52,622 bases of DNA from Vulcanimicrobiota bacterium (GTDB lineage: Bacteria; Vulcanimicrobiota; Vulcanimicrobiia; Vulcanimicrobiales; Vulcanimicrobiaceae). The notes under the pieces were generated by a model. The model did no database searches, was not told the origin of the DNA, and worked only from the letters and a program-made list of their open reading frames with translations. How positions within the stretch are numbered: the stretch's first letter is position 1; every line of letters starts with the position of its first letter. The DNA lies in contig PLFC01000107.1 of NCBI GenBank assembly GCA_003136655.1, forward strand, positions 21,776-74,397, written 5' to 3'. This document shows positions 1-52,622 of the stretch, piece by piece. A program made the translations under genes and the position numbers.

Positions 1-1484
1 CCGTAGACGAAGAACGGCTTGCCGTCGACTTCGAAGGTCGAGCTCCCGTTGCTCTGCACGATGCCGGCGCTCGCCGCGGCGGGTGACGGGGCGGCGCTCA
101 GTGCGCTGCCGACTGCGAGCGCGATGCAGGCGGCGGCCTTTGCAAACGGCCAGCGCACGTCGGCGTTGGCGCGCCAGAGATACACGGCGATTCCGGCAGC
201 GATCGTGACGAGTCCGAAGACGATGGCCTTGAGGCCCGAGGAACAAAAGATGTATAGCCAGCCTGCGATGGCGATGGCGTTCGGGATGGGATAGAGCCAG
301 ACGCGGTACGGAGCGCGTATCTGTTTGGCCCGCAAGGCAAACACGGCCGCACACTGGCCTAGGCTCTGCACGATCACCAAGCCCGTGGTCAGCGCCGCGA
401 TCACGTCGCCGAGAGACAACCAGCAAGCCGGGATCGCGAGCAGCCCGATGACGAGCAGCGAAACGTGCGGGAAGCGTCCGCTCTCACTCAATCGAGCGAA
501 GGGACGGAGGAAGATGCCGTCGCGCGCGGCGGCATACGGGATGCGCGAATACGCCAACAGGTTGCCGAACGTCGAGGCGAACGCGGTGACGAGTATCGCC
601 ACGGTGACGACGCGCGCGGCCAGGACGCCCCAGCCACGCTCCACCACCGCGGAGCCGACGTAGTTGGCGATGTCCGGCGCGGCGGCAGTCGGCGTCGCGG
701 GCACGAGCGCGCTCCAGGGGATCGCGCCGAGAACCGCGATCTGCAGCAGTACGTACAGCACGGCCACGATAAGGATTGCGCCGATCGTTGCGAACGGCAG
801 CACGCGCACGGGTTCGCGGATTTCGTCGCCTACGGTCGCGGCCGCGCCGTAACCGTAATAATCGTAGAGCGTGATGACGAGCGCACCGCCGAGCCCGGCG
901 TACAGCATCGCCGAGGCCGGCACGTGGGGATCGAGCGCCACAGCTTGGTGCAGCGAGAAGTGTGGAGACGCGGCGACGATCACGGCGAGCAACGCACCCA
1001 CCGATACGAGTGCGAGACCCAAGCCCGTGGCGGCGATGCGGCCAATCGGTCGATACAGCAAGGCGATGGTGACGAGCCCGACGATCGCGCCGACGAGACC
1101 CTGAAGCCACCAAGTCCCGGCCAGCGGCGCCCACAGATAACCCGCGTATTGCGCAAATCCAATGTACCCGCTCGCAAGCACCATCGGTGCCGCAAACACG
1201 ATCTGCCAGGCGAAGAGAAACGCGAAGAGCCGGCCCCAGCGCTCCGCGCCAAAGGCCTCGCGCAAGAACGCGTAGGTGCCCCCGGAGCCCGGGTAGAGCG
1301 AGCCGAGTTCGGCCCAGATCAAGCCGTCGCAGAGGGCCACCAGCGCGCCGACGAGCCAGCCCCAGAGCGCGAGGCTGCCGTGCAGCTTGGCCAGGACGAG
1401 CGGAATCGTGATCAACGGACCGATGCCGATCATCGTGATCACGTTGACCGAAAGCGCGCCGCGCAAGCCCATCCCGCGAATCAT
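1..1484 (-). CDS. APC-family amino-acid permease with C-terminal extracytoplasmic extension (partial, cut by window edge)
   Basis: Reading the minus strand from ATG 1484 gives a continuous frame that is still open at base 1. About the first 430 residues are a polytopic membrane protein of the amino acid-polyamine-organocation type: the first helix contains ITMIGIGPLI, helix 6 has LYDYYGYGAAATVGDEI, and about 12 hydrophobic segments follow in order. After helix 12 comes one more hydrophobic stretch (ACIALAVGSALSAA), an Ala/Pro/Ser-rich linker and then STFEVDGKPFFVYG, which looks like the opening strand of a secreted glycoside hydrolase of the GH5/35/42 kind. The transporter is seen directly in the sequence; the hydrolase is inferred from only about 12 residues. 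The start is uncertain: an ATG four codons downstream (1472) is possible, and no good ribosome site precedes either. Confidence 0.8.
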   Translation of the reverse strand, partial: MIRGMGLRGALSVNVITMIGIGPLITIPLVLAKLHGSLALWGWLVGALVALCDGLIWAELGSLYPGSGGTYAFLREAFGAERWGRLFAFLFAWQIVFAAPMVLASGYIGFAQYAGYLWAPLAGTWWLQGLVGAIVGLVTIALLYRPIGRIAATGLGLALVSVGALLAVIVAASPHFSLHQAVALDPHVPASAMLYAGLGGALVITLYDYYGYGAAATVGDEIREPVRVLPFATIGAILIVAVLYVLLQIAVLGAIPWSALVPATPTAAAPDIANYVGSAVVERGWGVLAARVVTVAILVTAFASTFGNLLAYSRIPYAAARDGIFLRPFARLSESGRFPHVSLLVIGLLAIPACWLSLGDVIAALTTGLVIVQSLGQCAAVFALRAKQIRAPYRVWLYPIPNAIAIAGWLYIFCSSGLKAIVFGLVTIAAGIAVYLWRANADVRWPFAKAAACIALAVGSALSAAPSPAAASAGIVQSNGSSTFEVDGKPFFVY

Positions 1485-1538
1485 GCACGCGCTCGTTGCG
1501 AACAGGAGGCACCGCTTCCCTCCCCGACTTTGTGAGGC

Positions 1539-2579
1539 ATGGCGACTTCAGAGTTGGGCCGGCTGCTGCGTCTCGACGGCGACGTGCACATCGATTTCAT
1601 CGACTCTCCGGCCTTGCGCGGAAACGCCTTGGGCGATCCGTCGGAGCGGCCGCTGCCGGTCTACACGCCGCCGGGCTACGACCTCGAGGGTTCCAAGCGC
1701 TACCCGGTGCTCTACGTGTTGCACGGCTACACGGGCGACGCCGCGGGCCTGGTCGCGGGCAAGGCCTGGGAGACCAACGTCGTGCAGTGGATCGACAAAC
1801 TCATCACCAGCGGTGCGATGCCGCCGGCGCTACTCGCCGTCGTCGACGGGTTCACCCGCCTGGGCGGTTCGCAGTATATGAATTCGATCCACAACGGCGA
1901 CTACGCGACCTACGTGGTGCGCGATGTCGTGGGCCATCTCGACGCGCACTACCGCACCGTCGCGCGCGAGGGCGGCCGGGCGGTGCTGGGCAAGTCGTCG
2001 GGCGGCTACGGCTCGTTGCACCTGGTGATGACCCAGCCGGGCACATTTGCCGCCTTTGCCTCGCACAGCGGCGACACCAACTTCCGCGCCGCCTCCATAC
2101 GCCAGTTCGGCGATGCCCAGCGCGTGTTGGAGCGCTTCGACCACGATCTCGAAGCGTTCGTGAAGCACTTCGAAGCGCGGCCGAAGCGGCCGTTCGACGA
2201 ATACTCCACGATGGAGATGCTGGGCTATGCATCGGCGTATTCGCCCCGCGAGGCCCAAGCGTTCGCCATCGATCTGCCCTGGAACGCGAAGACCGGCGAG
2301 ATTCGCGACGACGTCTTCGCGCGCTGGTTAGCCTTCGACCCGGTCGAGATGTGCGTGGGCAAGAGGGCCGAGTTCGAGCGCCTTCGCCTGAGCTACGTCG
2401 ACTGCGGCCGGCGCGACGAGTACTACCTCGACCTCGGCGCGCGGATTTTGGCGGGCCGCCTGCGCGAACTCGGGGTCGCGGTGCGCCACGAAGAATTCGA
2501 CGACGACCACAAGAACGTCGGATACCGCTATGCCGTCTCCTTACCGGCGCTCGCCGCGGTGCTCGACCGCGAGGACTAG
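1539..2579 (+). CDS. alpha/beta-hydrolase, esterase D-like (putative esterase family)
   Basis: This 346-residue protein has an alpha/beta-hydrolase fold of the esterase D/enterochelin-esterase type. Residues 45-75 carry the first strands and the oxyanion region (RYPVLYVLHGYTGD). The nucleophile elbow is LGKSSGGYGS at about residue 150, with Ser as nucleophile in a G-x-S-x-G context. A late DDDHKN segment near residue 325 probably supplies the catalytic His. There is no signal peptide, so it is cytoplasmic. The substrate cannot be told; S-formylglutathione, a sugar ester or a siderophore ester are family possibilities. It is transcribed divergently from the permease, and the start ATG lies in an intergenic space of only about 50 bases. 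Confidence 0.85.
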   Translation: MATSELGRLLRLDGDVHIDFIDSPALRGNALGDPSERPLPVYTPPGYDLEGSKRYPVLYVLHGYTGDAAGLVAGKAWETNVVQWIDKLITSGAMPPALLAVVDGFTRLGGSQYMNSIHNGDYATYVVRDVVGHLDAHYRTVAREGGRAVLGKSSGGYGSLHLVMTQPGTFAAFASHSGDTNFRAASIRQFGDAQRVLERFDHDLEAFVKHFEARPKRPFDEYSTMEMLGYASAYSPREAQAFAIDLPWNAKTGEIRDDVFARWLAFDPVEMCVGKRAEFERLRLSYVDCGRRDEYYLDLGARILAGRLRELGVAVRHEEFDDDHKNVGYRYAVSLPALAAVLDRED

Positions 2580-2606
2580 GGGCCGCCGCGCGGCAATCTT
2601 CCAGGC

Positions 2607-3170
2607 ATGACGACTCGTGGCGCCCTGACGCTGCTTGCCTTGGTGGCAGCCTTCTTTGTTGGCGTGTCGCCCGCGCACGCGGCGACCGATCCGCTCTCGT
2701 ACGACGACCCGGGCATGCACTTCAAACCGCCCGACGGCTGGGAGCGGGTTCCGCTCACCAAAGACGGCGAGCCGCCGCCCTCGACCACTGAGGGACCCGT
2801 CGCCGTGTGGGTTTTCGATCGCGGGAAGATCGACCAGCGGGTCATCTCCATCAGCGTCAAGCCGTACGAAGGCGACCTCGAAGGCCTGGAGCGCGAGACC
2901 GAATCAGACATGCGCAACAACACCGACGGCCTCTTCGTCGATAAGCACCAATTGCTCAAGCTCGGCAACGGGATGCCCGCCTATTGGATTCGCACCAGTG
3001 AAGGCAGCGAACTAGGCAAGTATTTCCGACGCTATGAGTATCTCGTCTACGACGGACAACGGAGCATCCAGGTCGCGATGGTCGGTCACCAGGGCGATTT
3101 CGAAGAGAAGGACGCGCACGCCGCGCTCGACTCACTCTACGTCGTGGCCTACCCCAGAGCCCGTCAGTAA
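2607..3170 (+). CDS. secreted protein of unknown function
   Basis: This 187-residue protein begins with a clear Sec signal peptide (TLLALVAAFFVGVSPAHA, cleavage near residue 26). The mature part is hydrophilic and starts with a DPLSYDDPGMHFKPPDGWERVPL segment typical of exported PsbP/DUF1795-like domains, which suggests a small alpha/beta domain. I do not recognise the family with confidence. It follows the esterase by 27 bases on the same strand, so the two may be co-transcribed. Its stop codon overlaps the stop of the convergent cystathionine lyase-type gene by seven bases. Confidence 0.75.
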   Translation: MTTRGALTLLALVAAFFVGVSPAHAATDPLSYDDPGMHFKPPDGWERVPLTKDGEPPPSTTEGPVAVWVFDRGKIDQRVISISVKPYEGDLEGLERETESDMRNNTDGLFVDKHQLLKLGNGMPAYWIRTSEGSELGKYFRRYEYLVYDGQRSIQVAMVGHQGDFEEKDAHAALDSLYVVAYPRARQ

Positions 3171-4321
3171 AGGGCTAACGCCAGCGTGGCGTCGAGGGCG
3201 TGGCGCAGGTCGTCGATGAGGTCGTCGGGATCCTCGATGCCGACGGAGAGCCGGAGTAGGCCCTCGGTCACCCCGCGGCGGTCGCGTTCTTCCTTCGGAA
3301 TCGAACCGTGCGTCATACGCGCGGGATGGCAGAGCAGCGACTCGACGCCGCCCAAACTTTCAGCCAGACTGAAGAGTTTGGTTTCCTTGGCAAAGGCGTA
3401 GACGCGCGCTTCCGGGCCGCGCAGCGTCATCGACACCATGCCGCCGAAGAGCCGCATCTGGCGCTTGGCCAAATCGTGTTGCGGATGGCTCGTCAATCCG
3501 GGATAGTACACCGCCGAGACGTCGTCGCGGCCCGCGAGATATTCGGCGACCTCTTGTGCGTTGCGCGAATGTTCGCGCATGCGCAGCGCTAGCGTCTTGG
3601 CGCCCCGCATCACGAGCCAGGCGTCGAGCGGGCCGGGCACGCCGCCGACCGCATTCTGATGGAATTTCACCACCTCGGCTAGCGCCGCGTCGTTGGTGAC
3701 GACGGCACCGCCGATCGCGTCGCTGTGGCCGCCGATGTATTTCGTGGTGGAATAGACGGCGAAGTCGGCGCCGAGCGCGATGGGCGATTGCAGGTACGGC
3801 GTGGCGAACGTGTTGTCGACCGCGACGATCTGACCGGGCCTGCGCAAGCTGGAGATCGCGGCGATATCGGCCAATTTGAGCAACGGATTGGTGGGCGTCT
3901 CGAGCCAGAAGAGTTTGGTCTCCGGCCGCACGGCCGCACGGACTGCATCGAGATCGGTCATGTCTACGTAGCTGAAGGTGAGGCCGTAGCGGGTCAGCAC
4001 CTTCGAGAAGAGGCGGTAGGTGCCGCCGTACAAGTCGTCGCCAACCACCACGTGATCGCCCGATGATAACAGGTTGAGCACCGCCGACGTCGCGGCCATG
4101 CCGCTGGCAAAGGCGCTACAGTACGTCGCGTCGTCGAGAGAGGCGAGTTGCTGTTCGAGCGCCGTGCGCGTGGGATTGACCGTGCGGCTGTAATCGTAGC
4201 CTCGGTGTTCGCCGATGCCGGTTTGGGTGTACGTGGAGGTTTGGTAAATCGGCACGATCGTCGCGCCGGTGGTGGGGTCGGCGTCTTGCCCGGCGTGGAT
4301 TGCACGCGTGCTGAACTTCAT
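3164..4321 (-). CDS. cystathionine gamma-lyase / gamma-synthase (Cys/Met metabolism PLP enzyme)
   Basis: This 385-residue member of the Cys/Met-metabolism PLP family is a full-length homologue. Visible motifs are YSRTVNPTRTALE (about 44-56), the PLP-phosphate region SAFASGMAATSA, the PLP-ring Asp in VAVDNTFATPY, and the Schiff-base lysine in YSTTKYIGGHSD at about residue 194. SLGGVESLLCHPARMTH near the C-terminus fits the substrate-carboxylate-binding Arg region. Gamma-synthase, gamma-lyase and homocysteine-forming activities cannot be separated by eye. The four-base ATGA overlap with the upstream cystathionine beta-synthase gene favours gamma-lyase and reverse transsulfuration (homocysteine to cysteine) over methionine synthesis. 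Confidence 0.9.
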   Translation of the reverse strand: MKFSTRAIHAGQDADPTTGATIVPIYQTSTYTQTGIGEHRGYDYSRTVNPTRTALEQQLASLDDATYCSAFASGMAATSAVLNLLSSGDHVVVGDDLYGGTYRLFSKVLTRYGLTFSYVDMTDLDAVRAAVRPETKLFWLETPTNPLLKLADIAAISSLRRPGQIVAVDNTFATPYLQSPIALGADFAVYSTTKYIGGHSDAIGGAVVTNDAALAEVVKFHQNAVGGVPGPLDAWLVMRGAKTLALRMREHSRNAQEVAEYLAGRDDVSAVYYPGLTSHPQHDLAKRQMRLFGGMVSMTLRGPEARVYAFAKETKLFSLAESLGGVESLLCHPARMTHGSIPKEERDRRGVTEGLLRLSVGIEDPDDLIDDLRHALDATLALALY

Positions 4322-5715
4322 GCGGTCGCTCCGGGCGTCGCGTTGCCCGCGGACAGGAAGGAGATGATGTCTTGGCGCGTCACTACGCCGGCGGGCTTGC
4401 CGTTATCGGTTACGAGAATCGCCGAGTTGGCCAAGCTCAACAGCTTGTAGGCGCGGTCGATGTCGGCGCTGCCCTCGAGTACCGGGAAGGCGCGACCCAT
4501 CACCTCGCGTACCGGCTGATGCAACACGTCCTGCTGCGCGAAGACGGCTTGCATGACGGCGAGTTCGTTGACGCTGCCCACGCACTCGTCGCCGCGCATG
4601 ACGGGCAGTTGCGAGATCTCGTAACGTCGCAGCAGCTCGAGCGCATGCTTCACCACGTCGCTTTCGCTCAAGAAAAGCAACGGCGGCAGCGGCTGTTTGC
4701 CGAGCAGCACGTCGCCGACGGTGGCCGTGCGTTTGCCGTCGGACATGAAGCCGTTGGCGATCATCCACTCGTCGTTGAAAATCTTCGACATGTAGCCGCG
4801 TCCCGAGTCGGGAAAGACGACCACCAGCACCGCGTCTTCGGGCAGCGTCTTGGCCAGTTTCACCGCGGCGACGGCGGCCGTGCCCGACGAGCCGCCCACG
4901 AGCAAGCCCTCTTCGCGTGTAATGCGGCGCGTCATCAAAAATGAATCGCGATCCGAGACGCGCACCATCTCGTCGATCACCTTGAGGTCGACGGTATCGG
5001 GCAGATACGACATGCCGATGCCCTCGACTTTATACGACTTCGGCGTGTCGCCCGAATAGATCGAGCCTTCGGGGTCGGCGCCCACGACGCGGATCGCCGG
5101 ATTCTTTTCCTTGAGGAACCGGGCCGTGCCGGAGATCGTGCCGCCCGTGCCCACGCCGGAAACGAAGTGCGTGATCGTGCCCGCGGTCTGTTCCCAAATC
5201 TCGGGGCCGGTGCTGTGATAATGCGCGTCGGGATTGGCATGGTTGTGCCACTGGTTGGGCATGAAGGCGCCCGGAATTTCGCTGACCAGCCTGTCTGCCA
5301 CGCCGTAGTACGATTCCGGCGATTCGGTCGGCACGTTGGTCGGCGTGATCACCACTTCGGCGCCGTACGCGCGCAAGAGATCGATCTTTTCCTTCGACAT
5401 CTTATCGGGCATCACGAGGATGCAGCGATAGCCGCGGATCGCGGCCGCCATCGCGAGCCCCGTACCGGTGTTGCCGCTCGTTGCCTCGACGATCGTCGAG
5501 CCGGGCCTGAGCAAGCCCTGGCGCTCCGCATCGAGGAGCATGGCGACGGCCGGCCGGTCCTTGACGCTGCCGCCCGGGTTGACGTACTCGACCTTGGCCA
5601 AGACCAGACACTTCGCGCCGTCGATCACCCGGTTGAGGCGGACGAGCGGGGTGCGCCCTACGGCGTCGAGGGCGCTGTCGAAATAGGCGAGGCGACCGGT
5701 TGCGGCAGTGGTCAT
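4318..5715 (-). CDS. cystathionine beta-synthase (PLP domain plus C-terminal CBS pair)
   Basis: The 465-residue protein starts at ATG 5715; the frame is open further upstream, but homology begins here (FDSALDAVGRTPLVRLN). The PLP lysine is in NPGGSVKDRP (about K52), the substrate loop is EATSGNTGTG, and the phosphate-binding loop is GVGTGGTISG. From about residue 340 come two CBS repeats ending VTDNGKPAGVVTRQDIISFLS. A beta-family fold plus CBS pair matches bacterial and eukaryotic cystathionine beta-synthase, which condenses serine with homocysteine; plain cysteine synthases lack the CBS pair. The frame continues into the downstream lyase gene through a four-base overlap. No S-box or other riboswitch was seen in the short region upstream. 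Confidence 0.9.
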   Translation of the reverse strand: MTTAATGRLAYFDSALDAVGRTPLVRLNRVIDGAKCLVLAKVEYVNPGGSVKDRPAVAMLLDAERQGLLRPGSTIVEATSGNTGTGLAMAAAIRGYRCILVMPDKMSKEKIDLLRAYGAEVVITPTNVPTESPESYYGVADRLVSEIPGAFMPNQWHNHANPDAHYHSTGPEIWEQTAGTITHFVSGVGTGGTISGTARFLKEKNPAIRVVGADPEGSIYSGDTPKSYKVEGIGMSYLPDTVDLKVIDEMVRVSDRDSFLMTRRITREEGLLVGGSSGTAAVAAVKLAKTLPEDAVLVVVFPDSGRGYMSKIFNDEWMIANGFMSDGKRTATVGDVLLGKQPLPPLLFLSESDVVKHALELLRRYEISQLPVMRGDECVGSVNELAVMQAVFAQQDVLHQPVREVMGRAFPVLEGSADIDRAYKLLSLANSAILVTDNGKPAGVVTRQDIISFLSAGNATPGATA

Positions 5716-5793
5716 GGGGCCAAGCGTTCTCGCCCGGCACCCAAATCCCATAGCGGGTGAATCCCCGAGCGGGGCCGAGTAGTCCAAGGGGCT

Positions 5794-6147
5794 ATGGCGA
5801 CAGATTTTCGTAGCGGTAAAGACTTCCCACGGCGCGGCCGCGACGAGTACGGCGGCTTCCTCTGGCTCTTGCGGGCAGCCGACAAGGCGCGCGCGGCGGC
5901 GGCCGGCACGATCCACGATTACATCTATCCCTGTCCGATGGACAAGGGCGTGTTCGATCGCTGGGGCATCACCGTCGACGAGTTCGATACGGCGCTCGCC
6001 TCCAACGCGACCGACGAAGCGATCCTGAACTGGCTCAAGTCGCGCGTCGACGACGCGCACCGCGATGCGGCCAATCGCTGGGTGTCCGTCGAAAAGTCGG
6101 CCAACCTCGACCGTCAGGATGCCGAAGAGGGCGTCGTCGCCGCCTGA
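5794..6147 (+). CDS. DUF5069 family protein
   Basis: A 117-residue cytoplasmic protein. The pattern FPRRGRDEYGGFLWLLRAADKARA followed by YIYPCPMDKGVFDRWGI and a final helix NATDEAILNWL matches the DUF5069 family, whose function is unknown. It sits divergent to the cystathionine beta-synthase and 16 bases before a lipoprotein gene. No catalytic motif is apparent; the conserved Pro-Cys-Pro could matter. Confidence 0.8.
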   Translation: MATDFRSGKDFPRRGRDEYGGFLWLLRAADKARAAAAGTIHDYIYPCPMDKGVFDRWGITVDEFDTALASNATDEAILNWLKSRVDDAHRDAANRWVSVEKSANLDRQDAEEGVVAA

Positions 6148-6163
6148 AGCGAATCGCGCCGAC

Positions 6164-6508
6164 ATGAAGCTCGCGCGTTTTGCTTTGGCAGCGCTGTTGG
6201 CGTGTGCCGCGTTTTCCGGGTGCGGTCCACAGGTACCGCCCGTCGGCAACTATGCGACGATTCAAGGCACGGTGCGCGACGCGTCCACCGGCAATCCGAT
6301 TGCGGGCGCCGTCGTGACCGTCTCCGTCATCGCTTCGAACGCGACGGATTCGAGCGGAACGTACAAGGTATTTCCGGTGCCGACCGGCCCGTACACCTCG
6401 ATCACGGCGAGCGCGCCCGGGTACATGGCCTACTCCGATTATTCCGGCGGCACCTTGACGCCGGGACAAGTGCTCAGCGTCGACATCTCGATGCAGCCTG
6501 GCACGTAA
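6164..6508 (+). CDS. small lipoprotein with carboxypeptidase regulatory-like (beta-sandwich) domain
   Basis: A 114-residue protein starting at ATG 6164. The leader KLARFALAALLACAAFSGC ends in a lipobox (F-S-G-C), so it is predicted to be lipidated. The mature part, TIQGTVRDASTGNPIAGAVV through to a final strand GQVLSVDISM, has the layout of a CarboxypepD_reg-like seven-stranded domain, usually a carbohydrate- or protein-binding accessory module. A longer frame opens at 6065 but would destroy the signal sequence. The end of the gene overlaps the inferred beginning of glycerate kinase. Confidence 0.8.
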   Translation: MKLARFALAALLACAAFSGCGPQVPPVGNYATIQGTVRDASTGNPIAGAVVTVSVIASNATDSSGTYKVFPVPTGPYTSITASAPGYMAYSDYSGGTLTPGQVLSVDISMQPGT

Positions 6509-7631
6509 TCGCGCGGTCGTCGCGCCGGATAAGTTCAGGGGCAGCTTGAGCGCCGTCGCGGCCGCAGCGGCGATCGCGCGCGGCATCGAGGCAGCCGCAC
6601 CGGGCCACTTCGATGTGGTGCAAATCCCGATGGCCGACGGCGGCGAAGGCACGGTCGACGCTTTTCTGGAGACCGGTGCGCGACGGGTGAGCGCGACGGT
6701 GCGCGGTCCGCTCGACGCGCCGGTCGAGGCTGCGTTCGCGCTCGACGGCACGACCGCAGTGGTGGAGATGGCGGCCGCGTCCGGCCTGGCGCTCGTATTC
6801 ACTGCCGAGCGCGATCCGTTGCGCGCCACGACGTACGGCACGGGCGAGTTGCTGCGGGCCGCGCTCGACGCCGGCGCATCGCGCATCGTGGTCGCAGTCG
6901 GCGGCAGCGCGACGAACGACGGCGGCGCCGGCTGCCTGCAGGCGCTGGGCGTGCGCTTGCGCGACCGCGACGGCCACGAGTTGGCGCCCGGCGGAGGCGC
7001 GTTGCGTCAGCTTGCCGAGATCGATCTGGCGGATCTCGATCCGCGCTTGGCGGAGGTGGATCTGGAAGTTGCCGCCGACGTGGACAACCCGCTCTGCGGG
7101 CCGCACGGCGCGAGCGCGGTCTTCGGACCGCAGAAGGGCGCGAGTCCGGACGACGTGGCCCTGCTGGATGCGGCCCTATCGCACTTTGCCGACGTGGCCG
7201 CAGCGCGGCTGGGTGCCGACGTGCGCGACGAGCCCGGCAGCGGCGCGGCCGGCGGCCTGGCGTTCGGCTTGCGCGCGTTTCTCGGCGCGAGCATCCGCCC
7301 GGGCGTCGAAGTCGTGGGTGAGTTGCGCGGGTTGCCGGAGGCCCTCGACGGCGCTGACTGTTGCTTTACCGGTGAAGGAAGCATCGACGCGCAGACGTTA
7401 CGCGGTAAGACGGTCGCCGGGGTCAACGCGATCGCGCGCGCCGCAGGCGTGCGCTACGTGATCGCCTTCGGTGGGCGCGTGACCTCCGATGCGGAGGCCG
7501 CCTTGGCCGAGCAAGGCGTGGTGACGGTGCCGATCGCCGATCGGCCTTTGTCGGGCGCGGACTCGATGGCCTCGGCCGGGCACCTGTTGGAACGCGCGGC
7601 CGCGCGCATAACGCGATTGCTTAGAGCGTGA
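6498..7631 (+). CDS. glxK: glycerate kinase (probable non-canonical CTG start)
   Basis: Glycerate 2-kinase of the GlxK/GarK family, phosphorylating D-glycerate with ATP. Family motifs are ADGGEGTVDAF (about 45-56), GTGELLRAALDAG and VAVGGSATNDGGAGCLQALG, and near the end CFTGEGSIDAQTLRGKT. The family N-terminus should read like VIAPDSFKGSLSA; here VVAPDKFRGSLSA is encoded at 6516-6554. The first ATG/GTG/TTG in this frame is TTG 6546, which lies inside that motif and would remove the conserved first strand. The frame is closed by TGA at 6456, and the only near-cognate codon in between is CTG 6498, giving 377 residues, the usual family length. It overlaps the lipoprotein stop by 11 bases. Confidence 0.85.
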   Translation: MARNRAVVAPDKFRGSLSAVAAAAAIARGIEAAAPGHFDVVQIPMADGGEGTVDAFLETGARRVSATVRGPLDAPVEAAFALDGTTAVVEMAAASGLALVFTAERDPLRATTYGTGELLRAALDAGASRIVVAVGGSATNDGGAGCLQALGVRLRDRDGHELAPGGGALRQLAEIDLADLDPRLAEVDLEVAADVDNPLCGPHGASAVFGPQKGASPDDVALLDAALSHFADVAAARLGADVRDEPGSGAAGGLAFGLRAFLGASIRPGVEVVGELRGLPEALDGADCCFTGEGSIDAQTLRGKTVAGVNAIARAAGVRYVIAFGGRVTSDAEAALAEQGVVTVPIADRPLSGADSMASAGHLLERAAARITRLLRA

Positions 7632-8913
7632 AGCTGAAGACGACCCCCGCCGAGCCTGCGCCTCCGGACTCGGTCGTTCCGTAGAGCGCCGTGGGGCTGA
7701 CTGCGAGGCTGCCGGTCCCCGGAGTGCTGCCGGAAGGCGCGCTGAAACTGTGGAGCACCTTATAGCCGGCGCCTCCTATGCCGATCGCGTAGATCGTTCC
7801 CACGCCGTTCGCGCCGCCGGCCGAGGTGGTGCCGTACAGCTCATTGCCCTTCGCCGATAGCGAGGGCGCCGCCAGCGGAGCGGCGCCGTCGCCGCCGGCT
7901 CCGAACGCGTGCAAGACGCTCTCGGTGAAGCCGCTCGTCCCCTTGGTGAGTTTGAACAGCACGCCCGCGTTGTTCGGGCCGCCGATCTGCGTGGTGCCGT
8001 ATATGTTGCCGGAGGTATCGACGATGACGCCGCTGACCGGTGCTGCGCCGTCGGCCGCCCCGCCTTTGAAGCTGTAGAGCACCGTCTCGGTTTTTGTCGT
8101 CGGCTCGTATTGAAAGACCGTGCCGGCATTTGCGCTGCCCCCACCCGTCGTGCTGCCGTACACGCCCAGCGTAGGATCCTCCGGATCGATGGCCACGGCG
8201 CCGGTGGGATAGGCGCCGTCGCCTTTGGCGGGGCCACGGAAGTTGTACAAGTCCGTGTAGCTCAAGCTCAACGAAAAGCTCGCCAGCGAACCGAAGCCGT
8301 ATTTGCCGCCCTTACTCGCAGGGGTGTACAGCGTGGAAATGTAGCCGAGTTGCCGTTTGGATCCGAACGAGCCACTGGTCACTTCCAGCAAGGGCGACGC
8401 GGGCGCGGCACCTCGCGTCGACTTGAAGTCGAAGGTTCCGGTTTCCTGAAAACCGTCCGCGCCCGGGCTCAACTCCACCACGCCGCCCGCAGAGCCTTTC
8501 GTCGCTCCGCCCTCGTAGGTCACATACAGATTCGCGAGATCGTCTTCGAGCGGTGTGGCGTCGGGTGAGTTGCCGTCGGACCCAAACTCGTGGACGATAC
8601 TTTCGCTGTAGCCCGAACCCGTGTTGGTCAGTTCGAAGACCGTCCCGCGCGACGACGTGCCGCCGGCGTGCGTCGTGCCGAAAACGTCGTCGTTCTGATC
8701 GAGGCTCACGCCGCCCCAAGGATTGGCGCCGTCGGGCGCGCCGGCGAAAGCGTAGAGCACGGCGTAGCCGGTGCTTTGCGGCTCGGCTCCACGAACCGCG
8801 CGCGCTTGTGCCGCAGCGCTTTGCAACGAAGTCGAAGCGAATTGCGAGCCTGCCGCACAACCCGAGCCGAGCAGCGTCGCTGCGGCGAAGCCCAAGAGCC
8901 GTTCAGGGCGCAA
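7621..8913 (-). CDS. GloVer-type tandem-repeat lipoprotein
   Basis: A roughly 430-residue secreted protein built of about seven repeats of 45-55 residues with a recurring core like GTVFELT, GTVFQYEP, GVLFKLTKG, GTIYAIG and GVVFSFTL, each preceded by a YGTT-x-GG or FGTTHAGG element. This is the pattern of choice-of-anchor GloVer proteins, predicted beta-propeller-like surface proteins of unknown role. The chosen start is TTG 8913, giving RPERLLGFAAATLLGSGC with a lipobox-type Cys. It overlaps the yvcK stop region, so translation may be coupled. The frame is open to 8985, which would add an Arg-rich stretch before the signal. It converges with glycerate kinase, overlapping by 11 bases. Confidence 0.8.
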   Translation of the reverse strand: MRPERLLGFAAATLLGSGCAAGSQFASTSLQSAAAQARAVRGAEPQSTGYAVLYAFAGAPDGANPWGGVSLDQNDDVFGTTHAGGTSSRGTVFELTNTGSGYSESIVHEFGSDGNSPDATPLEDDLANLYVTYEGGATKGSAGGVVELSPGADGFQETGTFDFKSTRGAAPASPLLEVTSGSFGSKRQLGYISTLYTPASKGGKYGFGSLASFSLSLSYTDLYNFRGPAKGDGAYPTGAVAIDPEDPTLGVYGSTTGGGSANAGTVFQYEPTTKTETVLYSFKGGAADGAAPVSGVIVDTSGNIYGTTQIGGPNNAGVLFKLTKGTSGFTESVLHAFGAGGDGAAPLAAPSLSAKGNELYGTTSAGGANGVGTIYAIGIGGAGYKVLHSFSAPSGSTPGTGSLAVSPTALYGTTESGGAGSAGVVFSFTL

Positions 8914-10255
8914 CGGAGGGTGTTTCTTTCGCCGCGGGCACCGTGCTCGAGATGCGCACGAACGAGGCGCGCTCGGCGAGCGCATCGTCGATCAGCTTGA
9001 GTACGACGTCGGCCAACTTCTGTGGATCGTGGCGCACGGTCTCGGTTTCGCTGATCACGCGCGCATCGACGACGCGGATGCCGAGGGCTTCGATCTTTTC
9101 GCGGTCGGGAGCGACCGGCGTCTGGCCGCCGACCTCGTACTTCTCGCGAAGGCGTTGCGGCGGTTCGAGGTTGACCACGGCGTAATCGCAGACGCGCGCG
9201 CCACTTTGCTCGAGCAATGCATGCACGTGATCGGACGCCGCGTAGCCGTCCGTTTCTCCGGGCTGGGTCATTACGTTGCAGATGTAGATCTTCGGGCAAC
9301 TCGCCGCGGCCACGGCGTCGGCGACGCCGCGCACGAGCAGGTTGGGCAAGATCGACGTATAGAGACTGCCCGGCCCGAGCACGATGGCGTCGGCTTGGGC
9401 GATCGCTTCGATGACCTCGCGGAGCGGCTGCACGCGTTCGGGCTCGAGCGAGAGCGCCGAGATCGGCACGGGCGACGTGGAAATCGCCGTCTCGCCGGTC
9501 ACCACCGTGCCGTCCTGCATCGTGGCGCGCAAACGCACGCTCTCGAGCGTCGAGGGCAGCACGCGTCCCTTGACGTTGAGCACCCGGCTCGACTCCTTGA
9601 TCGCGCGATCGAAGTTGCCGGTAATGCCCGTCATCGCCGCGAGGAACAGGTTGCCGAACGAGTGTCCCATCAAGCCTTCGCCCTCGGCAAAACGGTACTT
9701 GAAGAGGTCGGTTACCAGGGCTTCGTCGTCGGCGAGGGCCACCAGGCAATTGCGAATGTCGCCCGGCGGCAAGATGCCGAGTTCTTTTTGCAAGCGTCCC
9801 GAGCTGCCGCCGTCGTCCGAAACCGTCACGACTGCGGTCAGATTGCTCGTGTACCGTTTGAGGCCGCGCAAGAGCGTCGAGAGGCCGGTGCCGCCGCCGA
9901 TGGCGACGATCTTATAGCCTCGACGCAGGCGCATGTCGAACAGTGCGTCGACGATGCGGTCTTTGTTATCGGGCATTACCGCGACCACGATCGCGCGCAT
10001 CCACTGGCGGATGCCGAAGAAGATGCACAGCGCCCCGATGCCCACGAAGAGATACGGCAAGAGCGAGAGCGGCATGAAGTCGTCGACGAAATCATCGACG
10101 ACTTGGTTTATCTCGAGGTGCGCGCCTTCGGCCGTGAGCCAACGAATCACGCCGTTCACGACGAGGATCGCGCCGAAGATGGCCACCATGAGCCAGCGCT
10201 TGATGCCCAGGCCCGGATAGAACCAGCGCAGGACGCGCAGAGGTCCGCGCGTCAT
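8903..10255 (-). CDS. yvcK: YvcK/CofD-family gluconeogenesis factor with N-terminal membrane segments
   Basis: A 450-residue protein. Residues 1-95 hold two transmembrane helices (LMVAIFGAILVVNGVIRW and LPYLFVGIGALCIFFGI), an extension found in some but not all YvcK proteins. The Rossmann-like body carries VAIGGGTGLSTLLRGLK (about 113), VVTVSDDGGSSGRL, GDIRNCLVALAD, GPGSLYTSI and NVMTQPGETDGY, which are the nucleotide-sugar-binding signatures of the family. YvcK binds UDP-GlcNAc and links carbon metabolism to cell-wall synthesis in Bacillus and Mycobacterium. Its start overlaps the rapZ stop by four bases (10252-10255), the conserved rapZ-yvcK pairing; whiA, usually third, is absent. Confidence 0.92.
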   Translation of the reverse strand: MTRGPLRVLRWFYPGLGIKRWLMVAIFGAILVVNGVIRWLTAEGAHLEINQVVDDFVDDFMPLSLLPYLFVGIGALCIFFGIRQWMRAIVVAVMPDNKDRIVDALFDMRLRRGYKIVAIGGGTGLSTLLRGLKRYTSNLTAVVTVSDDGGSSGRLQKELGILPPGDIRNCLVALADDEALVTDLFKYRFAEGEGLMGHSFGNLFLAAMTGITGNFDRAIKESSRVLNVKGRVLPSTLESVRLRATMQDGTVVTGETAISTSPVPISALSLEPERVQPLREVIEAIAQADAIVLGPGSLYTSILPNLLVRGVADAVAAASCPKIYICNVMTQPGETDGYAASDHVHALLEQSGARVCDYAVVNLEPPQRLREKYEVGGQTPVAPDREKIEALGIRVVDARVISETETVRHDPQKLADVVLKLIDDALAERASFVRISSTVPAAKETPSVAP

Positions 10256-11115
10256 ACCGGCGTCAATTCGCGGTCGACCGCTTCGACGCGCACGTCGGGC
10301 CGCGCCCGCAAACGTTGCGCGAGCCGGTCGACGATGTACACCGAGCGATGCCGGCCGCCGGTGCAGCCCACGGCGATGGTCAAGCGCGACTTGCCTTCGT
10401 TTGCAAAACGTGGAATCAGAAAGTCTACAAATGAGAAGAGGTGCTCGAGAAAGTCCTCGACTTCGGTCTGCCGCAAGAGGTATTCGGCCACCGCTTCGTC
10501 ATGGCCGGTGAGCGGGCGCAACGCATCGACGTAATTCGGGTTCGGCAGAAAACGCACGTCGAAAACCAAGTCGGCTTCGGGTGGCAATCCATACTTGAAA
10601 CCGAACGCGACGAGCGATACCGCCAGCGCGTGTTCGGTGGGAGCGGGTGCGTATGCGGCAACGACGCGCGCTTTGAGTTGACCGATCGTGGTCTCCGTGG
10701 TGTCCCACACGCGGTCGGCGCGGGCGCGCAGCGGTTCGAGCGCGCGGCGCTCGCTGGCGATCGCTTCGAGGAGTTGCGGTTCGCACGCCAGCGGGTGACG
10801 GCGGCGCGTCTCGCTGTAGCGGCGCACGATGGCGGCGTCGCTGGCGTCGAGGAACAGAAATTCGAGCGGCACGCCCGAGGCGCGCAGGTTCTCGAGTTCG
10901 ACGAGCGCGTCGCCGTACGGGCCCTGTGCGCGGACGTCCAAAGCCAGCGCGATGCGTTCACTCCCGGCCGATCGCGCCAATTGTACGAAATCGGCCAGCA
11001 TCGCAGGCGGAAGATTGTCGACGCAGTGGAACCCGAGGTCTTCAAAGGACTTCATCGCCTGGCTCTTACCGGCACCGGAAAGCCCAGCCACCACGACGAA
11101 GCGCTTGAAGGTCAT
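10252..11115 (-). CDS. rapZ: RapZ/YvcJ nucleotide-binding RNase adaptor
   Basis: 287 residues from ATG 11115; the frame is open to 11139, but homology starts at TFKRFVVVAGLSGAGKS with a P-loop at about residues 10-17. SFEDLGFHCVDNLPPAML follows, then a Walker-B-like segment (IALALDVRAQ) and the RRRHPLA motif of RapZ. The C-terminal domain has VAVGCTGGRHRSVYIVDRLA, the metabolite/RNA-binding part. In Enterobacteria RapZ tunes GlcN6P synthase mRNA; outside them the role is less clear, but the gene is nearly always next to yvcK. It is divergent from the DUF2203 gene with only 24 bases between start codons. Confidence 0.92.
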   Translation of the reverse strand: MTFKRFVVVAGLSGAGKSQAMKSFEDLGFHCVDNLPPAMLADFVQLARSAGSERIALALDVRAQGPYGDALVELENLRASGVPLEFLFLDASDAAIVRRYSETRRRHPLACEPQLLEAIASERRALEPLRARADRVWDTTETTIGQLKARVVAAYAPAPTEHALAVSLVAFGFKYGLPPEADLVFDVRFLPNPNYVDALRPLTGHDEAVAEYLLRQTEVEDFLEHLFSFVDFLIPRFANEGKSRLTIAVGCTGGRHRSVYIVDRLAQRLRARPDVRVEAVDRELTPV

Positions 11116-11139
11116 CGAATTCCGCCGGAGCCGGTCCAC

Positions 11140-11532
11140 ATGAAGTTGTTTTCGCCCGAAAAGGCCAACGCCCTCATTCCGGTGTTGGAACCGCTGATCG
11201 CCGAGTTGTGGGCGAAGCGCCGCGACCTGGCGATCCGGCTGCTGGAAAGCGACCCGGCGCTACGCGCCGGCCGCGGAGGCGGCAACTCGGTGACCAATCC
11301 GGAGCGCCGCAGTGAGGCGCGCCGCAATACCGAACTCAAGGCCGAGATCGTGCGGCTGGTCAATCGGATCGAGGCATACGGCTGCCTGGTCAAGGACATG
11401 GACCTCGGCCTCCTCGATTTCCCGGCCCTCCGCGACGGACGCCCCGTATTTCTCTGCTGGAAAGCAGGCGAAGCCGCCCTGGTGTACTGGCACGGGACGG
11501 ACGAAACATTCCTCGACCGCAAAGCGCTGTGA
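11140..11532 (+). CDS. DUF2203 family protein
   Basis: 130 residues, mostly alpha-helical in the first two thirds: FSPEKANALIPVLEPLIAELWAKRRDL, then a long helix through NTELKAEIVRLVNRIEAYGCLVKD, and a C-terminal beta part DLGLLDFPALRDGRPVFLCWKAGE ending YWHGTDETFLDR. This is the DUF2203 pattern; the conserved YWH/E ending suggests a binding surface, but no function is known. The translation start is ATG 11140. Directly downstream lies the palindromic repeat block, which may double as its terminator. Confidence 0.85.
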   Translation: MKLFSPEKANALIPVLEPLIAELWAKRRDLAIRLLESDPALRAGRGGGNSVTNPERRSEARRNTELKAEIVRLVNRIEAYGCLVKDMDLGLLDFPALRDGRPVFLCWKAGEAALVYWHGTDETFLDRKAL

Positions 11533-11633
11533 TGCGCTGATTTCCTCATACCTTCGTTGCCTTCGGGGCTCGTGTGCAGAGCACACGTCGCCCCTCGGCG
11601 CCTCGGTCTGAGAAAATCATCGCATCACAGCGG
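11525..11633. repeat. long imperfect palindrome, copy 1 (full)
   Basis: About 109 bases whose two halves are nearly reverse complements. The left arm begins CGCTGTGATGCG and ends GCTCGTGTGC; after a three-base AGA loop the right arm begins GCACACG and ends CGCATCACAGCG. The outer 12 bases of each arm pair perfectly and the rest pairs with a few mismatches and one or two bulges, so the RNA or single-stranded DNA could form a hairpin of about 50 base pairs. The left edge overlaps the last codons and stop of the DUF2203 gene. Confidence 0.85.
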
Positions 11634-11655
11634 GACTGGAGGCTCGTGGCTGGGC

Positions 11656-11752
11656 TGATTTCCTCATGCGTTCGTTGCCTTCGGGGCTCGTGTGCGGAGC
11701 ACACTTCGCCCCTCGGCGCCTCGGTCTGAGAAAATCATCGCATCACAGCGGG
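11656..11752. repeat. long imperfect palindrome, copy 2
   Basis: Second copy, in direct orientation. It starts within the left arm at CTGATTTCCTCATG, has the central GTGTGC-GGA-GCACAC stem, and ends CGCATCACAGCG like copy 1. The spacing between equivalent cores of copies 1 and 2 is 118 bases. It differs from copy 1 by scattered substitutions, including T for G just after the core (GCACACTTCG). Confidence 0.85.
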
Positions 11753-11759
11753 TCTGGGG

Positions 11760-11836
11760 GCCCGCCTTCGGGGCTCGTGTGCGGAGCACACGTCGCCCCT
11801 CGGCGCCTCGGTCTGAGAAAATCATCGCATCGCTGC
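11760..11836. repeat. long imperfect palindrome, copy 3 (left arm truncated)
   Basis: Third direct copy, lacking the outer left arm: it opens at GCCCGCCTTCGGGGCTCG, keeps the GTGTGC-GGA-GCACAC core and the full right arm to CATCGCATC. Its core lies 87 bases after that of copy 2. The right end diverges (CATCGCTGCAGG instead of CATCACAGCG). Confidence 0.8.
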
Positions 11837-11865
11837 AGGTCTGGGAGGCCCTGGCCCGGACCCCG

Positions 11866-11968
11866 CGCTGATGGTCTGTTTTCGCCCAGAGCGAGGCGCC
11901 GGTGGGCGAAGTGTGCGCATGCACATGAGCCCTCCGGCAACGAAGCTATGGGCGAAATCAGGGCGTCA
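11866..11968. repeat. long imperfect palindrome, copy 4 (inverted, diverged)
   Basis: A diverged copy in the opposite orientation. Reading it on the minus strand recovers CTGATTTCGCCCATAGC, then TTCGTTGCC, GGGCTCATGTGC, a GCACAC core half, CCGGCGCCTCG, and finally a CAGCG end. The core GTGTGC-GCAT-GCACAT has an extra base in the loop. Three direct plus one inverted copy suggests repeated insertion or local duplication, not slippage alone. Confidence 0.7.
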
Positions 11969-11971
11969 GCG

Positions 11972-12370
11972 CTAGGCGCTGATCTGGGCGGGTTCCACCT
12001 TGATGAAGTCTTCGGCTAGGCCTTGCAGGCGGACGTCACCGAACTCGACGGTGTAGGCGCCGCTGTCGTGACTGCGGACGTCGCCGATTTCGGGCACGGT
12101 GGCCAGCTGCGGAATCTTGGCGCGGATCTCGTCGGGCAGACGAACTTTGTCGCCGACTTCCAGGGCGGGCTGCTCGAAAAGCTTCTCGAGTTCGGCCATC
12201 AACATGTCGAGCGGGATGCCGTATCCCTCGCTGACCTGTTCGACCGTCTCGGTCTCGCTGATGGCACAGTTCGAACAGCCGCCGAGGTGGAACTTGGCGA
12301 ACACGCGTCGCGCGCCGGCGTGCGTCTTGAACGCCTGTTCGACGGTCAGGTCCTTGCTGAAGTGAGCCAA
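11972..12370 (-). CDS. DUF1858-like protein
   Basis: 132 residues from TTG 12370, which is preceded by a good ribosome site (GGGAGA about seven bases upstream); longer frames run back into the rnpB terminator and are rejected. The N-terminal half, DLTVEQAFKTHAGARRVFAKFHLGGCSNC then ETETVEQVSEGYGIPLDMLMAELEKL, matches the DUF1858 fold: a small helical domain with a C-x-x-C at about residues 31-34, also found fused to hybrid-cluster-type proteins. The C-terminal half is a beta-rich domain beginning EVGDKVRLPDE. It may bind a metal or an Fe-S cluster through the cysteines. The role is unknown. Confidence 0.75.
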   Translation of the reverse strand: MAHFSKDLTVEQAFKTHAGARRVFAKFHLGGCSNCAISETETVEQVSEGYGIPLDMLMAELEKLFEQPALEVGDKVRLPDEIRAKIPQLATVPEIGDVRSHDSGAYTVEFGDVRLQGLAEDFIKVEPAQISA

Positions 12371-12382
12371 ACTGGTTCTCCC

Positions 12383-12412
12383 GGAAAAAGCAATCGGGCG
12401 CGTTGCCCGTCG
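12383..12412 (-). terminator. probable rho-independent terminator of rnpB
   Basis: On the minus strand CGGGC-AACGC-GCCCG (12409-12395) forms a short GC stem and is followed by ATTGCTTTTT. It lies about 45 bases past the 3' end of rnpB and before the start of the DUF1858-like gene. Confidence 0.6.
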
Positions 12413-12454
12413 GTTACTTCCTCGAACCGGGGCTTCGCTCCCGGAGGTTGCAGC

Positions 12455-12806
12455 GCGGAGTACGCCTGTAAGCCGGATTCTGTACCGCTCGCGCGGTGGC
12501 AGCCATCTATCTGGGGCGGACGTTACCGGCCGCCTCGGTGCGATGTAGCTCGTGTGGGCGGGCCGCCCAGCCCGTACGGGCGGATCGAGCAATCTTGCTT
12601 CGCGTGGGGTTTACCCGGGCGCGCGTCACCGCGACGCCCCGTGAGCTCTTACCTCACGATTTCACCCTTACCCCGACGAGCGGGGCGGTTTGTTTCTGTG
12701 GCACTTTCCTTCGAGTCACCCCGACAGGACGTTATCCTGCACGCTGCCCTGTGAAGCCCGGACTTTCCTCACGCCTCGCGGCGCGCGGCTGCCCGGCGCA
12801 CTCCGC
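12455..12806 (-). ncRNA. rnpB: RNase P RNA, bacterial type A
   Basis: About 352 nt on the minus strand. The universal core is plain: GAGGAAAGTCCGGGCT near the 5' end (P4/CR-I region), CCACAGAAACA, GGGTAAGGGTGAAA, GAGGTAAGAGCTCAC, GGTAAACCCC, and AGATGGCTGCC followed by ACAGAATCCGGCTTA near the 3' end. The termini were set from helix P1: GCGGAGTGCGCC at the 5' end pairs with GGCGTACTCCGC at the 3' end, with a single G-U pair. This is the catalytic RNA that removes tRNA 5' leaders. Confidence 0.96.
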
Positions 12807-12812
12807 CCGGGC

Positions 12813-12818
12813 AGTATA
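12813..12818 (-). promoter_or_regulatory. -10 element for rnpB
   Basis: TATACT on the minus strand, six bases before the P1 5' end, is close to the sigma70 consensus and correctly placed for a start at about 12806. It lies inside the 3' end of the upstream deacetylase gene region. No good -35 box is visible at 17 bases, so the assignment rests on position and -10 match alone. Confidence 0.5.
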
Positions 12819-13865
12819 TCAGATCGCGAAGCGCGGGACGACGGGCCGGGCGCGGCCCGCCAGGGCGATCGCGGCGGCATGTTCCCCGACGGGCACGACA
12901 TCGAAAGCCTCGCGGTAAGCCTGCAGGGCGCGCTCGAGCGCCGCGAGTTTGCGCTCGGCCGGCATGCGCATCGCCGGAAAAAAGGCCAGCGACGGCACGT
13001 CGTTCGCGTCGAGAAAGTCGAGCGGGTGCAAGAGGAGCGAGGGTGCGATGCCGCCGAGTTTGCACGCCGCGAGCGCCGACCGGAAGTACGGCTGCGCCAC
13101 CGGCGGCGCTAGCTGCGCCAGGAACAGTACGTAACTGAAGTGGATCGGGATCTTCAGCAGCGGAAAGGTCGTCACCGGGATCTCGATCAGCGATGCGTCG
13201 CCGAGTTTCCATGCGTAGGATCGCAGCGGGCGCAGGCCGTCGGAGAGCGAGCCGAAGAGCGCGGCGCGGCGCTTGCGTTCGTCGGCCGAGATCTTCGCGG
13301 TCCAGAAATAGTATTGGCGTGCCAGAGGCCCGAGGTACGTCGGGAACGTCGAACAGTCGTAGTGAAAGCCTTGCGCGACCAGCGTTTCGAGCGTGTCGAG
13401 CGAGAGGCTGTAGCCCGGCCCGCGGAATCCGCGCGGCCGCGCGCCGGTGGCGGCGACGATCGCTTCGGTCGAGCGCGAGATCTCGTCTTCGATCTTCGCG
13501 CGCGAGTAGGTGTGCAGCCAAGGTTCGTGATGGAAGGAGTGGTTGCCGATCTCGTGGCCCGCCGCAGCGATCGCGCGCAGCGCCGCGGCGTTGCGTTCGA
13601 GCGCGGCATCCTGGCCGACGATGAAGACGGTGATCCGCTGGCCCAAGCGTTCCAGCAACGTCAAGAAGCGCGGCACGACCAGGTCGAGGTACGATGGGAA
13701 CGTTTCCCACGACGCGTCACCGCGCGTTTTCAGATACGCCCATTCGTTGTCGAGATCGAGCGAGAGGCTCGCGATCGGTTTTACCCGCGGCGAACGCTTT
13801 GCAGCGACGCGCTCCCTGATCGACGAGAACTCGGCATCGAGGTCGGTATGGGTGAGCCGATTCAC
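12819..13865 (-). CDS. polysaccharide deacetylase (NodB fold)
   Basis: 348 residues starting at GTG 13865, overlapping the preceding oxidoreductase stop by four bases (GTGA). The NodB motifs are present: the metal Asp in SLSLDLDNEWAYL (about 35), a His-x3-His in EIGNHSFHHEPW, and RGFRGPGYS containing the catalytic-site Arg. After FHYDCSTFPTYLGPLARQYYFW the C-terminal part is less typical, but it includes a late LLLHPLDF His, the expected leucine-His motif. It has no signal peptide, so unlike secreted chitin or peptidoglycan deacetylases it is predicted to act in the cytoplasm, perhaps on a lipid-linked or nucleotide-sugar intermediate. Confidence 0.85.
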   Translation of the reverse strand: MNRLTHTDLDAEFSSIRERVAAKRSPRVKPIASLSLDLDNEWAYLKTRGDASWETFPSYLDLVVPRFLTLLERLGQRITVFIVGQDAALERNAAALRAIAAAGHEIGNHSFHHEPWLHTYSRAKIEDEISRSTEAIVAATGARPRGFRGPGYSLSLDTLETLVAQGFHYDCSTFPTYLGPLARQYYFWTAKISADERKRRAALFGSLSDGLRPLRSYAWKLGDASLIEIPVTTFPLLKIPIHFSYVLFLAQLAPPVAQPYFRSALAACKLGGIAPSLLLHPLDFLDANDVPSLAFFPAMRMPAERKLAALERALQAYREAFDVVPVGEHAAAIALAGRARPVVPRFAI

Positions 13866-15223
13866 TTCGCGGGAACCCTGGCGGCGGCCATCTCGGCGAG
13901 CGCGCGTTCGGCGAGCGACACCGTCTCGTTTGCGTTGAGCGTGCCGTTGACGATGTGCGCGGCGTTGACCACGAAGAGCCCGGGCACCGAGGTTGCGATC
14001 GGCGGCAGGCCGCGCGAATAGCCCAGCGTCGCGACGGGGAACACGTCGCGCACGCGCGAGACCTGGAACGCTCGCACCGACGCGCGCGAGAAGTGCGGGT
14101 ACATGCGTTCGAGCGCGCTGCAGAACTGGTCGCGCAGTGCGTCGTCGTCGACCTCGAAGAGCGGATCGTCGGGCGCGACGTATTTGGGCAAATAGACGAG
14201 CGCTTTGCCGCCGAAGGCTTTGCGCTCGACCAGCGCCGACATCTCGATCACCGCGCTGAAGGGTACCCACTCGTCGGTCAGGTTGGTCACGTAATACGGC
14301 CCGAGCGGTTCGTCGAGCAGCAGCGAGGCACAGACGATGCCCTGATAGCGCTTGTCGAGTAGGCGCGCGCGTTCGTTTTCCGCGAGGTCGACGCAGAGCC
14401 GCGCGGCGTGGCGCGCCGGTGCCGTGACCGCCGCGCGTTCGAAGCCGTCGTAACGGCCGCTCGCCGTGGTCACGGTGAAGCCGCCGGTCGCGCCATCGCG
14501 GCGTATGCTTTCGACCGGCGAGCCGAGCACGAAACGCACGCCGAGTGCCTCGAGCTTCGCGCGCAAGGCGTCGAGCACGCGCGCGTATCCGCCGGGCACG
14601 TAACCGAAACGTTCGCTGCCCAAGCCCGCGCGTCGCGCAGCATAGAGACGCACGACGATCGCCCAGAGAAACGCCGCCGATGCATCGCGATAGCGTTCGC
14701 CGAGTTTCGCGCGCAAGAGCGGACGCCAGATCTTCTCGAACGTGTTGCGTCCGGAGAGTTCGGTCAGCCAGGTTTCGACCGGGACGTCCTCGAGCGGCAG
14801 CGGGTCGGCGATGCGCGAGGCGCGCAAGATCGTGGTGCCCAGACGAAACTTGTCGATGAGTCCGAGCGGCGGAAAGCGCAAGAAGTCGAGCGCTCCGTTC
14901 ATTGGGTGAAAGCGGCCGTCACTGTAAAAGCCCGTGCCGACCCGCGTCCACACGATCTCGCGCTCGAGATCGAGTTCGCTCAGGAGCGAGAGCAGCCGGC
15001 GATCGGAGAAGAGCGTCACGTGGTAGTGGCGATCCCAGGTGACGTCGCCGATCCGCCAGGCGGAGGCGAGCCCGCCGAGTTCGGGCGCCGCTTCGAACAG
15101 CGTCACGTGCGCACCCGTACTTGCCAAACGGAGCGCCAGCGTCAAACCCAACAGTCCTCCGCCGATCACGGCGACCGTACCGTCGGTGGAGAGCGATGGC
15201 TCGTTTCCGGCCGGCGCGATCAT
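13862..15223 (-). CDS. FAD-dependent oxidoreductase (protoporphyrinogen oxidase/amine oxidase-like)
   Basis: 453 residues. The N-terminal Rossmann fold reads TVAVIGGGLLGLTLALRLASTGAHVTLFEAAPELGGLASAW (GxGxxG and the ribose-binding Glu). RHYHVTLFSDRRLLSLLSEL follows, and a C-terminal GLFVVNAAHIVNGTLNANETV carries the second FAD motif. Related proteins sit in glycan clusters and resemble UDP-galactopyranose-mutase or PPOX/desaturase relatives; the exact reaction cannot be told. It is translationally coupled to a deacetylase gene, which suggests a shared polysaccharide or glycolipid substrate. Confidence 0.85.
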   Translation of the reverse strand: MIAPAGNEPSLSTDGTVAVIGGGLLGLTLALRLASTGAHVTLFEAAPELGGLASAWRIGDVTWDRHYHVTLFSDRRLLSLLSELDLEREIVWTRVGTGFYSDGRFHPMNGALDFLRFPPLGLIDKFRLGTTILRASRIADPLPLEDVPVETWLTELSGRNTFEKIWRPLLRAKLGERYRDASAAFLWAIVVRLYAARRAGLGSERFGYVPGGYARVLDALRAKLEALGVRFVLGSPVESIRRDGATGGFTVTTASGRYDGFERAAVTAPARHAARLCVDLAENERARLLDKRYQGIVCASLLLDEPLGPYYVTNLTDEWVPFSAVIEMSALVERKAFGGKALVYLPKYVAPDDPLFEVDDDALRDQFCSALERMYPHFSRASVRAFQVSRVRDVFPVATLGYSRGLPPIATSVPGLFVVNAAHIVNGTLNANETVSLAERALAEMAAARVPAK

Positions 15224-15294
15224 CGCGCGGCGACGCAGGGGACGGTCACGGGTCTACGAACGTATGCGGGTCGGCGCGACTCGCGCGCACGTTT

Positions 15295-15367
15295 GGGGGC
15301 ATAGCTCAGCTGGTAGAGCACTTGCATGGCATGCAAGGGGTCAGGAGTTCGAGTCTCCTTGCCTCCA
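15295..15367 (+). tRNA. tRNA-Ala (anticodon GGC)
   Basis: 73-nt cloverleaf: acceptor GGGGGCA pairs with TGCCTCC and contains the G3-U70 pair that marks alanine tRNAs. D arm AGCTCAGCTGGTAGAGC, anticodon stem CTTGC/GCAAG with loop ATGGCAT (anticodon GGC), T arm GTTCGAGTC. The discriminator is A73. CCA is not encoded (TTT follows). Confidence 0.97.
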
Positions 15368-15374
15368 TTTTTAA

Positions 15375-15396
15375 GGCCGAAATCCCATTTCGGTCC
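15375..15396. terminator. hairpin after tRNA-Ala, possible terminator
   Basis: GGCCGAAAT-CCC-ATTTCGGTC forms a nine-pair stem with a three-base loop eight bases after the tRNA. No T-tract follows it on the plus strand (a T-run precedes it), so its role as a terminator or processing barrier is uncertain. Confidence 0.35.
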
Positions 15397-15486
15397 CCTC
15401 GGGATCTCACTGCGCGTGTTGGGTCTCGGGAGAATGGGGTCGCCCAACCGTTGGGCTTGGGCTTCCACGGCGATCCTTGGTGCAGG

Positions 15487-16122
15487 CTAGACTATGCCGG
15501 CGCGGATCGCGTGGACTGCGGCTTGGGTGCGGGCGGAGATGTTCAGCTTCGAGAAGATGCGGCTGACGTGGTTTTTGACGGTCTTCTCGGAGAGGTGCAG
15601 GCGCGCGCTGATCTGTTTGTTGGCCAGGCCCTCGGCGATCAGCTTGAGCACTTCGGCTTCACGCGCGGACAGTTCCATGATGTCGGGCTTCCCGCCGTTC
15701 ATGCTGCGCCGGCGCAAGAGGCCGCCCGCGACGCGCGGGTCGACGTAGGATTGACCCTCGGCGACGGTTTTCACGGCGCGCAACAGTTCCGCGGGCGAGA
15801 TGTCCTTGACGATGTACGCCTCGGCGCCATTGGAGAGGCAACGCTGCATGATCTCGGGCGAGAGGTTCATCGACAGTACGCAGACGCGCGCCTTCGGGGC
15901 GGATTCCTTGCAGATGCCCAGCGTCTGCGCGATGTCGGCAGGTTGTCCGTCGAGATCGAGGACGATCAGATCCGGCGCCGCGTGCTGCAGCGGGGCCGCC
16001 ACGGGCGTACGAAAGTCGCCGACGACCTTGAATTCGGAATCGTCGGAAAAGATGCCGCAAAGCGCCTTGGCAAAGAGAACTTGGGATTCAATGACCGCGA
16101 CGCGTAAACCCAAAGCTGTCAC
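15487..16122 (-). CDS. LuxR/NarL-type response regulator with atypical receiver
   Basis: 211 residues from GTG 16122; GAGGA lies about ten bases upstream. The frame opens earlier at 16236, but the first added residues look unstructured. Residues 7-120 form a receiver domain: the phospho-acceptor Asp (about D56) is in LIVLDLDG and the Lys in AYIVKDISP, but the Mg-binding acidic pair is reduced to Glu-Ser (VAVIES). Residues 145-205 are a GerE-type helix-turn-helix, LSAREAEVLKLIAEGLANKQ then LSEKTVKNHVSRIFSKLN. It is a clear paralogue of the regulator at 23404 inside the exopolysaccharide locus, suggesting shared control. No sensor kinase lies nearby. Confidence 0.88.
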   Translation of the reverse strand: MTALGLRVAVIESQVLFAKALCGIFSDDSEFKVVGDFRTPVAAPLQHAAPDLIVLDLDGQPADIAQTLGICKESAPKARVCVLSMNLSPEIMQRCLSNGAEAYIVKDISPAELLRAVKTVAEGQSYVDPRVAGGLLRRRSMNGGKPDIMELSAREAEVLKLIAEGLANKQISARLHLSEKTVKNHVSRIFSKLNISARTQAAVHAIRAGIV

Positions 16123-16168
16123 TCTGGCGGAGTCCTCGGGATGCGAAACTACCGCGCGCTCAGAATCG

Positions 16169-16180
16169 CGCACTAGTGCG
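16169..16180. promoter_or_regulatory. perfect 12-bp palindrome upstream of the response regulator
   Basis: CGCACTAGTGCG lies about 50 bases upstream of GTG 16122 on the regulator's side. A perfect short palindrome at this distance fits an operator, perhaps autoregulatory, but no second copy was found in the window. Confidence 0.3.
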
Positions 16181-16376
16181 ACATCCGTGGAAGAGGGTAG
16201 CCCATCTGCTTGGGGCCGATGGACCGTCCGCGCCACACGTTGGGCCCTATGACCTGCATCACCTTTCGGAGCGGCGAGGGCTTCACGACCGGTAAAACGA
16301 GCATGCGCCTTTCACGTTCGAGGTGCTGGACGAGTGGGACCAACGCTGACGGCAGCGTGGTAACTGCATGGACCAT
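16173..16376 (-). CDS. possible small protein (67 residues), uncertain
   Basis: The stretch 16123-16454 has no firm gene. On the minus strand an ATG frame at 16376 encodes a basic 67-residue peptide (ALVPLVQHLERERRMLVL then VVKPSPLRKVMQVIGP), ending 50 bases before the response-regulator start. GGAAG lies three bases before the ATG, closer than ideal. I recognise no family, and the amino-acid make-up is plausible but not persuasive. Treat as a candidate only. Confidence 0.25.
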   Translation of the reverse strand: MVHAVTTLPSALVPLVQHLERERRMLVLPVVKPSPLRKVMQVIGPNVWRGRSIGPKQMGYPLPRMSH

Positions 16377-16434
16377 GTACTTCCGTCATCGGCCCTCATG
16401 AAGCAGAGACGTAGGACGCAAGGGGAGTTTCTTC

Positions 16435-16458
16435 ATGGTGCGCTGGGTCACGTTGTGA
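16435..16458 (+). CDS. seven-codon leader peptide (MVRWVTL)
   Basis: ATG 16435 is preceded by a strong ribosome site (AAGGGGAG, seven bases away) and is followed by a stop after seven codons. The stop TGA overlaps the GTG of the next frame (GTGA, 16455-16458), the layout of translational coupling. Either this is a genuine leader, or a one-base error or frameshift separates the true N-terminus from the gene that follows. Confidence 0.4.
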   Translation: MVRWVTL

Positions 16459-17804
16459 ACTGCATCACACTTCGGGTAACGTTACCCGGACTCGCTTTGG
16501 TTTGCACGCTCGGAGCCGGATCGCCGCCGGATACGGTTCCGCGCGATCACTCGTTGACGGTGGTGGCTCCGAACGACGGGGCCGCAGCCTACAACGCGAC
16601 CTTCGGCGCCGGCAACTGGACGGCGCTTGCACCCTACGTCGACCTCTTGGTGGCCCCACGCACGGCGCAGGTGCCCGCGACGATGAAAACGGCGCGGTAC
16701 CTCGATGTGAACCTATGCTCTAATCTCACGGGACCGGGCAAGAACGACTATCCGTTTCCGGACTGCTCGGCGTGGCCCGAAGGCGCCTTCTACGCGCAAC
16801 CGGGTCATCCGGAACGGCCGCTGTCGACGAAGTCGGGCGGCATTTGGCAGCGCTTCGGCGACCCGTCGTCGCCCCAGATGCGCGCGCTCGCGCTCGCAGC
16901 AATCGATGGCGCGTTGCACGCGCACGACGACACCCTGATCTATCTGGACGACGCGACGCCGCCGGACGACTTTTACGCCGACATGTGTTGGGGCGCGCCG
17001 AGCTTCGAGAAGGGCACGGGACCCTGCGAGGGCGCGCCTGGCGGTCGCGCGAGGCCGCCCGTCGACGGCGGAGCAGCGGCCTGGGTCGCCGGAATGCGGC
17101 AACTCATCGACGCGGTGCCGCGGCCCGTCCTGCTCAACGGCGGGCTCGCGAGCGATGCGGCGCACGTGCCTTCGCCGGAGACGCGCCTCATCGCGACCGA
17201 TGCGCACGTTTGGGGTGCCGCGTGCGACGGTTGTTTCTACGGCAACTCGCCGGTTCCGAAGAACAAGTATCTCTGGTCGGGACCGGTGTTGCGCACCCGG
17301 CTCGACGGCATCATGCACGTCACCGGTGCCGGCAAGAACGTCGTGCTCGTCGACTTCGCGGTGACCGATCCCGCCGCGCGCCGGCGAGCGCTGGCCGACG
17401 TCATGCTGTTCTACGAAGCCGATCGAACCTGGTTCTGGTACGCGGCGTGCGGCGAACGCTCACACATCCAGGTGTGCCCCGAGGCGGCCTTGACGTTCTA
17501 CCGTCCGCTGCGGCCCTATCCGAAGGATGTCCGCGACGTCGCGGCCGCGGGCGGGGCGTTCGTGCGTGAGTTCGCGGCCTGCTACGACGCCGGGAAGCCG
17601 GTCGGGCCATGCGCGACGGTCGTCAATCCGGAACCCGAGCGCTCGGTCCCGCTGCCCGAGTTGCACGGGACGTACGCCCACTCGCTCCGCATCTCGGGCG
17701 ACGGCCTGTGCGCCTGCTATGGCGACACCGGCTCGCTCGACTTTGACGGGCCGGCGGCGCCGGCCACGTTGCCGGCAGCTTCGGGGTTCGTGCTCTTTCG
17801 GTAG
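16455..17804 (+). CDS. secreted protein of unknown function, possible TIM-barrel glycosidase
   Basis: 449 residues if read from GTG 16455, giving the signal-like start NCITLRVTLPGLALVCTLGAG; ATG 16398 is an in-frame alternative with a longer basic N-terminus. The mature protein has ordered strand-helix units (YVDLLVAPRT, ARYLDVNLC, TLIYLDDATPPDDFYADMCW, RPVLLNGGLAS, RLIATDAHVWG, KNVVLVDFAVTD, VMLFYEADRTWFWYA). This looks like a beta/alpha barrel with acidic residues at strand ends, as in glycoside hydrolases. About eight cysteines suggest disulfides in the cell envelope. I cannot assign a family. It lies at the start of the exopolysaccharide genes, so a glycan substrate is plausible. Confidence 0.6.
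   Translation: MNCITLRVTLPGLALVCTLGAGSPPDTVPRDHSLTVVAPNDGAAAYNATFGAGNWTALAPYVDLLVAPRTAQVPATMKTARYLDVNLCSNLTGPGKNDYPFPDCSAWPEGAFYAQPGHPERPLSTKSGGIWQRFGDPSSPQMRALALAAIDGALHAHDDTLIYLDDATPPDDFYADMCWGAPSFEKGTGPCEGAPGGRARPPVDGGAAAWVAGMRQLIDAVPRPVLLNGGLASDAAHVPSPETRLIATDAHVWGAACDGCFYGNSPVPKNKYLWSGPVLRTRLDGIMHVTGAGKNVVLVDFAVTDPAARRRALADVMLFYEADRTWFWYAACGERSHIQVCPEAALTFYRPLRPYPKDVRDVAAAGGAFVREFAACYDAGKPVGPCATVVNPEPERSVPLPELHGTYAHSLRISGDGLCACYGDTGSLDFDGPAAPATLPAASGFVLFR
16473..16488. promoter_or_regulatory. perfect 16-bp palindrome CGGGTAACGTTACCCG
   Basis: A perfect 16-base palindrome 16 bases past the GTG start of the secreted protein, just after the leader peptide. A site this long and exact is unlikely by chance and could be an operator within the early coding region. 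The gene start is itself uncertain, so it may in fact be upstream of translation. Confidence 0.4.
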
Positions 17805-17844
17805 GACGATCCAAGCGGGCACCCGGCACGGCACCGTGCTGAAA

Positions 17845-17870
17845 GTCCCATAGCTTGCGGACGCTGGGAC
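17845..17870. promoter_or_regulatory. inverted repeat GTCCCA...TGGGAC upstream of the exopolysaccharide genes
   Basis: GTCCCA and TGGGAC are separated by 14 bases, with a further GC/GC pair inside after a two-base bulge. It lies 40 bases upstream of the first glycosyltransferase start and 40 bases after the preceding stop. It could be an operator or a weak terminator; no T-tract follows. Confidence 0.35.
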
Positions 17871-17909
17871 CGTCGCGGACGCCACGCGCCCCGCGTAACC
17901 TCTGAAGTC

Positions 17910-19013
17910 GTGGCAGCCCATCCCCCGCGCGTCGTGCACTTGGTCCAGACCCTCTCCGGCGGCGGCGCGGAGACGGCCGTGCGCATGCTCTGTGCGGGCT
18001 TGCCCTCCGAAGGCATCGACGCCGGCGTCGTCTCGGTCTACGAGAGCGGGCTCGACGAAGGCGCCCAGGCCGGCCTGGGCGTGCCTCTGGTCGACCTAGG
18101 GCGGCGCCGACGCGGCGATTACGCGTATTTCCCCGAACTCGTGAGCACGCTGCGTCGCCTGCGGCCCGACATCGTGCACGCGCACCTGCACACCGGCCAG
18201 TATCCCGGGCGCATCGCGGCCCTGCTCGCGGGCGTGCCCTCGATCGTGCTGACCATTCACGGACGCGAACCGGGCGGGCCGGTGCGCTGGGCGCTCGACC
18301 GCGTGTTGCACGCCCGCACGGCGCGCTTCATCGTCTTTACGGAGACGCAACGCCGCCGCTTCGCGCGCGAGCAGCGCGTGCCGCTCGAACGCATCGCGAT
18401 CATTCCCAACGGCGCACGCCCGCAGCCGGCAACGGCGTCGCGCGCCGAGTTGCGCCGGGCGCTCGGCCTGCCGGACGATGCGTTCGCGATCTATGCGATC
18501 GGCCGCTTCTCGGAGGAGAAGAATCACGCCGCGCTGCTCGATGGCTTCGCCGCGGCCGGCGCGCAGGCTCCCGACCTGCATCTCGTGTTGGCCGGAACGG
18601 GACCGCTCGACGCTCTCTTGAAGGCGCGCGCGAACGAACTCGGGCTCGACGGACGCGTTCGATTTCTCGGCTATCGCAGCGATGCGACGCAACTCGTGGA
18701 GGCGATGGATCTCTTCGCCTTGACCTCGTTTCGCGAGGGCATGCCGCTCGCGCTCGGCGAGGCCATGTCCGGCGGCCTCGCGCCGCTGGTGACGCCGTGG
18801 CGCGATCACAACGACTTCGTGCGCGAGGGTGAGAACGGCTACGTAACGGCCGGCTTCAGCGCGGACGACGTTGCGGCTGCGCTCGTCCGCGCGCGCGGCG
18901 ACGCTTCGCGCCCGCTGATTGCGGCGCGCGCTCGCGAAACGGCGCGCGCGCTGTTCGATTCGACCGCGATGATCGCGGCGCACGCCGCCCTCTACCGGGA
19001 GTTGACCGCGTGA
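17910..19013 (+). CDS. glycosyltransferase, GT4 family
   Basis: 367 residues from GTG 17910. The N-terminal Rossmann domain opens VVHLVQTLSGGGAETAVRML, the glycine-rich acceptor loop of GT-B GT4 enzymes, and LRRLRPDIVHAHLHTGQYPGRIAAL is the usual second motif. The C-terminal donor domain has AIYAIGRFSEEKNHAALLDGF and the retaining-enzyme EX7E motif in REGMPLALGEAM. It is cytoplasmic, transferring a sugar to a lipid-linked acceptor. First gene of a long plus-strand run; the next glycosyltransferase overlaps it by four bases. Confidence 0.9.
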   Translation: MAAHPPRVVHLVQTLSGGGAETAVRMLCAGLPSEGIDAGVVSVYESGLDEGAQAGLGVPLVDLGRRRRGDYAYFPELVSTLRRLRPDIVHAHLHTGQYPGRIAALLAGVPSIVLTIHGREPGGPVRWALDRVLHARTARFIVFTETQRRRFAREQRVPLERIAIIPNGARPQPATASRAELRRALGLPDDAFAIYAIGRFSEEKNHAALLDGFAAAGAQAPDLHLVLAGTGPLDALLKARANELGLDGRVRFLGYRSDATQLVEAMDLFALTSFREGMPLALGEAMSGGLAPLVTPWRDHNDFVREGENGYVTAGFSADDVAAALVRARGDASRPLIAARARETARALFDSTAMIAAHAALYRELTA

Positions 19014-20230
19014 AGATGGCGTACGTCACCTCGCTCTTCCCATTTGCGCCCGAAGAGCAATTCTTCGAGCCCGAAATCCGCGCGCTGGCCCGCGAGGTGG
19101 ACGTGATCGTCGTGCCGGTCCGTCCGCCCTCGGCCGTTTCCGCGTATCCCGCGCTCGGCGTCGAGGCTCTCCACCTGCCGTTGTTCTCCGCGCGAGTCGC
19201 CGCGCTCGCCTTGCGCGAGTTCTTACGGGCGCCCGCAAAGGCGTTGCGCGTGCTGGGCGACGTCCTGTTCGGCGCGAGTTCGCGGCGTTCGCGCGTGGTG
19301 AACCTGATGACGCTGCCTAAGGCGCTGGCGGTCGCGGCCGAAGTGCGCCGGCTCGGCGTCGATCACGTGCACGCGGCGTGGCTCACCACGCCCGCAACCT
19401 TGGCCTACGTCGTGTCCCAACTGACCGGCGTGGAGTACAGCATCAGCGCGCATTCGCACGACATCTTCGCGCGTAATCTCGTCGCCGAGAAAGTGCGCTC
19501 CGCTCGCTTCACGCGCGTGATCTCCGAACGCAATTGCCGGCGCATGCGCCGGGAACTCCCGCCGGAACTGGCTGCGCGCTGCGTCGTCGGCCATCTCGGG
19601 GTCGAGTTGCCGGAGACGACGGCGCAGGCGCCGGAGCGCGCCTCGCGGATCGTGTGCATCGCGCGTTTGCATCCGGTCAAGGGCCACATCTATCTTTTCG
19701 AAGCCCTGCGCACGTTGCGCGAGCGCGGCTATGCGTTCAGTTGCGACTTGGCCGGCGACGGCGACTTGCGCGAGGAACTCACCGCGCTCGCGGAGCGCCT
19801 CGGCATCGCCGACCGGCTGCGCTTCTTGGGCAACGTGCCGCACGAGCAACTGACCGCTGCGCTCGCCGCGGGCGCGTACGATCTGGCGGTTTTGGCCAGC
19901 ACCGAGCGTCCCGGCGAACGCGAAGGCATCCCGGTCGCACTGATGGAGGCGATGGCCGCGGGCCTGCCCATCGTGGCGACGCGGACGGGCAGCCTCGACG
20001 AACTGGTGGTCCCGGGCACGGGCGAACTGGTCTCGCAACGCGATGCTGGCGCTTTGGCCGCCGGTCTCGAGCGCTACCTGGGCGATCCGGCCGAGCGGCG
20101 GGCCGCAGGGAACCGCGGGCGCGATTTCGTGCGGGCCGAGTTCGCCGTCGGCGAGACGACGAAGCGCCTCCTTCGCTTGGCCGGATACGCTCCGCCGGTC
20201 CCGGCCGTGGTCCCGGAGCCCGCGCGTTGA
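19010..20230 (+). CDS. glycosyltransferase, GT4 family
   Basis: 406 residues starting at GTG 19010 (GTGA overlap with the previous stop; ATG 19016 is an alternative). KMAYVTSLFPFAPEEQFFEPEI at the N-terminus and LGVDHVHAAWLTTPATLAYV resemble colanic-acid-type GT4 enzymes. SRIVCIARLHPVKGHIYLFEAL opens the donor domain, and the EX7E motif is in REGIPVALMEAM followed by GLPIVATRTGSLDEL. Coupled expression with the preceding GT4 implies successive additions to the same repeat unit. Confidence 0.9.
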   Translation: MKMAYVTSLFPFAPEEQFFEPEIRALAREVDVIVVPVRPPSAVSAYPALGVEALHLPLFSARVAALALREFLRAPAKALRVLGDVLFGASSRRSRVVNLMTLPKALAVAAEVRRLGVDHVHAAWLTTPATLAYVVSQLTGVEYSISAHSHDIFARNLVAEKVRSARFTRVISERNCRRMRRELPPELAARCVVGHLGVELPETTAQAPERASRIVCIARLHPVKGHIYLFEALRTLRERGYAFSCDLAGDGDLREELTALAERLGIADRLRFLGNVPHEQLTAALAAGAYDLAVLASTERPGEREGIPVALMEAMAAGLPIVATRTGSLDELVVPGTGELVSQRDAGALAAGLERYLGDPAERRAAGNRGRDFVRAEFAVGETTKRLLRLAGYAPPVPAVVPEPAR

Positions 20231-20307
20231 ACCGGGACCTTGGACCTAGCCCGCGGGACGTTCCGGGTCTTCGGTTGGCCATGCGTTTCGACGTATGCTT
20301 GACGGCG

Positions 20308-21222
20308 ATGAAGGCGATTTTGACCGGCCGCGCGTTTTTGGCGGCAGTGCTCGCGGCGCTGTTCTGTCTCCCGGCCGCAAGCGCTCGCGCAGCCACGGTG
20401 CCGGGCGACTACCTGATCCGCGTCGGCGATACGCTCAGCGTGACCGTGTACAACGAAGCATCGTTGACCCAACCCGCCTTGCGCGTATTGCCGGGCGGCA
20501 CGATCGGCATGCCGCTCGCGGGTGAAGTGAAGGTCGCGGGACTCACCACCAGCGCCGCCTCCGTCGCGGTCGTCAAGGCGCTGGGCAAATACCTTCGCGA
20601 TCCCAGCGTGACCGTCGCGGTCGCGCAAGTGGGTCCGGTCGACGTGCTGGTGCTGGGCAACGTCAAACTGCCCGGCAAGTATTCGCTGCAGCCCGAGAGC
20701 CGCCTGACCGATGCGATCGCGGCGGCCGGCGGCCTCGGACCGACCGACGGCGACCTGCCTAACGCCCGCCTGCAGAGCCCGGGCGGCACCGTCAAAGAAG
20801 TTTCGCTGCAAGGTCTGCTGCACGAAGGCAACGTCAGCCTGAACCTGCCGGTGGAAAACGAGATGACCGTGTACGTGCCCTCGCCGCTGACGCTCAACGT
20901 GCAGATCTTCGGCGCGGTCGACCATCCCGGCGACGTGCTGCTGCATCAAGGCGATCGCGTGCTCGCCGCCATCGCGCGCGCCGGCACGAATCCCGGACTC
21001 AATCCGGACCTCAATCGCGTGGTCGTGCGCCGCACCGGCCCCGACGGTAAGTCGATCGTGCAGACCGTCAACATCTACGAGATCGTCAAGAGCGAAGACG
21101 TCGGTAAGGACATCGAATTGCAGAAGGGCGACGTGGTCTACGTGCCCCAGGCGAGCAAACACATCAACGGAGCCGATCTCCTGGGCACGATCCTCGGCAT
21201 CGGCCGTCTGTTGGTGCCGTAG
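20308..21222 (+). CDS. polysaccharide export protein (Wza-like; Poly_export and SLBB domains)
   Basis: 304 residues from ATG 20308 (ATG 20281 is in frame but would lengthen the leader). A Sec signal, FLAAVLAALFCLPAASARA, precedes PGDYLIRVGDTLSVTVYNEASL, the polysaccharide-export domain. LVLGNVKLPGKYSLQPESRL and VQIFGAVDHPGDVLLHQGDRV start the first and second SLBB ligand-binding domains. There is no lipobox Cys and no C-terminal amphipathic helix long enough for an outer-membrane ring, so it may be a periplasmic or shortened export component. It is followed three bases later by the chain-length/kinase gene, the standard pairing. Confidence 0.9.
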   Translation: MKAILTGRAFLAAVLAALFCLPAASARAATVPGDYLIRVGDTLSVTVYNEASLTQPALRVLPGGTIGMPLAGEVKVAGLTTSAASVAVVKALGKYLRDPSVTVAVAQVGPVDVLVLGNVKLPGKYSLQPESRLTDAIAAAGGLGPTDGDLPNARLQSPGGTVKEVSLQGLLHEGNVSLNLPVENEMTVYVPSPLTLNVQIFGAVDHPGDVLLHQGDRVLAAIARAGTNPGLNPDLNRVVVRRTGPDGKSIVQTVNIYEIVKSEDVGKDIELQKGDVVYVPQASKHINGADLLGTILGIGRLLVP

Positions 21223-21225
21223 CCG

Positions 21226-23397
21226 ATGCTCGATCGATACCAACGCGGCTTCGCGCGTCCACCCGCCACCGCTGCGCCGCCGCCTTCGCTCGGCGTGCCG
21301 CCCGACGAGCCGCGCGACGTCGACTTCGGCCGCGTCTGGGCGACGCTGGTGCGCCGCCGCAAGCTCATGCTCGCCGTCTTCGGCGGTTTTCTCGGCGCGG
21401 TCATCGTGTTCACGCTCCTGCAGCACAAGCAGTACACCACCGAAGTAAAATTGATCGCCGGATTTGGCGGGAGTTCGGACCAGTCGGGAAGCACCGGCGA
21501 CTCGAGCGCACTGCCGATCCTCAACGCGCTGCTGGCTTCCGGAGGCGGCAAGACGCCCGAAACCTACGCCGAGTTGCTGCAGCAATCGCCGGTGGCGCAG
21601 GACGTCATCGACCGCCTGAAGTTGCACGCTTCCGTCGGATCGCTGCTGAGCCACGTGATCGTGCGTCCGGTGACCGATACCTCGATCCTGAGCCTCAAGG
21701 TCGCCTGGACCGATCCGCAGCTCTCCGCACAGATCGCGAACACGTACGCGGGCGTCTTCGTCGAACGCGAGCGTCATTTGGTTTCTCAGCAAGCTGAGAC
21801 GGCCATTGGTTTCTTGGATCAGCAGTTGCCCGAAGCTCAGCACCGCATGCAGGCGACGCAATCGGCGCTTGCGGCCTATCAGGTGCGCACGGGCATCGCC
21901 GATTTGCCTTCGCAGACCAAGTCCGACATCGACAGCCTGGCGGCGCTCGAGGCGAAAGAGCAGCAGGCCCAACTCGAAGCCGATCAAGCCGAAGCGCAGC
22001 TCGGCGTCGTTCGCGGGCAGTTGGCCTCAACGCCCGCGACCATCACCGGCCAAGAGAACGTGAGCGCCAATCCGGTCCGCGCCCAGATCGAGCAACAGGT
22101 CGCGACGCTGCAAGGTCAACTCGACTCGGCGCGCCACCAGTATACCGACGCGCATCCCACCGTCATCAACCTGCGCAACCAACTCGCTGCCGCTCAACGC
22201 GAGCTCAAGGGACAGCCCGCCCAGGTCGGGGCCGGTTCGTCGACGATTCCGAACCCCACGTACGAAGCGCTCGAGCAACAGGTCAGCACGCTGGAGTCGA
22301 CGGCCTCGGGCGCAACGGCGCAAGTGGCCACGCTGCGCCAGCAGCGCGATGCGCTCCGCCCGCGACTGGACAAGCTGCCCGATCAGGCGCGCCGCATCGG
22401 CGACCTGGAGCGTGAGTCGAAGACTGCCGAAGCCGTCTACGACGCGCTCTCGCGCAAGTATCAGGAAGCGATCATCGCGCGCACCACCGCGCTCTCGGAC
22501 GTGACCATCACGCAAGCCGCCGACCCGAACGTGGCTTCGGTCTCGCCGAACCTTTCGGTCAACGTCGTGCTGGGCGCGATCGTCGGACTCTTCCTCGCAC
22601 TCATGGCCGCGCTCGGCGCCGATTTCCTCGACAGCCGCTTTCGCACGGAGGACGACGTGCGCGACCGCTTGGGCTTGCCCGTGCTCGCAACCGTCCCGCA
22701 GATCGACGCGACGGATTGGCGCGTGAATCAGTGGGTGAAGCCGCTCTCGGTTGAAGCCTTCTATCAACTCGTTGCGGCACTGCGCTATTCGTCCGACAAA
22801 CCGTCGCGTTCGATCGCCTTCGTGAGCCCCGAACAGGGTGACGGCAAGTCGACCGTTGCGGTGAACACCGCGATCAGCATGGGCTTGATGCGCGGCCGCG
22901 TGCTGATCGTCGATGCGGATCTACGCCGCCCGGCGGTACACGAGAAGCTCAACGTCTCCAACGAGCGCGGCCTCTCCGACGTGCTCGTGGGCATGGCGCG
23001 GTTCGAAGAGGCCGTGCAGGGCACGCGGCACCAGAACGTGTGGGTTTTGACCGCGGGTAAACCCGCGCCGAACCCGGTGGGTCTGTTGCAGGGCGAAGGC
23101 TTCCGGCGCGTGCTCACCAAGGCCGCGGAGCGCTTCGACGCGATCATCATCGATACGCCGGCGCTGCGCTCGATCGTCGACGGTGCCGTGCTGGCACGCC
23201 AGGCCGACGGAGCCGTGATGGTCATCTCGGCACAACATTCCGACGCGCGTTCGGTGCAGACCGCGCTCTCCAAGCTCTTCGCACTGGGACCCGTCAATCT
23301 GCTCGGCGCGGTGCTCAACGGCGCCAAGCCCGACAGCCGGTCGATCTATCACGGCCGCACCACGGACGCACAACCCGTCGAACTGTCGGGAGCATAG
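21226..23397 (+). CDS. Wzc-like chain-length co-polymerase with BY-kinase domain
   Basis: 723 residues. A proline-rich start leads to a Wzz domain: TM1 KLMLAVFGGFLGAVIVFTLL (about 45-64), a coiled-coil-rich periplasmic part (residues 180-400, many Gln/Ala heptads such as EAKEQQAQLEADQAEAQLG), and TM2 NVVLGAIVGLFLALMAALGA at about 445. The cytoplasmic bacterial tyrosine kinase domain has Walker A SPEQGDGKST, Walker A' VLIVDADLRRP and Walker B AIIIDTPAL. It governs polymer length and export with the Wza-like neighbour. The C-terminus ends SIYHGRTTDAQPVELSGA with a single Tyr: the usual autophosphorylated tyrosine cluster is missing. Confidence 0.92.
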   Translation: MLDRYQRGFARPPATAAPPPSLGVPPDEPRDVDFGRVWATLVRRRKLMLAVFGGFLGAVIVFTLLQHKQYTTEVKLIAGFGGSSDQSGSTGDSSALPILNALLASGGGKTPETYAELLQQSPVAQDVIDRLKLHASVGSLLSHVIVRPVTDTSILSLKVAWTDPQLSAQIANTYAGVFVERERHLVSQQAETAIGFLDQQLPEAQHRMQATQSALAAYQVRTGIADLPSQTKSDIDSLAALEAKEQQAQLEADQAEAQLGVVRGQLASTPATITGQENVSANPVRAQIEQQVATLQGQLDSARHQYTDAHPTVINLRNQLAAAQRELKGQPAQVGAGSSTIPNPTYEALEQQVSTLESTASGATAQVATLRQQRDALRPRLDKLPDQARRIGDLERESKTAEAVYDALSRKYQEAIIARTTALSDVTITQAADPNVASVSPNLSVNVVLGAIVGLFLALMAALGADFLDSRFRTEDDVRDRLGLPVLATVPQIDATDWRVNQWVKPLSVEAFYQLVAALRYSSDKPSRSIAFVSPEQGDGKSTVAVNTAISMGLMRGRVLIVDADLRRPAVHEKLNVSNERGLSDVLVGMARFEEAVQGTRHQNVWVLTAGKPAPNPVGLLQGEGFRRVLTKAAERFDAIIIDTPALRSIVDGAVLARQADGAVMVISAQHSDARSVQTALSKLFALGPVNLLGAVLNGAKPDSRSIYHGRTTDAQPVELSGA

Positions 23398-23403
23398 AGT
23401 CCG

Positions 23404-24048
23404 GTGACCGTGCTGCTCCGGAAGCGGACCATCCGCGTCTTCCTGGTTCAACCGCGCGTGCTCGCCGCCGAAGCGCTAGCCATGTTGCTCGAGCGCGACC
23501 CGCAGATCCGCGTGATCGGCCGCTCCGACGCACCGGGTTCGGCCGAACTCGGGCGGCTGCGGCCGGACCTGATCTTCATCGACGCCGACGAACTCGAAGT
23601 CGACATCGAAGCGGCACTGTCCGCTTGCGAAAAAGTATCGCCGCAGAGCCGGATTTGCGTGGTCTCGGCGCAACACCGGCCCGGCGCGATGCAACGCGCG
23701 CTCGCGGCCAAGGCCGACGCCTACGTCGCCAAAGACACCTCGCCCGCGGCGTTCATCGAACTGGTTCATCTGGTGGCCAACGGCGACTCGTACGCCGACC
23801 CGCGCATCGCCGGTTCCATGCTACGTCGCCGCGCAGCGCGTCCGCCGGAACCGAGCGAACTTTCCTCGCGCGAGCACGAGATCGCGCGACTCATCGCCGA
23901 CGGGCTCTCCAACCGCGACATCGGCAAGCGCCTGACGCTCTCCGAGAAGACCGTCAAGAACCACGTCAGCCACATTCTGGCCAAGTTGAAGGTCAATGCC
24001 CGCTCCGGTGTCGCGGTCTACGCCGTGCGTCACGGTTTGGTCCGCTGA
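23404..24048 (+). CDS. LuxR/NarL-type response regulator with degenerate receiver
   Basis: 214 residues from GTG 23404, six bases after the kinase gene. The receiver-like domain (about 9-125) keeps an Asp in LIFIDADELEVD and Lys in AYVAKDTSP, but has Gln-Pro (VFLVQPRV) where the Mg-binding Asp pair should be. Classical phosphorylation is therefore doubtful. The GerE helix-turn-helix follows: LSSREHEIARLIADGLSNRD and LSEKTVKNHVSHILAKLKVNARSG. It resembles the regulator at 15487 closely in its second half (MQRAL, SPAAF, SYADPRIAGSMLRRR). Position inside the exopolysaccharide operon suggests it controls these genes. Confidence 0.88.
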   Translation: MTVLLRKRTIRVFLVQPRVLAAEALAMLLERDPQIRVIGRSDAPGSAELGRLRPDLIFIDADELEVDIEAALSACEKVSPQSRICVVSAQHRPGAMQRALAAKADAYVAKDTSPAAFIELVHLVANGDSYADPRIAGSMLRRRAARPPEPSELSSREHEIARLIADGLSNRDIGKRLTLSEKTVKNHVSHILAKLKVNARSGVAVYAVRHGLVR

Positions 24049-24061
24049 TGCGGGGGCATTG

Positions 24062-24418
24062 ATGCGCACGTATGTCATCGAACCGCAGCGCATCTTCACC
24101 GACTTCCTCTTGCGTTGCCTCGACGGCGCCGGATTGCAAGTGGTGGCGACGAGCCAAGTGATCGACGGTAAGGATATCGCGGCGCACGCGCCCGCAGCCG
24201 TTTTCGTCGATGTCGACTTCTTCGAGCGCGGTGGTCCCAATGCGCTCTGCCGCATTCGCCAGGCCACGCCCGACGCCGCGCTGATCGCGTATTCCGCGTC
24301 CGAAGATCCTTCGTACGCGGCCTCGTGCTACGTCTCGGGCGCGAGCGCCGTCATCTCGAAGCGGGCCGGCGAAGAACACCTCATATCGGACCTGCGCCGA
24401 GCGCTTTCGGTCATCTGA
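24062..24418 (+). CDS. stand-alone receiver-like protein
   Basis: 118 residues from ATG 24062. A single receiver fold with no output domain: TYVIEPQRIFTDFLLRCL (Glu-Pro in place of the acidic pair), AAVFVDVDFF with the candidate phospho-Asp, ALIAYSASEDPSYAASCYVSGASAVISK with the Ser/Thr switch and Lys positions. It is probably derived from the adjacent LuxR-type regulator by loss of the helix-turn-helix; it could act as a phosphate sink or as an antagonist by dimerising with it. The stop overlaps the next start by one base. Confidence 0.8.
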   Translation: MRTYVIEPQRIFTDFLLRCLDGAGLQVVATSQVIDGKDIAAHAPAAVFVDVDFFERGGPNALCRIRQATPDAALIAYSASEDPSYAASCYVSGASAVISKRAGEEHLISDLRRALSVI

Positions 24419-25839
24419 TGTACGCGCAGGCAAGGATGCTCGCGAGCCCTGCCGGCAACCGGCGCGGCTTCTGGACGAAGGCGGCGCTCGCCGTGGGCAT
24501 CGCGCTCTACGTACTCGTGGTGGCCAAGTCCGTCGCCGGAGCGAGCGGGCCGTCGGGCTTCCACCTTCCGAAATTCGGACTCGCGCTGGCCGTCGCGCCG
24601 ATCGCGCTCTTCGCGCTCTTGCGCGCACCGATCATCTTCCCGTTTGGGCTGTTCCTCGCGTTGATGCCGTTCGACCCGTTGCTCTCGGTGACGAGCGGCG
24701 CGACGCTGCTGCGCGTGCTGGGCATTCTGACCGTCGTGGCGCTCGTGACGCGGATGCTGTTGACGCGCCACATGTTGCGTTTGCGGCCCGCCTGGTACGT
24801 CTGGCTTTCATTTATCGCGTGGTGCGGCTTGACGATGTTTTGGTCGCTCGATTTCGATCACGGCCGGCTCATCTACGGCATCCTGGCGCAGAATTTCGGC
24901 CTGATGACCGTGCTCGCCATGTATCCGATCACGCGGCGCGACTTCAAGACGATCGTTGCGATCATGGTCGGCGCCGGCGTCGCGAGCGTGGCCTACGCCG
25001 TGATCGCGAACGGCGGACTCGGCGGCGGCAGCAGCCGTCTCTCGATCGTCGGCGGCAACGGAAACGTGGTCGACCAGAACTTCTTCGCAACGAGCTTCAT
25101 CGTGCCGCTGGCCTTCGCGTTCTCGGTCTCGGTCGTCACGAAGCGCTTATGGTTGAGGGTCGTCTGCTGGGCGGCTACGGCTGCGCTGATGCTCGGCGTG
25201 ATCGTCTCGGGCTCGCGCGGCGCATTCATCGCCTTGGGCTTGATGTTCGCCTATTTCGCCGTTCGTAGCCGAAGCCTGACCCAGGTGGGGCTGATGGTCG
25301 CGGGTTTCGTCGCTTTGCTCTTCCGCTACCCGCTGGTGTGGGAGCGCTTCTTGCACGACGACGGCGGCGGCACGGGCAGCGGCCGGACGTTGATCTGGCA
25401 AGTGGGTCTGCAGGCTTTGCGCGGCCACTGGCTCTTCGGTTCGGGCATCGGGACGTTCCAAGAGATTTACGCACGGGTGTATCTCCTGGCATATCAACGC
25501 TCGGGTCAGGGTTGGACGCGCCCGGCGCACAACGTCCTGGTGGGCATGTCCGTCGAACTCGGCATCATCGGCCTGGGCTTGCTGCTCGCGGCCTGGTTCA
25601 TGAGCTTCCGCTCCCTGCGCGTCATCCCGCGCAGCAGTCAGAACTTCGGTTTCCGCATGGCCGCCGAGGCGGCGATCGTCGGATTGGCGGTCCAGTCGAT
25701 GTTCATCGATCCGATGTGGTTGAAGTTCGTGTGGCTCGGGCTCTCTCTGCCCTTCCTGATCTTGAATCTCGAGCGGCCGGAGCGCGCGTTCGCGCGGCGA
25801 CTGGTGCGTCCGGGATTCGTGCCTGCACGGAGCGCGTGA
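24418..25839 (+). CDS. O-antigen ligase/polymerase-like membrane protein
   Basis: 473 residues with about 11-12 hydrophobic segments, for example AALAVGIALYVLVVAKSV, ALAVAPIALFALL and VCWAATAALMLGVIV. The large loop carries SGSRGAFIALGLMFAYF and later GHWLFGSGIGTFQEIY followed by RPAHNVLVGMSVELGIIGLGLLL, the Wzy_C/WaaL signature with the conserved loop Arg and His. It is the probable repeat-unit polymerase (Wzy-like) of this locus; a ligase role is less likely without a lipid-A core. Start ATG 24418 overlaps the preceding TGA. Confidence 0.85.
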   Translation: MYAQARMLASPAGNRRGFWTKAALAVGIALYVLVVAKSVAGASGPSGFHLPKFGLALAVAPIALFALLRAPIIFPFGLFLALMPFDPLLSVTSGATLLRVLGILTVVALVTRMLLTRHMLRLRPAWYVWLSFIAWCGLTMFWSLDFDHGRLIYGILAQNFGLMTVLAMYPITRRDFKTIVAIMVGAGVASVAYAVIANGGLGGGSSRLSIVGGNGNVVDQNFFATSFIVPLAFAFSVSVVTKRLWLRVVCWAATAALMLGVIVSGSRGAFIALGLMFAYFAVRSRSLTQVGLMVAGFVALLFRYPLVWERFLHDDGGGTGSGRTLIWQVGLQALRGHWLFGSGIGTFQEIYARVYLLAYQRSGQGWTRPAHNVLVGMSVELGIIGLGLLLAAWFMSFRSLRVIPRSSQNFGFRMAAEAAIVGLAVQSMFIDPMWLKFVWLGLSLPFLILNLERPERAFARRLVRPGFVPARSA

Positions 25840-25840
25840 C

Positions 25841-27889
25841 GTGACGGAGAAGCTGCCGATCTCGGTGGTCATTCCCGCGTACCAGGCCGCCGCCCACATC
25901 GGCAGAGCATTGGCCGACGTGGCCGCGCAAACGCGGCAGCCGGCCGAAGTCATCGTCGTCGACGACGGCTCGACCGACGGCACGGGCGACATCGCGCGCA
26001 GCTTGGGCGCCACCGTCCTGACGCAAACCAATCGCGGCGTCGCCGCGGCGCGCAACGCGGGCATTCGGGCGGCGCAAGAACCTTGGATTGCGCTGCTCGA
26101 CGCCGACGATACGTGGACCAGCGGCCGGTTGGCCGTGCATTGGGATGCGCTCGCGCGCGCTCCGGACGTTCGCCTCTCGTTTTCCGACTACGAGATCGCG
26201 CGTCCAAACGGGCGCGGCGAGCCCTCCGCGCTGCACAACGTTAGGCATTACCGCCGCGCGCCCGCAAAGACCCTGGCCGAGGGCGTGGTGCGGGTCGAGC
26301 GCGCGGTGATGGAGCGCCTCGTGGTGCGCCGTAACTTCGTGAGCACCTCGACGCTGCTGCTCGATCGCGATTGGCTGCTCGATCACGGACTCTTCTACGA
26401 CGAGCATCTGCCCGAGAACGACGACGCGCTGGTTGCGGAAGACCTCGAGTGGTTGCTACGCGCGCTGCGTTACAGCGACGTGCTCGTGGTGGAGCGCGTG
26501 CTCTCGTCGTACGTGGCGCACCACGACAGCCGTTCGGCCGACCGCCGCCGTCAAGCGCGCGGCATCGTGCGGCTGGGCGAGCTGACCTCGGTCGCGCCCG
26601 AACGTTACTCGCCGCAGTGCCCCAAAGAGTTTGCCCGGCTGCGGCCCTTTCACGAGCGCGTCGCCGCATTCGAGTCGTTCCGCTGCGGCGGCTATGATGC
26701 CGCTCGCCGCGATCTCGAGGAGGCGCTCTCGCGACGCTTTAACCTAACGACGTTCGCGCTCTACGGTGCGACGCGTGCGGCGGCGCTTCCGGCGGGACGT
26801 GCGGTGTTCGACGCGGCGCGAGCGCTGCGGCGTCGCACGAAGCGCGCGCAACAGAAGGCCGACGCAAACGTCGTGGAGCAAGTTTCCGAGCCGCGCGCGC
26901 CGGTCAGCGTGGTCATCCCGGCCTTCAACGTCGAGCGCTATCTCGCTGCGGCGATCGAGTCGGTGCGCGCGCAGACCCTTGCGCCCACGGAGATCATCGT
27001 CGTCGACGACGGGTCGACGGACGGTACCCGTGCCGTGGCCGAAGCGGCCGGCGTGCGCGTGATCGCACAGTCGAACGCGGGCGTGTCGGCGGCGCGCAAC
27101 GCCGGGATCGCCGCGGCGACGCAGCCCTGGATCGCCTTGCTCGACGCGGACGACCGCTGGCGGGCCGACAAACTCGAGCGCCAGTGGGCGGCGCGCGCGT
27201 TGGCGCCAACGCGATTCGTGGCTTCGGATATGCGTCTGCGGTTCGAGCGCGACGGCGCTCGCATCGAGTCCGCGCACGCGCAACATCCGGCGTATCGCGA
27301 GGCCCGCAAGCTGCACCTCGCCGGAGACGTGATTCGCATCGAGCGCGCCGACGTTGCGACGAGCTTGCCTCACGGGCAGTACCTCGCGCCCTCCACCTGG
27401 CTCGTCCAGCGCGACCTCTTGCTGCTCGAACCGTTCGACCCGATGCTCGAGCGTGGTTCCGACCGCCACGTCGGTGAAGATTTCGAGTGGCTCTTACGCG
27501 CGTTGCGTTACAGCGACGTGCTGGTCGTCGAGGCACCGTTGACCGACTATCTGGTGCGTGCGGGCGGCAATCTATCCGAAAGCGACGGACGTGCTCGGGC
27601 CGGTGACGTGGCGCTGGGCTTCCTCGTCGAAGCGTCGCCCGAGCGGTACTTGCCGGGCGCTGGACGGATTTTCGCCGAGCTGCGGCCGCAGCACGTGGCG
27701 ACCGCGGCCGAGGCCTTTTTGCGCGCGGGCGATGCCACGGGCGCTCGCAGCGTGCTCGCGCAACTTCCCGCGCGCGAACGCGGACCGCAGTGGTACGCGC
27801 TGCGTCTGGCCGCGGGCGCAGCCGGTAACCCCGTCGGCGCCGAAGTATTGCGCGGCATGAGGTCGATGAAACGCACCCTGGCGCGATGA
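25841..27889 (+). CDS. tandem GT2 glycosyltransferase (two complete catalytic domains)
   Basis: 682 residues from GTG 25841, two bases after the polymerase stop. Domain 1 (about 5-305) starts PISVVIPAYQAAAHIGRALA, with VIVVDDGSTDGT and LLDADDTW. Domain 2 (about 350-670) starts PVSVVIPAFNVERYLAAAIE, with IIVVDDGSTDGT and LLDADDRW. Each domain then has a matching EDLEWLLRALRYSDVLVVE/EDFEWLLRALRYSDVLVVE block. The domains are internal duplicates, and both keep the DXD-type motif and the later acidic base, so both appear active. It is cytoplasmic and could add two sugars in succession, or one as a processive pair. The stop overlaps the next start (ATGA). Confidence 0.9.
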   Translation: MTEKLPISVVIPAYQAAAHIGRALADVAAQTRQPAEVIVVDDGSTDGTGDIARSLGATVLTQTNRGVAAARNAGIRAAQEPWIALLDADDTWTSGRLAVHWDALARAPDVRLSFSDYEIARPNGRGEPSALHNVRHYRRAPAKTLAEGVVRVERAVMERLVVRRNFVSTSTLLLDRDWLLDHGLFYDEHLPENDDALVAEDLEWLLRALRYSDVLVVERVLSSYVAHHDSRSADRRRQARGIVRLGELTSVAPERYSPQCPKEFARLRPFHERVAAFESFRCGGYDAARRDLEEALSRRFNLTTFALYGATRAAALPAGRAVFDAARALRRRTKRAQQKADANVVEQVSEPRAPVSVVIPAFNVERYLAAAIESVRAQTLAPTEIIVVDDGSTDGTRAVAEAAGVRVIAQSNAGVSAARNAGIAAATQPWIALLDADDRWRADKLERQWAARALAPTRFVASDMRLRFERDGARIESAHAQHPAYREARKLHLAGDVIRIERADVATSLPHGQYLAPSTWLVQRDLLLLEPFDPMLERGSDRHVGEDFEWLLRALRYSDVLVVEAPLTDYLVRAGGNLSESDGRARAGDVALGFLVEASPERYLPGAGRIFAELRPQHVATAAEAFLRAGDATGARSVLAQLPARERGPQWYALRLAAGAAGNPVGAEVLRGMRSMKRTLAR

Positions 27890-29532
27890 CCCGCGCGACG
27901 CGGCGAATCGATTGGCGGTTCGCAGCACTCGCGCTCGGGCTCTGCGTCGTGCTCGGATTCTTCGGACTGTTCGCCGGCACCGATCCGGACGAGGAATACG
28001 CGCTCGCCTCCACCGCGCACGGCTTGGCCTACGCTCTGCACCGCGCGATCTTCTACGAGTTGCAGGCACCGGTCTGGTTCGGGCTCGTGGCGCTTTGGCG
28101 AAGCATCGACGAGTCGGTCGGCTTCGCTCGACTCTTCTCGATCCTGTGCGCCGCCGCAACGTGCTTCGCGCTGCGTTCGATCGCGCTGCGCGTGCGGCCG
28201 GCCGGCGATCCGCTGCCCTTCACGGCGTTGGTCGTGCTCAACCCGTTTTTCATCTACGCCGCGCTCGACGTGCGCGTCTATGCGTTCGCCCTGTTGCTCG
28301 GCGCGTTGACGTGGATCGCCTTCTACGACGGCTACTTTGCGGGCGAAACGCGGGGCGCACGGTTGCGCTTCGGGCTGCTCGCGCTCGTGTCGATCTACAC
28401 GTTTTACTACTTGGCGTTCGCCTTGGCCGGCTATGCGGCGGCGCTGCTGATCGCGCGACGTCTCGCCGCGCTGCGCGCGTTTGCCGTCGTCGCGGCGGGA
28501 CTCGTGGTCGCTTCGATTCCCGCACTGCTAGCCATCGCGGCGACGTTTGCCGACGTGCGCGCGGCTTTGCCGCCCGTCGCACACGTGTCGCTGCGCGGGT
28601 TCCTCGAGCCGATACTGCTCTTCGCGTTGCCGACGTCGTACCGGTGGAGCGAGATCGCGCCGCTCGCGTCGCTCCTACACGTCTATAAGCCGATCGTAAT
28701 CGTCGTGGCGCTCGCGCTGCTGGCCGCGTTGCCGCGCCCGAACCGCCGCGATGCGGGCCTGATTGCGCTCGCCGCCGTCGTTTGGCTCGCCTATCCGCTC
28801 GCGTATCTGTTCGTGCACGTGCGTTTCGAGGTGCCGCGGCATTACGTCACGCTCTTCGTGCCGCTCGCGGCGGCTGCGTACGTGCTCGCCGGCTCGTTCT
28901 CGAACCGGCATCTGCGCAGCGCGCCGTGGGTCGCCGCCGTCGCGTACGTCGCATTCTGCGGACTGACGTTATGGGCCAACTACGGTTCGCTGAGCAAGGC
29001 CGGCGACATGCGCCGGGTCGGCGCTTTCGTTTCGGCGCAGGCGGCGGCCGGGGATGTCGTTGCGGTGTTCGCACCCGATGCCGAGCCCGCGTTTCGCCGC
29101 TTCTACACGGGCGTCGCGCCGGTGGTCGCGTTTCCTCGCGAGCCCGATCCCGAACGGTACGACACGTCGCTCTATCGCGTCGGCACGGCCGCGGAGGCCG
29201 AGACCGCGCTACGCGCCCTGACGGCCAGGCGGCGGCTCTGGCTCGTGCTCTACGGGCGCTGCGAACCTGATTCGGACAACTACGGCTGTGCGAATATCCT
29301 CGCGGCGCTGCGCGCGCGCTTTCCGCGCGCCCGCGTGACCGACTTCTATGAGACCGAGGTCGTGGAACTGGCTGCCGGCCTGCCGCGCAAGAATGCGGGC
29401 AGGTCGCCCAGTCGCGGCAGCAACATAGCCGCGGGCGAGATGCCCGCGGTGCGGCAGAAGAAGGCGCCCTTCAAGACGATCGCGAGCGCGTATGTCAGGG
29501 TATTCGCCGCCGCGGCGCCGATCGCGCCGTAG
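27886..29532 (+). CDS. GT-C-type membrane glycosyltransferase (GT39/ArnT-like)
   Basis: 548 residues from ATG 27886. TM1 FAALALGLCVVLGFFGLFAG is followed by the GT-C signature acidic motif TDPDEEYAL at about residue 28; 9-11 further helices follow, with FEVPRHYVTLFVPLAAAAYVL, typical of dolichyl/undecaprenyl-phosphate-sugar dependent enzymes. A soluble C-terminal domain follows (GDVVAVFAPDAEPAFRRFYTG). It is predicted to act on the outer face of the membrane using a lipid-phosphate sugar. The last 62 residues read through the antisense of the convergent flippase gene, so the natural C-terminus may be shorter in origin. Confidence 0.82.
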   Translation: MTRATRRIDWRFAALALGLCVVLGFFGLFAGTDPDEEYALASTAHGLAYALHRAIFYELQAPVWFGLVALWRSIDESVGFARLFSILCAAATCFALRSIALRVRPAGDPLPFTALVVLNPFFIYAALDVRVYAFALLLGALTWIAFYDGYFAGETRGARLRFGLLALVSIYTFYYLAFALAGYAAALLIARRLAALRAFAVVAAGLVVASIPALLAIAATFADVRAALPPVAHVSLRGFLEPILLFALPTSYRWSEIAPLASLLHVYKPIVIVVALALLAALPRPNRRDAGLIALAAVVWLAYPLAYLFVHVRFEVPRHYVTLFVPLAAAAYVLAGSFSNRHLRSAPWVAAVAYVAFCGLTLWANYGSLSKAGDMRRVGAFVSAQAAAGDVVAVFAPDAEPAFRRFYTGVAPVVAFPREPDPERYDTSLYRVGTAAEAETALRALTARRRLWLVLYGRCEPDSDNYGCANILAALRARFPRARVTDFYETEVVELAAGLPRKNAGRSPSRGSNIAAGEMPAVRQKKAPFKTIASAYVRVFAAAAPIAP

Positions 29533-30680
29533 CGAACGACGCCCGCGTAGGTACACGCGGCGCAGACCGCGAGCGAGATCGATTCGAGCGCGAGCAGCGT
29601 GCCCGGCCTTCCCGCGCGAGCCGCGAGGTAGAACGAGAGCACGCCGTCGGCACCGTACAGCACGAGCCCGGGCAGCACCACGCGCAGGATCGCGCCACTC
29701 GCCCCGAAGCGCTCGCCGTAGACGAGCGCGATCGCCCACGGCCCGAGTATGAAGAGCGGCACGGCGACGGCCAGCCCGGCGTAGAGCGTGCCGCGCACGA
29801 TCTTCGCGGTCAATGCGGCGGCGTCGCGTTCCCCGGCGAGCGTGGCGATCGTGCCGGTGGCCGACCACGTCAGCGAGCGGCTCGCGAGCCAAATCAATTC
29901 GCCCGACGACAGCGCCAGCGTGTAGATGCCGAGCACTGCGGGCGCCAGCGTGGCGGCAACGATGAAGACGTCGACCCGCAGCGCCAAGAACGCGACCGCC
30001 GCGGCGAGCGAAGCTTTCCCGCCGAAGAGCACCGCGCCGCGCACCAAGTCGGGCCGGTCGAAGCGGGGCGTTCCGCCGATCAGCGCGGGCATTCCCGCTC
30101 GGCTCCAGAGCGCGGCGACCAAATAACTCAGCGCCCAAATACCGAGCACCGCCGGCACGCCCGCATGGAACGCGAAGACGGCGATGAGGATCGCGAGCGA
30201 AGCCCCGCCGCCGATCGTCAGCGTGTTGATGAAATTGATGCGCTCGACGCGATGTGAGAGCTGGTAGACGACGTTGACGACCTGCTGGTACACCGCGAAC
30301 GGGATAACGATCGACGCCGCCATGTAGGCGATCGCGTGCGCGCGGTCGCCGGCCGCAAGAGCCAGCGCGAGCGCGGTGCCGGCGAGTCCGAGGCCCGCGA
30401 TCAAACGTAGCGCGGTGGCCCACACCGACGTGCGCGCGATGCCGCGCGGGCCCATGTCGTGGGCGACCGCGGCGCGCACGCCTTCGGAGAGCGTCACCGC
30501 TAGCGCGACGATGTACCCGGCGTAGGCGATCTGGCCTTTGGCCGCAGGCCCGAGCAGGCGCGCCACCGCGATGCCCGCGGCAATCTGCAGCCCCAGCCCG
30601 AAGGCCAGGTTGGTGAAAGTGTGGAGCGTCAGCCGGGTCAGGCTGCGCCGCTGCGGGAGCGCCGTCGCCTGGGCGCTCAC
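29346..30680 (-). CDS. polysaccharide flippase (Wzx/PST, MATE-like)
   Basis: 444 residues from GTG 30680. About 12-14 helices with a typical Wzx start, NLAFGLGLQIAAGIAVARLLGPAAKGQIAYAGYIV (Gly-Pro-x-x-x-Gly after TM1). Later comes RNVVYQLSHRVERINFINTL-type spacing, seen as QQVVNVVYQLSHRVERINF. It moves the undecaprenyl-linked repeat unit across the membrane. The start lies one base after the stop of the polyprenyl transferase gene on the same strand. Its 3' end overlaps that of the GT-C gene by 187 bases. Confidence 0.88.
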   Translation of the reverse strand: MSAQATALPQRRSLTRLTLHTFTNLAFGLGLQIAAGIAVARLLGPAAKGQIAYAGYIVALAVTLSEGVRAAVAHDMGPRGIARTSVWATALRLIAGLGLAGTALALALAAGDRAHAIAYMAASIVIPFAVYQQVVNVVYQLSHRVERINFINTLTIGGGASLAILIAVFAFHAGVPAVLGIWALSYLVAALWSRAGMPALIGGTPRFDRPDLVRGAVLFGGKASLAAAVAFLALRVDVFIVAATLAPAVLGIYTLALSSGELIWLASRSLTWSATGTIATLAGERDAAALTAKIVRGTLYAGLAVAVPLFILGPWAIALVYGERFGASGAILRVVLPGLVLYGADGVLSFYLAARAGRPGTLLALESISLAVCAACTYAGVVRYGAIGAAAANTLTYALAIVLKGAFFCRTAGISPAAMLLPRLGDLPAFLRGRPAASSTTSVS

Positions 30681-30681
30681 C

Positions 30682-32130
30682 TCACGCCGCGTCGTGGAAG
30701 AGAAACTCCGCCGCCGTCTTCAACAAGATCGTCGCGTCGAGGAACAGCGACCAATGCTCCAGATAGAAGAGGTCGTAGGCGAGCTTCTCGGTGGCCGCCG
30801 ACGGATCGAGGATGCGGCGCATGTTCACCTGCGCCCAGCCGGTGATGCCCGGGCGTACGAGATGCCGTTCGTCGTAACGCGGGACGCGCGCGCGGAATTG
30901 CTCGACGTAGAAAGGCCGTTCCGGTCGCGGACCGATCAGCGACATCTCGCCGCGCAACACGTTGAGCAGTTGCGGGAGTTCGTCGATGCTGGTGCGGCGC
31001 AACCAGCGTCCGAAGCGGGTCACGCGCGACTCGCCTTGCTTGGCCCAGGTCGGACCGCTCTCGGCTTCCGCGTCGACCCTCATCGTGCGAAACTTCAAGA
31101 TCTCGAACGTTTTTCCGAAGCGCCCGACGCGCGTTTGGCGGAAGAAGATCGGGCGGCCGGAATCGATCGCGATGCCGAGCCCCACGACGAGCAGCAACGG
31201 AGAGAGCAAGAGGAGCGCCGGCACGGTCAGGGCCAAGTCGAAGGTGCGCCGGATCAGATCCGCGCCGGGCGTGCAGACGGCCAGGTGCTGCGGATAGAGC
31301 AACGCGACGCCGCCGTCGCGGCGCACTTCGAGATCGTATGCGTGCGGGCGTAGACGCATTTGCGCGAAGGCCAAGCGCATGCCGTTGGCTTCGCAGACGC
31401 GCAGGATGGCCGGCATCAACTCGGGCGGCAGTGCCTCGGTGAGCAGCAGCGTGTCGCAGTTCCACGCGCTCGCGTGTTCGATCCACGAAAGTCGCGACAC
31501 GTCGCCGTGCACGCCCACCTCGTCGAGTTCCTCGTCGAAGCGGGCTAGCGGCATGCGCAGGATCGCGTCGCGGCCGCGTAAGGAGAGTTGGCCCGGCAAC
31601 GCGTCGACGCGTTCGGGCGTACCGGCAACGACGATCCGGCGTGGGCGCGGAGGGGCGATGCGGTCGCGCAACAGCGTGAGACCGACGCGCGATAAGGAGA
31701 GTCCGACTGCCGAGAAGCCCACCGCGATGGCCAATTGATGGCGGTAGGGCGCGAGGCCGGGCAGTAAGACGAGCAGCAGCGCCGGCGGAATCAGTCCCAG
31801 CAGCGAGCCTGCGAACGATGCGTAGAGTTCGTCCCGGGGCGACGAACCGAAGGAACGCTTGTAGAGTCCGAGGCGGTCGTAGATCATGAGGACTACGGCG
31901 GCCGCGAAAACGAGCGCCAGCACCACGTCGGCGCGCTGCGTGAAGGCCGTCGGATCGGTGTGGGTAAGCGCGAGGCTGGCAAGGCCGGCCGCAACGAACA
32001 CCGTCACGTCGGACGCGAGGAGTAAGCCGCTGTGCCAGCCGGCGTATTGTTGCGGATTCGGTCGCGGTTTGACGCGCGGGAGCGTGATCCCGAGCGACTC
32101 GTCGACTCCGTTCGGCTGAGTGGTCACCAT
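30682..32130 (-). CDS. polyprenyl-phosphate sugar-1-phosphate transferase (WbaP/WcaJ-like initiating enzyme)
   Basis: 482 residues. Four N-terminal helices (LLLASDVTVFVAAGLASLAL through LAIAVGFSAVGLSL), a Rossmann-like CoA-binding-type domain with RRIVVAGTPERVDALPG, and a fifth membrane re-entrant helix LALTVPALLLLSPLLLVVGLGIAI. The catalytic PGT domain has PIFFRQTRVGRFGKTFEILKFRTM, RRTSIDELPQLLNVLRGEMSLIGPRPERP and RPGITGWAQVN, the classical signature. It starts repeat-unit synthesis by linking a sugar-1-phosphate (Glc or Gal in the family) to undecaprenyl phosphate. Confidence 0.93.
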   Translation of the reverse strand: MVTTQPNGVDESLGITLPRVKPRPNPQQYAGWHSGLLLASDVTVFVAAGLASLALTHTDPTAFTQRADVVLALVFAAAVVLMIYDRLGLYKRSFGSSPRDELYASFAGSLLGLIPPALLLVLLPGLAPYRHQLAIAVGFSAVGLSLSRVGLTLLRDRIAPPRPRRIVVAGTPERVDALPGQLSLRGRDAILRMPLARFDEELDEVGVHGDVSRLSWIEHASAWNCDTLLLTEALPPELMPAILRVCEANGMRLAFAQMRLRPHAYDLEVRRDGGVALLYPQHLAVCTPGADLIRRTFDLALTVPALLLLSPLLLVVGLGIAIDSGRPIFFRQTRVGRFGKTFEILKFRTMRVDAEAESGPTWAKQGESRVTRFGRWLRRTSIDELPQLLNVLRGEMSLIGPRPERPFYVEQFRARVPRYDERHLVRPGITGWAQVNMRRILDPSAATEKLAYDLFYLEHWSLFLDATILLKTAAEFLFHDAA

Positions 32131-32195
32131 GACGCTGAAGAGCGTAGCAGTTCCGCGCGCTCGCGGTGAGGCCCATTCGTCGTCGTTGTGTGCGG

Positions 32196-32219
32196 ACGGA
32201 CTAGGTAATAGGTCCCGGT
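32196..32219 (+). promoter_or_regulatory. GGACGGAC / TAGGTA motif upstream of GT2 gene
   Basis: GGACGGACTAGGTAATAGG, containing an inverted pair GGACTA...TAGGTCC, in the 146-base divergent region between the initiating transferase and the GT2 gene. A similar GGACGGAC-CTC-TAGGTAT occurs at 42192-42210 upstream of the Kelch protein. It may be a shared operator or promoter element. Confidence 0.3.
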
Positions 32220-32276
32220 CCGGACACCCCCTGGGCTGTGTCGGCGGCGTCGTGCTGGGGCTATGCTTGCGGGGCT

Positions 32277-33089
32277 ATGGATGGTTTCAGCGTCGTTCTG
32301 CCCGCGTATCAGGAAGCTTCGGGCTTGGCCTCGAGTCTCGAGCGCCTGCTCGTCTTTCTGCGCGCGTTCGCGCCGGGCGGGGATTGGGAACTGATCGTCG
32401 TCGACGATGGGAGCACCGACGGAACTGCAGCGATCGTGGAGCGCGCTCGCGCCGCAGATCCACGCCGCATCCGCCTGCTCCAGCATCCGGTCAACCTGGG
32501 CCTGACGGCCGCGCTCGAAACCGGCGCTGCGGCCGCATTGAAGCCGATCGTGGTGGTGATCGATGCAGACCTCAGCTACGCGCCCGAAACGATCGGGGCG
32601 CTCGTCTCCGCTTATCGCGAGACGGGCGCGACCTGCGCGCTGGCCTCACCCTACATGCCCGGCGGCGAAGTCGCGAACGTGCCCTTCAGCCGGCTCGCTG
32701 CGAGCGTCGTGGCGAATCGGTTGCTCTCGTGGTGCGCCCGGGGCCGGGTGAAGACCCTCACCGGCATGGTGCGCGCCTACGATGCGCGGCTGCTCTGCGA
32801 ACTGCTCGCGCGACGGGGCGACGCGGAATTCAATGCGTGGGCGGTGGCGGTGATGCTTGCGGGTAAACAACCTTTGGTGGAAATCCCGGCGCGGCTCGCT
32901 TGGCCCGACTACCGGCGCAAAGCTGCGGGCCGGCTCGGCTTGCGCTCCTTGAGCAGGCGCGTCGGGGGGGTTCTGGCTGCGGCGGCGTGCTTGATCGGCA
33001 GCGAGCCCTCGCCTGCCTCGTTTTCCGAGAAAAGTGGGACCTTTGTACCGGCGGAACTCGGCGGCAGCCTCATGAGAAGTGGCCGATAG
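32277..33089 (+). CDS. glycosyltransferase, GT2 family (DPM1/polyprenyl-phosphate type)
   Basis: 270 residues from ATG 32277 (GGGG at -7). FSVVLPAYQEASGLASSLERLL, LIVVDDGSTDGTAAIVERAR, LGLTAALETGAAAALKPIVVVIDADLSYAP and NRLLSWCARGRVKTLTGMVRAYDARL follow the order of polyprenyl-phosphate-hexose synthases. It lacks C-terminal transmembrane helices. It may make the lipid-phosphate sugar donor used by the GT-C proteins in this window. Confidence 0.85.
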   Translation: MDGFSVVLPAYQEASGLASSLERLLVFLRAFAPGGDWELIVVDDGSTDGTAAIVERARAADPRRIRLLQHPVNLGLTAALETGAAAALKPIVVVIDADLSYAPETIGALVSAYRETGATCALASPYMPGGEVANVPFSRLAASVVANRLLSWCARGRVKTLTGMVRAYDARLLCELLARRGDAEFNAWAVAVMLAGKQPLVEIPARLAWPDYRRKAAGRLGLRSLSRRVGGVLAAAACLIGSEPSPASFSEKSGTFVPAELGGSLMRSGR

Positions 33090-33145
33090 TGCGTTATAAC
33101 TGGCGCATGGTGCATCGGGTCGCCCGACGGGGCCAAGGATAAGGC

Positions 33146-33775
33146 ATGATCGTAAATCTGTACGTCGATCACTTGATGACGACCCCACCGTCATCGGCCG
33201 AAGAAGTGTGGAACGCCACCAAGGAGCATCCGCGCGCCTTCAAAGAGGCCGCGCGTCGCATCGGCTTGACACCTGCCGAGTACGAAGAATTCCGCAACGA
33301 TCTCCTCGACGGCAAAGTCGTGTACGTCCGGCTGCCCAAGCACATGGACGCGATGGCCGGCGACCGGGGCGGCAACATCTACGCCGTCAAGAACGCGTAC
33401 ATGCCCAATCCGGTCATGGGCTGGAAGGTGACCCTCTCGACGGGCGCGGTCGTTTACGTGCCGCAAACCTGCGGCAATCTCGCGCTGAGCCGCTTCCCGG
33501 TGAAGCCCGCCAAACGCGTGCCGGTCGTCTATCACCATTACGCTCCGCCGCCACAGGCCACGCCCGCACCGCCGGTGGTCGTCAGCGTGCAACCGACGCC
33601 CGCGCCGTACGTGCCGCCCGAAGCGCCGCCGGTGGCCGCCGTGGCGACACCGCCGAACTACAATTGGCTCATCGGCGTGCCGCTGCTGGGTGGTTTGATC
33701 TACATCATCACCAACCACAATACGCCGCCGTCGTGCTCGGGCGGTTCCAACGAATACAACGTCTGCCACAAGTAG
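33146..33775 (+). CDS. protein of unknown function, proline-rich with one C-terminal membrane segment
   Basis: 209 residues from ATG 33146 (AAGGATAAGGC just upstream). Residues 15-110 contain two small helices (WNATKEHPRAFKEAARRIG, LTPAEYEEFRNDLLDG) and a beta part with a short repeated element (VVYVRLPKH and VVYVPQTCG). Residues 115-165 are a Pro/Ala/Val-rich linker, and residues 172-188 (NWLIGVPLLGGLIYII) a hydrophobic segment followed by a Cys pair in the last 20 residues. There is no N-terminal signal peptide, so the topology is probably tail-anchored or non-classical. No family is recognised. The strong terminator after it ends this gene. Confidence 0.6.
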   Translation: MIVNLYVDHLMTTPPSSAEEVWNATKEHPRAFKEAARRIGLTPAEYEEFRNDLLDGKVVYVRLPKHMDAMAGDRGGNIYAVKNAYMPNPVMGWKVTLSTGAVVYVPQTCGNLALSRFPVKPAKRVPVVYHHYAPPPQATPAPPVVVSVQPTPAPYVPPEAPPVAAVATPPNYNWLIGVPLLGGLIYIITNHNTPPSCSGGSNEYNVCHK

Positions 33776-33790
33776 ACGCTCGAAGAGAAG

Positions 33791-33829
33791 AAGACGAGCG
33801 CCGGCGAGATTCGCCGGCGCTCGTCTTTT
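33791..33829 (+). terminator. rho-independent terminator, 17-bp perfect stem
   Basis: A perfect 17-pair stem (AAGACGAGCGCCGGCGA, loop GAT, then its reverse complement) followed by TT. Its minus-strand exit is also T/C-rich (CTTCTTCTC), so it probably serves both the plus-strand gene ending at 33775 and the minus-strand lipoprotein gene ending at 33852. Confidence 0.85.
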
Positions 33830-33851
33830 GTTCTCGATTCGCGTTCGAAGC

Positions 33852-34343
33852 TTAGGGCAAACGCAGGTCGCGCAGGATGCTCTCTTTGGGTACGGCGGCC
33901 GTCAACTGGTAGATGAAGTTGACCTGATGGCCTTTGCTGTCCGCAATGATCGCGGTCTCTTGGTCGCCGTCCGTACACGGATTCGGTTGCGTCGGGTTTC
34001 CGACCGGCGCACCGTTTTGCGACGTGAAGGTCACGACGTTGGTCTGCTGTTGCGTGCTCGTGGTCTTGGGCACGAAGCACGGGTAGCTAAAGTTCGCCGT
34101 CCACTGGGTTACCGTGACGGTGTACGGGCCACCGAAGTATTTCTCGTAGATCCCGATGGCGAACGAGCCGGAATCGACGTCGAACGGGCTGGTTTGCGAC
34201 GTGTCGAGCACCTGACCGGTGAGATAGTTGGTGACCACGATGTCACCGTTGGGCTGCGGCGTCAGGCCGAACGTGCTCGAGGAGCAGCCGGCGAGGGCAC
34301 ACGAGAGCGCGCCCGCGGCGAGCATGGTACGAAGAGAACGCAT
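33852..34343 (-). CDS. lipoprotein of unknown function
   Basis: 163 residues. The leader RTMLAAGALSCALAGCSSS has a classical lipobox (L-A-G-C). The mature part is rich in Thr, Gln and Asn (TTSTQQQTNVV), with strands GDIVVTNYLTGQVLDT and FAIGIYEKYFGGPYTVTVTQW. No known family. It lies between two secreted-protein genes, with 84 bases between it and the downstream end of the GH-A-like lipoprotein gene. Confidence 0.7.
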   Translation of the reverse strand: MRSLRTMLAAGALSCALAGCSSSTFGLTPQPNGDIVVTNYLTGQVLDTSQTSPFDVDSGSFAIGIYEKYFGGPYTVTVTQWTANFSYPCFVPKTTSTQQQTNVVTFTSQNGAPVGNPTQPNPCTDGDQETAIIADSKGHQVNFIYQLTAAVPKESILRDLRLP

Positions 34344-34427
34344 CGTTGTCGGTCGTCCTTAGCGTGGCGAAGTTCTCTCCAGTAGTCGGCCGGGGCCTCG
34401 GCCGGGTTTAGCCGGGCCCGCGCCTGC

Positions 34428-35951
34428 TCAGGGCGAGACCACGACCGCGGTCATGCTCCACGCCGGCAGGTTGACGGTGAACGATCCGTTCCACTTCCCG
34501 GCCTTCTTGCTGACCGGCCCGTCCCATACGTTGTTCTTGGATTTGTCGTACTGCGCCTTACCGTAGGTCGTGAGGTTCAGTGCCGAACCTTTGCCCAGCC
34601 CGTCGATCGAGACGGCGACCGACTCGGCCGCGGTCTTATTCAGGTTGAAGAGCACGACGCCGTAACCACTGCCGTGCGTCATGGCGTAGGCCCGCAGGTT
34701 TTGCGACGAGCCGCCAAGTGTGACCGGGAGCATGTGTTCGCCGCTCTGGGCCACCTGCGACATCACCTGATAGGCGCGCACCGTGGGCAGCGGCGTGCCG
34801 CGCGGCACGACCGGCGCGTTGGGGCAACCGTACTCGGGCGTGCCGTCGGAGAAGAGCATGTAGCCGCCGAAGGTTTGAAAGCCATACAACGACTTCGAGA
34901 AGTTACCCCCGGTCTTATCCGAACAGCCGCCGTAGGCCAGCCACCAGGTCGAACGAAAGACGCCGTCGTTCATCAACTCGCCGAGCACTTGACCGGCAAA
35001 GAGCGATTGCGTGATCGACGACGTCTGCTTGCCGGGGTTGGAATAGACCGAGCCCAGCTCGCCCACGTAGATCGGTGTGGTCGGGTGACCCGCCGTAGCC
35101 AGGTCGGCCTGCACCGCCTGCACGCCGGCGGTGAGCGCCTGTGGTGCCTGCGTGAGCAAATAGGAGTCGCTCTCCTGGCCCGGCGTCTGCGCGTAGAAAT
35201 GATACTCGACGAAGTCGTAGCTGGCTTGACTCAACACGATCGGATCCCAAGCCGGCGTCCAGCCCGGCTCGACGACGACGCCGACTTGCGCCGTGGGATC
35301 CACGGCCTTGATATCGGGATAGTAACCCGACGCCACCGCCTGCGCGTACGTCGTCGCATCGTGTGGAATCTGATGCAGATCGTATTCCCAACTGCCGTAC
35401 ACTTCGTTGCCGACGGTCCAGTATTTCACGCCGTAGTTCTTGCTATTCGAATAGCTGACCCAGCCGGCCGCTTCGGTCGGATCGCCGCCCGCGTTGCAGG
35501 CGATGTTGGAGCCGTAATTCAGCGTGACCGCCACGTCGACTTTCGCGGGCAGCGCCACATCGGTCATAAAGTTGTCGAAGGTGCTATTCGAATCGAAGTA
35601 GCCGCCATTGCACAGCGTGTTGCCTTGCCAATGGAACTCGTCGGAGGCGGAGCCTCCCGGCCATCGCACCGCGGTAAACCCGCCCTGCTGCAGCGATGCG
35701 GCCAGGCCCGATTGGGTGATGTCGTACCAGCCCGCAAAGTTGGCGCCGAGGATGCGCGCGTCGATCTTTGCGCCGGGCTTTCCGGACTGGACGTCGAGCG
35801 TGGCGGCGGCCGTTGCGGGCACGTCGGCCGAACGGACCGACTGCGCGCCGGTCGAGCCCGCCGGCAGCGGGTCGGCGACGCGTTGCGAGCAGCCCGCGAG
35901 CGCGAGCGTGGCGGTCAGGGCTGCGAGGGCTACGATGGGGCGTCTCTGCAT
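34428..35951 (-). CDS. lipoprotein glycoside hydrolase, clan GH-A (arabinofuranosidase/GH39-GH51-like)
   Basis: 507 residues from ATG 35951, giving the signal IVALAALTATLALAGC with a lipobox. The barrel starts near ARILGANFAGWYDI and FTAVRWPGGSASDEFHW. The acid/base Glu is in YWTVGNEVYGSWEYD (about residue 188) and the nucleophile candidate in PIYVGELGSVYSN (about 297), the spacing expected of clan GH-A. A C-terminal beta domain (YGVVLFNLNKTAAESVAVSI) ends at AWSMTAVVVSP, as in GH51/GH39 relatives. It is surface-attached and could trim the polysaccharide made by the adjacent locus or a plant- or microbe-derived arabinan or xylan. Confidence 0.82.
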   Translation of the reverse strand: MQRRPIVALAALTATLALAGCSQRVADPLPAGSTGAQSVRSADVPATAAATLDVQSGKPGAKIDARILGANFAGWYDITQSGLAASLQQGGFTAVRWPGGSASDEFHWQGNTLCNGGYFDSNSTFDNFMTDVALPAKVDVAVTLNYGSNIACNAGGDPTEAAGWVSYSNSKNYGVKYWTVGNEVYGSWEYDLHQIPHDATTYAQAVASGYYPDIKAVDPTAQVGVVVEPGWTPAWDPIVLSQASYDFVEYHFYAQTPGQESDSYLLTQAPQALTAGVQAVQADLATAGHPTTPIYVGELGSVYSNPGKQTSSITQSLFAGQVLGELMNDGVFRSTWWLAYGGCSDKTGGNFSKSLYGFQTFGGYMLFSDGTPEYGCPNAPVVPRGTPLPTVRAYQVMSQVAQSGEHMLPVTLGGSSQNLRAYAMTHGSGYGVVLFNLNKTAAESVAVSIDGLGKGSALNLTTYGKAQYDKSKNNVWDGPVSKKAGKWNGSFTVNLPAWSMTAVVVSP

Positions 35952-36023
35952 GGGTTTGAGTCTGGGGCCTGGCCTCACGGCAGTCAAGGAATGAGGCGCA
36001 CACTCCCGGGCCGGAAAAACGAA

Positions 36024-36052
36024 AAGCCCCGCCGGCGGTGCCGGCAGGGCTT
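36024..36052 (-). terminator. rho-independent terminator
   Basis: On the minus strand AAGCCC-T-GCCGGC, loop ACC, GCCGGC-G-GGGCTT is followed by TTCGTTTTT. It ends the 107-residue secreted protein gene upstream. Confidence 0.8.
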
Positions 36053-36069
36053 CGCGTACGGGTTACGCG

Positions 36070-36393
36070 TCAGTAGTGCGCGCCGTGCAGGATGTCGATC
36101 TCGTAGGCGTTGATCGAGCCTTCGCCGCCCGGCGGTCCGAAGACGTCGATGTACTGTCCCACGCGCAGCGGGCGGCCCGTGGGATTGATTACGGTTCCGT
36201 TCTGGAGGAAGATGTGGCGGCCGTTGCGCAGCGTCACGACGGTCTTGTCGATGCTGGCGATGTAGCCTTTGGCCCGCTCGCGGTAGTGATGGGGGTAGCC
36301 GTTGACGATAATGACTTGCTGGGCGCTCGAGATCGTCGGAGCGATCACGGCCGCGCCGAGCGCGAGCGTTCCCAGTAGCGTGCGAATGTTCAT
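36070..36393 (-). CDS. small exported protein, DUF5666-like beta domain
   Basis: 107 residues. Signal TLLGTLALGAAVIAPTISSA (cleavage near residue 24), then a single small beta domain: GYIASIDKTVVTLRNGRHIFLQNGTVINPTGRPLRVGQYIDVFG. The order (a strand, then ...VTLRNG..., then ...VGQYIDVFGP...) resembles DUF5666 / OB-like exported domains. Unknown role. It lies alone between the GH-A lipoprotein and a GT-C gene and ends at its own terminator. Confidence 0.7.
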   Translation of the reverse strand: MNIRTLLGTLALGAAVIAPTISSAQQVIIVNGYPHHYRERAKGYIASIDKTVVTLRNGRHIFLQNGTVINPTGRPLRVGQYIDVFGPPGGEGSINAYEIDILHGAHY

Positions 36394-36467
36394 GAGCCTC
36401 TTTCTTCAAGACGCAGAAGGATGGAGAATGAAGGCGTGGCGGCCTGCGTCGCGGCCGTTCTGGCCCG

Positions 36468-38144
36468 TCACTTCGAACTCGGCGGGCTCGTTGCCTTGGG
36501 CGCGCCTGCCGCCTGCCCCGGGCTGCGCCTGAGGATCCAGAGCGCATTGGCCGCGCTCTGTGGATCGAGGGCCGCGCCCGCGGTCGCTTGCTCTCGCTGG
36601 AGTCCCGCGCGAAAGTTGGCCATGAGCGACGGATTCGGCGGGGAGACGTTGTCGAACCGAAGGCCGGCTGCACTCGACGCGGTTAGCAATTCGAGCGACG
36701 GCGCGACCAGGAAGACGGAACCGGCGAGACGTCCCACTTGCTCCGCACTGCGGGCCGGATCGCGGACGAGCACGAGGCGGGCGTCGGATGGGAGATAGTG
36801 GCTGAGGACGAGCGCCGCCGCCGCATCGCTCACCGCGAGCGAAGGCTGCGCGCCGGCTGCGCGCGCGACTGCGGCGTAGTCGATCTGCGTGTTGTTGTCC
36901 CACCAGTTGACGGCACCGGCCGAGGTAAGGTCGGAAGCGATGCCCGCTAGCGCAAGGATCGCCAAGAGCGCAAGGCCCGCCACCGAGCGCGGGCCGCGCG
37001 TTGCGAGCCACGCGGCTATCCAGCCGGCGACGATCAGCTCGATGCCGACGGCGCTCTCGGCGAAATAACGCGCGACCGTCGTGTAATGCGCCCGCTCGAC
37101 GATATCGTATGCGCCGAAGAGCAGTACCGGAACCATGAGAAGCGATAGTCCGAGGACGGCGACCGGTTCGTTCGCGGGGCTGAGAGCCGCACGCAGTGCA
37201 CGGACCGCGGCGACGAGCACGACGAGCGCGAATGCGACGACGACGACTGCCAGTCGCAGGTCGCGCAACTCCGCGTCGAAGGCCACGGTGCCGGCGTTGA
37301 AGAGCCACTTCTCAGCGAAGAATTTGAGCGGATACGTCCCGGCGAGCCAGTCGAGTTGGGCGTGCGCCGAGGCGCGCTCGCGTAACAAGCCCAGGGCCCA
37401 AGGAGAGAAAACGATCAGCGCTCCGGCCACGGCTGCGACGAAGAACCGCAGGGCTGCGCGTCCTCGTTTGGTTGCGACGGCGGTGATGCCGTGCGCGGCG
37501 AGCACGGCCGCGAAGAGCGGATCCGTGTAGAGGCCGAGCGCTAGGGCGGAGGCGTACGCTAACCAGCGCAACGGCGTCGACCGCGCCAGCGCCCAGAGCA
37601 GCAGCGCCGACGCGCCGAGGGTCATCGTCGAGATGAGTTCGTATTCGCGCGCCTGACGCGAAAAGTGCACGTGATACGGGCTCACCGCCACGAGGGTCGC
37701 GAGCACGAAGCCTCCGGTACGCGAGCCGAAGGCTAGCCGCCCCAGCGCGAACGCGCAGCCGATCGAGAGTAAGCCGGCCAGGACCGACACCGATCGATAG
37801 GCCGCGATGGAACTGCCGAAGAGATCGATGGCGAGGCGATCGGCCACGTAGAAGAGCGGCGCGTGTTGCGGTTCCTCGGCAGCGAACGACGCGACGACGG
37901 CGCCGACGCCGCTCGCCGGATCGCGCTCCTGGTACGCGGCGACCTCGGCGAGAGAGTGCACGCGATCGTCGAAGAGCTCGCGGAATTCGGCCAGCGTGTG
38001 GCCCGACACGCGCAAGGCCGTGAAGACTTCGTCCGGCCAGAAGACCTTGCGTTCGAGGTGCTGCACGCGCGCCCACACGCCGACGAGGAGCGAGAGCAGC
38101 GTGATCGCCGCGACGGCAGCGCGAACGCGCGGAGCGGCTCCGAT
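36468..38144 (-). CDS. GT-C-type membrane glycosyltransferase (ArnT/PMT-like), non-canonical start
   Basis: About 558 residues. TM1 AVAAITLLSLLVGVWA is followed by KVFWPDEVFTALR (the GT-C acidic Asp-Glu motif), then about ten helices. PYHVHFSRQAREYELISTM fits the second family motif, and the protein has a soluble C-terminal domain. The frame runs open well upstream through the preceding gene without a canonical start near the homologous N-terminus. The first GTG (in LLVGVWA) would delete TM1. ATC 38144 lies six bases past the upstream stop, with GGGAG about ten bases before it, and gives a natural N-terminus. A second, diverged relative of the GT-C protein at 27886. Confidence 0.8.
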   Translation of the reverse strand: MGAAPRVRAAVAAITLLSLLVGVWARVQHLERKVFWPDEVFTALRVSGHTLAEFRELFDDRVHSLAEVAAYQERDPASGVGAVVASFAAEEPQHAPLFYVADRLAIDLFGSSIAAYRSVSVLAGLLSIGCAFALGRLAFGSRTGGFVLATLVAVSPYHVHFSRQAREYELISTMTLGASALLLWALARSTPLRWLAYASALALGLYTDPLFAAVLAAHGITAVATKRGRAALRFFVAAVAGALIVFSPWALGLLRERASAHAQLDWLAGTYPLKFFAEKWLFNAGTVAFDAELRDLRLAVVVVAFALVVLVAAVRALRAALSPANEPVAVLGLSLLMVPVLLFGAYDIVERAHYTTVARYFAESAVGIELIVAGWIAAWLATRGPRSVAGLALLAILALAGIASDLTSAGAVNWWDNNTQIDYAAVARAAGAQPSLAVSDAAAALVLSHYLPSDARLVLVRDPARSAEQVGRLAGSVFLVAPSLELLTASSAAGLRFDNVSPPNPSLMANFRAGLQREQATAGAALDPQSAANALWILRRSPGQAAGAPKATSPPSSK

Positions 38145-38149
38145 GGGAG

Positions 38150-39613
38150 TTAGTCTCCCGGCGGGTAGACGTGCAGCGGATGGTCGGAGTGGGCGCCGGG
38201 CAGCGGGCGTTCGCCGCGTGACGAGAATTGTATCCGCGAGTCTTCGTTCAGCACCGACTTGTTGGTGATCATGTACTCGTCGTATTCCTTGCCCGGCTTC
38301 TTGGCGGCGGCTGCGGCGACGTGCACGCCTTGGCTCGTGAAGACCGAGGCGATGTAGTCGCCGACCATTACGCCCTGGTCGGTCGTCGCAAGCCACGAGA
38401 GTTCCGCCGGAGCGCCGAGTTGCACCGGCGAACCCCACGTGGAGCCGCCGTTGGTGGACGAGATGTACCCCAAGGTGAGCTTACAGTTCGACGTCGAGCA
38501 GTTCGTGTTGGGATAATAATAGTATGCGATGCCTATGTGCGCCGTGCTGCCGCCGGTGCCGGGCGCGATCGCGATGCCCGGAATGAAGTGATCGACGCTG
38601 CTCCCCAGCGGGTCGATCGGCACGCGCGAAACGGCCGACCAATGGATGCCGTCGCTCGATGTGCTCAGCACGATGTCATTTTCGCTGCAATTGGAACGGA
38701 ACGAGCAGTCGGCCCAGACGACGTAGACGTTCCCCGCAGCGTCCACACGTGCCGACGGTAAGGGGAGTTCGCGGATTCCGCCCGCAGGCTGATGATCGTT
38801 CTGCGCTCCGACCTCGACGATGTTACCCCACGACTTGCCGCCGTTGCTCGAGGAGAAGGCGTTGATCGTGCCGCTCTCCGGCAGGTAGGGAACGACGACG
38901 TTGCCATTGGTCTGCACCACGGGCTGGCCGCCCAGGCCGTAACCCTGACTCCCGGAAATCGTTTGACCGGCGGACCAGGTCCGGCCGCCGTCGCTCGAGG
39001 TGGTCATCATCAGCAGGTCGCCCTGGCTGTTATCGTCCCATTCGACGTAGCAGTTACCATAGTATGGGCTCGTGCTCGTGTCGTCGCAGACGATCCACTC
39101 CTTGTCCATGAAGTCGCCGTTGTTCGCGCCGATCTCGACGGGGTTGTTCCAGTGCAATCCGTCGGACGACGAACTGACCAGGGGCATCTGTCCCGTCGTG
39201 TCGCTCAGAGGCAGCGTGGCCGCGAGCCAGAGTCCGTGCTTGGCGTCGTAGGTGATGGCGGGATCGCTGACCCGGTCCCAGGGGTTGCTCGGATTCTGCA
39301 CGTTCGTGATCCCGGGCAGGGAGCCGTACTTCCACTTCGTGCCGCCGTCGGTCGAGGTCGCGTAGGTGATGTCGGACGCGCCGCCGTCGTAGAAGCGCCC
39401 TTCCTGCGCCAGCGCTACGATCGTGTCGCCGTTGGAGTAGATGCTCGGCTCGACTTCCGTTGCATGTTGGCTCGACGAGTTGTTGAAGGTATCGACGCTG
39501 ATTTTGAGCACGGGGGCTTTGGTCAAGTACTGAATCAACGTGAAGCCCGCGGCCGGCAGCGCGGTAACGGCGACGAGCGCGGCAAGTATCCAGACGGTTC
39601 CGAAGCGTTTCAA
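38150..39613 (-). CDS. exported BNR/Asp-box sialidase-like beta-propeller protein
   Basis: 487 residues starting with a signal anchor KRFGTVWILAALVAVTALPAAG. At least six Asp-box repeats are visible: STDGGTKW, SSDGLHW, SSDGGRTW, SSNGGKSW, SSDGIHW and STNGGSTW, as in six-bladed sialidase propellers. The active-site features of true sialidases (an Arg triad and Tyr/Glu nucleophile) are not evident by eye, so it could be a hydrolase, a lectin or a surface scaffold. The next gene on the strand begins about six bases after its stop. Confidence 0.82.
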   Translation of the reverse strand: MKRFGTVWILAALVAVTALPAAGFTLIQYLTKAPVLKISVDTFNNSSSQHATEVEPSIYSNGDTIVALAQEGRFYDGGASDITYATSTDGGTKWKYGSLPGITNVQNPSNPWDRVSDPAITYDAKHGLWLAATLPLSDTTGQMPLVSSSSDGLHWNNPVEIGANNGDFMDKEWIVCDDTSTSPYYGNCYVEWDDNSQGDLLMMTTSSDGGRTWSAGQTISGSQGYGLGGQPVVQTNGNVVVPYLPESGTINAFSSSNGGKSWGNIVEVGAQNDHQPAGGIRELPLPSARVDAAGNVYVVWADCSFRSNCSENDIVLSTSSDGIHWSAVSRVPIDPLGSSVDHFIPGIAIAPGTGGSTAHIGIAYYYYPNTNCSTSNCKLTLGYISSTNGGSTWGSPVQLGAPAELSWLATTDQGVMVGDYIASVFTSQGVHVAAAAAKKPGKEYDEYMITNKSVLNEDSRIQFSSRGERPLPGAHSDHPLHVYPPGD

Positions 39614-39708
39614 TGAGGGAGCCTCGAGGGACGGCAGGGGCAGAGGGCAACTGCGTTCAGTCCTTATGTAGCGAAGGCTCGGGGGCTTCCTTGCCGGAAG
39701 GGAAGTTC

Positions 39709-40641
39709 GTGCGTCATGCGATTCTCGGCGCGGGCGGCATCGGCGGCCTAATCGCCACCATTCTCAGCGCCGGCGGCGACGACGTGACGGCCGTCGTGCG
39801 CGCTGCCGCGGCCGCGACCGAGCCTCGCGAATACGAGCTGGAACGCGCAGACGGAACCGTACGGGCAAGCGTCACGATTGCGAGCGCACTCGGCCCGGAC
39901 GATGTCATCGACGTCCTCTGGGTGACGCCTAAGGCCACCCAACTGCGCGATGCGTTGACGGCCGTCGCGTCGGCGCGGCCACGCGCGGTCGTGCCGTTGC
40001 TCAACGGGGTCGATCACCTCGCGACCTTGCGTGAGACCTTCGGCGAAGCGGTCATCCCGGCGACGATCGCCGTCGGGGCCGAGAAACTCGCGCCGGGCCG
40101 CTTCCGACAAACCAGCGTCTTCGCTGCGCTCATGGTTTCCGAGCGCGGCCGTGCGCCGCTCGGCGCCGCCGCCGGCATCTTGGAACGCGCGCGCGTTGGG
40201 GTCGTCTTCCACGCCGACGAGAACTCGATGATGTGGAAGAAGCTCGTCGGACTGTCGGTGCTCGCCTTGACCACGTCGGCGGCGTTGAGTCCGATCGGTC
40301 CGCTGCGCGATCATCCGCGCTGGCGGCCGCGCATCGATGCGGCGATCGCGGAGGTGGTTGCGGTGGCCAGAGCGGCCGGTGCCGATCTGGGTGAAGCGGA
40401 TGCGCGGATGCTCGTGTTCGGCGCGCCGGCGGATCTGAAGAGTTCGATGTTACGCGACGTCGAGGCGGGGCGCGAACCCGAACTCGACGCGATCGCCGGC
40501 GTCGTCATCCGTCACGCCGAGCATCACGACATTCCCGTGCCCGCGATCCGCGCGCTGACCGAGGACGTGCGCGCCAACTATGCCGCGATTACGGCTGGTA
40601 CAGCGCCATCCCCCGCGGCCCCAACGCCCCGGACGGGTTAG
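39709..40641 (+). CDS. 2-dehydropantoate 2-reductase (ketopantoate reductase) family
   Basis: 310 residues from GTG 39709, with GGAAGGGAAG upstream; a longer frame back to 39613 is unlikely. HAILGAGGIGGLIATILSAGGDDVTAVVR is the NADPH Rossmann motif. DVLWVTPKATQLRDALTAV, PLLNGVDHL and MMWKKLVGLSVLALTTSAA (Lys of the active site) follow, and a helical C-terminal domain ends the protein. It reduces ketopantoate to pantoate for coenzyme A in the classic case, but the family includes paralogues. It stands divergent to the sialidase-like gene. Confidence 0.82.
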   Translation: MRHAILGAGGIGGLIATILSAGGDDVTAVVRAAAAATEPREYELERADGTVRASVTIASALGPDDVIDVLWVTPKATQLRDALTAVASARPRAVVPLLNGVDHLATLRETFGEAVIPATIAVGAEKLAPGRFRQTSVFAALMVSERGRAPLGAAAGILERARVGVVFHADENSMMWKKLVGLSVLALTTSAALSPIGPLRDHPRWRPRIDAAIAEVVAVARAAGADLGEADARMLVFGAPADLKSSMLRDVEAGREPELDAIAGVVIRHAEHHDIPVPAIRALTEDVRANYAAITAGTAPSPAAPTPRTG

Positions 40642-40762
40642 CGAACGGCGAGCCCTCTGCCCACCGGTCGCCCAGGCAACAGCGTTCGCTCGCTTGAATC
40701 ATGGCGCTTTGCGGTGTGTCCGAAGTCGCGGCTCACCGTGTCGGCGAAAGGATCACGACCCG

Positions 40763-41968
40763 ATGCGTGCGGCGCTCTTGAGTCTTGCCATGCTTGCCGC
40801 GATGCTCTCGCTCGCCGGCCGCACCGTCGCGGCGCCGCCGGGAGGGCAAAAGGCGGCGACCACGATCGATAGCATCGTCGAGCCGGCGATGTCTGCGGAT
40901 CATCTCAAATCGATGCTCGTGCAGGTGCGCGTCGACGGACGCACCGTCTATTCGCGGGCGTTCGGGGAATCGATGTCGGGCGTACCCGCGACCACGGCGA
41001 TGCACTTTCGCAACGGCGCGATGGCCTTCACGTACATGTCGACGCTGCTGCTGGAATTGGTCGACCGGAAGCGAGTGCATCTCGAGGATAAGCTATCGAC
41101 GTTCTTCCCTGCGTTGCCCCACGCGAAGGAAATCACGCTCAAGAATCTCGCCGACATGACGTCGGGTTATGCGGATTACGTCTATCAGCCCGAACTCTTG
41201 CAGGCGTACTCGCGTAACCCATTCCGGCAATGGACGCCGGAAGAACTGATCCACATCGGCGTCTCCAAACCGATACAATTTGTGCCAGGCACGAACTGGG
41301 GCTACTCGCACACGAATTACGTGATCCTCGGGCGCGTGTTGGAGAAGGTCACGGGTACGTCGCTCGACGTAGCGCTGCGCCGGTACGTGTTCCGTCCGCT
41401 AAGAATGTACGAGACCGACGGCTACTCGACGCCGTTCGTTCCCGAACCGGTGCTGCACTCGTTCAGTTCGGAGCGTCGCGGCGATCTCGGCATCAAACCG
41501 GGCGTGCCGTTCTCGGAGGAGTCGACGTTCTGGAACCCTTCGTGGACGACCGCCGCCGGCGCGGTCGAGACGACGACTATCGACGATATGAATCGCAGCA
41601 TGGAGGCGGTGGGCCGGGGCGTCCTGCTCTCGACGCAGTCGTATCACGCGCAGATCGATCCGCTGCTCGCCGGCTTCGGGCATAAAGACGCGAAGTGCCC
41701 GGCGTGCAACAAGCTCACGGCGGCCGGTAATTACGGTCTCGGCGTCGTCAACCTCGGCCCGTGGATCACGCAAACGAAAAACTTCGCGGGCGCAGGAGCC
41801 ACCGCCGCATACCTGCCCTCGAAGCGCATCGCGATCTCCGTCGCGACCACGCTCTTGCCCGAAGCCTTCGACGACAAAGGCAACTACCCGACACCGAGTA
41901 GCGCAATCGTCAAAGCGTTGGCAGATGCGCTCGCTCCGGGCACGTATCCGAAACCGGCGGCGAAGTAG
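40763..41968 (+). CDS. exported beta-lactamase/DD-peptidase-fold protein with degenerate active site
   Basis: 401 residues from ATG 40763 (GAAAGGATC upstream). The signal is LLSLAMLAAMLSLAGRTVAA. The serine beta-lactamase-like fold is evident: MHFRNGAMAFTYMSTLLLELVDRKRVHLEDKLS, then EITLKNLADMTSGYADYVY, WGYSHTNYVILGRVLEKVTG and LRRYVFRPLRMYETDGYS. The first stretch should be the SxxK nucleophile motif (such as SISK) but reads AMAF, so neither the Ser nor the Lys is present. YSH is at the YxN position. It is probably a non-catalytic binding or regulatory homologue. A C-x-x-C (CPACNK) sits near residue 312. Confidence 0.85.
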   Translation: MRAALLSLAMLAAMLSLAGRTVAAPPGGQKAATTIDSIVEPAMSADHLKSMLVQVRVDGRTVYSRAFGESMSGVPATTAMHFRNGAMAFTYMSTLLLELVDRKRVHLEDKLSTFFPALPHAKEITLKNLADMTSGYADYVYQPELLQAYSRNPFRQWTPEELIHIGVSKPIQFVPGTNWGYSHTNYVILGRVLEKVTGTSLDVALRRYVFRPLRMYETDGYSTPFVPEPVLHSFSSERRGDLGIKPGVPFSEESTFWNPSWTTAAGAVETTTIDDMNRSMEAVGRGVLLSTQSYHAQIDPLLAGFGHKDAKCPACNKLTAAGNYGLGVVNLGPWITQTKNFAGAGATAAYLPSKRIAISVATTLLPEAFDDKGNYPTPSSAIVKALADALAPGTYPKPAAK

Positions 41969-42068
41969 CTGCGCGCCGCCGATGCAGTCGCGGCTGCGCT
42001 ACTGCGGAATTTTCGGAATATTGCGATTACATGCACGCCGCACTGGTAAGCGAGCCGCGAAAAAGAAA

Positions 42069-42141
42069 TGGAGACGAGGAGATTCGAACTCCTGACATCC
42101 TGCTTGCAAAGCAGGCGCTCTACCAACTGAGCTACGTCCCC
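42069..42141 (-). tRNA. tRNA-Ala (anticodon TGC)
   Basis: 73-nt cloverleaf: acceptor GGGGACG pairs with CGTCTCC, with the diagnostic G3-U70. D arm AGCTCAGTTGGTAGAGC, anticodon stem CCTGC/GCAGG around loop TTTGCAA (anticodon TGC), T arm GTTCGAATC. CCA is not encoded; a T-rich stretch (TTTCTTTTT) follows directly and may terminate transcription. Confidence 0.97.
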
Positions 42142-42191
42142 GCGGCGATGATGTGTGTTCGGCGAGCGGTGCCTGGTAGTCCCCCCTACTA

Positions 42192-42210
42192 GAGGACGGA
42201 CCTCTAGGTA
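42192..42210 (+). promoter_or_regulatory. GGACGGAC / TAGGTA motif upstream of the Kelch-type gene
   Basis: Related to the element at 32196. Here a short perfect hairpin CTAGAGG-ACGGA-CCTCTAG overlaps it. The region 42142-42337 separates the tRNA from the Kelch-type gene, and I saw no clear -35/-10 pair in it. Confidence 0.3.
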
Positions 42211-42337
42211 TCGGCAGCCGTGCGGTGAATGCATGCCAACCTAGGCGGTTCCTTGCGTTCCCCAGCGTATGGTCTCGCCCATCGAGTTCCCGCAGGCCGG
42301 TCCCCGAGGCACGTTTGCTCGGAAAGGAACCCCCCCA

Positions 42338-43804
42338 GTGATTAAGACTGTAGCTGCCACCGCCTTTGCGTTTTCATTAGCGCACGGCGGTCATCAGCCG
42401 CCGCTGCGCATGCAGATGCTCGCATCGCAGCCGCCGCAAGGCATCCAACTCGCTTGGCTCGCGACCGACGGTTCGGTCATCGGCCAAGGCGGCGACAATA
42501 CTTCTTGGTACCGTTACACCCCGGATGCCAATGGGAACTACTCCGACGGCACGTGGAAGCAGTTGGCATCGCTCCCGAACGGCTATTCACCGAGCGCGTT
42601 TTCCTCGGCGGTTCTCGCCGACGGTCGACTCGTTATCAGCGGCGGCGAGTACAATAACGACGGCAGCCCGTATCAATTGCAATTGACGAACCTCGGAGCG
42701 ATCTACGATCCGGTGAAGAACACCTGGACGAAGATCGGACATCCGGAGGGTTGGCAATTCATCGGCGACTCGCCGAACAGCGTGCTTCCCGGCGGCCAGT
42801 TTCTCGTCGGTCAGAAGTTAACCCAAGAGGCCGCGTACCTCGATCCGGCGACGTTGAAGTGGACCAAGGTCGGCACCGCCGGCAAGTCCGATTTCAACTC
42901 CGAAGAGGGTTGGACGCTTCTCCAAAACGGCACGATCATCACCGCCGACGTCAAGGATGCGCCCAACGCCGAAATCTACAATCCGGCGACGGGAACGTGG
43001 AGCAGCGCCGGTACGACGATCGTCGACCTGCACTCGCCGAGCCCATATAAGTCGTGCCTCCAGTACGGCCCGAAGAAGAAGGATTGCTACCTGCCCCCCG
43101 GCGAGATCGGCCCGCAGATGCTGCGTCCCGACGGCAGCGTGTTCTTCACCGGTTCCGGTTCGGGACCCGAAGGATATGGTGCAGGCCACACGGCGATCTA
43201 CTACTCGACCGGGTCGAAGGCCGGCACGTGGGTGCAGGGGCCCGACTTTCCCAACGACGACAATGCCGGCGATTCGTTCTCGGTGCTGTTGCCCAGCGGG
43301 AACGTTCTCGTTTTCGGTGTGACCGGTACGCTCTACGAGTTCAACGGCTCGACGTTTTCCCAGACGGGTAGCTATGGTGGATCGCCGTTGCTGCTTCCCA
43401 CGGGACAGGTGCTCATCGTCGGCAACACGGTGTCGCTGTACACGGGGGCGGGTTCGCCGCAGCAGTCGTGGGCGCCCACGATCACCTCGGTTGCGACCAC
43501 GTTGACGCACGGTACCACCTACACGATCAAGGGTACGCAGTTCAACGGTCTCTCGATGGCGCAAGCCTTCGGCGACGAATATCAAAACGCGACGAACTAC
43601 CCGCTGGTGCGCATCACCAATAACTCCAGCGGTCACGTGTTTTATGCGAAGACGCACGGACACAGCACGATGGGCGTCGCGACCGGTTCCACCATCGTGT
43701 CCACCAACTTCGATGTGCCTAGCAGCATCGACAAGGGCACGAGCACGATCGTGGTCGTCGCAAACGGTATCGCCTCCGCTCCCGTGACGGTGACGATCAA
43801 CTAG
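42338..43804 (+). CDS. exported Kelch/galactose-oxidase-like protein
   Basis: 488 residues from GTG 42338 (GGAAAGGAAC upstream), with a short signal IKTVAATAFAFSLAHG; the frame opens at 42269. Kelch-type blades recur: LGAIYDPVKNTWTKIG, AAYLDPATLKWTKVG, AEIYNPATGTWSSAG and later TLYEFNGSTFSQTG, each preceded by a LADGRLVISGG- or LPSGNVLVFG-type strand. A C-terminal Ig/IPT-like part begins SWAPTITSVATTLTHGTTYTIKG. Copper-site residues of galactose oxidase (Tyr-Cys cross-link) cannot be assigned. It could bind carbohydrate at the surface. Confidence 0.82.
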   Translation: MIKTVAATAFAFSLAHGGHQPPLRMQMLASQPPQGIQLAWLATDGSVIGQGGDNTSWYRYTPDANGNYSDGTWKQLASLPNGYSPSAFSSAVLADGRLVISGGEYNNDGSPYQLQLTNLGAIYDPVKNTWTKIGHPEGWQFIGDSPNSVLPGGQFLVGQKLTQEAAYLDPATLKWTKVGTAGKSDFNSEEGWTLLQNGTIITADVKDAPNAEIYNPATGTWSSAGTTIVDLHSPSPYKSCLQYGPKKKDCYLPPGEIGPQMLRPDGSVFFTGSGSGPEGYGAGHTAIYYSTGSKAGTWVQGPDFPNDDNAGDSFSVLLPSGNVLVFGVTGTLYEFNGSTFSQTGSYGGSPLLLPTGQVLIVGNTVSLYTGAGSPQQSWAPTITSVATTLTHGTTYTIKGTQFNGLSMAQAFGDEYQNATNYPLVRITNNSSGHVFYAKTHGHSTMGVATGSTIVSTNFDVPSSIDKGTSTIVVVANGIASAPVTVTIN

Positions 43805-43848
43805 GACCCTACAGGCTTCCCGGCCTCGCCCCAGTGGCCCACGCAGAG

Positions 43849-43877
43849 AGAAGCCCGCATGAAGCGGGCTTCTTTTT
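43849..43877 (+). terminator. rho-independent terminator
   Basis: AGAAGCCCGC, loop ATGAA, then GCGGGCTTCT and TTTT. It ends the Kelch-type gene and lies just before the end of the convergent S9 peptidase gene. Confidence 0.88.
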
Positions 43878-43892
43878 GCCTTTGCGGTCGCC

Positions 43893-45881
43893 TCAGTGCA
43901 CTCGTATCGACGGGATGCTCGCGAGGCCGATGTAGCGATCGAGCCAGGCGAGGATCCGCTTCGTGATGTCGTTCGTGTGCGCCGGTAGCCGGATGCCGTG
44001 CCCTTCGCCTTCATACACCACGAGCGACGTTGGAACGCCGAGCGTGTCGAGCGCGTGCCAGAACTCCAGCGACTGCGCCATCGGGCACTCGACGTCGCGC
44101 TCGCCTACGAAGATGAACGTGGGCGTGGTGACGTTCTTGATGAACGAGATCGGCGAACTCCGCGCGTAGACCGCCGGATCGTCGTAGACGCTCGCGCCGA
44201 AGAACGGCAGCATCCATTTGTCGATGCCGTTTTGGCCGTAGTACGATTGCCAATTGGCAATGCCCGCGCCGGCAAAGGCCGCTTTGAAGCGATGCGTTTG
44301 GGTGACGGTCCACATGGTCATGTAGCCGCCGTAACTGAATCCGCCGACGGCCAATCGCTTGTCGTCGACCGGCGCAATCTTTTCGACCGCGTCGACCCCG
44401 GCGAGTATGTCGCGGAGATCGCCATAGCCGAAGTCGCGAACGTTGGCCGCGGTAAAGCGCTCGCCTTGTCCGTAGCTGCCGCGCGGGTTCGGATAGAACA
44501 AGAAATAGCCGCGGTCGAGCAAGTCTTTGTCGGTGCCGCGCGAGATGTAGCGCGGGCCCGCAGCAGCCGACGGGCCGCCGTGGATCTCGACGACCATCGG
44601 ATACGTCGTGCCCGGAACGAGCGTCCGCGGCGCCACGAGCCAACCTTGGACGTGATAACCGTCGTTGGTCCACTCGACGCTTTGGGCGCGGCCGTTTGCA
44701 CCGAGCGCTGCGTTCGTACTCGTCACGGCGCTCCACTTGCCGAGCGGTCCGGCATAGATCTCCGGCGGCTTCTCGAAGGTTTGCACCGTCGCGGCGCTCA
44801 TCGCGCCGTCGCGCGAGAGCGAGATGCGCAGGTTCTGATCGCCGCCGACACTTTCCGGCGCCGACCAGAGGACGGTCGTGCGTTTCGAAGCGAGATCGAC
44901 CGTTTCGAGCGCGTTTGCGGCGCCGGCCAGCGCGGTGAAGGTGATGCTGTCGTTGTGGCCCTGCCACGAGATCGCGTTGGGCGAGGCTGCGATGTCGGGC
45001 GTCACGTCGGTCGGCGCGCCGCCGTCGATCGGAATCGTGTAGATGTCGCCGCCGACCGAACCGAAGTCGCTCATGATGCCCGAGATGAACGCGACGGACT
45101 TGCCGTCGGGCGAGACCTTGGGTGCGTTGATTTGCAGCGGAGGAGCGTAGATGGCGGTAGCGACCTTGCTCGCGGCGTCGATCGTGTAGAGTTTCGCGAC
45201 CCACCAATTGTCGTCGCCGTTTCCGTGCGCGCCGGTGGCCGCAAAGCCGCGGCCGTCCGGCGTCCAGTCGTACTCGTAGACGAAGAGGTCGGCCGGCGAC
45301 GCGAAGTGGAGCGCGCCGTCGGCTTTGACCACGGCGATGCGTTGGACGTCGTTGGTCTTCACGGCGGAGATGTCGCCGACGAGCGCGGCCCCGGCTTGCG
45401 TGGCGCCGGTTTCCTTGAGCGCGTTGGCCGTGGCCAAGACGGCGATCGAGGTGCCGTCGGGCGACCAGCGCGGCGAACCGATCACGCCCTTGAAGCCGTT
45501 GACCCACGGCTTCGGGTCGGTGCCGTCGGCATTGACCGTCCAGATCGAGGTCTCGCTCGATTTCGGCACGCGCTCGAGAAACGCGATGCGGGTGCCGTCG
45601 GGCGACCAAACCGGCGCGCTGAGCCGGCACTCGACGCCCGTCGGGCAGGCGACCGAAGTCGCCGCGCCCGTCGCGAGCGTACGGATCACGATCAGCGCGG
45701 GCGGCAGCTTGGTGGCGTTGGGCCCCGGATCGTCGCTATCCACCGAAACGACGCGCGTGCCGTCGGGTGAAATCGAAACGGAACCGTAGGTGTGCACGAG
45801 GTGCGCGGGTACGGGTTGCGCGCTCGCAGCCCCGGCGGAAGCAAAAACCAGGGCCGCGCAAATCGTTAAACGCTGTATCAC
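43893..45881 (-). CDS. S9 family peptidase (prolyl oligopeptidase/acylaminoacyl-peptidase type), exported
   Basis: 662 residues with the signal RLTICAALVFASAGAASA. The N-terminal half is a beta-propeller with many SPDG/WSPDGT repeats (SISPDGTRV, WSPDGTRIAFL, WSPDGTSIAVL, VSPDGKSVAFI). The C-terminal alpha/beta-hydrolase domain has HGGPSAAAGP, the nucleophile Ser in GGFSYGGYM (about residue 518), the Asp in VGERDVECP and the His in EGEGHGIR. It is a periplasmic or extracellular serine peptidase acting on small peptides. A repeat region with no gene (45882-46069) lies upstream. Confidence 0.92.
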   Translation of the reverse strand: MIQRLTICAALVFASAGAASAQPVPAHLVHTYGSVSISPDGTRVVSVDSDDPGPNATKLPPALIVIRTLATGAATSVACPTGVECRLSAPVWSPDGTRIAFLERVPKSSETSIWTVNADGTDPKPWVNGFKGVIGSPRWSPDGTSIAVLATANALKETGATQAGAALVGDISAVKTNDVQRIAVVKADGALHFASPADLFVYEYDWTPDGRGFAATGAHGNGDDNWWVAKLYTIDAASKVATAIYAPPLQINAPKVSPDGKSVAFISGIMSDFGSVGGDIYTIPIDGGAPTDVTPDIAASPNAISWQGHNDSITFTALAGAANALETVDLASKRTTVLWSAPESVGGDQNLRISLSRDGAMSAATVQTFEKPPEIYAGPLGKWSAVTSTNAALGANGRAQSVEWTNDGYHVQGWLVAPRTLVPGTTYPMVVEIHGGPSAAAGPRYISRGTDKDLLDRGYFLFYPNPRGSYGQGERFTAANVRDFGYGDLRDILAGVDAVEKIAPVDDKRLAVGGFSYGGYMTMWTVTQTHRFKAAFAGAGIANWQSYYGQNGIDKWMLPFFGASVYDDPAVYARSSPISFIKNVTTPTFIFVGERDVECPMAQSLEFWHALDTLGVPTSLVVYEGEGHGIRLPAHTNDITKRILAWLDRYIGLASIPSIRVH

Positions 45882-45919
45882 CCCGCGGGCTTCGTCGGCT
45901 ATGTTCGCCCGCTCCTAGG

Positions 45920-46007
45920 TAGGGAGCCGAACGCGAGCGAGGCCGCTCCTGGACTCGTCGAGCTATCCGCGGTAGCGAGCTGGATGCGAGCGACGCCGCC
46001 CGGGGAC
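45920..46007. repeat. two diverged 35-bp direct repeats
   Basis: 45920-45954 (starts TAGGGAGCCGAACGCGAGCG) and 45973-46007 (starts TAGCGAGCTGGATGCGAGCG) share GCGAGCG-A/C-CGCCGC-type sequence throughout and end GGAC. The period is 53 bases. They make up most of the 188-base space between the S9 peptidase and the MFS transporter genes. Confidence 0.5.
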
Positions 46008-46069
46008 CCAACGGCGTGCGTCGCAGTTCGGGGCGATAACGTTCGACGAAACGTGTGTCGTCCGCTACC

Positions 46070-47473
46070 TCAGGCGGGGACGTCCTCGAGTTCGGTTCCG
46101 TTAGTCTCGCGTACGAAGCGCAGCACGAAGACGAGCGAGAGCACGGCGAAACCCGTGTAGAGGCCGTACGCGATGCCCAGACCGAGATGTTGCAGCGTCG
46201 GAAACGTGACCGTGATAGCCCAATTCGCGACCCACTGCGCTGCGGCGGCGACTGACAACGCGGCCGCGCGAATGTGATTGGGGAACAACTCGCCGAGCAG
46301 TACCCAAACCGCCGGGCCCCACGACACGGCGAATGCGACGACGAACAAATTCGCAGCCCACAACGCGACGAGCCCGGCACCGTGGTCGAGAAAGGGCTGG
46401 TGCTGCGCGTCGAGGGGAGCGTTCCCGAAGACGACGGCGAGCACTCCGAGCGTGATTGCCATGCCGGCCGAGCCGAAGAGCAAGAGCGCGCGGCGTCCGA
46501 TCCTGTCGATCAGGGCGATGGCCACGAGCGTCGAGACGATGTTGACCACGCTCGTGATGACCGTGATGAGCAGCGAATCGTTCTCGGAGAAACCGACCGC
46601 GTGCCACAGTGCGGTCGAATAGTAAAAGATCACGTTGATGCCGACGAACTGTTGGAAGACGGAGAGGGCGATCCCCACCCACACAACTGGTAAGAGGCCG
46701 AGCGCAGGTCCCTGCAGATCGCGCCAGGTCGCCACGCGCTCGCTACTCAGCGAATGGCGAATCTGTTCGATCTTCGCAGCGACGAACTCCGAGCCGAGCA
46801 GACGCGCCAGGATGACGCGCGCTTCTTCGATGCGCGACCCCGCGACGAGATACCGCGGCGACTCCGGAATCGTGAACGAGAGCAGCGCATAAAGGAGCGC
46901 CGGCACCACCATCACGACGAACATCCAGCGCCAGGCTTCGAGACCTAACAGCCACGCCGAGGTCGAACCGCCCGCGGCCGAAGCGATCGCGTAATCGATC
47001 AACAGCGACAGGAAGATGCCGACGACGATCGCCAGTTGCTGCAACGAGCCGAGGCGGCCGCGTATCTTGGCGGGCACGACCTCGGCAATGTACGTCGGCG
47101 CAATCACCGACGCGACGCCGACGCCCAGACCGCCCACGACTCGAAAGAGCGAGAGGGAAAGTAGCGACCCGGCAAACCCCGCGCCGAGCGCGCTCACGAT
47201 GAGGAGCACCGCTGCGACGCGCATGGGCACGAGACGTCCGTAACGGTCGGCGACGCGACCCGTGGCGAGCGCTCCGGCAGCCGCCCCGACCAAGGCCGCC
47301 GAAACGGCCAGCCCGAGTGAGGCCGGATTCGCATGGAATTCCTGCCCGATCGCGCCGACAGCCCCATTGATGACGGCGCTGTCGTAGCCGAAGAGCAGAC
47401 CGCCGCAAGCGGCGACCGTCGACGCGTAGATCACGAGGCCGAGCGAAGCGCCCTCCGAAGTGCGTTCGTCCAT
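46070..47473 (-). CDS. MFS sugar porter (GalP/XylE/GLUT-like)
   Basis: 467 residues from ATG 47473; GTG 47506 in frame is an alternative. Twelve helices with sugar-porter signatures: GLLFGYDSAVINGAVGAI after TM1, DRYGRLVP between TM2 and TM3, ESPRYLVAG in the central loop, FQQFVGINVIFYYSTAL in TM7, DRIGRRALLLFGSAG between TM8 and TM9, and FVRETNGTELEDV at the end (the PETKG-type motif). It is a proton-coupled or facilitative hexose or pentose importer. It stands alone between the S9 peptidase and tRNA-Ile. Confidence 0.92.
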   Translation of the reverse strand: MDERTSEGASLGLVIYASTVAACGGLLFGYDSAVINGAVGAIGQEFHANPASLGLAVSAALVGAAAGALATGRVADRYGRLVPMRVAAVLLIVSALGAGFAGSLLSLSLFRVVGGLGVGVASVIAPTYIAEVVPAKIRGRLGSLQQLAIVVGIFLSLLIDYAIASAAGGSTSAWLLGLEAWRWMFVVMVVPALLYALLSFTIPESPRYLVAGSRIEEARVILARLLGSEFVAAKIEQIRHSLSSERVATWRDLQGPALGLLPVVWVGIALSVFQQFVGINVIFYYSTALWHAVGFSENDSLLITVITSVVNIVSTLVAIALIDRIGRRALLLFGSAGMAITLGVLAVVFGNAPLDAQHQPFLDHGAGLVALWAANLFVVAFAVSWGPAVWVLLGELFPNHIRAAALSVAAAAQWVANWAITVTFPTLQHLGLGIAYGLYTGFAVLSLVFVLRFVRETNGTELEDVPA

Positions 47474-47538
47474 ATCCACCGCGATCTTCAGAACGGGCGA
47501 CGACACACCCGGTGGTTGTCGAAACGTCGGCTCTTACG

Positions 47539-47615
47539 TGGTGGGCCATCATGGATTCGAACCATGGACCTCATGCTTATCAAGCATGCGCTCTAACCAA
47601 CTGAGCTAATGGCCC
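47539..47615 (-). tRNA. tRNA-Ile (anticodon GAT), CCA encoded
   Basis: 77 nt including 3' CCA. Acceptor GGGCCAT pairs with ATGGCCC, D arm AGCTCAGTTGGTTAGAGC, anticodon stem CATGC/GCATG with loop TTGATAA (anticodon GAT), T arm GTTCGAATC, discriminator A followed by genomic CCA. Neither of the two alanine tRNA genes here encodes CCA. Confidence 0.97.
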
Positions 47616-47669
47616 GCAGCGCTACAAAGCCGCGACTCGCCGGATTCCGTGCCTGGACCCCGCGGCCCT

Positions 47670-48011
47670 TCAGATGAGCGAGATCCATTTCTTGAGGATC
47701 TCGTCGTCGTGTTTTTGCTGCTCCATGGCCATGTCGCGGAGTACGTTCATCTGACGCAGGTACTCCGCGCGCTCGGCCGCGTTCGCGTCGAAATCGGCGT
47801 GTATGCGGTCGATATCGGCCTGGCGGTCTTGATCCTTGAGCCGCCGGGTGACGGCCATCAGCTCGGTACGCCGCGCGGCACGGCCGGTAACGTCGGCCGC
47901 ACCGTCGGAGGCCGTCTCCGTCGTCACGTCGAGCGGGATGCGGTTCTCGGGGCCCGCTTCGACGGGGCGCGCTGAGGCGGCGGGCCCTGCCGCGGCGCGC
48001 ACGGGCGTCAC
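47670..48011 (-). CDS. small helical protein of unknown function (paralogous C-terminus to the next gene)
   Basis: 113 residues from GTG 48011. The first half is Ala/Pro-rich and probably disordered (AAAGPAASARPVEAGPENR). The second half is a long amphipathic helix: RRTELMAVTRRLKDQDRQAD, then NAAERAEYLRQMNVLRDMAMEQQKHDDEILKKW. Its last 30 residues align with the end of the neighbouring 129-residue protein (xLNVLRDxAMxQxxxDxxILKxxIxxI). The start lies three bases after the stop of that gene. It has no signal peptide or membrane helix. I do not recognise it; a filament, needle or coiled-coil structural role is conceivable. Confidence 0.65.
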   Translation of the reverse strand: MTPVRAAAGPAASARPVEAGPENRIPLDVTTETASDGAADVTGRAARRTELMAVTRRLKDQDRQADIDRIHADFDANAAERAEYLRQMNVLRDMAMEQQKHDDEILKKWISLI

Positions 48012-48014
48012 CGC

Positions 48015-48404
48015 CTAGTCCTTGATCGAGCGGATGAACTCTTTGAGGATCGCGACATCCGCCTCGCGTTGCTTCATCGCGACGTCGCGCAGGACGTTGA
48101 GTTCGCGCAACTGCTCGGACTTCTCGTCCTCGACCTCGTTGAACATCGTCGACTGCCACTGAAGGTCGAGGTTGTGGCGCATGTTCTCGACGTTGAGGCC
48201 GAGTTGCGCCCATTCGTAGGCCTTGTCGGCGTTTTGCATGGCCGCGAGGGAGGCGTCTTTGTTGGCCTCGATGTTGCCCGCGCCGCTCGGGCCCTTGCCC
48301 GAGAGCGCGCCCTCGATCGCGCCGGCGATGCCCGAGATCGGGTTGAGGCCCTCGGCCAAGCCGGTCAGGCCGCCGGCAATCGCTCCGCCGATGTTGAGTC
48401 CCAT
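48015..48404 (-). CDS. small protein: Gly-rich segment plus C-terminal coiled-coil-like helix
   Basis: 129 residues from ATG 48404 with a strong ribosome site (GGAGGAAGCA). The first 42 residues are Gly/Ala-rich and weakly hydrophobic (GLNIGGAIAGGLTGLAEGLN, then AGAIEGALSGKGPSGAGN). A charged helical region follows (LQWQSTMFNEVEDEKSEQLRELNVLRDVAMKQREADVAILKEFIRSIKD) with its end shared with the 113-residue partner. The combination of a glycine-rich insertion-like head and a helical tail recalls exported translocon, needle or phage tail-tip proteins, but no family is recognised. Confidence 0.65.
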   Translation of the reverse strand: MGLNIGGAIAGGLTGLAEGLNPISGIAGAIEGALSGKGPSGAGNIEANKDASLAAMQNADKAYEWAQLGLNVENMRHNLDLQWQSTMFNEVEDEKSEQLRELNVLRDVAMKQREADVAILKEFIRSIKD

Positions 48405-48432
48405 TGCTTCCTCCAGTGTTCCGCGGTTCGGA

Positions 48433-49023
48433 CTATGCTTGGCTCGGGTCGATGAGTGCCGCCATCCGCCGGTCGGCGTCCTCGCAGGCCGCCCCGGCTG
48501 CCTGCATCTCGGTCGTGAAGGGCCGGAACGGTTGCAGCGGCGGCTGTTGGATCGGTGCCTCGGCGAGCATCGAGGGAGCGGCGCCCTCGCGGCGTCCGGT
48601 GAGTATGCCTCCGAGGCGCCCGAGATGCCGCAGGACGGAGTCGGCGTAGCCGAGCCGGCTTCCGTCGGGCCAGGTCGTGGTCGTGCCTTGCGCCGTCGGT
48701 GAACCGGCATTGTAGGCCGAGAGCGCCGCGCGGACGTCGCCGCCGAAGCGGCGCAACAGACCCGACAGCATGCCCGCGGCGTAATCGGCGTTAGCCGCCG
48801 GATCGGCGGCGGCAGGCGTCGAGGCGAACTCGTGCCAGCGGTCGTCGATTTGGAAAAGCCCGTGCCCGTGACCGCCGTCGCCGACGACGTTCCGACCGGA
48901 ATCGCTGCCCGGACCGCCGCTCTCCTGAGCGGCCACCGCCGCCAGGAGCCTGGCGTCGAGACCGTGGCGCAGCGCCGCCGTCGCGATCTCCCGCCCGAAA
49001 CTGATGCCGCCTAAACCGATCAA
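48433..49023 (-). CDS. lytic transglycosylase (SLT domain)
   Basis: 196 residues from TTG 49023 with a good ribosome site (GGGGAGGACG); the frame opens earlier at 49242, but that start has no such site and would clash with the divergent promoter. The SLT fold: LIGLGGISFGREIATAALRHGLDARLLAAVAAQESGGPGSDS with the catalytic Glu in AAQESGG, GHGHGLFQIDDRWHEF, and AALSAYNAGSPTAQG, the conserved triplet. It cleaves peptidoglycan glycan strands. There is no obvious signal peptide. A proline-rich C-terminal tail (APIQQPPLQPFRPF) follows. The downstream small-protein gene starts 29 bases after its stop. Confidence 0.82.
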   Translation of the reverse strand: MIGLGGISFGREIATAALRHGLDARLLAAVAAQESGGPGSDSGRNVVGDGGHGHGLFQIDDRWHEFASTPAAADPAANADYAAGMLSGLLRRFGGDVRAALSAYNAGSPTAQGTTTTWPDGSRLGYADSVLRHLGRLGGILTGRREGAAPSMLAEAPIQQPPLQPFRPFTTEMQAAGAACEDADRRMAALIDPSQA

Positions 49024-49113
49024 GTCGTCCTCCCCGCCGTGCCTTCGGCCGGAGGTCCTATCCCGGCGGCTGCGCCTTTTGTCTAGGGGGCGGCCCAAAA
49101 CTTCCCGGTCGCG

Positions 49114-49142
49114 TTGACAAGGAGTTGGGGGGTCCTTATTAT
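49114..49142 (+). promoter_or_regulatory. sigma70-type promoter for the yceD-rpmF-fab operon
   Basis: TTGACA (49114-49119), a 17-base spacer, then TATTAT (49137-49142): a perfect -35 and a near-perfect -10 at ideal spacing, 32 bases ahead of the first start codon. This is the clearest promoter in the window. Confidence 0.88.
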
Positions 49143-49173
49143 TGGAGGGTTGTCTTGGGGCTGGAGAGCCGAC

Positions 49174-49632
49174 GTGTCCGTTCAGCAGAAAATTGACGTA
49201 GGCGTGGTCCTGGGTGCGGGTCGAGAGCTCGACGTGCGCCAAACCGTCTCCATCCCCGACTTTGGGTCGTACTCGTTTTCATCCCCGGCCGACGTCGCGC
49301 TCTCCGTGCGGCGCCTCGGGCGCGGGCTCGAAATCGAGGGAACCGCCGACGTCACGGCCTCCGGCCAATGTGCCCGCTGCCTCGACGACGTGCGCCTTCC
49401 GCTCCACCTGGAGATCGACGAGAGCCTCGAACCCGGTCGCGACCGGGACGATCCGCTCGGCGAGAACAACGTCCTGGTGGGCGACGAACTGGACGTGGGC
49501 GATCTGGTCCGGCAATTGATCGACTCGGCGCTCCCACTCGTGCTGCACTGCACCGACGACTGCGGCGGGCTCTGCCCGGCCTGCGGCAATCAACGCAACG
49601 GCGCGTGCCGCTGCCCCCAAACCACGGAGTAA
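49174..49632 (+). CDS. yceD: DUF177/YceD family protein
   Basis: 152 residues from GTG 49174 (TGGAGAG nine bases upstream), though the frame opens at 49114 on the promoter. YceD-type order: VRRLGRGLEIEGTADVTASGQCARCLDDV with a C-x-x-C, a charged middle (DESLEPGRDRDDP), and a Cys-rich end LVLHCTDDCGGLCPACGNQRN; the cysteines probably bind zinc. YceD is linked to 23S rRNA processing and ribosome assembly. It precedes rpmF by three bases, the usual order. Confidence 0.9.
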   Translation: MSVQQKIDVGVVLGAGRELDVRQTVSIPDFGSYSFSSPADVALSVRRLGRGLEIEGTADVTASGQCARCLDDVRLPLHLEIDESLEPGRDRDDPLGENNVLVGDELDVGDLVRQLIDSALPLVLHCTDDCGGLCPACGNQRNGACRCPQTTE

Positions 49633-49635
49633 ACG

Positions 49636-49842
49636 ATGGCCAATCTGAAATGGAAGACACCCCGCTCCAAGACGCGGAGCCGGCGTGCCGCCAACTGGAA
49701 ACTGAACCCGGTCACCACCGTCGACTGTCCGCAGTGCAAGCAGGCCAAGCGGCCTCACTTCGTCTGTCAGTTCTGCGGCTTCTACGACGGCCGTCAGGTC
49801 GTCCAGGTGAAGGACCCGCACGCCGGCCACGATCACGGCTAA
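49636..49842 (+). CDS. rpmF: 50S ribosomal protein L32
   Basis: 68 residues. The N-terminus KWKTPRSKTRSRRAANWKL is the typical basic L32 start, followed by the zinc ribbon CPQCKQAKRPHFVCQFCGFYDGR (C-x2-C...C-x2-C). It ends with a His-rich tail (DPHAGHDHG) that is longer than usual. It is part of the large subunit and the conserved yceD-rpmF-fab operon. Confidence 0.95.
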   Translation: MANLKWKTPRSKTRSRRAANWKLNPVTTVDCPQCKQAKRPHFVCQFCGFYDGRQVVQVKDPHAGHDHG

Positions 49843-49858
49843 CAACGGCTCCGGCCCG

Positions 49859-50860
49859 ATCGCGTTTGGTTCCTACGGCGCCCGCATTGCGGGCGTCGGC
49901 CATTACGTGCCCGAGCGCGTGATGTCGAACGCCGACTTCGAAAAGATCCTCAACACCTCCGACGAGTGGATCGTCACCCGCACGGGCATGAAGGAGCGGC
50001 GCTATGCGCCGCCCGAGATGGCCTCGAGCGATCTCGCCACGCGCGCGGCGCGGCACGCCCTCGAACGGGCGGGCCTCGAGCCGGCCGACATCGATTGCTT
50101 CATCGTCGCCACCGTCACGCCCGACTATCATTTTCCGGCGACGGCTTGCATCGTCGCCTCCAATCTCGGCGTGGTGGGCAAGGCCGCCTTCGACATCGAG
50201 ATCGCCTGCAGCGGCTTCATCTATGAATTGCCGATGGCCGCGAGCTTCGTGCGTGCCGGCGTCTTCCGGCGCGTGATGATCATCGGCGTCGAAACGCTTT
50301 CGCGTATCCTCAACATGGAGGATCGCTCGACGGCCATTCTCTTCGGCGACGGCGCGGGCGCGGCGATCGTCGAGCGCGTCGAGGCGAGCCGCGACGGCTT
50401 TCTCTCATCGGAACTCGGCGCCGACGGCAACGCGCCCGAGATGCTCTATTTGCCCGCGGGCGGCTCGCGGGAACCTCTGACGCAAACCGGCATTGCCGAC
50501 AAACGCGATAAGGTTCACATGGCCGGTCGCGAAGTCTTCAAGTACGCGGTGACCAAGATGGTCGAGACGTCGCTGCAGGTGCTCGAGCGCGCGCACCTCA
50601 CGACCGACGACGTCACCTGGATGATCCCGCATCAGGCCAACCTGCGCATCATGGAAGCGGCGGCGAAACGGCTGAACATCCCCCGCGAGCGCATCGTGGT
50701 CAACATCGAGAAATACGGCAACACGTCGTCGGCGTCGATTCCGATCGCGCTCTCGGAAACGATCGAAGCGGGCGTACTGCGCAAGGGCGACATCATTTTG
50801 TTTACGGGCTTCGGCGGCGGCCTCTCGTGGGGTTCGGTCGCCTGGCGATGGGACGCATAG
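49859..50860 (+). CDS. fabH: 3-oxoacyl-ACP synthase III (KAS III), start uncertain
   Basis: Full-length FabH: ARIAGVGHYVPERVMSNADFEK at the start, DEWIVTRTGMKERRYA, catalytic Cys in AFDIEIACSGFIYELPMAA (about residue 128 from 49859), His in VTWMIPHQANLRIMEAA and Asn in ERIVVNIEKYGNTSSASIPIAL. It condenses acetyl-CoA with malonyl-ACP to begin fatty-acid synthesis. The first GTG (49907) falls inside the conserved N-terminal strand. The frame upstream is open only back to TGA 49808 and has no ATG, GTG or TTG. ATC 49859 is my tentative start; ATC 49832 and ATT 49886 remain possible. Confidence 0.9.
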   Translation: MAFGSYGARIAGVGHYVPERVMSNADFEKILNTSDEWIVTRTGMKERRYAPPEMASSDLATRAARHALERAGLEPADIDCFIVATVTPDYHFPATACIVASNLGVVGKAAFDIEIACSGFIYELPMAASFVRAGVFRRVMIIGVETLSRILNMEDRSTAILFGDGAGAAIVERVEASRDGFLSSELGADGNAPEMLYLPAGGSREPLTQTGIADKRDKVHMAGREVFKYAVTKMVETSLQVLERAHLTTDDVTWMIPHQANLRIMEAAAKRLNIPRERIVVNIEKYGNTSSASIPIALSETIEAGVLRKGDIILFTGFGGGLSWGSVAWRWDA

Positions 50861-50870
50861 GAGAGGTTTC

Positions 50871-51818
50871 GTGCGGTACGGGGTCGTCTTTCCGGGTCAG
50901 GGTTCGCAAGCGGTGGGCATGGGCGGTGCGCTCGCGCAAACGTTTAGCGACGTGCGCGATCTCTTCGCGCGCGCCGAGCGCGTGCTCGGCTACGACTTGC
51001 TCGCGATCGTGCGCGACGGGCCGGACGATACGCTGCGCGAGACGCGCTACAGCCAGCCCGCGATCTACGTCGTCAATTATGCGCTGGCCGTCGCGGCCGG
51101 CCCCGCGCTCGAGGTGGTCGCAAGTGCCGGCCATTCGTTCGCCGAATTCTGCAGTCTCACGCTTGCGGGTGCCCTCGACTTCGACGAAGCGCTGGGCCTC
51201 GTGGCGCAGCGTGGTTTAGCGATGCAAGACGCGGCCAATCTCGCGCCCGGCGCGATGTCGGCCGTGCTCGGCCTCGACGAGCAGCCGCTGCGCGACGCGT
51301 GCGCGCAGGCGCGCGCCGAGACGTCGGGCGTGGTGCAATTGGCCAACTTCAATGCGCCCGGGCAGATCGTCATCAGCGGCGACCGCGATGCCGTGGCGCT
51401 TGCGGGCGATCTCGCGCTCGCGGCGGGCGCGAAGCGCGTCGTGCCGCTCAACGTGTCGGGTGCGTGGCACAGCGACCTGATGGCGCCCGCACGCGAACGG
51501 TTCGCACCCTTCGTCGCGAGGGCGCAGATCAGGTTGCCCCGGTTCACCGTCGTTTCCAACGTCGACGCGAAGCCCTACACGTCGGTCGAAACCATTCGCG
51601 AGAATCTGGTTCGTTCGGTCACGGGCGAAGTGCTCTGGCACGATGCGGCGCTGCGGCTGGTTGCCGAGAATCTCGACGCAATCGTCGAGTTCGGCGGATC
51701 TGCGGTTCTGGCGCCGATGATGAAGCGCGTGCCCGGGGCGCCGCCCGCCAAGTTCGTGGGCGACGAGGCCGGCATCGAAAAGCTGCGCGCATCGCTTTCG
51801 GCGGGGGCGCCCGCCTGA
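50871..51818 (+). CDS. fabD: malonyl-CoA:ACP transacylase
   Basis: 315 residues from GTG 50871 (AGGAGAGG upstream). The VVFPGQGSQAVGMGG motif opens the protein, the catalytic Ser is in VVASAGHSFAEFCSLTLAGAL (GHS at about residue 87), LNVSGAWHSDLMAPA carries the active-site His (GAWHS), and VEFGGSAVLAPMMKR is the C-terminal family motif. It loads malonyl groups onto acyl carrier protein. Its TGA overlaps the inferred CTG of fabG. Confidence 0.93.
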   Translation: MRYGVVFPGQGSQAVGMGGALAQTFSDVRDLFARAERVLGYDLLAIVRDGPDDTLRETRYSQPAIYVVNYALAVAAGPALEVVASAGHSFAEFCSLTLAGALDFDEALGLVAQRGLAMQDAANLAPGAMSAVLGLDEQPLRDACAQARAETSGVVQLANFNAPGQIVISGDRDAVALAGDLALAAGAKRVVPLNVSGAWHSDLMAPARERFAPFVARAQIRLPRFTVVSNVDAKPYTSVETIRENLVRSVTGEVLWHDAALRLVAENLDAIVEFGGSAVLAPMMKRVPGAPPAKFVGDEAGIEKLRASLSAGAPA

Positions 51819-52558
51819 GCGCCGGGCAGGTCGCGATCGTGACCGGCGCGAGCCGGGGCATCGGACGCGCCATCGCCGTCGACCTGGCGCGGGCCGGCGC
51901 GGACGTCGCGCTGGTGGGCCGGGACACGGAGGCGCTGGCCGAGTCGGCCGCAGCCGTCCGCGCGGCCCGCCCGGAGGCTCGCACCCTGGAGATCGCAGCC
52001 GACGTGACCGACGCCGCCGCCGTCGAGGCGGCCGTCGCCCGGACGATCGCGGAGCTCGGCCGGGTCGACATCGCGGTGGCCAATGCCGGGCAGAGCCTCG
52101 ACAACCTGCTCGTGCGCCTCAAACCGGCCGACCTCGAGCAGGTGCTGGCGGTCAACCTCAAGTCGGCGTTCTACCTCTGCGGCGCGGTGGCCAAGCCCAT
52201 GATGCGCCAGCGCTCGGGCGCGATCGTGCTCGTTTCCTCGATCGTGGGCCTCACCGGCAACGCCGGGCAGGCCGGCTATGCGGCCGCCAAGGCAGGCCTC
52301 TTGGGCCTGGCCAAGTCCGTAGCGAAGGAATTGGGGTCGCGGAACGTAAGAGTCAATGCCGTCGCGCCCGGTCTCATCGAAACGGCGATGACGGAATCGC
52401 TGCCGGATCAGGCCCGAGCACACTTCCTCGCAACGATCCCCCTCGGCCGATCGGGAACGCCGGAAGACGTCAGTGGGGTCGTTACGTTCCTCTGCTCCGA
52501 TGCCGCCCGCTACGTGACCGGTCAAACGATCGTCGTCGACGGCGGCTTTTTCATGTAA
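51815..52558 (+). CDS. fabG: 3-oxoacyl-ACP reductase, probable CTG start
   Basis: 247 residues if translation starts at CTG 51815, the normal FabG length. The NADPH motif is VAIVTGASRGIGRAIAVDLA, NAG motif AVANAGQSLDNLL, and catalytic Ser-Tyr-Lys in LVSSIVGLTGNAGQAGYAAAKAG. The C-terminal GRSGTPEDVSGVVTFLCSD and YVTGQTIVVDGGFFM are standard. There is no ATG, GTG or TTG at the needed place: the first GTG in frame (in VAIVTGA) would remove the first beta strand. CTG 51815 overlaps fabD's TGA by four bases (CTGA), the same geometry as the ATGA/GTGA junctions elsewhere in this window. Confidence 0.92.
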   Translation: MSAGQVAIVTGASRGIGRAIAVDLARAGADVALVGRDTEALAESAAAVRAARPEARTLEIAADVTDAAAVEAAVARTIAELGRVDIAVANAGQSLDNLLVRLKPADLEQVLAVNLKSAFYLCGAVAKPMMRQRSGAIVLVSSIVGLTGNAGQAGYAAAKAGLLGLAKSVAKELGSRNVRVNAVAPGLIETAMTESLPDQARAHFLATIPLGRSGTPEDVSGVVTFLCSDAARYVTGQTIVVDGGFFM

Positions 52559-52590
52559 ATCGGCGCTCGGCGCCCCTAGGACAGGAGACC

Positions 52591-52622
52591 ATGGCGGATA
52601 CTCAGACCACCTTCGATAAGGT
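52591..52622 (+). CDS. acpP: acyl carrier protein, N-terminus only (cut by window edge)
   Basis: Only the first ten codons are inside the window: ATG 52591, preceded by AGGAG, reading MADTQTTFDK. Position directly after fabG in a yceD-rpmF-fabH-fabD-fabG run makes acyl carrier protein the expected gene, but so few residues cannot prove it. Confidence 0.7.
   Translation, partial: MADTQTTFDK

Follow-up and report, generated by a model that had tools for sequence, protein, structure and literature searches.

Among the known systems that come closest to the repeat family considered here are the REP, ERIC and BRE sequences of other bacteria. REPs are 14 to 40 nt long and in the known cases depend on a RAYT transposase; those of the GTAG type often supply the TAG stop codon of the preceding gene, and hairpins near a stop codon can stall ribosomes or stabilise mRNA (PMC3733652, PMC12306157). 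Those of E. coli are reported to act on the terminating ribosome when they lie no more than about 15 nt from a stop (PMC12306157), but in that species only 446 of the 4072 predicted REPs lie that close (PMC3733652, PMC12306157). ERIC sequences are imperfect palindromes of about 127 bp, intergenic and transcribed, and in Yersinia their hairpins affect neighbouring mRNAs (PMC2267715, PMC2759123). BRE of Bordetella and Polaromonas, 75 to 91 bp long, include some copies inside genes, and their function is unknown (PMC3110155).

The locus at issue lies in a genome of the Vulcanimicrobiota, in a stretch of 52,622 nucleotides that is called the window below. A preliminary description had recognised three direct copies and one inverted copy of a long palindrome, with a possible part as terminator, mRNA stabiliser or substrate of a transposase. 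All four copies are present, and the covariance model gives them coordinates. The starts of the direct copies are 118 and 87 bp apart, with no unique spacers between them, and the view that this is not a CRISPR array stands.

The repeat block and the structure of its unit

The features of the block and of the two genes that face it are as follows.

11140 to 11532, + strand: DUF2203 gene (Pfam PF09969, E 6.3e-29; frame read)
11525 to 11632, + strand: element 1, an intact hairpin of 108 nt in sense orientation to DUF2203 (model score 97.5 bits)
11643 to 11750, + strand: element 2, the core and right arm of element 1 duplicated in tandem (73.4 bits)
11760 to 11840, + strand: element 3, a tandem duplicate reduced to core and right arm (36.9 bits)
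11865 to 11972, - strand: element 4, an intact hairpin in sense orientation to the DUF1858-like gene, which is convergent (100.4 bits)
11972 to 12373, - strand: DUF1858-like gene (open reading frame; Pfam PF08984, E 1.2e-4, which falls short of the curated cut-off)

A gene for bacterial RNase P RNA (class A) lies near the block (12453 to 12804, - strand), and three tRNAs are found elsewhere in the window.

The block does begin within the last codons of DUF2203, as had been noted: the left outer arm of element 1 contains the stop codon of that gene (TGA, 11530-11532). Element 4 had been taken for a diverged inverted copy. Inverted it is, but it is an independent full element, and the TAG stop of the DUF1858-like gene (11974-11972, - strand) stands immediately 5' of it. 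Elements 1 and 4 occupy the gap between the two convergent genes.

That each unit could fold as a long hairpin, another early claim, is true of units 1 and 4, with hairpins of about 45 bp, but not of units 2 and 3. As RNA, element 1 folds at -63.7 kcal/mol (z -8.8 against shuffled sequences) and element 4 at -57.7 kcal/mol on its sense strand (-; z -6.8) and -72.2 kcal/mol on the + strand (z -9.6). Elements 2 and 3 (z -1.5 and -0.55) fold no better than shuffles because the left outer arm is missing; in element 2, 93% identical at its 118-bp spacing, that arm is no longer complementary, and the model match to element 3 covers only the core (11760-11809). Both units repeat the core and right arm of unit 1 followed by its downstream sequence, GG(T/A)CTGG(A/G)GGC, at 118 and 87 bp, and for this reason they are local tandem duplicates. 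A copy lacking its left arm had been read as a sign of rearrangement, but these local duplicates do not speak for transposition. The block is two intact copies plus two damaged tandem duplicates of one hairpin.

About 108 nt long, the unit is a hairpin whose core has three internal loops that are fixed, and it ends in a short apical stem. The core internal loops (TTCGTTG / CTCRTG...CACKTCG / GCGCCTCG) are conserved in the groups of both phyla in which the family was found, while the stem between base and core is variable in sequence and always paired. Compensatory changes between homologous units, which the preliminary description had named as a mark of a functional hairpin family, are plentiful. 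Over 18 sequences RNAalifold finds 37 pairs, 30 of them with changes on both sides, and in an alignment of 60 sequences from the two phyla all 26 of 26 pairs show two-sided compensatory changes. There, 89% of cells pair, against 60% after shuffling, and the covariation score reaches 0.686; shuffles give 0.181, and sliding the register gives no more than 0.18. A palindrome can serve as template for its own correction, which mimics compensation, and this could add to the signal. The conserved mismatched, unpaired loops, which correction would not preserve, argue against its being the whole cause. A T-G (as RNA, U-G) wobble pair in the core is also kept, in 16 of the 18 sequences, which favours action at the level of RNA. 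The element is a sequence family whose structure is shown by covariation.

Sense orientation and anchoring at stop codons

A blastn search found one further copy in the genome of the window, directly after nusG, and copies in nine relatives. The outer arms of the nusG copy are entirely different in sequence yet still complementary. Model R1, a home-made model whose E-values are rough and which was run on genomes that are mostly MAGs, gives 14 matches in the genome of the window (G000) and, of 98 relatives sampled (Ca. Eremiobacterota/Vulcanimicrobiota), matches 48, all of them in families f1 and f2, which belong to the same order. The suggestion of a dispersed, REP-like palindromic family was in this respect sound. 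Family f3 of the class, represented by 14 genomes, gave no R1 match, and neither did 19 other members of the phylum. A record titled Rhodospirillales probably bears a misnomer, given that its single match resembles the element of G015, a member of family f1. Under fuller scoring, G011 has 89 matches, which come down to about 60 to 70 distinct places because antisense echoes of the same palindrome are included, and G016 and G042 have 24 each. Copy number per genome ranges from 0 to about 70. The block has no gathering-level match in Rfam 15, where permissive matches are at chance level only. Carriage by viruses was considered and rejected: IMG/VR holds no exact match to the long pattern, and the short pattern is matched exactly in one contig.

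In five genomes, 72 of 91 elements have a sense open reading frame of at least 80 codons whose stop falls at -25 to +10 of the element start, a count independent of gene calling. The mirrored antisense count at the other end comes to 30 of 91. Placed at random between genes, an element would have such a sense frame in 12.7% of draws, a rough guide only, as the null drew on existing gaps of at least 108 bp. The tightness of the offset is a stronger point than the comparison with random placement: most stops are at -6 to +1 or at exactly -15. In 740 kb of G011, where genes were called with a home-made program, every element is outside the genes. Of the 40 matches listed, which include a few partial tandem copies, 35 have an upstream gene on the same strand. 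Many elements occupy convergent gaps. The stops themselves are rich in TAG (38 TAG, 21 TGA and 13 TAA, compared with 184, 259 and 171 genome-wide in G011). Pairing is found in 93% from the first base after the stop and in about 50% within the stop codon, and it is near background beyond about 8 bases upstream. Reading of the frames gives element-bearing genes that I take to be rpsD, atpD, superoxide dismutase, groES and groEL, along with nusG, a list suggesting well-expressed genes.

The same arrangement recurs in a second phylum. A pattern scan led to a MAG titled Betaproteobacteria (JAAFJI; G101) with 15 model matches, and 18 of 40 genomes drawn as its relatives also have matches. In this betaproteobacterial group a sense frame ends at the element start in 27 of 31 loci (three of them from G101), two or three of the 27 (L236 to L238) looking spurious or tRNA-adjacent. 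Judged by their C-termini, the frames upstream of the three matches examined in G101 presumably encode ribosomal protein S9, a phasin-like protein and dCTP deaminase. Two weak matches (L236 in G110 and L237 in G117) seem to stand directly after the 3' end of a tRNA gene and not after a protein stop.

At groES and groEL the element has been retained over the long term in this one group. A stop-anchored element is clear after groEL in 11 of the 13 genomes whose groESL locus was read, with altered forms in the other two. It follows groES in 9 of 12, and two of the remaining three carry an antisense copy there. All nine groES orthologues have their V-(Q or T)-K codons and the stop paired with the 3' arm, and the arm changes as the codons change: position 5 is TA, GC or CG, positions 6 and 7 are CG and AT or else AT and CG, and position 8 pairs as GC, GT, CG or AT. 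The pairing partner of a hairpin arm is here protein-coding sequence. The element fills most of the gap between the two genes (132 to 158 nt, and 246 nt in G116), leaving only about 35 to 60 nt to the groEL start in most genomes. The antisense copies between groES and groEL are L279 (G116), L280 (G106) and L281 (G109), that in G116 lying beside a sense copy.

Could the element be a terminator, as had been proposed? Its place at gene 3' ends, its sense orientation, its strong hairpin and the many convergent gaps would suit one. However, no U-tract directly follows the hairpin (the T fraction over the next 24 positions is 0.16 to 0.33), and groES and groEL need a common transcript; these two facts together mean that it is not a standard intrinsic terminator. 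Canonical terminators follow many copies within 200 nt downstream (23 of 91 elements, against 7.5% of sampled genes, a control that includes operon-internal genes). An unconventional terminator, free of a U-tract or served by a protein that recognises the core loops, would have to meet the same objections, and I regard it as improbable. Readthrough of the stop codon was also rejected: the frame stays open for at least 100 nt after the stop in 28 of 72 cases, against 52% of controls.

Another view is that the palindrome acts as DNA, as a site for nucleoid proteins or gyrase or for recombination, with the hairpin forming in single-stranded DNA. Long palindromes can extrude in DNA, and REP/BIME offer precedents in the literature. 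But there is no reason at the DNA level for so strict a relation to the strand and stop of the upstream gene, nor for pairing with its codons, and the conserved wobble pair favours RNA. A DNA-level element seems to me very improbable. The strict sense orientation at stops, the conserved internal-loop core, the codon pairing and the second phylum all go beyond what the preliminary description contained.

Spread, loss and the search for a mobiliser

The family is not static. Sequences flanking elements in G042 and G043 have counterparts in the congeners G009 and G012 that lack the element, and at seven loci the relative keeps the homologous stop position and has a short spacer of its own where the element sits. 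Gain or loss between congeners falls exactly at stop codons. Truncation of the upstream protein by insertion, considered at first, was discarded, as the native stop position is kept at the compared loci. The nearest neighbour of a copy is in the same genome in 85% of cases, against 26% when shuffled, and these empty sites and this clustering together indicate turnover of the family and its spread within genomes.

The nusG site carries the element only in G000 and G011, while relatives with identical NusG lack it, and the notion of a conserved nusG site was rejected accordingly. This absence, with the patchy copy number, means that the element is dispensable at most genes. On contig C50 of G000 (L007, 3869-6162) a peptidase-like gene (4242-6017) lies between nusG and rplK, after the nusG element. 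In genus g18 (L016 in G017:C4; L013 and L025 in G054) a derivative of the core seems to recur in tandem, in units of about 80 nt, and not as stop-anchored single copies.

What moves it? The REP-associated tyrosine transposase that had been anticipated is not there: the Y1/RAYT domain (PF01797) is absent from every element-bearing f1 or f2 genome sampled, G000, G011, G014, G016, G029, G042 and G043 among them. In family f1 it occurs only in G019 and G026, both without the element. A reverse transcriptase was likewise rejected as mobiliser, occurring in only 2 of 29 genomes and not in G011. As regards a MITE, palindromic ends and empty sites were observed, and no parent transposon with the same ends was found in 740 kb of G011. 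Matches there that resemble an arm but lie away from the elements look accidental, and extra copies of core or arm adjoin full elements.

Model R2 also matches dispersed palindromes of gammaproteobacteria, which have the core in common and are not at stops. Some matches there are at stops, after groEL in G252 and after a frame resembling nuoF in G315. Palindromic repeat families at L256 (G149), L261 (G352) and L257, L259 and L262 to L268 share the core loops and lie off stop codons; their flanks resemble GTAACTA...TAGTTAC or AACCCGAAGGGAC...GTCGC. It is possible that they are mobile relatives of the element. With palindromes off stops and some at stops, the family may descend from a mobile palindrome co-opted at gene ends.

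One might then suppose that the element is selfish, a MITE-like or REP-like sequence that some enzyme inserts at stops as a safe site and that does nothing for its host. The clustering of copies by genome, the clean empty sites at seven loci, the wide range of copy number and the near-identical palindromes off stops in gammaproteobacteria all speak for this. It is opposed by the absence of Y1/RAYT from the element-bearing f1 and f2 genomes sampled, by the finding of a reverse transcriptase in only 2 of 29 genomes and of no longer transposon in 740 kb of G011, and by the conserved unpaired loops, the arms that track codons and the retention at groES and groEL, which imply selection on the structure. 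A purely selfish element strikes me as unlikely, albeit a contender to be taken seriously.

A proposed role and comparison with known systems

I propose that the element belongs to a family of RNA hairpins, about 108 nt long, that form at the 3' ends of protein-coding mRNAs and there act as a barrier to decay or on the terminating ribosome. I think this fairly probable, judging from the sequences compared. The possible role in mRNA suggested at the outset is thereby kept. I infer action as RNA from the strand bias and the covariation, and it is favoured by the sense bias, the codon pairing, the conserved unpaired loops and the conserved U-G pair.

The mechanism would run as follows. The base of the hairpin would consist of the stop codon, joined in many copies by the codons just before it, and the downstream arm with which they pair. 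Working in a 3'-UTR or between cistrons, the hairpin would block 3'-to-5' decay of the upstream message, affect a ribosome terminating inside its base, or both. A conserved factor would read the core internal loops. By some copying route the element would spread to new gene ends within a genome, and it would decay through tandem duplication, as in the window. A bolder version makes the element a clamp on the stop codon, a new class of cis-acting RNA that takes the stop and last codons into a long hairpin, whose conserved loops bind a dedicated factor and which couples termination to the fate of the message, shared across phyla by horizontal transfer or deep ancestry. I offer this tentatively, as something that may be so but on balance probably is not.

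The element is a large and apparently uncatalogued structured element with overwhelming covariation, found in a poorly known phylum and a betaproteobacterial group. It provides a sharp, testable case of how a stop-codon hairpin is selected and spreads to new genes. If action as RNA is borne out, it would be a new element for control at gene 3' ends and could serve as a genetic part.

How does it stand beside the known systems? The MIRU of mycobacteria are short repeats at stop/start junctions, oriented with transcription; unlike the element they are not long hairpins, and the two are not known to be related. ERIC and the element are alike in an apical TCA-stem-CTC layout. Homology to ERIC was nonetheless rejected: E. 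coli ERIC is not matched by R1 or R2, and with filters off the best score is 5.6 bits, in the apical stem only. Between ybhI and ybhJ of E. coli (L271) an ERIC starts at most a few bases from the stop codon of ybhI; the ERIC downstream of pgk (L273) is not so placed. BRE resemble the element in being GC-rich, intergenic, prone to tandem duplication and betaproteobacterial, although at about 90 bp they are shorter, a comparison made by description only (PMC3110155). The BRE of Bordetella are a possible nearest relative.

REP/BIME and the element are both dispersed, extragenic palindromes enriched at gene 3' ends (PMC3733652, PMC12306157). A position anchored at the stop is known in some REP families (PMC3733652), and anchoring for that reason does not by itself prove a translational role. 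The element differs from REP in its length of about 108 nt, its three fixed internal loops, its strong sense bias, the roughly 80% of copies anchored at stops and the lack of RAYT. Its size and the missing RAYT place it outside the REPs; in position it resembles them, and probably in effect as well.
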